DNA of 41,032 nucleotides from Gloeomargarita sp. SKYG116 (GTDB taxonomy: Bacteria; Cyanobacteriota; Cyanobacteriia; Gloeomargaritales; Gloeomargaritaceae), in NCBI GenBank assembly GCA_025056115.1, contig JANWVM010000013.1, forward strand, positions 11,110 to 52,141, in the 5' to 3' direction. The stretch's first letter is position 1; each line of letters starts with the position of its first letter. Below are positions 1 through 41,032 of this stretch, piece after piece. The notes under the pieces were generated by a model. It saw nothing but the letters and a program-made list of their open reading frames with translations. It had not been told where the DNA came from and did not search any database. Made by a program: the position numbers and the translations under genes.

Positions 1-420
1 AATCCCATCCGGGTCAATGAAAAACACCGCCCGTACCGTAGCTGTGGAACTGGCCCCTGGGTGAATCATCCCGTACAGGCTCGACACCTTCATATCAATG
101 TCGGCGATGATGGGGAAGGGCAGTTCAATCCCAAAATTCTGGCGGATGTTTTCCAACCAGGCAATGTGGGAATGAATGCTGTCCACGCTGAGTCCTAGCA
201 GCTTAGCGTTGCGCTTTTCAAACTCTTCGTTGAGCTTGGCCAGGCCCACCATTTCCGTCGTACACACCGGCGTAAAATCGGCTGGGTGCGAGAACAAAAC
301 CACCCAATGCCCCCGGTAATCGGACAATCGCTTCACCCCGTGGGTTGTCATCACCTCAAAATCCGGCGCCGGGTCCCCAATGCGCGGAATCGGTCTCAAT
401 TCGACGGTTGCTTGCGTCAT
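1..420 (-). CDS. Peroxiredoxin, 1-Cys (Prx6-like) type, C-terminus cut by window edge
   Basis: Thiol peroxidase that reduces H2O2 and alkyl hydroperoxides in the cytosol. The frame opens with ATG at 420 and runs off the left edge, giving 140 residues. The peroxidatic motif [13 protein letters not shown] places the catalytic Cys at about residue 53 with the supporting Pro and Thr just before it. [11 protein letters not shown] stretch near the cut matches the conserved Arg region. A family member of this type is about 210 aa, so roughly a third is missing. A strong ribosome site (GGGAGG) lies just upstream of the ATG. The motif context resembles 1-Cys/Prx6 more than AhpC-type 2-Cys enzymes, but the missing C-terminus prevents a firm choice. 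Confidence 0.88.
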
Positions 421-449
421 GGCACACCTCCCAATCCACTGCTACTACC

Positions 450-479
450 ATACTCGCAAAAGTCTCATTTTCCGGTCAA
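450..479 (-). promoter_or_regulatory. Candidate promoter of the peroxiredoxin gene
   Basis: On the minus strand, TTGACC (479-474) is followed after 18 bp by GAGTAT (455-450). The -35 is close to consensus and the -10 is weak. It lies about 30 bp upstream of the peroxiredoxin start. Read by eye only. Confidence 0.3.
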
Positions 480-492
480 GTTTAAGGGATTT

Positions 493-840
493 TTAAGGGC
501 CACTGGACCACCACTGTTGCAGGGCGGCACCGATGAGAATCCCCAGGCCCCCGAAGCGCACGGCTTGCCAGAAGGGTTGCTTGAAGCTGCTCCACGTGAT
601 GAGTTGGCTTTCTAAAACCAGTTCCAATTCCGCCAGTTGTTTTTGAATCTGTTGCAGTTCTTCCTGGGCTTCCCGGTCGTGCTGGCGGCGCAGGTGTTCC
701 CGGATGTGGGCTTGCCGGTGACGCAATTCCGCCTGGGTGCTGCGGGCCTGTTGAATCTGGGCATAGCGCGCCTTGAGAGCGGCCAGGTCATTTTCCAGTT
801 GCGCCAGGGCCTGTTCCCACTCTGATAAATTCACTGTCAA
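493..840 (-). CDS. Small coiled-coil protein with C-terminal membrane segment
   Basis: I cannot assign a function. The 115-residue product has a long charged, Gln/Ala/Leu-rich helix (about residues 5-80) with heptad-like spacing, then a short linker and one hydrophobic segment near residues 93-110 (FGGLGILIGAALQQWW) that could anchor it in a membrane with the coiled coil in the cytoplasm. It lies downstream of, and on the same strand side as, the divergent small gene at 885, with only 44 bp between their starts, so the two probably share a bidirectional promoter region. Similar small coiled-coil/tail-anchor proteins occur across cyanobacteria as hypothetical proteins. Confidence 0.65.
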   Translation of the reverse strand: MTVNLSEWEQALAQLENDLAALKARYAQIQQARSTQAELRHRQAHIREHLRRQHDREAQEELQQIQKQLAELELVLESQLITWSSFKQPFWQAVRFGGLGILIGAALQQWWSSGP

Positions 841-884
841 ACGCCAGCGCTACAATAAATCCAGTTTTGATTGTATCCCCAGTC

Positions 885-1124
885 ATGGACGCCGAAACGC
901 GGCAGTTGGTGCAGGCCTTGTGCGACCGGTTGCGCATTACGCCAGAGCAGTGGCATCGCCTCAAAAACAACCGCAAAGCGCGGGCGGCAGAACAATTGGC
1001 GGCGGCGTTAAGTTATCTCCTCCATGACCAGCCCGAACAGGCGTTGCATCATACGCGCCAGGCCCAAGGGTGGCTTGACCGTTCAGTGCAGCCGCTTCCC
1101 TGTCCTGAACACAGTCGCCAGTGA
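885..1124 (+). CDS. Small conserved cyanobacterial protein (DUF6439-like)
   Basis: Predicted 79-aa soluble helical protein of unknown function. I chose ATG 885 (MDAETRQLVQALCDRL) over an in-frame TTG at 867 because the family, as I remember it, starts with this helix. It contains a conserved-looking RLRITPEQWHRLKNNR stretch followed by an Ala/Leu-rich helix (AAEQLAAALSYLL). It has no signal peptide or membrane segment. The DUF6439 assignment is from memory of small cyanobacterial proteins and is uncertain. The gene is divergent from the coiled-coil gene at 493-840 and followed 42 bp later by the DUF3134-like gene. Confidence 0.6.
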   Translation: MDAETRQLVQALCDRLRITPEQWHRLKNNRKARAAEQLAAALSYLLHDQPEQALHHTRQAQGWLDRSVQPLPCPEHSRQ

Positions 1125-1166
1125 ATTTTGCTATTGTGATTTATTGCCCTTTCAGTCAAAACGTCC

Positions 1167-1466
1167 ATGAGCACACCCGAATCTTCTGCATTGCATCCCC
1201 TGGATGAACCGCCGCTGGTCATTCCCACGCTTCGGGAAATTCCCATTGACCAGCCAGCGGATGTGATTCCCACCCCGGCCAATGCGTCCATCCTCTACTG
1301 GTTGGAGTCCATTGGTCGGATTGATGCCAGCCCCGTGTCGGATTACCGTTCCTTGCTGGACGAAGATGGGGAAGGATTGGATGAACTGACGGGCGACGAA
1401 GGCGACCTGTTCGACGACGAAGAACTCGAAGAAGAGTTGCTGGACGAAGAAGAGGAAGAGTTCTGA
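1167..1466 (+). CDS. DUF3134-like protein with polyacidic tail
   Basis: A 99-aa protein of unknown function. Residues about 22-60 carry the pattern I associate with the cyanobacterial DUF3134 family: a Pro-rich start (REIPIDQPADVIPTP) followed by SILYWLESIGRIDA. From about residue 65 to the end it is almost entirely Asp and Glu, closing with EEELLDEEEEEF. Such an acidic tail could bind basic proteins or metals, but nothing in the sequence proves this. It ends 45 bp before mraY on the same strand. Poly-Ser frames on the opposite strand are shadows of the GAA/GAC repeats. Confidence 0.7.
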   Translation: MSTPESSALHPLDEPPLVIPTLREIPIDQPADVIPTPANASILYWLESIGRIDASPVSDYRSLLDEDGEGLDELTGDEGDLFDDEELEEELLDEEEEEF

Positions 1467-1511
1467 CCACCGGGGTAAAATGCAAGCGGGACCTCTCGCC
1501 GGCGCCGGCCC

Positions 1512-2588
1512 ATGACGACGTTGCTTGCCAAACGAGACGCTTGGTTGGTGGTGGGTCTAGCCGCCGGTTTGCTGGGCGTCCTGAGCTGGGTTGCCCCGAA
1601 TGCGCCAGTGTTGTGCCTGACGCTGGGGTTGGCGACGGGGGGAACAGCGCTGGCGGGCATGGTGACGTTGCCCTGGTTGCGCCGGTTGAAGATGGGGCAG
1701 GTGATTCGCCGGGAAGGTCCCCAGGCCCATCTGAAAAAAGCCGGAACGCCCACCATGGGGGGAATTTTTTTTCTACCGGTTGCCCTGGCGGTAACGCTGC
1801 TGGTGCTGGCCTGGCAGGGACAAACGCTATCGGCTCATGGCTGGGCGGTGCTCTTGTTGACGTTGGCCTGTGGGGGCATTGGCGCGGTTGATGATGCTTT
1901 GATCCTGCTGACCCAATCCAATCAGGGTTTAGCGCCTCGCCTGAAATTAACGCTCCAAATCCTGGCGGCAGTGGGGTTTACGGTATGGCTTTGGCAGCAA
2001 GGCAACCTCCCGACGACCATTGCGCTGCCCTGGAACCTCACATTAAACCTAGGGCTGTTGTTTTGGGTACTGGTGGGGTTTGTGCCGGTGGCCCAGAGCA
2101 ATGCCGTGAATTTAACCGATGGCTTAGACGGTTTAGCGGCGGGCACCTGTGCCGTGGCCTTGACGGGTTTGGGCGTGGCCTGTGCGACAACCCATCCCGA
2201 TGTGAGTGTGTTCGCCATCGCTTTAGCAGGGGCTTGTTTGGGTTTTTTGGTGCATAACCACCATCCAGCGCGGGTGTTTATGGGGGATACGGGTTCTTTA
2301 GCGCTGGGGGGCGCCTTGGCCGGCATTGGAATCGTGACCCAGCATCTATGGTTATTGCTCGTCCTCAGCCTGTTATTTGTCTGGGAAACCGTGACGGTGA
2401 TGGCCCAGGTGTGGTATTTCAAGGCGACCAAGGGGCCGGATGGGGTGGGTAAACGGTTGTTCAAGATGACCCCTTATCATCACCACCTGGAACTGAGCGG
2501 CTGGACGGAAACGCAGATTGTGACCCTGTTTTGGGGGATTGAAGCGCTGCTGTGGGGCGGCTGGTTGCTCGGTTCACGTCTCGCGTAG
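1512..2588 (+). CDS. mraY: Phospho-N-acetylmuramoyl-pentapeptide transferase
   Basis: Integral membrane enzyme that transfers phospho-MurNAc-pentapeptide from UDP to undecaprenyl phosphate, making lipid I for peptidoglycan. The 358-aa length is normal and there are about ten hydrophobic segments. Family motifs are in order: [10 protein letters not shown] (about residue 75), the Asp pair in [24 protein letters not shown] (substrate/Mg site), [12 protein letters not shown], and the histidine loop [11 protein letters not shown] near the C-terminus. Start ATG 1512 has no clear Shine-Dalgarno sequence. Its last 15 bp overlap the end of the convergent acetyl-CoA synthetase gene. It is not in a mur/dcw cluster here, which is common in cyanobacteria. 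Confidence 0.96.
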
Positions 2589-4538
2589 GGCTTCTAGCAC
2601 GTTCCGGTCGTCCAGGGTGGACATATCGCCAGTGGGCGCTTGACCCGCTGCAATGGCCCGCAACAGTCGCCGCATAATCTTCCCGGAGCGGGTTTTGGGC
2701 AGGGCGTCGGTAAATTTCAGGTCGCTGGGCCGGGCGATCGCGCCGATTTGCCGCACCACGTGGTCGAGCAACTCCTGTTTCAGCGCCTCGCTGGGCTGGT
2801 AATGGCTCTCTAAAATCACGAACGCCACCACCGCTTCCCCCTTGAGTTCATCGGGACGGCCCACCACCGCCGCTTCCGCCACTGCTGGATGGGAGACCAA
2901 CGCCGATTCGATTTCCATCGTCCCCAGGCGATGCCCCGCCACGTTAATCACATCATCCACCCGGCCCATGATCCAGAAATAGCCGTCCTCATCGCGGCGT
3001 GCCCCATCCCCAGCGAAGTAGAAATACTGGCCATCGCGCGGGGGAATTTGCTCCCAGTACGTGCGCCGGAACCGCTCCTCATCCTGATAGACCGTGCGCA
3101 TCATCCCCGGCCACGGATGGGTAATCACCAGGTACCCCCCTTGATTCACGGCCACTGGATTTCCTTGGCGGTCCACCACTTGGGCCTGCACGCCCGGTAA
3201 CGGCAGCGTCGCGGAACCCGGTTTGGTGGGGGTCGCTCCTGGCAATGGCGCAATCATAATACCCCCCGTTTCCGTTTGCCACCAGGTATCCACAATCGGG
3301 CAACGTTCGCCCCCAATCACCCGGTAGTACCACATCCAGGCTTCCGGGTTAATCGGTTCTCCCACCGTGCCCAGCAGCCGCAACGACGACAAATCCCGCG
3401 CCCGGGGGTGCTCCTCTCCCATCTTGATAAAGGCCCGGATCGCCGTGGGTGCCGTGTAAAAAATGGTCACCCGGTGCTGCTGGATCACATCCCAAAAACA
3501 GCCCGGATTGCCCGCATGGGGAGCGCCCTCGTACATGACCGTCGTCGCCCCGTTCGACAGCGGTCCATAGACCACATAGCTGTGTCCTGTGATCCACCCC
3601 ACATCCGCGGTGCACCAATAGACATCGTCCTCTTGCAAGTCAAACACCCACTGGGCCGTCATGTGCGTGTACAGGTTATAGCCCGCCGTGGTATGGACAA
3701 TGCCCTTGGGTTTGCCCGTCGTGCCGGACGTGTAGAGAATAAAGAGCATCTGCTCACTGTCTTGGGGTTCTGCCGGGCAATCCGGTGACAGGTGCGTCTC
3801 CAGTTCGTGCCACCACACATCCCGCTGGGCGTCCATGGCGCAATCTCCCGCTCGCCGCACCACGACCACCCGTTCCACCGACGGCACCTGACCATCAGCC
3901 AGCGCTGCATCCACCTGGGGTTTCAACGGCACGACTTGTCCTTTGCGCCAGCCTCCATCCGCGGTAATCACCACCTTCGCCTGGGCCGCCCGCAGCCGTT
4001 CCTTGAGCGCTTCGGCGCTAAATCCCCCAAACACCACCGTATGGGCCGCCCCAATCCGGGTGCAAGCCAGCATCGCCATAGCCGCCTCAGGAATCATGGG
4101 CATATAAATCCCTACTCGGTCGCCGGGTTGCACGCCCAACTGTTTGAGCGCGTTTGCCCAGCGGCACACCGCTTGATGCAGTTGTTCATACGTAATGACC
4201 CGCACCTCTCCGGGTTCGCCTTGCCAGACAATCGCCGGTTTGGTGCGCCGGGGGGTTGTCAGGTGCCGGTCTAGGCAGTTGTAGGACAGGTTAATTTGAC
4301 CGCCGACAAACCAGCGCGCTTTGGGGGGTTGCCAATCCAGAACCTGTTCCCAGCGCCGAAACCAGTGCAATTCCCGCTCCGCCAGGCCAGCCCAAAAGCC
4401 TTGGGGGTCTTGGGCAAACTGGTCGCACAATTGCTGGTACTGTTCCAACGACGCGATGCGGGCGCGGGCGCGAAACGGCTCTGGGGGAAAAAATCGCCGT
4501 TGTTCATGCAGTACAGATTCAATCAATGTTTCCGTCAT
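2574..4538 (-). CDS. acs: Acetyl-coenzyme A synthetase
   Basis: Cytosolic AMP-forming ligase converting acetate, ATP and CoA into acetyl-CoA. From ATG 4538 (MTETLIESV) the product is 654 aa, the usual length. A TTG 15 bp further upstream is in frame but less likely. Visible motifs are the P-loop-like [11 protein letters not shown], the adenylate motif [10 protein letters not shown], and the C-terminal hinge and catalytic Lys motif [11 protein letters not shown], the Lys that is acetylated to control these enzymes. It is a single-gene unit with its start facing the thioredoxin gene at 4722 and its end overlapping mraY. Confidence 0.96.
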
Positions 4539-4721
4539 TGCCCTTGTCCCCAACGCGCCTGGAGATTATGGTATCGCACTGGGCGAGTGGTTACCGTCCT
4601 TGGCCTGACCAAATCAGTTTAAGAAATTTTTGCATTTTTGCTGATCCCAGACCCTACCACGGTGATCCCCAACCTGTTATGATGAAAGCAATTTAATAAA
4701 TGTCCCTTAGGAATTACGCCT

Positions 4722-5075
4722 GTGAAACGGATTTCAGAAACGCATTTTGACCAGGAAGTTTTGTGCTCGCCCGTACCCACAATTGTGCATTTTTTCGCCC
4801 CCTGGTGCGGGTTGTGTCGCCTGGTTGAGCCCCTGCTACTACAACTACAAAAGCAGTATAGTGACCATCTCCGAGTCGTGGCCATTAACGCCGACAGTAG
4901 TTTGCAACTGGCCAGCCGCTACCGGTTGCGCATGCTCCCAACGCTTCTGTTAGTCCAAAACGGCCAAGTCTGGCAGCGCTGGGAGACCTTTCAGAGCCGG
5001 GATCAACTGTACCAGCAACTCCAACTGGCTGTCCAGGAGCTTTTGGCGACTCCCTCCGTCACGCCCTTGACCTAA
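4722..5075 (+). CDS. Thioredoxin family protein with CGLC active site
   Basis: A 117-aa thioredoxin-fold protein, a cytosolic disulfide reductant. The active site is APWCGLC with Cys29 and Cys32, so Leu replaces the Pro of the classical CGPC. The cis-Pro loop appears as MLPTLLLVQNG. It starts with GTG 4722; no ATG gives the full beta strand. It resembles cyanobacterial TrxB/TrxQ-like minor thioredoxins more than TrxA, and the CGLC site suggests a shifted redox potential (inference). The stop overlaps the convergent VanY gene by 4 bp. A TATGAT box lies at 4678-4683, without a clear -35. Confidence 0.88.
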   Translation: MKRISETHFDQEVLCSPVPTIVHFFAPWCGLCRLVEPLLLQLQKQYSDHLRVVAINADSSLQLASRYRLRMLPTLLLVQNGQVWQRWETFQSRDQLYQQLQLAVQELLATPSVTPLT

Positions 5076-5812
5076 CCAACCGGGCCACGGCGGGCGGCGG
5101 CGAACACTTGGCGGGCGTATTCTGAACCCACGTAGCGCCAGTGCCAGGGTTCGTACATCACTCCCTGGGGATTGTTCTGGGGAAACGACAGTTCAAAGCC
5201 GTAATCTTTCGCGTTTTTTTGCAGCCATTGGTAGGCGCGGGTTTGCCCAAAACGTTCCGTAATATCCGGTATGCCCTCGCCAGCTGCAAACCCATCGCCC
5301 AAGTCAATCGCCAACCCTGTGTGGTGTTCGCTATAGCCAGGGGGCGCACTGATCCGGGCAGCGGCTGCTTCTGAGCCTTGCTTCTGGACTTGCCGGTTGA
5401 ATAGTTGCGCTTGGTAGTCCACGGTACGAAACCCAGAAATGGGAATAATCCACAGACCTTCATCCCGTGCCGCATTGATCAACCGAAAGAGCGCTAGACC
5501 GGCTTCCCGCTCCATTTCAACATAACGTTGATATTCTTTGCGACCATAACTGGCCACGACAATCAAGCGGTCCCGGCTAATTTCTGCATAGGGGAAATGA
5601 CCGTATTTAGTCACGACTGTCGAGTTTGCAGGTGTCGGCATGGGTGTTGGTGTCGCAGGGGTGATAACGATGGGCGAAGGACTAACAGTTGGTTGCGTAG
5701 ATGGTTTTGGTAAGCCCCACTGGTTCCAAGCGTAGGCAGCCGAAATGACAATAACTATTGATACTAGAAAACCCAGTCCGAACCATATCCACCCCCGCCA
5801 ACGCCTCATCAC
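5072..5812 (-). CDS. VanY-type D-alanyl-D-alanine carboxypeptidase (M15B), membrane-anchored
   Basis: A zinc peptidase that trims the terminal D-Ala of peptidoglycan stem peptides in the periplasm. The 246-aa product has an N-terminal hydrophobic segment (about residues 8-30), a Pro/Thr/Ser-rich linker (about 35-65), then the M15 domain. Zinc and catalytic motifs are visible: SGFRTVDYQAQLF, SEHHTGLAIDLGDG (His and Asp zinc ligands), and EPWHWRY (catalytic and zinc His). It is a stand-alone gene and no vanRS-like regulators adjoin it. Housekeeping wall recycling is likelier than vancomycin resistance. Confidence 0.9.
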   Translation of the reverse strand: MMRRWRGWIWFGLGFLVSIVIVISAAYAWNQWGLPKPSTQPTVSPSPIVITPATPTPMPTPANSTVVTKYGHFPYAEISRDRLIVVASYGRKEYQRYVEMEREAGLALFRLINAARDEGLWIIPISGFRTVDYQAQLFNRQVQKQGSEAAAARISAPPGYSEHHTGLAIDLGDGFAAGEGIPDITERFGQTRAYQWLQKNAKDYGFELSFPQNNPQGVMYEPWHWRYVGSEYARQVFAAARRGPVG

Positions 5813-5836
5813 TGCTTATTCTGGGCAAAACAACTT

Positions 5837-5865
5837 TTGATTTTATCAGCAATGCTGTTGATTAT
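5837..5865 (+). promoter_or_regulatory. Candidate promoter before the coiled-coil array
   Basis: TTGATT (5837-5842) and GATTAT (5860-5865) are separated by 17 bp, about 80 bp before the first coiled-coil gene. The -10 is poor. It is offered as the best-looking pair in the 134-bp gap between the divergent VanY gene and the array. Confidence 0.25.
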
Positions 5866-5946
5866 CCTAATCGTGAAATCGGGATGGCTGCAAATAGGTC
5901 AAGGCCACCAGTTAGACTGAGATGACTCCCTCATTAGGTGCAGGCG

Positions 5947-6218
5947 ATGGCCCGTTGGACTGACGCAATGCTGGACCGCTTGGCTGAACAAGTGCAGGCG
6001 AATATCGAAGCTATCAACCGCTTGGAAGCTAAAGTCGAAGCGAATGGGGAAGCCATCCGAGAGTTACGAGCAGGCCAAGCGATGATGATGGAGATTATCC
6101 AGCGTCAGGAAAACCGCGTTGAAGAGCTACGCCGGGTCGCAATATTCACGCCGATATTCGTCAACTGATGCAGATTCTCACACGCAATTATCCCAACGGT
6201 CGCCAGGATGTAGACTGA
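5947..6218 (+). pseudogene. Frameshifted first copy of the tandem coiled-coil gene family
   Basis: First of three tandem paralogs with the same head, MARWTDAMLDRLAEQVQAN. Homology to copies 2 and 3 is continuous through EIIQRQENRVEELR. Seven bases (6134-6140) then replace the eleven found between the same flanks in copy 2, a net loss of 4 nt. The frame shifts and stops at 6166-6168, leaving 73 residues. After the lesion the lost tail is still readable in another frame from AAT 6141 (NIHADIRQLMQILTRNYPNG) to TGA 6216-6218. The tail remains well conserved, so the break looks recent or could be a sequence error. The truncated head and coil might still be translated. Confidence 0.75.
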
Positions 6219-6245
6219 TAAAGAGTCTCTACTGGAGTTAGATAG

Positions 6246-6542
6246 ATGGCCCGTTGGACTGACGAGATGCTCGACCGCTTGGCTGAACAAGTCCAGGCAA
6301 ACGCAACTGCCATTCGGGAACTACGGGAAGCACAAGCGGTAATGATGACCCAAATCAATGCCAATGCTGAGGCGATTCGAGAGCTGCGAGAAGCGCAAGC
6401 GTCAATGATGGAAATCATCCAGCGCCAGGAAAATCGCATTGAAGAACTACGCCAAGACACTCGTAATATCCACGCCGATATTCGCCAGTTGCTGGCAATT
6501 CTCACCCGAAACTACCCCAATGGCCGGCAGGATGTAGAGTAG
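6246..6542 (+). CDS. Coiled-coil protein, tandem array copy 2
   Basis: A 98-aa protein of unknown function that appears intact. It has three parts: head MARWTDEMLDRLAEQVQAN (1-19), an Ala/Glu/Leu/Arg helix of heptad pattern built on xAIRELREAQ units (20-58), and a shared tail running from MMEIIQRQEN to the end (LLAILTRNYPNGRQD). It contains one 21-residue module between its two NAN boundaries. There is no signal peptide or membrane segment, so it is probably cytoplasmic. A GGAG ribosome site precedes ATG 6246. Relatives starting with RWTDEML occur in many cyanobacteria, often in tandem, and are annotated as hypothetical. Confidence 0.75.
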   Translation: MARWTDEMLDRLAEQVQANATAIRELREAQAVMMTQINANAEAIRELREAQASMMEIIQRQENRIEELRQDTRNIHADIRQLLAILTRNYPNGRQDVE

Positions 6543-6567
6543 AGAAAGTTGGGTTAGGGGTAAAGCC

Positions 6568-7098
6568 ATGGCCCGCTGGACCGATGAGATGCTAGACCGC
6601 TTAGCTGAGCAAGTGCAAGCGAACGCCGTTGCCATTCGAGAGCTAAGGGAACAAACTGCGGCAAACGCGACTGCCATTCGGGAACTGCGGGAAGCTCAAG
6701 CATTGATGATGGCCCAAATTAATGCCAATGCGGAAGCAATTCAGGAATTGCGGGTATCTGTGCGAGAACTACGGGAAGCGCAAGCGCAAGCGACAGCCCA
6801 AATCAACGCCAACGCCCAAGCCATTCAGGAATTGTGGGTATCTGTGCAGGAACTACGGGAAGCGCAAGCGCAAGCGACAGCCCAAATCAATGCCAACGCC
6901 CAAGCCATTCAGGAATTGCGGGTATCTGTGCAGGAACTACGGGAAGCACAAGCGTTAATGATGGAAATCATTCAGCGCCAGGAAAATCGCATTGAAGAAC
7001 TACGCCAAGACACTCGTAATATTCACGCTGATGTTCGTCAGTTGCTAGCAATACTTACTCGGAATTACCCGAACGGTCGTCAAGACAGGGATAACTAG
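6568..7098 (+). CDS. Coiled-coil protein with 28-residue repeats, tandem array copy 3
   Basis: A 176-aa paralog of copy 2 with the same head and tail but a much longer coil. After the head come modules of 14, 21, 28 and 28 residues, each ending in (A/I)NAN or AAN, then a last unit leading into the tail MMEIIQRQENRIEELRQDT. All lengths are multiples of seven, so heptad register is kept. At DNA level the last three units form an 84-bp direct repeat (6712-6963). It is soluble, very rich in Ala, Gln and Glu, and lacks Cys. It starts 25 bp after copy 2 ends and is the last gene before the hps operon, 285 bp away. No known function; scaffold or filament-like roles are speculation. Confidence 0.75.
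   Translation: MARWTDEMLDRLAEQVQANAVAIRELREQTAANATAIRELREAQALMMAQINANAEAIQELRVSVRELREAQAQATAQINANAQAIQELWVSVQELREAQAQATAQINANAQAIQELRVSVQELREAQALMMEIIQRQENRIEELRQDTRNIHADVRQLLAILTRNYPNGRQDRDN
6712..6963 (+). repeat. Three in-frame 84-bp tandem direct repeats
   Basis: Units start at 6712, 6796 and 6880, each beginning GCCCAAAT. Each encodes 28 residues (AQINANA.AIQELR.SV.ELREAQA). Units 2 and 3 differ at only three positions in their first 72 bases, then diverge at the last nine. Unit 1 is more diverged. The pattern is typical of slippage or unequal recombination. Confidence 0.9.
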
Positions 7099-7383
7099 AG
7101 TTTGAATGTAATGATTTTTACCTTATTTAATACTGCTTAAAATAAATTCACGCTGGGATGGTCAAAAATTGAGCTGAGAATGGGAAACCTACTGAGTGGA
7201 AGCGTCGTCCGAGCAGCTAGCCGTTTCCCTGGCGTTCATGCGTCTGAGACGACTGGTGATTCCTATCACAGGTGGGTCAAGGCGGATATGTTAGCAGTAT
7301 AGATAGCATATCCCCCCCTTGCCGGTGATGGGAATGCTTCTGTCCTTCTGTGTTCTATCCTCATCCTCTCTGGAGTTACGGTC
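7099..7383 (+). promoter_or_regulatory. 285-bp leader of the hps operon with two inverted repeats
   Basis: No gene is recognisable. Two inverted repeats stand out. The first is GGGAAAC (7182-7188) with GTTTCCC (7223-7229), enclosing 34 bases. The second is GGATATG (7284-7290) with CATATCC (7307-7313), extendable inward to 10 pairs with one G-U and a 10-nt loop. In addition GTCGTC (7204-7209), inside the first loop, can pair with GACGAC (7248-7253), which would make a pseudoknot. A CCCCCCC run follows the second stem. Neither stem has a T-run, so they are not ordinary terminators. GGAG at 7371-7374 is the ribosome site of hpsA. I do not recognise a known riboswitch. Confidence 0.4.
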
Positions 7384-10300
7384 ATGGCGCGTTCTCGACG
7401 GGTACACGCACTGCGGTTGCAACAAGGTCTTCTCATTTGGCTACTGAGCCGTTATTACCGGGCGAAGAAAGATGGTGGGTTTGTCCTACCTACAGCCACG
7501 CTGCTGATCATCGTGGCGTTTTTAATCATGATTGGCTTGGTGGCCCGGACGGCTAACCGCGTGGTTCAGGTAGCAGGACAGCGGGAACGGGTTGTCATCG
7601 AAGGTCCCACTTCCGAATCCATTGACCGGGCGCGGGCGAAGCTGGAGTACCTGTTTACTCGAGAAAGCCGGTTGTCCCGTGAGCAGCGCGAGCAAGAGAT
7701 TGAAGACTTGTTAGGGCACCGGCGACGGGATAATACTGGGCGAGTCGTTGGAGCAGCAGCGGTTAACGATGTCTATACGCTACCCGACGAAGTGCGCTGC
7801 GCTAGCCAGGATGGGAGATGTTTTGATGCGCCAGCTACTTACACGCCGGACAATATTGCACCCACGTGGGCTTACCGAGTGGATTTGAATGGCAATGGCC
7901 GCACGACAGACCCGCAGGATGGCGTAGCAGTTTATAGCATTATTGGGCGTGTTACACGCGCTGGTAGGAGTGCCGTACCCCGTGAAGGTTACACGCTGCT
8001 TCCAGACCGCAGGCAACGAGCTGCTAATTTTGTAGTCAACAACGCCCCTGTCCAAGCTGAGCAGGGTGATGCATTCTGTCAAGGTGCAGCGGGGGCTGGT
8101 GGTGGTTTTAATGAAGATACAGGGCGCTTTACGAGCGCTAGTAGTGCGGACGAGTACAAAAATTTTCAAGTCTATGCAGTTACTATTCCCAATCGGATTG
8201 GTCAGGACCCACAGCTGACCCTGAACGCAGCGGTATTTCAACAAGACCGTACCTACATAGGTGCTGGTAAGTGGGGTGCTTGGTTCCGCTATGACATTGA
8301 GATTCAGCGGCCCCCTCAATTTAACTGGAATGGGGCTATGCATACGGAAGGGTCCCTGATTTTGTACAGTCCCTTTGCTCCCCTGACAAGCTATCTCGTT
8401 AGTGCGCCTAATTCTTGCTACTACGTGCCGCCTTTCAACTCCCTGATTTCAACACGGGGGTTGCTGATGAGTGGCACGACAGATACCAATACGGATGACC
8501 CTGGGCCTAGTGTCTTTATCCATCTGCATCCTGGCGGGCGACAAGCACCAACCCAAATAATTCGTTTATCCCGTGGTGCTGGTCACCCCAACCCGCCGGG
8601 TCCTGGACAGTTTGATAACGATGATGCGGTGCGCAGTGGCTTTCTGCCGGCTGACATTGCCATAGACCCGCTCCACTTAGTTTTGACGGGGATTCCTTTG
8701 CCACGGCGGCGACCGGCAGGAACAGAAACCTATGACACCTATGTAGATTCCAATTTCTTTGGCGGTGCTTTGTCGCGACGGGTTCGAGTGGGCCGGTGTG
8801 AGGTACCGCCCTATGTAGATGACACGTATCGAGCGGACAATCGCTTGGGTCCTAAACCGTCCTATGAGCGGGGTAGCTGCGATGGTATCCAACCCTGGAC
8901 GGGCCGCGCTGGCGATCCCATTACCGATCCCAAGCTGATTAGTAACATCGCTCCCCCCGACAAGCCAGAGGACTATGGGCTGGATGGCTACTGGGAACGG
9001 CGCGCCTTGGGTCAAGGGATGAAGGTGATTGTGGGCCAGCGGCTGGAGCTGGGCAATGTCGGCGTCTGGGGTAGCTGGCGGACGTATGGGACTGTTAGTG
9101 GGACATGGAATCACTGGCAATCATGGAGCGCAACACCTGACCGTCGAGGCCAGTTGATTGACTCTAATGTCCCTACTACTAATCCCTACTTCAACGCTGG
9201 AACCAACCCCGAGAGTAGAGAAATCTATGGTTTACTCTTCCGGCCTGACACGATTATCAGAGCAGGGTCGCAAACGATTCCAGCACCGGGAGCTGCTGAT
9301 CCTTTGTACCCACCGTTGTTGCTTGGTTCTGTGATTGCTTCGACAAGTGAATACGAGTGGGGAACTATGCCGGCTCTACAGTTTGGCAGCCGTCTCAACT
9401 GGCAGTTGCACCGGCGTACCCAGCGGGACAATCTCGCAGCAGTGCAGGCGACAGCAGTCTATTACTATCGTGCGCAAGACCGGAGTTTGCCCTTGTTGTG
9501 CCTATCGAGTACGATTCACCCTGGAACAGAGGCGAGTTATCTCAATAGCATTACCTACGGCGATCCGGTGAGTCCGGCTGACCCGAATTCTGCTCAGGGT
9601 TTAACCCGCTATCCTCGCTTGAATGCCAACTTTGTCCGGCCCGTGGGAACCCAGGCACTCTTTCCGCCTGCGGACTTTTTCACCGGGCGGGGAACGGCCA
9701 ATATGGAGTACGGCGACGCGCTGAACCCACTTGACCCTCCGTTCGATGAAGAAGACTTTGACCGAGGGACGGCCTTGATGAAGGCGTTGACCAACTTGGC
9801 GTATTTTGCCGGTGACCCAAATGGGGCTTACCCGCCGTTGCAACGTCCTCAAGGGAGTACCCAGGTGCATCCTGACCCTGTGCTGACCATGTGGGGGAAT
9901 TTCTCCAACCTGCGACGGACGATTGGGATGCTAGGGAGTACAAGCTATGACCAACTCCCTCCGGCGGATCAGGCGAATCTACACACCGCAGGTTGCACGC
10001 TGGGAATCCTGGCGGACAACGTTTACTGGTACCTGGATTGGGGTTATCGTGGGCGTGGTCGTGACTTCTATATGTCGGGTAATCCTGATCAGCCATACCA
10101 AAACGAGCCTCCCACTCCTAATGTCCCACCCAATCCGCCCAACCAAGCGTCACCAGGTGACCGGGGAAGTTCTCCCAATATCGAAATCAACCTGAAGCGC
10201 CTGGCCGCGACCCTGCGGATGTTGCAGGATGGGCGTGAAGGTGCTGGCAATTATGAGATGGGACATGGCATCCTGGATTTCATTCCCAAGGGTGCAAGTA

Positions 10301-12771
10301 ACTGTCCTGTCAACCAATCTCCGCCTAACCCCAACTGCTACAACATTCCTGCGGAGTACTACATTGCGGCGCTGGCGCGGATTCGAGATAGCTTTGCAAC
10401 AGAACCCAACTGGAATACCGATCCTAACTCCAACTACCAGCGCTGGAACCGGCTGGTGTACCTGGCGCGGTTTGTGAACACTTGGTTGCAAATTGTGCGA
10501 GACCGTACCTATGGGTTCCGGGAGTATTTGCCGGGAGATCCGGTGTTCAGCGACGGTAGCTCCAATCGCACGATGAACCATGACCGAGACCAGAACAACC
10601 GTCGCTTGAGTTACCGTTTCCGCACAGCCAAAACTCATCCCGCAGACCCCTACGGTCCGCCTTTACCTCCGGATCCTCGCAACTTCAACCCGAATGACCT
10701 ATTGAGTGATCTACTTAACCCGCGCGTCGACCTGCCTTGCGACCTTAGCTTGGCTGACATCAACTACTTTGGATATCAGGTCGGGAACAATCCAACTGAC
10801 CGTAACAATGCTTTGGTTGAGCGAGAAATGATTGCTCTGGCCCGGTTGTGTCCGACGCAGCCCAAGTATCCATCTTTGTATTACCTGTTCCCAGGGGATT
10901 TGAACTCGGATGGGCAGGTTGGCGCAGGCGACCAGCACGGTCATGATGGAACGTCGGGGATCAACATGCGCAATAGTGACGACCCCAGCCCCTACAACCA
11001 ACCAAGTGGAAGCCCAACGAATCGAAACGAGAGATTCTCAGAGCCATATGTGCTAGGCCAATACATTGCGGAAGATGCGAACCGATTAGTTACTTACGAG
11101 CCATTTCCTGCGTCTGATTTAGAAGCGATGCGTCTGGCTGCTCGGGCTGGTTCGGACTACAACCCAAGGGACTGGCAGTTACCGGTGACTCAAGAACTCC
11201 CGGCTGGTGGGGGTAGTTTGCCACGGGATGCCAATGTCAATACGGCAGACCTATATCAGAAGGAGACTGACTTGATCATCAGTCGTTTCCAACCGAGCAA
11301 TGCCCGCCTGCTTCTGTCTGCCTACCGTACTGGCTTGGCTGAAAAGGCCCTGTTCAACGGACGGGAGTTGCAAACGGCGCGGGTGATGGACTTTGACATT
11401 GACCTGCTGCGGCGAGTTGACCGAGGGCCAAGGGGAGCCAATGATGCCTGGCTATCGGTGAGCAGTGGTATTGTCTATGCCTTCCGCGAAGATGCCATGC
11501 GAGAAGACGCCATTGCCCGCCCAGCAAACAGCACTTGGGACAGCTATTTGGCCGAATGGCGTAATCAATACCTGGATGGTCCAAGCTTGCCTTTCCGTAT
11601 GAACTACGACCCGCGCCGGCCATCGGACCCTCCGCTTGCACCCTCAGGCTTGAGTATTAAGCCGGTGGACTATTACGCCGACCCCAGCCGCCGGGTACAT
11701 GGGTTCCGCCTGATGAATGGCAACGATGTCAGCCGGATTGGCGGGAATCTTCCACCAGACCAGAACATCTACGGGCTGACATTTGTCAGTGATAACCCCG
11801 TCTATGTGATGACTCAATGGGCACGGGGTCGTAGTGGGTTTAACCTGCATATGAACGCGGCTGGTAATCCGATGGAAGAATTTCTGCAAGCCCTACCCTT
11901 CCCTTACGACTTCAACCAGTTTTATGGTCGGTCGGATCGCAACTATGCCTTCGCTACACCAGGTGGCGATACCTGGCGACCAGTCGAAATCCTAGCAGAT
12001 GCAGTTAGCTTGGTTACCCATAACTTCTGCGATGGGTATATCGAGCACGGTATCCGTAACGTACAGGATATTGACGGCCAGTTTGGCAACGAATGCACAA
12101 GCGGCAGCCCGTCGTTTAGAAATACCTTCCCCATCATAAGCCCCGATCTTGCTAACAATCCAGGCAGTGTTCCCCGTAACGGCTGGGCACGCGAATTTCC
12201 TTATGACCTGGGGTCGCCAATTATAGTGGGTAGCGACGGCACGCATCGTCTGCAGCAGACGGGTGCTACCCAAGCCATCGTGGGCGTTGACAACTACATG
12301 GATGCTGCGACTCGTTTTGGCCGTCGCTATGACTTTGTGCCCCTGCGGGGTACGGACTACACGGTCAATGCTGTGATTATCAGTGGTCTAGTGCCTTCAC
12401 GGCGAGGTCAACCCTATGGTGGCCTGCACAATTTCCCGCGGTTTCTGGAGGTTCAGCAAACTCCACTCCGGATTCAGGGGTCACTGCTGCAACTCAACTT
12501 CAGTAACTACGCTACAGGCCCCTTTGACTTCGATGCTCTGGAGCGGGACCGTGTGGGTGATACAGTTAATACATACTTCCCGTACTATGAACCGCCCCTA
12601 CGTTTCTGGGGATATGACCCAGCGCTGCAGTATGCACCGGCGGGCCCAGCATCCAAGCGCTTCCTGATGCTGTCTAACGCTCGGAATGAATACTTCTTGG
12701 AACTTGGGGCGCAAGACCCTTACATCTGCCGGTTGCGGCAATTCGTAACTCCCAACTTGACCTGCCCCTGA
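7384..12771 (+). CDS. hpsA: Giant pseudopilin-like surface protein HpsA
   Basis: A 1795-aa protein of the hormogonium polysaccharide HpsA type, which acts with type IV pilus-like machinery in polysaccharide secretion and motility of filamentous cyanobacteria. It has a basic leader of about 32 residues, then GGFVLPTATLLIIVAFLIM, a prepilin-like segment cut after Gly32 but with Thr instead of Glu at +5. The region TANRVVQVAGQRERVV and SIDRARAKLEYLF matches my recall of HpsA N-termini. The rest is a large extracellular region rich in Asn, Pro, Tyr and Gly, with few Cys and no clear enzymatic motif. Calcium-loop-like sites are VDLNGNGRTTDPQDG (about residue 170) and DLNSDGQVGAGD (residue 1172). 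It is followed after 13 bp by hpsB. Confidence 0.85.
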   Translation: MARSRRVHALRLQQGLLIWLLSRYYRAKKDGGFVLPTATLLIIVAFLIMIGLVARTANRVVQVAGQRERVVIEGPTSESIDRARAKLEYLFTRESRLSREQREQEIEDLLGHRRRDNTGRVVGAAAVNDVYTLPDEVRCASQDGRCFDAPATYTPDNIAPTWAYRVDLNGNGRTTDPQDGVAVYSIIGRVTRAGRSAVPREGYTLLPDRRQRAANFVVNNAPVQAEQGDAFCQGAAGAGGGFNEDTGRFTSASSADEYKNFQVYAVTIPNRIGQDPQLTLNAAVFQQDRTYIGAGKWGAWFRYDIEIQRPPQFNWNGAMHTEGSLILYSPFAPLTSYLVSAPNSCYYVPPFNSLISTRGLLMSGTTDTNTDDPGPSVFIHLHPGGRQAPTQIIRLSRGAGHPNPPGPGQFDNDDAVRSGFLPADIAIDPLHLVLTGIPLPRRRPAGTETYDTYVDSNFFGGALSRRVRVGRCEVPPYVDDTYRADNRLGPKPSYERGSCDGIQPWTGRAGDPITDPKLISNIAPPDKPEDYGLDGYWERRALGQGMKVIVGQRLELGNVGVWGSWRTYGTVSGTWNHWQSWSATPDRRGQLIDSNVPTTNPYFNAGTNPESREIYGLLFRPDTIIRAGSQTIPAPGAADPLYPPLLLGSVIASTSEYEWGTMPALQFGSRLNWQLHRRTQRDNLAAVQATAVYYYRAQDRSLPLLCLSSTIHPGTEASYLNSITYGDPVSPADPNSAQGLTRYPRLNANFVRPVGTQALFPPADFFTGRGTANMEYGDALNPLDPPFDEEDFDRGTALMKALTNLAYFAGDPNGAYPPLQRPQGSTQVHPDPVLTMWGNFSNLRRTIGMLGSTSYDQLPPADQANLHTAGCTLGILADNVYWYLDWGYRGRGRDFYMSGNPDQPYQNEPPTPNVPPNPPNQASPGDRGSSPNIEINLKRLAATLRMLQDGREGAGNYEMGHGILDFIPKGASNCPVNQSPPNPNCYNIPAEYYIAALARIRDSFATEPNWNTDPNSNYQRWNRLVYLARFVNTWLQIVRDRTYGFREYLPGDPVFSDGSSNRTMNHDRDQNNRRLSYRFRTAKTHPADPYGPPLPPDPRNFNPNDLLSDLLNPRVDLPCDLSLADINYFGYQVGNNPTDRNNALVEREMIALARLCPTQPKYPSLYYLFPGDLNSDGQVGAGDQHGHDGTSGINMRNSDDPSPYNQPSGSPTNRNERFSEPYVLGQYIAEDANRLVTYEPFPASDLEAMRLAARAGSDYNPRDWQLPVTQELPAGGGSLPRDANVNTADLYQKETDLIISRFQPSNARLLLSAYRTGLAEKALFNGRELQTARVMDFDIDLLRRVDRGPRGANDAWLSVSSGIVYAFREDAMREDAIARPANSTWDSYLAEWRNQYLDGPSLPFRMNYDPRRPSDPPLAPSGLSIKPVDYYADPSRRVHGFRLMNGNDVSRIGGNLPPDQNIYGLTFVSDNPVYVMTQWARGRSGFNLHMNAAGNPMEEFLQALPFPYDFNQFYGRSDRNYAFATPGGDTWRPVEILADAVSLVTHNFCDGYIEHGIRNVQDIDGQFGNECTSGSPSFRNTFPIISPDLANNPGSVPRNGWAREFPYDLGSPIIVGSDGTHRLQQTGATQAIVGVDNYMDAATRFGRRYDFVPLRGTDYTVNAVIISGLVPSRRGQPYGGLHNFPRFLEVQQTPLRIQGSLLQLNFSNYATGPFDFDALERDRVGDTVNTYFPYYEPPLRFWGYDPALQYAPAGPASKRFLMLSNARNEYFLELGAQDPYICRLRQFVTPNLTCP

Positions 12772-12784
12772 TGGAGGTACAACC

Positions 12785-13468
12785 ATGCGGCCTAAGCAGT
12801 TGCAGATACAGAGCGGTGGGTTCAGCTTAATTGAAGTTGTCGTGGCCACTGCCATTATTGGTCTCACGGCAGCGCTGATCCCGCCAATTGTTGCTCTTTC
12901 GGTTGCCGCTCGTGCTCAGAGCCAGCGAGTTGAGCAAGCTTATTTCTTGGCCCAGGGATACATCGATCTCGTGCGACTGAGGATGGAAAGGGGGCCAGCA
13001 GGTGGAAGTGTGTCTGATTTCATTAACGACATCAACAGGATAGTTCCTCCGAATAGTGCTACTTCGCTGGACGCGGTTCCACCACCAGCGGCTAATGCGT
13101 TGAGGAATGCTCCGCTTTGTGATTTGAGAAATCCCAATCCAAATGCGGGCCTTTGTCGCATCGATATTAATGCTGACGGGCGGCCAGATTTCGGAACACA
13201 GGCGTTTCGAGTTCGGCAGCAGCTAGCTTCAGATGGCAGGCCGATAGCCTTCGTTTTTGGGGTGCGGGTGTATCCGCGAGCCGTAGTGCAGGGAACCTAC
13301 ACCGGGCCGCTGGGGATTCGACCCGCAGCTGTCCGCTTAGGGGCAATAGAGGCTGTCAGTAACCCCCTGGCGGTGCAATATGGACGGGTGTTTATGCCAG
13401 ATGCACCTGATTCTTTGTTGAATCTGTGCTTAGTGTTAGGTGGTGACCAGGCTAGGTGTCGTCAGTAG
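12785..13468 (+). CDS. hpsB: Pseudopilin HpsB
   Basis: A 227-aa minor pseudopilin. A 12-residue leader ends in GG, followed by FSLIEVVVATAIIGLTAAL, a canonical type IV prepilin site with Glu at +5 and an N-terminal transmembrane helix. It would be processed by prepilin peptidase and inserted in the inner membrane as part of a pilus or secretion pseudopilus. The C-terminal region has a DINADGRPDFG loop (about residue 125) resembling a calcium-binding loop. A GGAGGT ribosome site sits upstream of ATG 12785. It is second in the operon. The HpsB name rests on position after hpsA and on the N-terminus. Confidence 0.78.
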   Translation: MRPKQLQIQSGGFSLIEVVVATAIIGLTAALIPPIVALSVAARAQSQRVEQAYFLAQGYIDLVRLRMERGPAGGSVSDFINDINRIVPPNSATSLDAVPPPAANALRNAPLCDLRNPNPNAGLCRIDINADGRPDFGTQAFRVRQQLASDGRPIAFVFGVRVYPRAVVQGTYTGPLGIRPAAVRLGAIEAVSNPLAVQYGRVFMPDAPDSLLNLCLVLGGDQARCRQ

Positions 13469-13490
13469 GGGGGCAAGGAGAATGCAAGTC

Positions 13491-14507
13491 ATGCGCAGAT
13501 GGTTGCTAACAATGCTTCAGTCCAAGAATCGCTTAGCTCGCGCTGGGTTTACGGTAGCTGAGCTGCTGGTTGGTGCGACACTGGGGGTGGTGCTGTTAGG
13601 CGGGATGATGTACCTGGTTACTGAGATGCTCCGCACCGAGCGCACGGAGACAGCGCGTAGCGAGACCGAGCGGGAAATGGCGCAGGCGTTGGACTACATT
13701 GCGTCGGAACTGCGGGAAGCGGTGTTGGTCTATGACCGGAACTGCTTGGGAGCTGATGGCACAGGGAATGGTACAACTTGCCAGGGACTGAGACTGCCGC
13801 GCAATACGGTGCTGGCGTTTTGGAAGCGGGAAGAGCTGCCGGATTTGAATCTTCTGAATCTCTCTGGAGCGCCTTCTGATGAATACGCCGTTCTCGATTG
13901 GTATGCCCGAAATCGCTGTGGGGGAAACCAAGATTGCCAGCGAGTGATGAACTACACTCGCACACAGTACGTACTGGTTGTGTACGTGTTGTGCCGCAAC
14001 CCTGGTGGGCCGCCTACTCGGCCTGGTGGACCTGCTTGCGGTTTTACTACTGATACGCAGCCTCGTGGCCCAGCGCGGATTGTACGGGGGTATTTCTACC
14101 AGTACCAATGGGCTCCCTCCTTTGCGGACCGTCTCGCCAATCTCGACCCATTGACAGGTCCTACATGGCCTAGTACTATCCCGCACTGGAATGGACCTAA
14201 TTCCGATACCGCTATCTTAGTTTCCAATGTGGATTGGACTGGGGACCGTGTTTCTATCAATTGCCCACCAGGTTACCTATCTTCCACAGGTGCAGGGTCG
14301 GATACGGGGTTTCCATCGTTTTTCGCCTGTGTGCGGGAGCGGGTTGGAGAGGGTACTGGCTTTGTGCAGGATGTGTATCTCTACCTGCGGGGGAATGCCG
14401 CTGAACGGGCCGGCTTACGGGAAATTGAGCGGGGGACTAATCAGTTCCGTCCAGCAGTAGAAACCCAAGTGCGCACCCGTGGAAGCTACAACCGGCGACC
14501 CAGTTAA
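13491..14507 (+). CDS. hpsC: Pseudopilin HpsC
   Basis: A minor pseudopilin of about 338 aa in the PilW/GspJ size range. I chose ATG 13491 because AAGGAG at 13475-13480 then lies 10 nt upstream. ATG 13482 would be only 1 nt from it, and the GTG at 13440 would overlap hpsB. The leader ends at Gly19, then FTVAELLVGATLGVVLLGGMM, a prepilin helix with Glu at +5. The segment ETEREMAQALDYIASELREAV is the helical continuation typical of PilW/GspJ. The distal domain has several Cys. It lies 22 bp after hpsB and 18 bp before the next pseudopilin. Confidence 0.78.
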   Translation: MRRWLLTMLQSKNRLARAGFTVAELLVGATLGVVLLGGMMYLVTEMLRTERTETARSETEREMAQALDYIASELREAVLVYDRNCLGADGTGNGTTCQGLRLPRNTVLAFWKREELPDLNLLNLSGAPSDEYAVLDWYARNRCGGNQDCQRVMNYTRTQYVLVVYVLCRNPGGPPTRPGGPACGFTTDTQPRGPARIVRGYFYQYQWAPSFADRLANLDPLTGPTWPSTIPHWNGPNSDTAILVSNVDWTGDRVSINCPPGYLSSTGAGSDTGFPSFFACVRERVGEGTGFVQDVYLYLRGNAAERAGLREIERGTNQFRPAVETQVRTRGSYNRRPS

Positions 14508-14525
14508 CTTTAGGAGGTAAACCCT

Positions 14526-15095
14526 ATGCAACCGGTCAAAGCTAATCAAGGATTTACTCTAGTTGAAGTTGTCGTTATCGCTGTCATCATAGGCATCTTA
14601 GCTGCGATTGCTGCACCTAGTTGGCTGGCTATTCTGACGCGCCAGCGTTTGTACAACGCCCGTGCTAACGCTCTAGACAAAATCCGCGAAGCCCAAAGTC
14701 AAGCCATTCGCACCTCGCGCCCTTGGGAAGTTTGTTTTCGGGATAGAAATGGCTTTGTGGAAGTGTCAGTGCAACCGGGGGGGCGTGCATATAACTGCCG
14801 GAATCATACCAGTTGGCAATCTCTCATGGACAGCGATGCCCGTACAGTTGCTATTGACCCTGCCAATACCACTTCAAATCCACAATTTGGCACCAACCCC
14901 ACGGATGGTTACAGCTTCCGTTTTGGCCCGTTCGGTGATAGGGCTGGCCTCGGAGGCAGTGATCCACAGTTGGTATTTATTCCTCGGGGGCAACCCAGAG
15001 GGCCGTACTATTGCGTAGTTGCTGAAGGTATTATTGGTCAGGTACGCGAAGGAAAATTGCAGCGGACTAACGAGGGCCGACTGAGGTGCCGATAA
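14526..15095 (+). CDS. GspH/FimT-family pseudopilin
   Basis: A 189-aa pseudopilin and the fourth gene of the hps operon. It has a short 9-residue leader, then FTLVEVVVIAVIIGILAAIA with Glu at +5, ALDKIREAQSQAIRTSRP typical of GspH/FimT helices, and a beta-rich C-terminal domain with a few Cys (WEVCFRD, AYNCRN, YYCVVAEG). A very strong AGGAGGT ribosome site precedes ATG 14526. In filamentous species a fourth pseudopilin called HpsD occurs in this neighbourhood, but I cannot tell whether this is its ortholog. It probably primes or caps the pseudopilus together with HpsB and HpsC. Confidence 0.85.
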   Translation: MQPVKANQGFTLVEVVVIAVIIGILAAIAAPSWLAILTRQRLYNARANALDKIREAQSQAIRTSRPWEVCFRDRNGFVEVSVQPGGRAYNCRNHTSWQSLMDSDARTVAIDPANTTSNPQFGTNPTDGYSFRFGPFGDRAGLGGSDPQLVFIPRGQPRGPYYCVVAEGIIGQVREGKLQRTNEGRLRCR

Positions 15096-15134
15096 TGGCG
15101 CTGAAGTGTAGTTAGTCTGCTCCGAACTAAACCG

Positions 15135-15578
15135 ATGAATACCCCTTCGCTCTACGAAACCGACTACCAACTCTGGCTGGAAAAAACGCTTGCCTGTATC
15201 CGCGCAGGCGACTGGTCACAAGTGGACGTGGAACACTTAGTCGAGGAGCTGGAGGACTTGGGCCAGAGTAATCAACACGCGGTTGCTAGCTACTTGATGC
15301 GTTTGTGTGAGCATTTACTGAAGCTGAAATACTGGGATGCGGAACGGGAACGATGCTATCGGGGCTGGCTTGTCGAAATCCGTAACTTTCGCATTGAAAT
15401 CCAAGACCGTCTGAAGCGTAGCCCAAGTCTCTATCCCTTCGTCGAGGACATCTTCAGCCGCCAGTATCAACGAGGTCGAAAACTGTTTTTGGATGGCAGC
15501 GGGTTAGACGACAAGCTGGTTCCCGAAACACCCCCCTTTACCCTGGAACAAGCCCTAGATGAAAACTGGCTACCCTAG
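15135..15578 (+). CDS. DUF29 family protein
   Basis: A 147-aa soluble protein of unknown function. The pattern YETDYQLWLEKTLACIRAGDW, followed by DVEHLVEELEDLG and HLLKLKYW, is that of the DUF29 family, which is abundant and often multi-copy in cyanobacteria. It has no signal or membrane segment. It is 39 bp downstream of the last pseudopilin and 5 bp upstream of the ABC ATPase, so it may be cotranscribed with both. Links of DUF29 to mobile or toxin-like loci have been suggested for the family, but nothing here shows such a role. Confidence 0.85.
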   Translation: MNTPSLYETDYQLWLEKTLACIRAGDWSQVDVEHLVEELEDLGQSNQHAVASYLMRLCEHLLKLKYWDAERERCYRGWLVEIRNFRIEIQDRLKRSPSLYPFVEDIFSRQYQRGRKLFLDGSGLDDKLVPETPPFTLEQALDENWLP

Positions 15579-15583
15579 AGAAC

Positions 15584-16492
15584 ATGGAACTCATTGCCCA
15601 GGACCTGTGGAAGTATTACGGCCAGCGGGCAGTGGTGCAGGGAGTGAGCTTGCGCCTGCAACCCGGTGAAATCCTGGGCTTGTTGGGACCCAATGGCGCT
15701 GGCAAGACCACCACTTTTGGGATGCTCTACGGGGCGGTGATCCCCCATCGCGGGCTGGTACAGATTGGTCCTTACCACGTCCAACGCCAAGGGCGACAAG
15801 CACGACGACTGCTCGGCGTTGTGACCCAAGAAGACAATCTCGACCCCGATTTCACGGTTTGGGAAAATTTAGTTTTTTTTGCCCATCACTATCGCATCAC
15901 GGGCCGACCGGCCAAACAACGGGCGTGGGAACTGCTAGCAGAAATGGACTTGACGGACTACGCGCACCAGCGGGTGGATGTGCTCTCTGGGGGATTGAAA
16001 CGGCGGTTGGTGCTGGCCAGAGCTTTGATCCACCGGCCCAAAATCATCTTCTTGGATGAACCCACGACTGGCTTAGACCCCGATGCTCGCCAAGCCTTCT
16101 GGCGGCGGATTGCTCAACTCAAACAAGAGGGCTGTGCGGTGCTGCTGACCACCCATTACATGGACGAAGCCCAACGCCTGTGCGACCGGCTGCTATTGCT
16201 GCAACAAGGGGTGGTCGTTGACCAAGGCTCGCCGGAAGACTTGATTCAACGCATCATCGGGTCGGAAGTGGCGGAAATCGAAGGGGTCGAAGCTGCCGTC
16301 ATCCAGGATTTGGCTGAGCGGGCCGGCGTCTGGTGGCGACCCCTAGGGCAAGGCTATGTGGTGAGCTTGCCAGAACATCATTCCACCCTGTGGCAGGCGC
16401 TAGAACGTCTCGACAGCACTCGCCTCAGCCGTCGTCGGGCCAACTTGGAGGATGTCTTTTTGCGTTTAACCGGTCATGGTCTAGTGGAATGA
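15584..16492 (+). CDS. ABC transporter ATP-binding protein (drug/CcmA/NodI type)
   Basis: A 302-aa ABC-2 type ATPase that would power a membrane exporter. Motifs: Walker A GPNGAGKT at residues 35-42, signature LSGGLKRR, Walker [14 protein letters not shown], the switch His in [10 protein letters not shown], and a C-terminal regulatory extension (about 225-302) with the closing [11 protein letters not shown] typical of this subgroup. It starts 5 bp after the DUF29 gene. An ABC-2 permease normally follows directly; here the next gene is on the opposite strand and overlaps the last 19 bp, so the partner must be elsewhere. The substrate is unknown. Confidence 0.93.
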
Positions 16493-16629
16493 CGTCGCCG
16501 CCGGCACCGTTCGGAACAGTATTTCACTTCGTCCCAGCAATCGGCCCATTTTTTGCGCCAGGTGAATGGCCGCCCACAGACCAGACAAATTTTCTGCGGT
16601 AAATCACGCTTTTGTACACCCTTGGGCAT
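16474..16629 (-). CDS. 51-aa DUF2256-like zinc-ribbon protein
   Basis: A small gene encoding 51 residues from ATG 16629 to TGA 16474. The core [18 protein letters not shown], followed by [10 protein letters not shown], has four ordered Cys (CxxC ... CxxxC) and matches my memory of the DUF2256 family ([14 protein letters not shown], then YCSERCRR). It is probably a zinc-binding protein; its function is unknown. It overlaps the end of the upstream GDP-fucose synthase gene by 26 bp on the same strand, suggesting translational coupling. It also overlaps the 3' end of the convergent ABC ATPase gene by 19 bp. It fills what would otherwise look like a spacer. Confidence 0.82.
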
Positions 16630-17548
16630 GGGCCAGATACCATTCGTAAGTTTTTTCGATGCCTAGCGCCAAGGGCGTTTGGGCTTGCCACCCTAGGGCC
16701 TGGAGCCGGGAAATATCCAATAATTTGCGGGGTGTGCCGTCGGGTTTACTAGTGTCGTACACAATTTCCCCCTGATAACCCACGATTTTTTGTACAAGCG
16801 CCGCCAATTCCTTGATGCTCAAATCTTCACCAGTTCCTACATTGATAATTTCTGGGTCGTCGTAGTGTTGCATCAAAAAAATACAGGCATCGGCCAGGTC
16901 ATCCACGTAGAGAAATTCGCGCCGAGGCGTCCCTGTTCCCCAGACCGTCACTTGGGGTTGGCCTTGCACTTTGGCTTCGTGAAATTTACGGATCAAGGCG
17001 GGTAGGACGTGGGAGGTTTGCAAATCAAAGTTATCACCGGGGCCGTAAAGATTGGTGGGCATGGCGCAAATGGCTGACCAACCATATTGCTGCCGGTAGG
17101 CTTGACAAAGTTTAATCCCAGCAATTTTGGCCACCGCATACCACTGGTTCGTCGGTTCTAATGCCCCGGTGAGCAGGTATTCTTCCTTGATGGGCTGGGG
17201 AGCGAATTTGGGATAGATGCACGAAGAACCGAGAAACAGCAATTTTTTGACGCCGGTGCGAAAACTGTGGGCAATGACGTTAGTCTGAATTTGCAAATTG
17301 TCCTGGAGAAAATCAACTGGATAGGTGGCATTCGCTAAGATACCCCCGACTTTAGCTGCTGCGAGGAACACGTATTCCGGTTGCTGCTGGTCAAACCATC
17401 GCCGGACTGCTAGTTCATCTCGCAAATCCAATTCCTGGCGCGTGGCAGTTATGACGTTGGTATAACCCTGCTGTTGGAGTTGCCGGTAGATGGCTGAACC
17501 CACTAGACCCCGATGCCCTGCGACATAAATCCGGCTCTGTGGTTGCAT
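16604..17548 (-). CDS. fcl: GDP-L-fucose synthase
   Basis: NADPH-dependent epimerase/reductase that makes GDP-L-fucose from GDP-4-keto-6-deoxymannose for surface polysaccharides. The 314-aa product has a Rossmann start ([18 protein letters not shown]), an AAAKVGGI motif, the SSCIYP catalytic Ser region, YAVAKIAG (YxxxK), and the [13 protein letters not shown] and [14 protein letters not shown] motifs specific to this family. The partner GDP-mannose dehydratase (gmd) is not in the window. It lies close to the hps operon on the other strand, which may be only coincidence. The DUF2256-like gene overlaps its end. Confidence 0.94.
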
Positions 17549-17629
17549 AGCCCCAAAACTGCGCGATTGCTTCGATCCTACCCCAAGCGCTTTGGTGTTA
17601 GGCTAAGAAAACGCAGGTCATTCGGTTGA

Positions 17630-18916
<1,287 letters not shown>

Positions 18917-18927
18917 GGGGTAAAACC

Positions 18928-19464
18928 ATGGACCATCTCCCGGCGATTTTGATTAGCTTGGTGGTGTTTATCGTTAGCGCGCTGGTGTTGCTCGGAGCGC
19001 AAGTGCTAGCCAATCTCCAGTCTGCTCCAGCCATCGCTGCGCCGGATGCTCCCCCTGCGGAAGAAAGCACGGTTGCACCAGCGACCGAGGTCACGCAGCG
19101 TCCCAGCACCACCCTAGACGACTGGATTATCACGCCATCGGGGTTGCGGTATCAGGAATTGCGACCAGGCAAGGGAGCGAGTCCCAAACGCGGCCAAACC
19201 GCCGTCGTGCATTACGTGGGCAAGCTGGCCGATGGGCAGGTCTTTGACAGTTCTTACGAGCGCAACCAACCCTTTCGTTTCCGAGTGGGCGTGGGACAGG
19301 TCATCAAGGGCTGGGATGAAGGCGTGGCGACGATGAAGGTGGGCGGCCAGCGGCGCTTGGAAATTCCCCCGGAACTGGGCTATGGGGCGCAAGGCGTCGG
19401 CGGCGTGATTCCCCCGAATGCCACCTTGTATTTCGACGTGGAGTTGCTGGCGATTCAGCCCTAG
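18928..19464 (+). CDS. FKBP-type peptidyl-prolyl isomerase, membrane-anchored or exported
   Basis: Peptidyl-prolyl cis-trans isomerase helping fold proteins outside the cytoplasm. The 178-aa product from ATG 18928 has a hydrophobic N-terminus (about residues 4-28) ending in Ala-rich sequence, a Pro/Ala/Glu linker, and an FKBP domain from about residue 75 (SGLRYQELRPGKG). The domain includes VHYVGKLADGQVFDSS, VGVGQVIKGWDEGVATMKVGG and IPPELGYG, with active-site aromatics visible. ATG 18913 overlaps the ahcY stop (ATGA). I prefer 18928 because GAGGGG lies about 6 nt before it. It probably faces the thylakoid lumen or periplasm. Its last 4 bp overlap the convergent GNAT-like gene. Confidence 0.9.
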   Translation: MDHLPAILISLVVFIVSALVLLGAQVLANLQSAPAIAAPDAPPAEESTVAPATEVTQRPSTTLDDWIITPSGLRYQELRPGKGASPKRGQTAVVHYVGKLADGQVFDSSYERNQPFRFRVGVGQVIKGWDEGVATMKVGGQRRLEIPPELGYGAQGVGGVIPPNATLYFDVELLAIQP

Positions 19465-20669
19465 TCTCCCTCGGTTTCTGGCGGGACGGATAAAGTCATA
19501 CCAGCAATTTGGGTCACGGGCGGTTCGCTCTTGAGGGGGATGTTTTCGTTAATGGCTTGAATCTCCTGAACCGTGTAAGCATTGGTCTGGTGAATGTACT
19601 CCGGCAGGATTGCCCCCAGGCGATGCGTGTAAAAGCGATGCAGGCTGAAGTTGGGCGTTGCCCAAAATCCCCGCCGTTTCTTGTGCCGTCCGCCAGCGCC
19701 TGGGTCAAACGTTTGGATGCCTTCGGTAATGGCCCAAGCAATGGGCGTGTAATAGCAGGTTTCAAAGTGCAAACAGTCAATTTCTTGCCAAGCCCCCCAG
19801 TAGCGCCCGTACAACTGCTGGTCTTTGCGGACACAGAAGGCCATGCCCACTGGCTCTTGGAACCCCTGTTCTGTACAAGCGACGCTAAAGACCAGCCGAT
19901 GCCGATAATCCCGCGCCAGACCCTGAAAAAATTTGCGGGTGAGGTACTTGCTGCCCCACAAAAACCGGTCGCAGGTGTGGCTGTACAAGTCATACATCAG
20001 GTTGCAAAAAGATTCGGGAATGTCCTTGCCCGTAAGCACCTGCATGTGGATACCCGCTTTCTGTACAGCTTGGCGTTCCCGTTTGATGTTGCGCCGCTGG
20101 TTGGCGTTGAAATGGGCGAGGTAATCCTCAAACGTCTGGTAATGCTGGTTTTGCCAGAGGTAGTGGTGGTGCAGCCAGCGGTGACAGCCCAACGCCGTCA
20201 TGGCTTCGCCCCAGGCCGGGTCCACAAACAAAAAATGGCAACTGGAAATGCCCTCCTGTTGGCAAAACCGGTCAATTGCCTCTAGGAACAGTTCATTTAC
20301 GTCTTCCCCCGGCGCAGCTAAAAACCGGTAACCCACCGCAGGCGTAAAGGGCGTCATCCCCACCAGCTTGGGGTAATAAGGCTCTCCCAGCCGATAAGCC
20401 AACTCAGCCCACTGGTGGTCAAAGACAAACTCGCCGTAGCTGTGCGCTTTGATATACAGGGGCGCCGCCGCTACTAAGGTTCCCCCGCGCCACAGGGTCA
20501 AGTGCCGAGGCAACCAGCCCGTCCGGGGAATGGCGCTGCCCGATGTTTCCAAATGGTTTAACCACTCCCACTCCAAAAACGGCGTTCCCAAGGGCAAAGC
20601 CAACGCATTCCACTGGGCCGCCGGCACCTCCCCCACACTTTTGACCCACCGCAGGGTATATCCACTCAT
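19461..20669 (-). CDS. GNAT/FemAB-like protein (COG3146 peptidogalycan-biosynthesis type)
   Basis: A 402-aa protein of the COG3146 family, which has two GNAT-like folds related to FemAB aminoacyl/acyl transferases. Distinct stretches are PFLEWEWLNHLETSGSA near the N-terminus, PAVGYRFL, CHFLFVD, RNIKRERQAV, and FDPGAGGRHKKRRGF, a conserved C-terminal signature. Length is usual for the family. There is no signal peptide. The substrate is unknown; "peptidogalycan" in database names is historical. It is monocistronic, convergent with the FKBP gene and divergent from the DUF3177-like gene. Confidence 0.85.
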   Translation of the reverse strand: MSGYTLRWVKSVGEVPAAQWNALALPLGTPFLEWEWLNHLETSGSAIPRTGWLPRHLTLWRGGTLVAAAPLYIKAHSYGEFVFDHQWAELAYRLGEPYYPKLVGMTPFTPAVGYRFLAAPGEDVNELFLEAIDRFCQQEGISSCHFLFVDPAWGEAMTALGCHRWLHHHYLWQNQHYQTFEDYLAHFNANQRRNIKRERQAVQKAGIHMQVLTGKDIPESFCNLMYDLYSHTCDRFLWGSKYLTRKFFQGLARDYRHRLVFSVACTEQGFQEPVGMAFCVRKDQQLYGRYWGAWQEIDCLHFETCYYTPIAWAITEGIQTFDPGAGGRHKKRRGFWATPNFSLHRFYTHRLGAILPEYIHQTNAYTVQEIQAINENIPLKSEPPVTQIAGMTLSVPPETEGD

Positions 20670-20783
20670 CTACGGCAATCTTTATATTTTTTTAATGTTT
20701 ACACTTCTTCATCCTATCGTGTCCGGGGCGGGGTCATGGGATTTGATTTAGACTAGGGTTTGGCGAAGCAATGGGCAACAACC

Positions 20784-21380
20784 ATGTCGCAGGAGCTGCT
20801 GACAACGCTGGTGTGGATGTATTACCGGGTGGCGGTGGTCTTTTACGTGTTGGTCCCATTGGGGTTGCTGGTCTGGGCGTGGGCGCAGCGGGCGCGGGCG
20901 ATTTTGACGTTGCTCAGCATCTACTGGCAAGTCTCCAGCCTGTTGATGATTACGGTGTATCTCCTGATTGGGGCATTGCCGATTGGCTTTCCCGTCTCGT
21001 TGCTGGCCCAGGTGCTACTGCCCACTTGCCTATGGTTTTGGGTGGACATCAACGAGGAAATTGCGGAGCGACCGGGGCTACTGGCCAGGGTCACGAGTAT
21101 CTGGCGCTGGATTGTCACCTGGGCGGCTAGTTTGGGGGCGGTGGCGATGCTGCCGTTTCTGCGCTGCGGGTTTTTGTCCTCGACGGCTCTGGTGGCAGAT
21201 GCGCAATGCCGGGTCTGGCTAGAAGCGCCCTGGGGCTATCGCGAGTTGTTCCACCGGAACGTCCCTGCAACGGACCTGGGATTCTGGGGTGTAGTTGGCC
21301 TGGCGGTCTATGGTTTGGCGCTCGCCTATTTCCTGCTGGTGCGTTTGGCAAAACAGGGACGGACAGCGCTTTCCCCTTAA
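20784..21380 (+). CDS. DUF3177-like integral membrane protein
   Basis: A cyanobacterial membrane protein of unknown function, 198 aa from ATG 20784 (MSQELLTTLVWMYYRVAVVF). An upstream in-frame TTG at 20760 is less likely. About five hydrophobic segments are visible (around residues 10-35, 45-65, 70-90, 110-130 and 170-192). Features I associate with DUF3177 are the MYYRVAVVFYVLVPLGLLVWA start and the loop WVDINEEIAERPG. It is followed 5 bp later by a small conserved gene, so the two form a likely operon. Confidence 0.72.
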   Translation: MSQELLTTLVWMYYRVAVVFYVLVPLGLLVWAWAQRARAILTLLSIYWQVSSLLMITVYLLIGALPIGFPVSLLAQVLLPTCLWFWVDINEEIAERPGLLARVTSIWRWIVTWAASLGAVAMLPFLRCGFLSSTALVADAQCRVWLEAPWGYRELFHRNVPATDLGFWGVVGLAVYGLALAYFLLVRLAKQGRTALSP

Positions 21381-21385
21381 AACCC

Positions 21386-21682
21386 ATGACCACGCCCATT
21401 GAACGCTTGGAAAACTACAGCCGTTCCCACCCCCGCGAGGTGCTGCGACTGACCGTGCGTGAGGGGGATGAAACGGGGGAAGTGCTGGTGTTTAAGGGCT
21501 TTAGCAGTTCCTTGACCTCGCCAACGGCATTTGACCCAGATGTGCCGGTGCTGTCGCCGGACGCCGAAATCCTATGGGTGGACCGGATTCAAGCGCCCTA
21601 TCACCCCCAGCACCTGCACTACCTGGAGCAGCACATCGCCTGGGATGAATTTGAACGGCGCTTGACCCAGATGGGATTTTGA
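21386..21682 (+). CDS. Small conserved cyanobacterial/plastid-type protein (DUF7734-like)
   Basis: A 98-aa soluble protein of unknown function starting with ATG 21386, 5 bp after the membrane protein gene. The segment EVLVFKGFSSSLTSPTAFDP, followed by DVPVLSPDAEI, is strongly conserved in homologs I recall from cyanobacteria and plant chloroplasts. The DUF7734 number is from memory. It has no signal or membrane segment. An in-frame upstream extension to 21206 lies inside the preceding gene in another frame and is not real. The last 182 bp lie opposite the C-terminal extension of the minus-strand DUF1643-like frame. Confidence 0.75.
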   Translation: MTTPIERLENYSRSHPREVLRLTVREGDETGEVLVFKGFSSSLTSPTAFDPDVPVLSPDAEILWVDRIQAPYHPQHLHYLEQHIAWDEFERRLTQMGF

Positions 21683-22178
21683 ATCGCTGGACATAACTTG
21701 TCATATCCAACGGCCTAAATTCCCTCCCGTAACCGACCCGCACGGGATGCCGGGGATGGCCTTGGCTCGTTAATGACCCGTAACGCCACCAGGAATAGCC
21801 AGACAGGCTGGGCCATAACGCCTGCAAACTTTGGCCTAAATAGGAGCGTTGCCCAATGCCGTTGCCCCAGGCGGCCCAAATACCGACCGGCGGCCAAAGC
21901 TGGACGACTTCTCGAATCCAAGCCCGATTCTCCTGTTGCCACTCCACCGGCAGCGTGGGCGGTAAATCGCGGGGATGGGGACACCGCAGCGGGCAGAGGT
22001 TCACCAGGATAAAACCATCAAAACCGGCCTGCTGCGTAAGACGCTGCACTTTGGTCACGGTAGGGTCTGCTTGGGTAGGCGTCGCCCGGCTGGGGTTAAG
22101 GCCCACGACGAGTAGAACCCGACGGCCTGATTGTCCCAGGGCAAACCGTAACCCGGCCCGCGCCACGTAAATGTCCAC
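21501..22178 (-). CDS. DUF1643 family protein with odd C-terminal extension
   Basis: Protein of unknown function. The DUF1643 core is clear: FALGQSGRRVLLVVGLNPS, then DPTVTKVQRLTQQAGFDGF, NLCPLRCPHPRDLP, and GHPRHP at the end of the domain. I start it at GTG 22178 (VDIYVARAG), 1 nt after the stop of the upstream PIN/TRAM gene; an ATG at 22211 would overlap that gene. After GHPRHP the frame continues for about 70 residues of low-complexity Arg/Pro/Gly-rich sequence, most of it antisense to the gene at 21386-21682. The extension may reflect a lost stop codon, so the true end of a functional protein is unsure. Confidence 0.72.
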   Translation of the reverse strand: MDIYVARAGLRFALGQSGRRVLLVVGLNPSRATPTQADPTVTKVQRLTQQAGFDGFILVNLCPLRCPHPRDLPPTLPVEWQQENRAWIREVVQLWPPVGIWAAWGNGIGQRSYLGQSLQALWPSLSGYSWWRYGSLTSQGHPRHPVRVGYGREFRPLDMTSYVQRFKIPSGSSAVQIHPRRCAAPGSAGAGGDRALESGPPIGFRRPATAPAHLGQMPLARSRNC

Positions 22179-22179
22179 G

Positions 22180-23262
22180 CTATGTTTTGAGGGAGGTCTT
22201 AGGCCGGGCAAAAATCATGCGCCCTGCACTCGTCTGCAATGCGCCCGTCACCACCACTGGCAATTGGTCGCCAATATGCGCCCGGCCTTGCTCCACCACC
22301 ACCATCGTGCCGTCTTCTAGATACCCGACGCCTTGGCTCGGCTCCTTGCCTTCCTTGAGAATCTTCAGGTCGAGTGTATCCCCCGGTTGATAGAGAACCC
22401 GCAGCGCCTGGGCCAGGTCGTTGATGTTCAACACCCGCACCCCCTGTACAGTCGCCACCTGGTTCAGCCCGTAGTCGTTGGTGAGCAACATCGCGTTGAG
22501 TTCTTGGGCCAGCCGCACCAGCTTGGCATCCACCGTCTCCAGGTCGGGGTAGTCAGCGCTGTGAATCACCAGCCGCTGGGAGTAATTCTGTTGCAACCGC
22601 TTGAGCAATTCCAACCCCTTGCGTCCCCGACTGCGGCGCTGGTCATTGCTGCTGTCAGCCAAGGCCTGCAACTCCGCCAGCACAAATCGCGGTACAATCA
22701 GTTGACCTTCCAAAAACTGCGTCGCCAGGATTGGCTCAATTCGCCCATCAATAATCACACTGCTGTCGAGAATCTTACTGGCTGCCGGCTGCAACGTTCC
22801 CTCTGCTAACAACATCGATTGCACGCTATTAGGGCTAATCAAGCGCAACAGCGAGGGGCCGTGGGTGTCCGCTACCGACATCCCCACATAACTCAAAGCC
22901 AAGCTCGTCACGACCGCCGCTAGCGGCTTCAACCAGCCCAATCCTGCAGGAATCGGTAGCACAAACAGGGGCGCCAGGAGCAAATTCGCCACCAGCAACC
23001 CCAGCACCAGTCCGACTGCCCGCGTCAATACCAGTTCAATCGGCCACTGCCGCAACTGTCGTTCCAAGCGTCGGTAAGCCCCCTGCACCATCACACCCAC
23101 TGGCAAGCCCACAATCAAGGCGGCAAAACCACTGAGCACCCACCGCAGGCCCAACACATTCTGTACTGGCTCCAGGGTCTCTGGGGGCAGCCATTCCACA
23201 CTCTGAAAGCCCAGCGCCCCGGCCACCAGAATTACTGAGACGATGATTACCAAATCAAGCAT
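22180..23262 (-). CDS. PIN/TRAM domain membrane protein (YacL-like)
   Basis: A 360-aa protein with four N-terminal transmembrane segments (about residues 3-20, 40-62, 85-105 and 110-130), a PIN nuclease domain starting at KILDSSVIIDGRI with acidic residues in VPRFVLAELQALAD, LETVDAKLVRLAQ and LLTNDYGLN, and a C-terminal TRAM domain (GVGYLEDGTMVVVEQGR). Known as YacL in Bacillus. It is likely an RNA-directed nuclease, but its targets are unknown. It follows panC-cmk by 30 bp and is followed by the DUF1643-like gene in the same minus-strand operon. Confidence 0.92.
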   Translation of the reverse strand: MLDLVIIVSVILVAGALGFQSVEWLPPETLEPVQNVLGLRWVLSGFAALIVGLPVGVMVQGAYRRLERQLRQWPIELVLTRAVGLVLGLLVANLLLAPLFVLPIPAGLGWLKPLAAVVTSLALSYVGMSVADTHGPSLLRLISPNSVQSMLLAEGTLQPAASKILDSSVIIDGRIEPILATQFLEGQLIVPRFVLAELQALADSSNDQRRSRGRKGLELLKRLQQNYSQRLVIHSADYPDLETVDAKLVRLAQELNAMLLTNDYGLNQVATVQGVRVLNINDLAQALRVLYQPGDTLDLKILKEGKEPSQGVGYLEDGTMVVVEQGRAHIGDQLPVVVTGALQTSAGRMIFARPKTSLKT

Positions 23263-23292
23263 ACTGCCAGAGCTGGCGTGGCTCGTATCCCA

Positions 23293-24798
23293 TTATAGCC
23301 CCACCGTTTTCTGCCAGACGGCGACAATCCGCTCCACCACGTCCTGAATGGTCAAACCGTCGGAATTAATCACAACGGCATCCGGTGCTTGGCGTAGGGG
23401 AGAAACCGCCCGTTGACTGTCTTGGGCATCCCGTTGGGCAATCGCCTCGGCAATTGCTGCTAGGTCCACATCGGTCACCCCTTGCTGCTGCAATTCCCGC
23501 CAGCGGCGCTGCGCCCGTTCCTGCACCGACGCCGTTAAAAAAATCTTCACCTCCGCATCGGGAAACACGGTTGTGCCGATGTCCCGCCCTTCCATCACCA
23601 TTCCCCCCTGTTGCCCGTATCGCCGCTGGATATTGAGCAATACCTGTCGCACCGCCGGTTGGGCCGCCACCTGAGACACGACCTGGGTCACGGCTGGAGT
23701 GCGAATCCAGTCAGTGCAATCTTCCCCATTCACATACACCCGCAACTCCGGCTGCCAGCGCAACTCCAACTGCAATTGGGCCACTAATTCCGCCACTGCT
23801 ACCTGGTCTGCCGGTGCAATCCCTGCCCGCAGGACGGCCCAGGTCACTGCCCGGTACAAGGCGCCCGTATCCAAATACGTCAACCCCAGGCGTTGCGCCA
23901 CTAACCGCGATACGGTGGATTTCCCAGCCCCCGCCGGCCCATCAATGGCCACCACCGGCGACCGGCACTTGAGCCACACATTGTCAATCAACCGTACCCC
24001 TGCCAACCACACCGCCACCGCCAAGATGCCCTCCGTTTCCACCACCGTCAGGGGCTGCAAAGTCGTTGCGTCCACGAGTTCCAAGTATTGGACAGTCAAC
24101 GCGGGTTCCTGGGCTAATTCCGCCTGCACTGCCGCCAGCAAGGTCGCTGCCTGCCGTTCCCCCTGCCGGAAGAGGGTTTCTGCCCGTTGGAGTCCCCGGT
24201 AAATACAGGCTGCCCGCTGCCGCGCCTCTCCAGCCAGATAGGCATTGCGCGAGCTGTAGGCCAGTCCATCCGGTTCACGCACGGTCGGGATCACCCGCAC
24301 CTGCACGCCCAGTTGCAAATCCTGGATAACCTGCCGCAAAATCACGACTTGTTGGGCATCTTTTTGTCCCAGGTAGAGCGTTTTCGGGCGCACCAGTTGT
24401 AATAACAACGTCACAATCGTCGCTACGCCAGTGAAATGTCCAGGGCGATGGGGGCCACACAAATGCTGGGTCAAGCGAGGCGGGGGCACCACCTGGGTCA
24501 ACTCCCCTGACCCTAGCAATTCCGCTACTGTTGGCGCAAAAACAATATCCACCCCCAATTGCTCACACAGGGCTAGGTCGGCATCGAGGGTGCGGGGGTA
24601 GCGGTCGTAGTCCTCCTGCGGGCCAAATTGCAGTGGGTTCACAAAAATGCTCACAACCGTCACAGCATGTTCCCGACGAGACGCCTGTACCAGCGCGACA
24701 TGGCCGGGATGCAAGGCGCCCATGGTCGGCACAAAACCTACATCCTGCTGGTTAGCCAACGCTGTGCGCAAACCCGCTCGGGTCCGAACCAAACGCAC
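23293..24798 (-). CDS. panC/cmk: Bifunctional pantoate-beta-alanine ligase/cytidylate kinase
   Basis: A 501-aa fusion typical of cyanobacteria. The N-terminal half (about 1-270) is pantothenate synthetase: FVPTMGALHPGHVALV, FVNPLQFGPQEDYDRYPRT, LYLGQKDAQQ and SSRNAYL. The C-terminal half (about 280-501) is CMP kinase: VAIDGPAGAGKSTVSRLVAQ (P-loop), YLDTGALYRAVTWA and MEGRDIGTTVFPDAEVKIFL. It therefore joins a coenzyme A step to pyrimidine nucleotide recycling. The start is GTG 24798, 1 nt after the stop of rlpA, so translation is probably coupled. Both active sites look complete. Confidence 0.96.
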   Translation of the reverse strand: MRLVRTRAGLRTALANQQDVGFVPTMGALHPGHVALVQASRREHAVTVVSIFVNPLQFGPQEDYDRYPRTLDADLALCEQLGVDIVFAPTVAELLGSGELTQVVPPPRLTQHLCGPHRPGHFTGVATIVTLLLQLVRPKTLYLGQKDAQQVVILRQVIQDLQLGVQVRVIPTVREPDGLAYSSRNAYLAGEARQRAACIYRGLQRAETLFRQGERQAATLLAAVQAELAQEPALTVQYLELVDATTLQPLTVVETEGILAVAVWLAGVRLIDNVWLKCRSPVVAIDGPAGAGKSTVSRLVAQRLGLTYLDTGALYRAVTWAVLRAGIAPADQVAVAELVAQLQLELRWQPELRVYVNGEDCTDWIRTPAVTQVVSQVAAQPAVRQVLLNIQRRYGQQGGMVMEGRDIGTTVFPDAEVKIFLTASVQERAQRRWRELQQQGVTDVDLAAIAEAIAQRDAQDSQRAVSPLRQAPDAVVINSDGLTIQDVVERIVAVWQKTVGL

Positions 24799-24799
24799 C

Positions 24800-25705
24800 T
24801 TACGGTTCCAATACCTCCAAACGTACGGGCGCCGTTCCCATCTGGATCAAACCAAGGATTCGCGCAGCTCTGGCGGAAATATCAATCTCCCGTCCCGGCA
24901 AATGGGGTCCCCGGTCGTTGATCCGCACCACCACCGAACGGCCATTGCGCAAATTGGTCACCCGCACCCGCGTGCCGAATGGTAACGTGCGATGGGCGGC
25001 TGTGAGGTCTTGCGGATTAAAGGGTTCACCGCTGGCAGTCCGCTGTCCCCGGAACTCTGACCCGTACCAGGATGCCCAACCCCGCAGTACGGCCCGTACG
25101 GACCCCACCGCTGCTGACCAGACCCGTTGGGGCGAGAACGGTTGATTCGCAGGCGTCGCTACCGCTGTCAAGGGGGGAGCGTTCCCCAATCGCAGGCGCA
25201 GACGATTCGTCATCTGTAGCGCATTTTGCACCGGATCGGCGCTGGCCCCGTCAAACGTCACTGATGGGTCAAAATGGAGCAACCGCTCATGGCGATACTG
25301 TAACCAGAGTTGCTGGCGCTCGTCCATGACCACCTGTAAATCCTTCGCATCCCAGCGCTGTTGCAGCAGCCGGTGCAAGCGCGCAATGAATTGGGTCGCC
25401 GGTAGGAGGGGGTCGCCGCCGCTGGGTTGCGCATTGGCGACTTTCACCCCTGCATCTGCCACGACCCCTGATGTCCGCCCCACAAACGTCAAAATCGGGA
25501 TGTTATGCACCAGCACTGTGGCCGCCGGTTGACCATTGAGGGTGTGGGGATAAACCCGTAGTGTTGGCGCAGCTGCCGGCGTCCGCTCACCCACCTTGAA
25601 AACTTCACTGCGGCCCGGCAAGGCAGGAACATTCCACAGCACACCAGCGACTAAAGAAGTCAGCGTAGCCATGTGCAGAACTTTGTTTCTGGGCGCGTTG
25701 GGCAT
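24800..25705 (-). CDS. rlpA: RlpA-like septal ring lytic transglycosylase
   Basis: An exported 301-aa protein with a double-psi beta-barrel domain at the C-terminus (about residues 205-300): GWASWYGSEFRGQRTASGEP, LTAAHRTLPFGTRVRVTN, VVVRINDRGP and REIDISARAARILG. The catalytic Asp of RINDRGP and the folding motifs are present. Residues 1-31 form a plausible signal peptide (HMATLTSLVAGVLWNVPALPG). The middle 170 residues are unassigned. GAGGAG gives a good ribosome site. First gene of a minus-strand operon rlpA, panC-cmk, PIN/TRAM, DUF1643. The enzyme cuts glycan strands lacking stem peptides in known family members; here that is inferred. Confidence 0.9.
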   Translation of the reverse strand: MPNAPRNKVLHMATLTSLVAGVLWNVPALPGRSEVFKVGERTPAAAPTLRVYPHTLNGQPAATVLVHNIPILTFVGRTSGVVADAGVKVANAQPSGGDPLLPATQFIARLHRLLQQRWDAKDLQVVMDERQQLWLQYRHERLLHFDPSVTFDGASADPVQNALQMTNRLRLRLGNAPPLTAVATPANQPFSPQRVWSAAVGSVRAVLRGWASWYGSEFRGQRTASGEPFNPQDLTAAHRTLPFGTRVRVTNLRNGRSVVVRINDRGPHLPGREIDISARAARILGLIQMGTAPVRLEVLEP

Positions 25706-25841
25706 CGTTCACTCCTCACAACCCTCAACGATTGCCTCGAAGCAGGCGGCACGCTTGGCGTTGGGCGCACTTCGTGGCAGAGTGAAAAGGTAGTCCTCAC
25801 AGACTTTAACAGATTCGTACAAACCTGCACAAGCCCAACCC

Positions 25842-26870
25842 ATGGATTACCGCGCCGCCGGAGTGGATTTAGCAGGAGCACGGGCGTTTGTCGAGGCCAT
25901 TCGTCCTGCCGTCGAACGCACGCGCATCCCTGGCGTTTTAGGCGGCATTGGCGGCTTCGGGGGATATTTTCAACTGCCAGCTGGTTATCGAGAACCGGTT
26001 CTAGTCGCCGGGACAGACGGGGTGGGAACCAAACTAAAGTTGGCGCAACTCCTCAACCGTCACGACACGATTGGCATTGACCTGGTGGCTATGTGCGTCA
26101 ATGACGTGCTCACCAGCAATGCGCGACCCTTGTTTTTCCTGGACTACATCGCCACAGGGGTCCTTGACCGGGAAACGCTGGCGGCGGTGGTGCAGGGTAT
26201 CGCCGAAGGGTGCCGGCAAAGTGGCTGTGCACTCCTAGGGGGAGAAACCGCCGAAATGCCAGGGTTCTATGGGCCGGGGGTTTATGATTTGGCTGGGTTT
26301 TGTGTAGGGGTGGTGGAACGGCAGGAATTGCTGAACGGTAGCCAGGTGCAGGTTGGGGATGTTGCCATTGGTTTGGCCAGCAGTGGCGTTCACAGCAACG
26401 GTTACAGCCTGGTGCGTAAAATTTTGACCAACTTGGCAGGCGATGAAACCCAAATACCGGCGGTTTTGGCCGAGACACCCCCAGAACTGGCAGGTCAACG
26501 TTTAGGCGAAGTGTTATTAACACCCACCGTCATCTACGTTCCAGCGGTGCAGGCGTTGCGAGCAGCCGGAGTTGACATTCACGGTATGGCCCACATCACC
26601 GGCGGCGGCTTGCCCGAAAATCTCCCCCGGTGCCTGGGTCCCCATCAGCACATCGAAATCCAATGGCAAAATTGGTCCTGGCCAGGGATTTTTCAGTGGA
26701 TCGCTCAGCAGGGCCACGTCCCGGAGGCTGCCATGCGGGAAACGTTTAACTTGGGGATTGGCTATGTGGTGGTCGTGCCCCCAGACCAGGTAACTCTAGC
26801 GCAGGCCACCCTCGCTCGCCTGGGTTTAGAGACGTATATAATTGGGGAGGTGACGCCCCAAAATCCCTAG
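25842..26870 (+). CDS. purM: Phosphoribosylformylglycinamidine cyclo-ligase (AIR synthetase)
   Basis: Cytosolic enzyme of purine synthesis that closes the imidazole ring using ATP to form 5-aminoimidazole ribotide. The 342-aa length is standard. Motifs: [32 protein letters not shown] (ATP binding), [45 protein letters not shown] and [16 protein letters not shown]. It is divergent from rlpA across a 136-bp gap; no strong promoter pair could be picked there by eye. tldD follows on the same strand 30 bp later. Confidence 0.97.
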
Positions 26871-26900
26871 CCAGCGGGTGTTCGCCGCCTGAAAATCCCC

Positions 26901-28289
26901 ATGCACCTCCTCACCAACTATAGCGACCTGCTCCAAAAAACCTTAGACCACTACCGAGAACGGGTCGATTTTTTGAGCATTCGGCTAGAGGCGATTCAAA
27001 GTACGGATATCGTGCTGCGTAATCGGCGGGTGGAGGCGCTAGGGGAACGTTTGTCCATTGGCGGCCAAGTGCGAGCCTGTCACCGGGGCGGCTGGGGCTT
27101 TGCCAGTTTTAATTCCCTGGAGACCTTGGCCGACCACGTGGAGTACGCCATTAGCGCGGCTAGAGCGGTCGGCACCGAGACTACCCAACTGGCGCCCGTT
27201 GAACCGGTGCAAGCCCAGTGCGGCCCCCTGGTCACCGGCGTTGATCCCCAAACGGTGCCCTTGGCTGAAAAAAAAGCCCTGTGCGAGCACTACCAGGAAG
27301 TCCTCCAGTCCGTGTCAGACAAAATTAGTACAACCACTGTACGGTATGGTGACGCCGCCCACCGAGTCATCCTGGCAACGTCTGAGGGTACGTGGATTGA
27401 CCAGTCCTGGGTGGATATGGAAATGCGGTTTAGCGCTACAGCCACTGGCAATGGCATGGTGCAGGTGGGACGGGAAACCACGGGGTCGCGCCGGGATTTT
27501 CGGGATTTACAGGGCTTGGATGCGCAGGTGCGGGGCGCAGCGGAACGGGCGGTACAAGCGTTGTCCCTACCCAAGGTCAAGGGCGGGGTGTATCGGGTGG
27601 TGATTGACCCTATCCTGACGGGATTATTCGTGCATGAGGCGTTTGGGCATTTGTCGGAAGCGGACATGCTCTACGAAAACCCGGACATGTTGGAGGTGAT
27701 GACGCTGGGGCGACGGTTTGGACCGCCGGAGTTGCAGATTTTTGATGGGGCAGCGTTACCCGGCCACCGGGGCAGTTATGCCTACGACGATGAGGGCGTG
27801 CCCGCCACGGTGACCCAACTCATTACCGATGGGGTGTTAACGGCGCGGCTGCATTCGCGGGAGACCGCCGGCAAGTTGGGAGAAGCCCCGACCGGCAATG
27901 CCCGCTGTTTGAGCTATCACTATCCGCCGCTGGTGCGCATGACCAACACTTGGATTGGGCCAGGCACGGCGTCGTTAGCCGACTTACTAGCGGCGCTGGG
28001 GGATGGGATTTACGCCCGTAACTGGTTGGGAGGCATGACCAACGGCGAGATGTTTACGTTCACCGCGGGGGAAGCCTGGCGGGTGCGCAAGGGACAATTG
28101 GCCGAGCCAGTGCGGGATGTGACCTTGACGGGGAATGTGTTTCACACCCTGGCGCAGATTGAAGCCATCGGCAATGACTTGGCTTGGGATGAATCAGGCG
28201 GCTGTGGCAAGGGCGGCCAAAACGGATTGCCTGTGGGCTGCGGCGGGCCAAGCTTACTCATCCGGGATGTGGTCATCGGCGGGGATTAA
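26901..28289 (+). CDS. tldD: TldD-family metalloprotease
   Basis: A 462-aa member of the TldD/PmbA (modulator of DNA gyrase) family, a zinc peptidase that in known cases works as a TldD/TldE heterodimer on unfolded or modified peptides. The TldD-specific zinc motif HEAFGHLSEAD (about residue 240) is intact, followed by GSYAYDDEGVPA, GNARCLSYHYPP and the C-terminal GGCGKGGQNGLPVGCGGPS with its ligand Cys. This marks it as the catalytic TldD subunit rather than TldE/PmbA, whose gene is not seen here. It overlaps or adjoins the start of the next flavoprotein gene. Confidence 0.93.
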   Translation: MHLLTNYSDLLQKTLDHYRERVDFLSIRLEAIQSTDIVLRNRRVEALGERLSIGGQVRACHRGGWGFASFNSLETLADHVEYAISAARAVGTETTQLAPVEPVQAQCGPLVTGVDPQTVPLAEKKALCEHYQEVLQSVSDKISTTTVRYGDAAHRVILATSEGTWIDQSWVDMEMRFSATATGNGMVQVGRETTGSRRDFRDLQGLDAQVRGAAERAVQALSLPKVKGGVYRVVIDPILTGLFVHEAFGHLSEADMLYENPDMLEVMTLGRRFGPPELQIFDGAALPGHRGSYAYDDEGVPATVTQLITDGVLTARLHSRETAGKLGEAPTGNARCLSYHYPPLVRMTNTWIGPGTASLADLLAALGDGIYARNWLGGMTNGEMFTFTAGEAWRVRKGQLAEPVRDVTLTGNVFHTLAQIEAIGNDLAWDESGGCGKGGQNGLPVGCGGPSLLIRDVVIGGD

Positions 28290-29724
28290 AGCAAGTTGTG
28301 TGGGTATGGGCCTGGCAGGTGTGTTGTGGTGGTTCGGCAGGCAGCTGCCGGTAACCTCAACCGGGCCAGTCGCCGAAGTGGACGTGCTGGTGTACGGCGA
28401 TGAACCGGCAGGGATAGCAGCCGCCATTCAAGCGGGGCGGGGTTTGGCCGGGCAGGGACGGGTGGTGCTGGTGCGCTCGCAACCCAAATGGGCCTGGGTC
28501 GGCGGTGTATGGACGCGCGGTGGACTGGCCTACCTGGACCGCAACCAGATGCGGGGGCAACCGCCGTCGTGCCCGTTCTACCGGGAATTGCTCGAGACAG
28601 CCGGGGTACAACGCATCGCCGCCAATGCCAGTTTGATGGACTGGGGCATGCGGCAGTTACTACAGGCAGCCGGGGTGCAACTGGTGCATCAGACGCAACT
28701 CCACCCCCAGGTGCAGGGCCAGCGCATCGCACGACTCCTAAGTGGGCGCCAGCAATGGACAGCGCAGGTGGTGATTGACGCTACACCGGAGGCGGATTTG
28801 GCGCGGGCGGCAGGTTTGGCCTACGAAAAAGGGTTCGCTGGGCTAGGACTGCCCCAGGTGACCCTGGCGGTTTCACCGGTGTTTGAGGTCGCCCCTTTGA
28901 CCCTGGCCCAGTTGGCGGCTATCGAACGACGCATTCTTAATAATCCGTTGCTGCTCCAGGAACTCCGCCAGCAGATTCGCCGGGAGAATTCTCCTGCCGA
29001 CGCTGCATCGTTGTTACGCCATTTCCATCTACCAATGCAGGTGCAAGAGGATTTCGCCGATATTTACAGTGCGGCCTTAGGCGCTGCCTACCACCGGTGG
29101 CGGGGATTGCCGTTGCGGGTAGGGAGCCGGATTTTTTTAGACCGGGGCAATGTCGCAGCCGTCGCACCCGACCGATTGTCGTTTAATGGCCTGCTGTTTC
29201 AACTGACCACTCGGGAAGTGGAGCGCTTGGTGCAGCAACAGCGTCGCCCCACCTCCCTGATGTACGCGGAACTCCAGCATTTCCAGAACTGGTTGCGGCG
29301 GTTTCCCGAAGCAGCCCAGGTGCAAGTATTTCCCCCGTTAGAGGTGTACGTGCGACATTTGATCACCGTCACTGAGGTCTTAGAACCCCTGCCGGTGGAA
29401 CGGTTACTCCAGGGTGGCGTCGCTCCCGAGCAAGCGATTGGCGAATTTCGCTATGCCTTGGACGCGCGGGGTGGGATTCCCGGTTGGCGACAGGCCATCC
29501 CTCCCACTGTAACGTTCCGCTACGGGGTAGGCAGTTCCCTGACGCGTCTGGAAAATCTAGCCGTTGTCGGGGGAAACGCTGGCTTCCCAGGGTTGGCTGC
29601 TACCGTGGGACGCATTGAAGAACGCAAAGTTTGCACTGGCGCTTACCTGGGGCAACTAGCAGCGCGAGCCGTCCTTACCCAAGAACCCCTGGTTAAGCAG
29701 ACCCCTTCGCTGGCACCACCTTAA
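28267..29724 (+). CDS. FAD-dependent oxidoreductase, probably exported
   Basis: A flavoprotein of the FAD_oxidored type. After a hydrophobic N-terminus (SCVGMGLAGVLWWFG) comes the dinucleotide-binding motif VDVLVYGDEPAGIAAAIQAG, an unusual form with GDEPAG in place of GxGxxG, then VGGVWTRGGLAYLD and a C-terminal FAD motif NLAVVGGNAGFPGLAATVGRIEE. The start is unsure: ATG 28267 gives 485 aa and a signal-like N-terminus with Lys before the hydrophobic core but overlaps tldD by 23 bp; ATG 28306 gives 472 aa. The in-frame extension to 28135 is inside tldD. The end overlaps rplI by 32 bp. The substrate is unknown. Confidence 0.8.
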   Translation: MWSSAGIKASCVGMGLAGVLWWFGRQLPVTSTGPVAEVDVLVYGDEPAGIAAAIQAGRGLAGQGRVVLVRSQPKWAWVGGVWTRGGLAYLDRNQMRGQPPSCPFYRELLETAGVQRIAANASLMDWGMRQLLQAAGVQLVHQTQLHPQVQGQRIARLLSGRQQWTAQVVIDATPEADLARAAGLAYEKGFAGLGLPQVTLAVSPVFEVAPLTLAQLAAIERRILNNPLLLQELRQQIRRENSPADAASLLRHFHLPMQVQEDFADIYSAALGAAYHRWRGLPLRVGSRIFLDRGNVAAVAPDRLSFNGLLFQLTTREVERLVQQQRRPTSLMYAELQHFQNWLRRFPEAAQVQVFPPLEVYVRHLITVTEVLEPLPVERLLQGGVAPEQAIGEFRYALDARGGIPGWRQAIPPTVTFRYGVGSSLTRLENLAVVGGNAGFPGLAATVGRIEERKVCTGAYLGQLAARAVLTQEPLVKQTPSLAPP

Positions 29725-30163
29725 ACCGCACCGTGGCCATCACTTCCGGGTGGAGACGCACCTGCGCTTCGTAAGTTCCTAGCTTGCGAATATCGGGAAT
29801 CGTAATATCGCGCCGGTCCACCGTCTGCCCCGTGCCAGCCCGAATCATATCCGCCACATCTTGTTCCGTCACCCGGCCAAACAAGTGGTCTTTTTCTCCG
29901 ACCGTCATCGGCAACGTCAGTAACCCAATCACTTCCAGCGCCGTTTTACGAGCGAGCGCCTCCTCTTTTTCCCGTAACTTGCGCTGCTGCTCTCGCTCTT
30001 GTCGCCGCTCCACCTGCCGTAGTACACTTGCCGTGGCCGCTACCGCCTTGCCCTGGGGAATCAAATAATTGCGGGCATACCCTGGCGCCACTTCCACCAC
30101 TTCTCCGGCTGCGCCCAACTTTGGCACGGCAGTCGTCAACACCACTTGCACCCGTTTGGCCAT
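29693..30163 (-). CDS. rplI: 50S ribosomal protein L9
   Basis: Ribosomal protein bL9, 156 aa, which spans the base of the L1 stalk and supports translation fidelity. The start is ATG 30163 (MAKRVQVVLTTAVPKLGAAG); an in-frame extension to 30241 lacks family similarity. The N-terminal domain carries VVEVAPGYARNYLIPQGKAV, followed by a long charged connecting helix (about 55-90) and the C-terminal domain (LFGRVTEQDVADMI, VRLHPEVMATVRFKVV). It ends inside the convergent flavoprotein gene. A promoter-like pair is visible upstream. Confidence 0.96.
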   Translation of the reverse strand: MAKRVQVVLTTAVPKLGAAGEVVEVAPGYARNYLIPQGKAVAATASVLRQVERRQEREQQRKLREKEEALARKTALEVIGLLTLPMTVGEKDHLFGRVTEQDVADMIRAGTGQTVDRRDITIPDIRKLGTYEAQVRLHPEVMATVRFKVVPAKGSA

Positions 30164-30191
30164 AACCCCTGTATTTTTAGGACAAAAAATA

Positions 30192-30221
30192 AATATACCG
30201 CAATCACAGAGACTGACACAA
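30192..30221 (-). promoter_or_regulatory. Candidate promoter of rplI
   Basis: Minus strand: TTGTGT (30221-30216), 18-bp spacer, TATATT (30197-30192), which is 29 bp before the rplI ATG. Both boxes are close to the sigma-70 consensus, though read only by eye. Confidence 0.4.
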
Positions 30222-30369
30222 GCAGGGGTATCGGTACACAAACGCAGTGGTTATTGTTACAATATGTTCCAAAATCCTTTAAGGAATCTCTCATTTAGCA
30301 ACAAAGCTGGGTGCAAGCTACCCGAGTATTTGTCGGCTGACCTTGCTGTCTAGATAAAAAGGGTGCGTT

Positions 30370-30765
30370 GTGGAAACGGTGCAATCGAAACCACTGGCCT
30401 CGACCGAGCGTTTCCGGTGGCAATCTGTGCTGGTGGGTGTGGGATTAATCCTGTGTTTGGTGGGGTTGAGTTGGCTGGGGTTGCGGGTCACAACACCCGA
30501 TCCCTACGTGCAGACGGTTTTAAGTCTCGTCGGCGATCCGGTGCGGGGTCGGGACATTTTTTTACAGAATTGCGCCAGTTGTCACGGAGTGCAGGGGTTG
30601 GGTCATGTGGGGCCATCCCTGCAGGGTGTGGTCAAACGGCGGTCGGCCAGGCGGATCATTGCCCAAGTAACGGAGGGGAAAACGCCGCCTATGCCCCAGT
30701 TTCAACCCAGTCCCCAGGCGATGGCCGATCTGTTGCGTTATCTGGAACAATTACCCTCGAACTAG
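30370..30765 (+). CDS. cytM: Cytochrome cM
   Basis: Membrane-anchored c-type cytochrome of cyanobacteria that influences respiratory and photosynthetic electron flow. The 131-aa product has a hydrophobic anchor (about residues 18-40), then TPDPYVQTVLSLVGDPVRG, the heme-attachment motif NCASCHG, VGPSLQGVVKRRS, the axial Met in GKTPPMPQF, and QAMADLLRYLEQL. These match my memory of CytM better than soluble cytochrome c6, which has a cleaved signal and no lasting anchor. The start is GTG 30370. Its TAG abuts the ATG of the next gene, which suggests translational coupling. Confidence 0.88.
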   Translation: METVQSKPLASTERFRWQSVLVGVGLILCLVGLSWLGLRVTTPDPYVQTVLSLVGDPVRGRDIFLQNCASCHGVQGLGHVGPSLQGVVKRRSARRIIAQVTEGKTPPMPQFQPSPQAMADLLRYLEQLPSN

Positions 30766-31341
30766 ATGGGGTTGGCTCCCTGGCGTGGTCCCTTGGCGCG
30801 GGCGTTGCACCGAAACCGGTCACTGGTTTATAGCCGCTACGCGCAGTTAGCTACCGTTGATGCCCAGGGCCGTCCCCACAACCGCACTATTGTGTTTCGG
30901 GGCTTTTACCGAGATACGGACACGCTGGCGTTTGTTACTGACCGGCGGAGCGAAAAAGTACAGCATATCCATCACCAGCCCTGGGGCGAATTGTGCTGGT
31001 ATTTTCCCCAGACCCGCGAGCAATTTCGCTTGGCCGGCGTGCTGGAATTGGTGGATGGAGCGCATCCCGATCCCTGGGCCCAGGCTGAGCGACAGGAACG
31101 GTGGCAAGCCCTTTCAGAAGCAGGTCGGCAGCAATTTCTCTGGCCCCATCCGGGTCAACCCCGCACTGGTGACCTCCCTGCCAATGCTCCGGTTCCCATC
31201 CACCCACCTGAACACTTTTGCGTGCTGTGGCTGCATCCCCAGCATGTGGACCACTTGGAATTGCGCGGCCAGCCCCAAAACCGCTATTGCTACCGGCAAA
31301 CCCCCCTCGGTGACTGGACAGTCGTGGCAATCAATCCTTGA
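30766..31341 (+). CDS. PPOX-type FMN-binding flavoprotein
   Basis: A 191-aa protein of the pyridoxamine-phosphate-oxidase-like split-barrel family; I recall a cyanobacterial subgroup named after Npun_F5749. Visible features are PWRGPLARALHRNRSLVYSR, YAQLATVDAQGRPHNRTIVF (FMN-binding strand), TDRRSEKVQHI, and the C-terminal YCYRQTPLGDWTVVAINP. In true PdxH enzymes this last region has a different conserved Arg pattern, so pyridoxal phosphate synthesis is not assured. ATG 30766 directly follows the cytM stop, so the two are probably translated together, which is a hint of a redox role (inference). Confidence 0.85.
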   Translation: MGLAPWRGPLARALHRNRSLVYSRYAQLATVDAQGRPHNRTIVFRGFYRDTDTLAFVTDRRSEKVQHIHHQPWGELCWYFPQTREQFRLAGVLELVDGAHPDPWAQAERQERWQALSEAGRQQFLWPHPGQPRTGDLPANAPVPIHPPEHFCVLWLHPQHVDHLELRGQPQNRYCYRQTPLGDWTVVAINP

Positions 31342-31344
31342 GAT

Positions 31345-31986
31345 TTACTCCCGGCGGTCAGCTCCGTGGGGAACCACGCCCTGTAATTGCTCGATGGCTG
31401 CCAGCGCTGCCCGCGACCCCGCCAGAATATCCCGTTCCTCGCCGCCTAGGTACACCCGCCCAAAACTGCCGAATGGTTGCACTTCCAGGATGTTGATCAG
31501 GGCTGCTTTTTCTGCTTCGTTAGCGGCCAAGGGTGCATAGGCTGCTGGTTCTACTTCTAGGATGTACAGCGTTTGTCCGGCGAGAATCATCTGGCCCCGG
31601 CGCATGCGGTTAATCAGTTGCGCTTGGTGCGGGTCAATGTTGCGGATCACCTGGCTGGAGACCACGCGCGGTTTGAGCCGTTCCTGTTCTTTCACCCCGA
31701 GCGCCGCCAGGATGGCCTGACCAGCGGACCGCACTTCTCCCTGGCGACTGGCGTGGATTTCCAGCAGCCCGTACAAGCGTTCTACCACCTGCACCCCCGG
31801 TCGCACCAGGTTGGACTTGAGCGCCACATCGGTAATCCGGTTGATTTCAATCCCCGGTGAAATTTCCACCCACAGGGACGCATCGCCGGGCAGGGGCAGG
31901 AAACCCGATGCCACCGTACCCAGGTAAGCGGCGTACTGGGGTTGCAGGCTATCGATATAGACGTAACTGCGCAGGATAACGCCCAC
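31345..31986 (-). CDS. ccmP: Carboxysome shell protein CcmP (tandem BMC domains)
   Basis: Shell protein of the beta-carboxysome, thought to form stacked pseudo-hexamers with a gated pore for metabolites. The start is GTG 31986 ([18 protein letters not shown]), giving 213 aa, the CcmP length; the upstream extension to 32025 is dropped. Two BMC domains of about 105 residues are visible: the first with [20 protein letters not shown], the second with [20 protein letters not shown] and [20 protein letters not shown]. It is not next to the ccmKLMNO genes here, as is usual for ccmP. It is convergent with the PPOX gene (3-bp gap) and divergent from ado. Confidence 0.92.
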
Positions 31987-32039
31987 GGTTGGCTCCCGGC
32001 ATTTCCATACCCAGTGTAAGGGCAATGCGCCAGAACGTT

Positions 32040-32068
32040 TTGCAGGCAGAGGGGGATTCTGATACAGT
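32040..32068 (+). promoter_or_regulatory. Candidate promoter of ado
   Basis: TTGCAG (32040-32045), 17-bp spacer, TACAGT (32063-32068), 45 bp before the ado start. It is followed by a good ribosome site, AAAGGAG, at 32099-32105. Read by eye. Confidence 0.4.
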
Positions 32069-32112
32069 AAAAATGCCGGTTGGCAAGATTAGCAGCGGAA
32101 AGGAGTGAAACG

Positions 32113-32799
32113 ATGACGGCAGCAGTGACCCTCGATTACCACAGCGACACCTACCGGGATGCCTACAGTCGCATCAATGGCATTGTGATCGAAGGGGAAC
32201 AAGCAGCGGCAGATAATTACTGCAAAATTGCCGAACTATTGCCAGAACACCGGGATGAACTGCTGGCCTTGGCCAAGATGGAAAGCCGCCACAAAAAAGG
32301 ATTTGAAGCCTGTGGCCGCAATTTGCATGTCACTCCTGACATGACGTTTGCCCAAAAGTTTTTCCAGAAGTTACGGGAGAATTTTCAAAATGCGTTTGCC
32401 GCTGGCAACGTCGTCACTTGTCTGCTGATACAGGCGTTAATTATTGAGGCCTTTGCGATTTCTGCCTACAACATTTACATCCCCGTTGCTGACCCGTTTG
32501 CCCGCAAAATTACGGAGGGGGTGGTTAAGGATGAATATCTGCATTTGAACTTCGGTCAAAAGTGGCTCAAGGAGCATTTTGCTGAGGTGAAAGAAAGTCT
32601 CAAGGAAGCCAACCGGCAGAATTTACCCTTGGTCTGGCAAATGCTGAATGAAGTCGAACAGGATGCTGCGACGCTGGGGATGGAAAAAGCAGCCTTGGTC
32701 GAAGATTTCCTGATTGCCTACGGGGATGCGCTTGCCGAGATTGGTTTTAGCACCCGTGAAGTGATGCAGATGACGGCGATGGGGCTGGCGGCAGCCTAG
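32113..32799 (+). CDS. ado: Aldehyde deformylating oxygenase (alkane synthase)
   Basis: Di-iron enzyme converting fatty aldehydes into alkanes (mostly C15/C17) plus formate. From ATG 32113 the product is 228 aa. By alignment to my memory of the Synechococcus elongatus enzyme (offset 3), all metal ligands are kept: Glu29, Glu57, His60, Glu112, Glu141 and His144, in [36 protein letters not shown] and [12 protein letters not shown]. It lies upstream of its partner acyl-ACP reductase with a 61-bp gap. The upstream in-frame extension to 32080 has no ATG and is not used. Confidence 0.97.
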
Positions 32800-32860
32800 G
32801 CGAAACGGCGCCCTTTTCCGTTATCCTGGTGAGGGTGCGTTAGGGATAGTGTGACGGCTC

Positions 32861-33880
32861 ATGTTCGGACTCATCGGCCATCTCACCAGCTTGGAATATG
32901 CTCAGTCGCTTGCCGACCGCTTGGGGTATCCCGAGTATGCTGAGCAAGGGTTGGATTTCTGGTGTATGGCCCCGCCCCACATTTTGGATGAAATCAAGGT
33001 GCGGAGTGTGACGGGGCAGGTCATCGAAGGCCGGTACGTGGAGTCCTGCTTTGTACCCGAAATGCTGGCGCAAAACCGTTTCAAAGCCGCCATGCGCAAG
33101 GTGCTCAATGCTATGGCCCACGCCCAAAAACACGGCATTGACATTACTGCCTTGGGGGGCTTTACTTCCATCATTTTTGAGAACTTTAACCTGGAGCAGA
33201 TCCGCGATGTCCGCAATGTTTCCCTAGACTTTCGTCGCTTTACGACCGGCAATACCCACACCGCCTACATCATCACGCAACAGATGGAGTTGGCCGCGCG
33301 GGACATGGATATGCATCTGCAACGGGCCACCATTTTAGTGTGCGGGGCCAGTGGCGATATTGGCAGCGCCGTTTGCCGGTGGATTGCCCATTATTATCCC
33401 AACGCCGACTTGATATTGGTGGCCCGCAACCAGCAGCGCCTGCAGGAATTTCAGCAAGAGTTAGGTATGGGGCGAGTGTTGACGCTCGAGGAAGGGTTGC
33501 CGTTGGCGGATGTAATTGTGTGGGTTGCCAGTATGCCCAAGGGATTAGACATTGACCCAGCGGTACTCAAAAATCCCTGTTTAGTTATTGATGGCGGCTA
33601 TCCCAAAAACCTGCGCACCCAGATTCAACGGCCGGGGGTACGGGTGTTGCAGGGGGGCATGGTGGAACACGCGCTGGAGATTGACTGGCGGATCATGGAG
33701 TGGGCTAACTTGACTGATCCCGGTCGTCACCTGTACGCCTGTTTTGCAGAAGCGATGTTATTGGAGTTTGAAGGCTGGTACACCAATTTCTCCTGGGGCC
33801 GCAACCAAATTACCCTGGAGAAAATGGCGCAAATCGGGGCCGTCTCCCGCAAACACGGTTTTCAACCCTTGCTGAGTTAA
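32861..33880 (+). CDS. aar: Long-chain acyl-[acyl-carrier-protein] reductase
   Basis: Reduces acyl-ACP to fatty aldehyde with NADPH, feeding aldehyde deformylating oxygenase. The 339-aa length is normal. Motifs: [20 protein letters not shown] at the start, [15 protein letters not shown], the nucleotide-binding [19 protein letters not shown], and [18 protein letters not shown], whose Cys matches the catalytic thioester residue. A weak stem (AACGG/CCGTT) lies in the short gap after ado. Its stop is 15 bp before tRNA-Thr, so read-through into the tRNA is possible. Confidence 0.97.
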
Positions 33881-33894
33881 AATAACAGGGTGGT

Positions 33895-33967
<73 letters not shown>

Positions 33968-33984
33968 TCTTGCCAACCAGGTAA

Positions 33985-34578
33985 TCAACCATGAAATAAC
34001 CAGGTGGTGAATACATACTTTTCGCCGCTTTGTACCGGTAAGGCCTGGTGGGGATGGGTGTAATAGGCAGGGAAAACGACCACTGCTCCCTGTTGCGGTT
34101 TAACCGTCACTTGTTGCCGGTCAAAATAGGTTTCGCCGCCGGTAAAGTTATCGTTCAAATACCCCACAATACCGACATCGCGGGTGGGAATTCCTTGGGC
34201 CACCTCTGCCCGGCGACTGCCCAGGAGGATGTTGTCCACATGGCGCTGGTAGAATTGGCCGGGGCGGTAACGCAAGATGGAAATTGCTTCCATGTCGTAA
34301 AACCCAATGCCGTAGTAACGATGGAGCAGGCGTTGCACCGGCAGTAAACAGCTTCTGAGTAAGTCCTGGGTTGAACGCAGGAGCGGTTGTGGTCCCCCCA
34401 AAGGCAAAATATCGCTGGAGCGAACTTGCGTATCTACCGTATCGAGTAAGATACCCGCCGCTTTGAGGGTTTGGGAGTTGACGATGTCTATGACATGGCG
34501 ACAGATAGCCGGAGCAATCACCTGCGGAATCCACAGAATATCCTGACCTAGCGGAATCACCTCGAGGGGAACCGCCAT
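33985..34578 (-). CDS. 2-oxoglutarate/Fe(II) dioxygenase, prolyl-4-hydroxylase-like
   Basis: A 197-aa non-heme iron oxygenase with the double-stranded beta-helix fold. The iron site is visible: His and Asp in FYQRHVDNIL, and the distal His in YYTHPHQALPV. The 2-oxoglutarate-binding Lys is in SGEKYVFTTWLF. GYLNDNFTGGETYF is the conserved turn of the P4H-like group. The N-terminal 80 residues are helical and not distinctive. The substrate is unknown and could be a protein Pro or a small molecule. It lies 3 bp after the small gene that precedes it on the same strand. Confidence 0.88.
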   Translation of the reverse strand: MAVPLEVIPLGQDILWIPQVIAPAICRHVIDIVNSQTLKAAGILLDTVDTQVRSSDILPLGGPQPLLRSTQDLLRSCLLPVQRLLHRYYGIGFYDMEAISILRYRPGQFYQRHVDNILLGSRRAEVAQGIPTRDVGIVGYLNDNFTGGETYFDRQQVTVKPQQGAVVVFPAYYTHPHQALPVQSGEKYVFTTWLFHG

Positions 34579-34581
34579 AGG

Positions 34582-34854
34582 TTAACTGTTGTCGTCTTGA
34601 TTTTCCGAAAACCCCAAATTCTTCCAGCTTTCTTTTAAGCTTTTCCAGAGCCTTTTAATCTCTCGATAGGCTTCTTCGGAAGTGATTTTGCCACCCGTCT
34701 CTAAGCCGCAGATGATACTGACCCGTTGGGCAAACTCTTGCAGGTTGGCATTAAAAAGAAAGCGTTGCGGCGTAAACTCCCCGTGGTAACTGGAGCGGGC
34801 GTAGATAAAGCTCTCCTTGTCCGGTCCAGCCGACGACGACTCAGGATGGTTCAC
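34582..34854 (-). CDS. Small conserved cyanobacterial protein (DUF7219-like)
   Basis: A 90-aa soluble protein of unknown function. The core FIYARSSYHGEFTPQRFLFN, followed by ANLQEFAQRVSIICGLETGG and AYREIKRLWKSLK, matches a family I recall from many cyanobacteria (DUF7219, number from memory). The start is unsure: GTG 34854 (VNHPESSS) fits the family length; ATG 34926 would add 24 residues read across a GGAGG stretch and is less likely. A longer frame up to 35196 is antisense to cysK and rejected. It is divergent from cysK. Confidence 0.7.
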   Translation of the reverse strand: MNHPESSSAGPDKESFIYARSSYHGEFTPQRFLFNANLQEFAQRVSIICGLETGGKITSEEAYREIKRLWKSLKESWKNLGFSENQDDNS

Positions 34855-34945
34855 GGGTAGCTTGCCTATTGCTATGACTTTTAATATTTTACCACCTCCC
34901 CTAATTACTCTAGAATAAAAAGCCATTGGTGTCAGTAGGCACGGC

Positions 34946-37614
<2,669 letters not shown>

Positions 37615-37668
37615 ACCCCCGCAGCCGTCTCGCGGTCTATAGAGTTAGCTGTGCTGCTGACGTTGTTT

Positions 37669-38259
37669 ATGTTTTCAGCCGTTGAACACAACCCCGTCTT
37701 TCCCGAAGCGGCCCCCCTGGCCACCTCCGACGCGACCTGGGTGCAGCGCTGCCAGCAGGGAGACCCGGAGGGCTTTCGTTGGTTGTACCGCCGGTTCCAA
37801 TCCCGCGTGCGCGGTACGCTCTATCGCCTCTGCGGTGAGGAAGCCCTCGATGACCTGACCCAGGAGGTATTTATGCGGGTCTGGCGGGGACTGCCACGGC
37901 TGCGACAGGTGGAAATTTTTAACACTTGGCTCTATCGCATCACATTAAACGTAGCCCACGACTATCGGCGGCAGCGTGCCCACCAACGCACCCAGATGCA
38001 AAATCTTAGCCAGACCGTTCCTGACCGCATCCCAGGCCCCGATTTGATGAACCTGCATTACGAGGAGCTGGTGCGCCAGGGGTTGGCAGCCCTAAGTTTT
38101 GACCATCGCACGGTGCTGGTCTTGCACGACCTCGAAGCCCTATCGCAAAAAGAAATCAGCGAGATTTTGCGGATTCCGGTGGGCACCGTCAAATCCCGCC
38201 TGTTCCATGCCCGTGCGGCTTTGCGTCGTTATCTAGAAACGCAAGGAGTCCGGTTATGA
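37669..38259 (+). CDS. sigG: ECF-type sigma factor, SigG-like
   Basis: RNA polymerase sigma factor of group 4, about 196 aa from ATG 37669 (GTG 37651 is an alternative). Region 2 is seen in CQQGDPEGFRWLYRRFQSRV and ALDDLTQEVFMRVWRGLPRL, ending WLYRITLNVAHDYRR. Region 4 is a helix-turn-helix in LSQKEISEILRIPVGTVKSR. The next gene overlaps by ATGA and encodes a membrane-anchored small protein, the arrangement of the Synechocystis sigG locus. It probably controls an envelope or membrane stress regulon. No ribosome site is clear at either start. Confidence 0.82.
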   Translation: MFSAVEHNPVFPEAAPLATSDATWVQRCQQGDPEGFRWLYRRFQSRVRGTLYRLCGEEALDDLTQEVFMRVWRGLPRLRQVEIFNTWLYRITLNVAHDYRRQRAHQRTQMQNLSQTVPDRIPGPDLMNLHYEELVRQGLAALSFDHRTVLVLHDLEALSQKEISEILRIPVGTVKSRLFHARAALRRYLETQGVRL

Positions 38260-38537
38260 ATCACGACCCTCTGGTGGATTTTCTCCGGCAGTATGCACCG
38301 AGCGCGCCTCCTCCCCATCCTGCTCTGGAATCGCGCATTCTCACCTGTATCACCCGACCCCAGCCACGACCGGTCTGGTGTTGGTTCCCGTCGGTGCTGG
38401 CGGTGACGGTGGTTTCTTTGGGACTGGGGATGGCGTCCGCCCATTTCCTGCAACCCAACCCGGCCCAGGTTGCCGAACTGGAAGCGTGGATTGAAGCGCA
38501 GTGGAGTCAGCCCGATGACTGGTGGACCTTGCAGTGA
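38256..38537 (+). CDS. Small membrane-anchored candidate anti-sigma factor
   Basis: A 93-aa protein that starts in the ATGA overlap of the sigma gene. The cytoplasmic N-terminus (residues 1-40) ends in a single transmembrane segment (SVLAVTVVSLGLGMASAHFL, about 46-66), followed by a short acidic, Trp-rich periplasmic tail. There is no HxxxCxxC zinc anti-sigma motif. Position and topology suggest it holds the sigma factor at the membrane; this is inferred, not shown by a domain match. The SD-like sequence AAGGAG (38242-38247) lies in the end of the sigma gene. Confidence 0.72.
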   Translation: MNHDPLVDFLRQYAPSAPPPHPALESRILTCITRPQPRPVWCWFPSVLAVTVVSLGLGMASAHFLQPNPAQVAELEAWIEAQWSQPDDWWTLQ

Positions 38538-38558
38538 CCTGAATTCGCGTGCTATGGT
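38529..38558 (+). promoter_or_regulatory. Candidate promoter of rpsO
   Basis: TTGCAG (38529-38534), 18-bp spacer, TATGGT (38553-38558), 31 bp before the rpsO ATG. The -35 lies in the last codons of the preceding gene. It would let rpsO-pam68 be expressed apart from sigG. Confidence 0.35.
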
Positions 38559-38589
38559 AATTAACTGCTACATTTGATTGGCGACCTTC

Positions 38590-38868
38590 ATGAGTCTACT
38601 GCAGGAGCAGAAGCAGCAGATTATTAACGAGTACCAGGTGCATGCCACCGATACGGGTTCGCCGGAGGTACAGATTGCTCTCCTGAGTGCGCGGATCAAT
38701 CAACTCAGCGAGCACCTGCGTACCCACAAGAAAGATTACGCTTCGCAGCGAGGGTTACTCAAGCTCATTAGCCAACGGCGACAATTGCTGTTGTACCTGC
38801 GCAAGCATCACTACGACCGTTACGAAAGTCTCGTGCAACGATTGGGCATTCGCGGGTTGCGGGCTTAG
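38590..38868 (+). CDS. rpsO: 30S ribosomal protein S15
   Basis: Ribosomal protein uS15, 92 aa from ATG 38590, a primary binder of 16S rRNA in the central domain. Family motifs: [39 protein letters not shown] and [19 protein letters not shown]. An upstream in-frame GTG/TTG extension to 38578 is not needed. It is followed after 3 bp by pam68. Putting a ribosomal protein next to the photosystem II assembly factor is common in cyanobacteria. Confidence 0.96.
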
Positions 38869-38871
38869 AGT

Positions 38872-39279
38872 ATGGCGAAAAAATCCCGGCGGGTTGGGAA
38901 AAATGAAAGGCCTGCGCCCCAAAAGCGGGGATGGCAGCAGATAGAAGAACCGGGGATGCCCAAGGTGGTGAGCGACCGGATGCTGCGGCGCATGGCGGTG
39001 TTTTGCGGTACTCCCACGGCTTTGGGGTTGGCCGCATTTCCCACGAGCTATTTACTCCTCCAGCAAGGCATCAAAATACCAGTGCCGGTAGTCGTACTGA
39101 TCACGCTAGGGTTGTTTGGCCTAGGGATGCTGGGGTTGAGCTACGGGATTTTATCAGCGTCCTGGGATGCCGACCGGGTAGGGCACTGGTTGGGCTGGCA
39201 AGAATTTCGCACCAATTGGGGACGCCTGCGGGCCGGTTGGGCCAATATCAAAGCAAAACGTAACAATTCTGCCGCGTAA
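38872..39279 (+). CDS. pam68: Photosystem II assembly factor Pam68
   Basis: A 135-aa thylakoid membrane protein that aids assembly of the photosystem II reaction centre and CP47 chlorophyll loading. A basic N-terminus (AKKSRRVGKNERPAPQKRG) is followed by SDRMLRRMAVFCGTPTALGL, two transmembrane segments (about residues 45-68 and 72-98), and the conserved tail SASWDADRVGHWLGWQEFRT. It is 3 bp downstream of rpsO and likely cotranscribed. The length is short, as expected for the bacterial protein; plant PAM68 has a longer N-terminus. Confidence 0.9.
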   Translation: MAKKSRRVGKNERPAPQKRGWQQIEEPGMPKVVSDRMLRRMAVFCGTPTALGLAAFPTSYLLLQQGIKIPVPVVVLITLGLFGLGMLGLSYGILSASWDADRVGHWLGWQEFRTNWGRLRAGWANIKAKRNNSAA

Positions 39280-39332
39280 GTCCCCCTGTTCGTTACAATA
39301 CAAAAACGGTGTAGTGCATTGACCCCACGGCC

Positions 39333-40391
39333 ATGATCATTGTGATGCAACCCGGCGCGCCGGAATTGGAAATTGAGCGAATCAGCGAAGAACTGCGTTC
39401 TTGGGGATTGAATCCTGAAAAGATTGTGGGACAGTACAAGGTCGTGATTGGGCTCGTGGGGGAAACCGCCCAACTGCAACCAGAACGCATTCAGGAACTC
39501 AGTCCGTGGATCGAAGATGTGGTGCGGGTGGAACAACCCTTTAAGCGGGCCAGCCGGGAATATCGCCACGGGCAACCCAGCGAGATTGCGGTGGAAACGC
39601 CCAATGGTACGGTAGTCTTCGGGGAAACCCAGCCAGTTGTGGTGGTGGCCGGCCCCTGCTCAGTGGAAAATGAGGAAATGATTATCGAAACGGCGCTACG
39701 GGTGAAAGCAGCGGGAGCCAAGATGTTGCGAGGCGGCGCTTACAAGCCCCGGACATCTCCCTATGCGTTCCAGGGCCACGGCGAGAGTGCGTTGGAGTTG
39801 CTAGCGGCAGCACGGGCGGCTTCGGGTTTAGGGGTGATTACGGAAGTGATGGACGCCGCCGATATTGAGAAAGTAGCGCAAGTGGCGGACGTACTACAAG
39901 TGGGTGCCCGCAATATGCAGAATTTTTCCTTGCTGAAGAAAATTGGCGCCCAAGACAAGCCAGTGCTTTTGAAGCGGGGGATGTCGGCCACGATTGAGGA
40001 GTGGTTGATGGCGGCAGAGTACATCCTGGCGGCGGGCAACCCCAAAGTGATCCTGTGCGAGCGGGGCATTCGCACCTTTGACCATCGTTACACCCGTAAC
40101 ACCTTGGATTTAGCGGCCATCCCCGTACTGCGTAAACTCACGCACCTGCCCATCATGATTGACCCTAGCCACGGTACGGGTAAATCTGAGTACGTGCCGG
40201 CGATGGCAATGGCGGCGGTGGCAGCAGGGGCGGATGCATTGATGATTGAGGTGCATCCCAATCCGTCCAAAGCGCTCTCCGACGGCCCCCAATCCCTGAC
40301 GCCTGAACGCTTTGACCGGTTGATGCGCGAAGAACTGGCGGTGATTGGGCAAGCCGTGGGTCGTTGGCCGAAGGTGCCCGTGGCAGTGTAG
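39333..40391 (+). CDS. aroF: 3-deoxy-7-phosphoheptulonate (DAHP) synthase, type I-beta
   Basis: First step of the shikimate pathway, joining phosphoenolpyruvate and erythrose 4-phosphate. The 352-aa product has a ferredoxin-like N-terminal regulatory domain (residues 1-80, [20 protein letters not shown]), as in the Thermotoga-type enzymes inhibited by aromatic amino acids, then the barrel. Motifs: [58 protein letters not shown] and [20 protein letters not shown] box at 39294-39299 lies 34 bp upstream. Confidence 0.95.
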
Positions 40392-40468
40392 AGCAAGGGC
40401 TTGCCTTTGCAGTACAAGCTGAGAGCAGCTAGCCTAGGATAAAAAGCATCTAAACACCGAGAAGCTGC

Positions 40469-41032
40469 ATGGGTCCCTCCATTGTTCCTGGCAATCGTCC
40501 CCTGTCTTCGTGGCAACAAAGGGCGCTAGCGTGGGTTGGTCGCTGGGGCGGTCGCGATGTGGTGCTGGCCGTTGACCTCACAGAAAGCGTGGGTCTGAAC
40601 GATGCAGGGCGGCTTCACCTGCGCCAGATTGTGGAGAAAACTCTGGACAAAGGGCATAACTTACACGTCATTCCTTTCGCAACCAGCGTACACTCCCCTC
40701 AGGTCTTTCACTACCAGGGCCCCGAAGATATTCCCAAAATCTTGGCTGCGGTGCCCATGAGTCCCGGACCCGAACAGGGAACCGATATCAAGTGTGCGGA
40801 ACTTGCTATTTATCGGTATCTAGCAGAGCTGAATCAGCAGCGTCTGCAACAAGGTCAACCCATTAAAGCCCAGTCGGTCGTCTGGGTGACCGACGCACCT
40901 TTGCATCTTCCCCAAGGCAAGGAGTGGGTAGAAGCACCCAACAGTCCTTGCGGCTTAGCCGACCAACCCCTAGCTGCGGAGCGCGACCGCTGGCTGGCGG
41001 TGCTCCCTATGTCCTTACGCCAGATGCCAGTT
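40469..41032 (+). CDS. VWA-domain protein, C-terminus cut by window edge
   Basis: Open frame from ATG 40469 to the right edge, 188 residues seen. Near the N-terminus DVVLAVDLTESVGLND resembles a von Willebrand A domain metal site (DxTxS instead of DxSxS), and later QSVVWVTDAPLHLP fits the domain's last strands. No signal peptide is visible. Function unknown; VWA proteins often act in protein complexes or stress systems. The missing C-terminus may hold further domains. Confidence 0.75.
   Translation, partial: MGPSIVPGNRPLSSWQQRALAWVGRWGGRDVVLAVDLTESVGLNDAGRLHLRQIVEKTLDKGHNLHVIPFATSVHSPQVFHYQGPEDIPKILAAVPMSPGPEQGTDIKCAELAIYRYLAELNQQRLQQGQPIKAQSVVWVTDAPLHLPQGKEWVEAPNSPCGLADQPLAAERDRWLAVLPMSLRQMPV

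Follow-up and report, generated by a model that had tools for sequence, protein, structure and literature searches.

A tandem array of coiled-coil genes in Gloeomargarita and the RWTD-head family of cyanobacteria

The RepMP1/DUF16 proteins of Mycoplasma pneumoniae (PF01519) are multi-copy paralogues in which a conserved proximal part is joined to a coiled coil of variable length (PMC3472980). Their coils vary by whole 21-nt (7-aa) tandem repeats, a variation that has been attributed to slipped-strand mispairing plus unequal crossover, and the function of the proteins is unknown (PMC3472980). Among coiled coils of constrained geometry, the stalks of trimeric autotransporter adhesins carry asparagine residues at heptad position d that coordinate anions in the core, and four-residue insertions known as 'stutters' are accommodated by coiled coils (PMC4786415). 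The linkers of phytochrome-activated diguanylate cyclases fall into length classes that mostly differ by sevens, with a minority of -4 and +2 (PMC9587094), and the arms of bacterial Smc proteins have a coil length under periodic constraint (PMC5344682). Molecular rulers and spacers keep their length conserved (PMC5082667). Here we compare these systems with an array of coiled-coil genes from Gloeomargarita sp. SKYG116 and with its relatives in other cyanobacteria.

The array and the RWTD-head family

The window (the whole stretch of DNA analysed, 41,032 nt) belongs to genome G000, which has 2.37 Mb in 258 contigs and is one of seven genomes of the Gloeomargarita group, referred to below as the genus. 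Positions 5947-7098 hold three same-strand genes arranged head-to-tail (Table 1). The ORF translations agree with the preliminary description that these are neighbouring paralogs, and also with the N-A-N spacers that it gave, the N-to-N distances being 14 residues in copy 1 (N19-N33), 21 in copy 2 (N19-N40), and 14, 21, 28 and 28 in copy 3 (N19, 33, 54, 82 and 110). A common head and tail had been claimed for all three genes, which is correct for copies 2 and 3, but in copy 1 the tail is out of frame and A replaces E in the head (MARWTDAMLDRL). When aligned to copy 2 and to the copy in G001, copy 1 is without 4 nt near 6134-6138, just before the tail, and its ORF stops at 6168 and ends in RRVAIFTPIFVN; copy 1 is either a pseudogene or an assembly error.

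Table 1. Coordinates of the array, its neighbours and related loci (window positions unless a locus is named)
Feature	Location	Strand	Remarks
Copy 1, RWTD-head coiled-coil gene	5947..6168	+	73 aa; frameshift truncates ORF
Copy 1 tail remainder, out of frame (RNIHADIRQLMQILTRNYPNGRQDVD)	6138..6218	+	4-nt gap in alignments
Copy 2, intact	6246..6542	+	98 aa; one predicted helix 2-89, pLDDT 92
Copy 3, intact	6568..7098	+	176 aa; one predicted helix 2-166, pLDDT 93
84-nt (28-residue) tandem repeat within copy 3	6712..6954	+	2.9 copies, 92% match
CRP-type palindrome GGTGATTCCTATCACA, putative site between array and hpsA	7255..7270	+	conserved in 5 genus genomes
hpsA (neighbour; link positional)	7384..12771	+	NF038301 EPS_HpsA, 425 bits vs cut-off 400
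Three pseudopilin-like ORFs	12785..15095 (12785-13468, 13440-14507, 14526-15095)	+	GF(S/T)xxE-type N-termini in translations
lgt-adjacent family members	L046 5102-5830; L050 5243-6214; L053 5066-5362; L056 4277-4594		
Membrane-anchored relatives	L063, L066, L067, L074, L076, L080, L081, L097, L148		

Between copies 2 and 3, the head and tail together have 22 synonymous vs 2 replacement differences (dS 1.02, dN 0.014). In the variable middle, no a/d position was changed in 8/8 pairwise comparisons, the pairs of which are not all independent, and the other positions had 0-9 changes and were changed in 7/8 comparisons. This pattern of substitution indicates that the genes are real, conserved and under strong purifying selection. 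Hydrophobic residues recurred with a peak near 3.5 residues (3.50-3.52) in 18/18 distinct sequences of the genus (shuffle p=0.0005 each), and one register spans the proteins from head to tail, with mostly I/V/L at position a and mostly L/N/M at position d. AlphaFold runs of the monomers returned a single continuous helix for each of copies 2 and 3, with low confidence for the NYPNG tail end. The structure-prediction check proposed at the outset thus gave one helix for each intact copy, in line with the 3.5-residue periodicity. Strong purifying selection, the unchanged a/d core and the single predicted helix together show that the products are genuine coiled-coil proteins.

Asparagine is distributed unevenly in the coils, with 68 of the 93 coil Asn residues at d and none at a; enrichment at d together with absence from a is the pattern of N@d trimeric coiled coils. 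When the PDB was searched with the family profile, the only sequence match was a trimeric adhesin stalk fragment (2wpr, E=0.007). The Asn-at-d core and the 2wpr match favour a trimer but do not prove it, and a dimeric coil is likewise compatible with Ile/Val at a and Leu at d. Inspection of the translations revealed no signal peptide or membrane segment in the proteins of the genus, and their location is probably cytoplasmic.

The proteins of the array have an N-terminal RW[TS][DN]xxLDx(L/M)A motif and, after it, a coil, which is the definition of the RWTD-head family used here. With a strict DNA pattern, this head turned up in 42 of the 390 cyanobacterial genomes sampled, which represent at least 21 of the 160 genera, and the same pattern read backward gave 1 match vs about 70 real ones. 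The head is common to the relatives, the coil and the end differ, and some relatives finish in a membrane segment. In these membrane-anchored relatives (Table 1) the RWTD head and a short coil precede a conserved segment of the QWVVNLAFGLLATATITTIVTAV type, with 42, 49, 56 or 63 residues ahead of the membrane segment. Outside the genus, no consistent partner gene was found, the neighbours being unrelated housekeeping genes (e.g. sucC or sucD in two genomes). At one locus a related head-coil gene adjoins sucC (L106, about 5989-6276) and in another genome one adjoins sucD (L110, 5989-6231), each as if inserted in an operon (sucC and sucD named by inspection).

Searches of Pfam, NCBIfam and PHROGs returned no curated family at its cut-off, and membership in any of their families was rejected because the matches were sub-threshold or due to coil composition. 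PF01519 scored 21.7 bits for copy 1 and 14.2 bits for copies 2 and 3, below its gathering cut-off of 40 bits, and the weak NCBIfam matches to SMC models arise from coil composition. In a plasmid search, a membrane-type relative had three weak matches, from Acaryochloris, each labelled 'hypothetical protein'. No prior description of the family was found in the open-access literature. The RWTD-head family is undescribed, widespread, conserved and unannotated.

On balance, we favour the view that the array consists of paralogues of this undescribed cyanobacterial family, and that their products are small coiled-coil rods that associate with themselves, are probably located in the cytoplasm and can vary freely in length. 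In them, a short head conserved at the N-terminus (RW[TN]DExLDxLA) and an end conserved at the C-terminus, which in this genus reads LLxxLTRNYPNG, flank a coil of changeable length. The ends would most likely do the binding, the coil would only join the chains (as a dimer, or as a trimer from the Asn-at-d core), and coil length itself would be without tight constraint. Such proteins may act as scaffolds or adaptors. A more far-reaching proposal, which we put forward tentatively, is that RWTD-head proteins form a large scaffold family with interchangeable ends (a soluble tail or a membrane segment at the C-terminus) and a coil that is freely tunable in length, locked in register and possibly trimeric, and that they are kept as fast-evolving sets of paralogues, which vary the reach of one conserved docking head.

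Coil length and heptad register

Lengths were taken between fixed anchors and are therefore free of alignment bias, the anchors having been picked after the sequences were seen. All intact head-to-tail copies of the MARW-type subfamily in the genus (19/19, with 9 lengths) were 2 mod 7, and the anchor distances in the genus ranged from 65 to 233 residues. Nine lengths in one mod-7 class would have a probability of (1/7)^8, about 2e-7, if the lengths were free in-frame steps; with unit duplication, a single class is to be expected. The nine lengths and the 3.5-residue periodicity bear out the proposal of a length-variable coiled-coil family. The MA(Q/P)RW-type subfamily of the genus also kept to one mod-7 class (5/5 copies, 3 lengths), as did each of two subfamilies from other genera, the C-terminal membrane type (9/9, 4 lengths) and the DG(V/L)R type (11/11, 6 lengths). 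A KVD-anchored length class was discarded because its anchor was not specific.

Four further segments have exceptions to multiples of seven, and every one of them is 7n±4. The Pseudanabaena-type exceptions are 34 to 38 (+4) and 59 to 84 (+25), and the remaining ones are 47 to 58 (+11), 55 to 59 and 76 to 80. The multiples-of-seven rule of the preliminary description is thus upheld by the single mod-7 class in four subfamilies, and elsewhere it is broken by exceptions that are all 7n±4. As a strict rule of seven it fails, since homologues with other insertions had been named beforehand as the counter-evidence and relatives with +4, +11 and +25 exist. In its place, a coil-compatible rule (7n or 7n±4) holds within the sample of about 31 length steps, in which neither the steps nor the lengths in one clade are independent.

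Indels between closely related copies were 21, 42, 84, 126 and 168 nt long, and the tandem periods were 84 nt in copy 3 and 42, 84 and 168 nt in a 245-aa gene of G004. Copy 3 has one 84-nt unit beyond its 99.1% identical counterpart in G001. Since each recent indel has the size of a DNA repeat unit, in-register steps are provided by mutation on its own, and in the case of these recent changes the bias of mutation is not separable from selection for register. Replication slippage or unequal recombination would gain or lose whole repeat units of 21, 42, 84 or 168 nt; the coil would keep its register because every such unit spans a whole number of seven-codon blocks, and selection would purge variants in which the frame, the core or the register is disrupted.

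The exact repeat-unit size of the recent indels would also be expected if the heptad-multiple lengths were a pure by-product of repeat-unit slippage, with register unselected. However, we consider this unlikely, because the rule extends to membrane-type and DG(V/L)R-type relatives in other genera with diverse middles, the a/d residues are constant while others change, and the exceptions are all 7n±4, which coils tolerate. Selection for register, as suggested earlier, therefore draws support from the independent lineages in register and the unchanged a/d positions, but not from the recent indels. The family offers a natural data set for the evolution of coiled-coil length, with fixed ends and many homologues in many cyanobacterial genera. 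Because the sampled coils change by 7n or 7n±4 alone, the register constraint on indels is directly measurable, and one membrane-type relative occurs in Picosynechococcus sp. PCC 7117, whose genus can be manipulated genetically.

Neighbourhood of the arrays

The array had been placed directly before the hps genes. Indeed hpsA follows, but a 285-nt gap containing a CRP-type palindrome intervenes. The palindrome GGTGATTCCTATCACA was found exactly once per genome (≤1 mismatch), always upstream of hpsA, in five genomes of the genus, and the version in G003 has 2 mismatches. This conserved site in the gap makes it probable that hpsA has its own promoter, and points to regulation of the hps operon by a cAMP receptor. 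In Synechocystis, pilus genes are under CRP control (PMC2633013).

In G000, G001, G002, G004 and G005 the array ends 285-349 nt before hpsA, and in G003 a decayed array remnant lies before hpsA, with no other family member detected in that genome. Over its first 800 residues, hpsA shows no more than 61-67% identity between the lineage of the window and the G002-G005 lineages, which makes the adjacency an old one in the genus. Outside the genus, no family copy was found near hpsA in the cyanobacterial genomes searched with the head pattern, so that linkage to hpsA across lineages is confined to the Gloeomargarita group. The co-location anticipated in related genomes thus holds within the genus and was not seen outside it, and the link to the hps pseudopilus is, as first described, purely positional: a genus-level synteny in 5/7 genomes plus one remnant. 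A position inherited within the genus gives no evidence for a part in the pseudopilus, and such a role for the array is not supported. In G002, G004, G005 and G006 a family copy ends 2-14 nt before lgt (named by inspection; presumably encoding prolipoprotein diacylglyceryl transferase), a tighter linkage than that with hpsA. Further arrays lie by cbiO (named by inspection) and elsewhere.

It is very improbable that these proteins serve as spacers or rulers of tuned length that measure a distance, for example in the hps pseudopilus apparatus. The length does vary in register, and the array or its remnant is directly upstream of hpsA in 6/7 genomes of the genus. On the other hand, anchor distances within this one genus span 65 to 233 residues, G003 keeps hpsA yet has merely a decayed remnant, a copy lies 2-14 nt before lgt in four genomes, no copy outside the genus was found near hpsA, even in genomes with long contigs (e.g. 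G012, G089), the genus proteins have no visible signal peptide or membrane segment, and hpsA has a conserved site of its own upstream. Coil length is not conserved among orthologues, with a one-unit difference between 99% identical copies; it also varies from one paralogue to the next in a single array, and between genomes that are 98-99% identical to each other. The ruler idea of the preliminary description is not supported because length is not conserved.

The array of G000 (window 5938-7098) joins CPase/thioredoxin/acs genes to hpsA, and in the 98-99% identical G001 the CPase/thioredoxin/acs genes join cbiO via an array. Contigs end within arrays at G001:C32, G001:C34, G000:C182 and G006:C99. 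Arrays as genome breakpoints (also L043, L058, L042 and L044) reflect either array-to-array recombination or misassembly. The gene order of the window across the array position is supported by G003. That the genes are a selfish or phage-derived repeat with no function for the host, as the multi-locus, multi-copy and patchy distribution, the transposase-like ORFs near one array (L047) and the contigs ending within arrays could suggest, is already disfavoured and highly unlikely given the strong purifying selection, a search of viral contigs and phage records that yielded no family match, and a window array with no transposase or mobility gene of its own.

Comparison with known systems

The coils of the RWTD-head family share a periodic constraint on length with the arms of bacterial Smc, which, unlike the family here, belong to an ATPase (PMC5344682). 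The length classes of the phytochrome-activated diguanylate cyclases are likewise similar, but in those enzymes the coil connects defined domains and its length tunes enzyme output, whereas here there are no globular domains (PMC9587094). Trimeric autotransporter adhesins with N@d stalks (PMC4786415; PDB 2wpr/2wps) are alike in having Asn at d and (I/V)xxN(T/A)xx heptads. Unlike in those adhesins, no signal peptide is visible in the genus proteins, nor is an adhesin head or a membrane anchor; the Pfam matches listed include no adhesin anchor domain, and the whole protein is one predicted helix. The resemblance to the adhesin stalk is likely one of coil type, not of descent.

RepMP1/DUF16 of M. 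pneumoniae is like the family here in its multi-copy paralogues, its conserved proximal part and its length-variable coiled coil (PMC3472980), and the genes here do vary in the same way, with coiled coils that differ between paralogues by entire tandem units of 21n nt. The head is not common to the two families and, unlike in DUF16, the units here are often 42-168 nt and the genes lie in head-to-tail arrays. With the DUF16 precedent, the kind of variation is therefore already known, and it is the protein family itself that is new.
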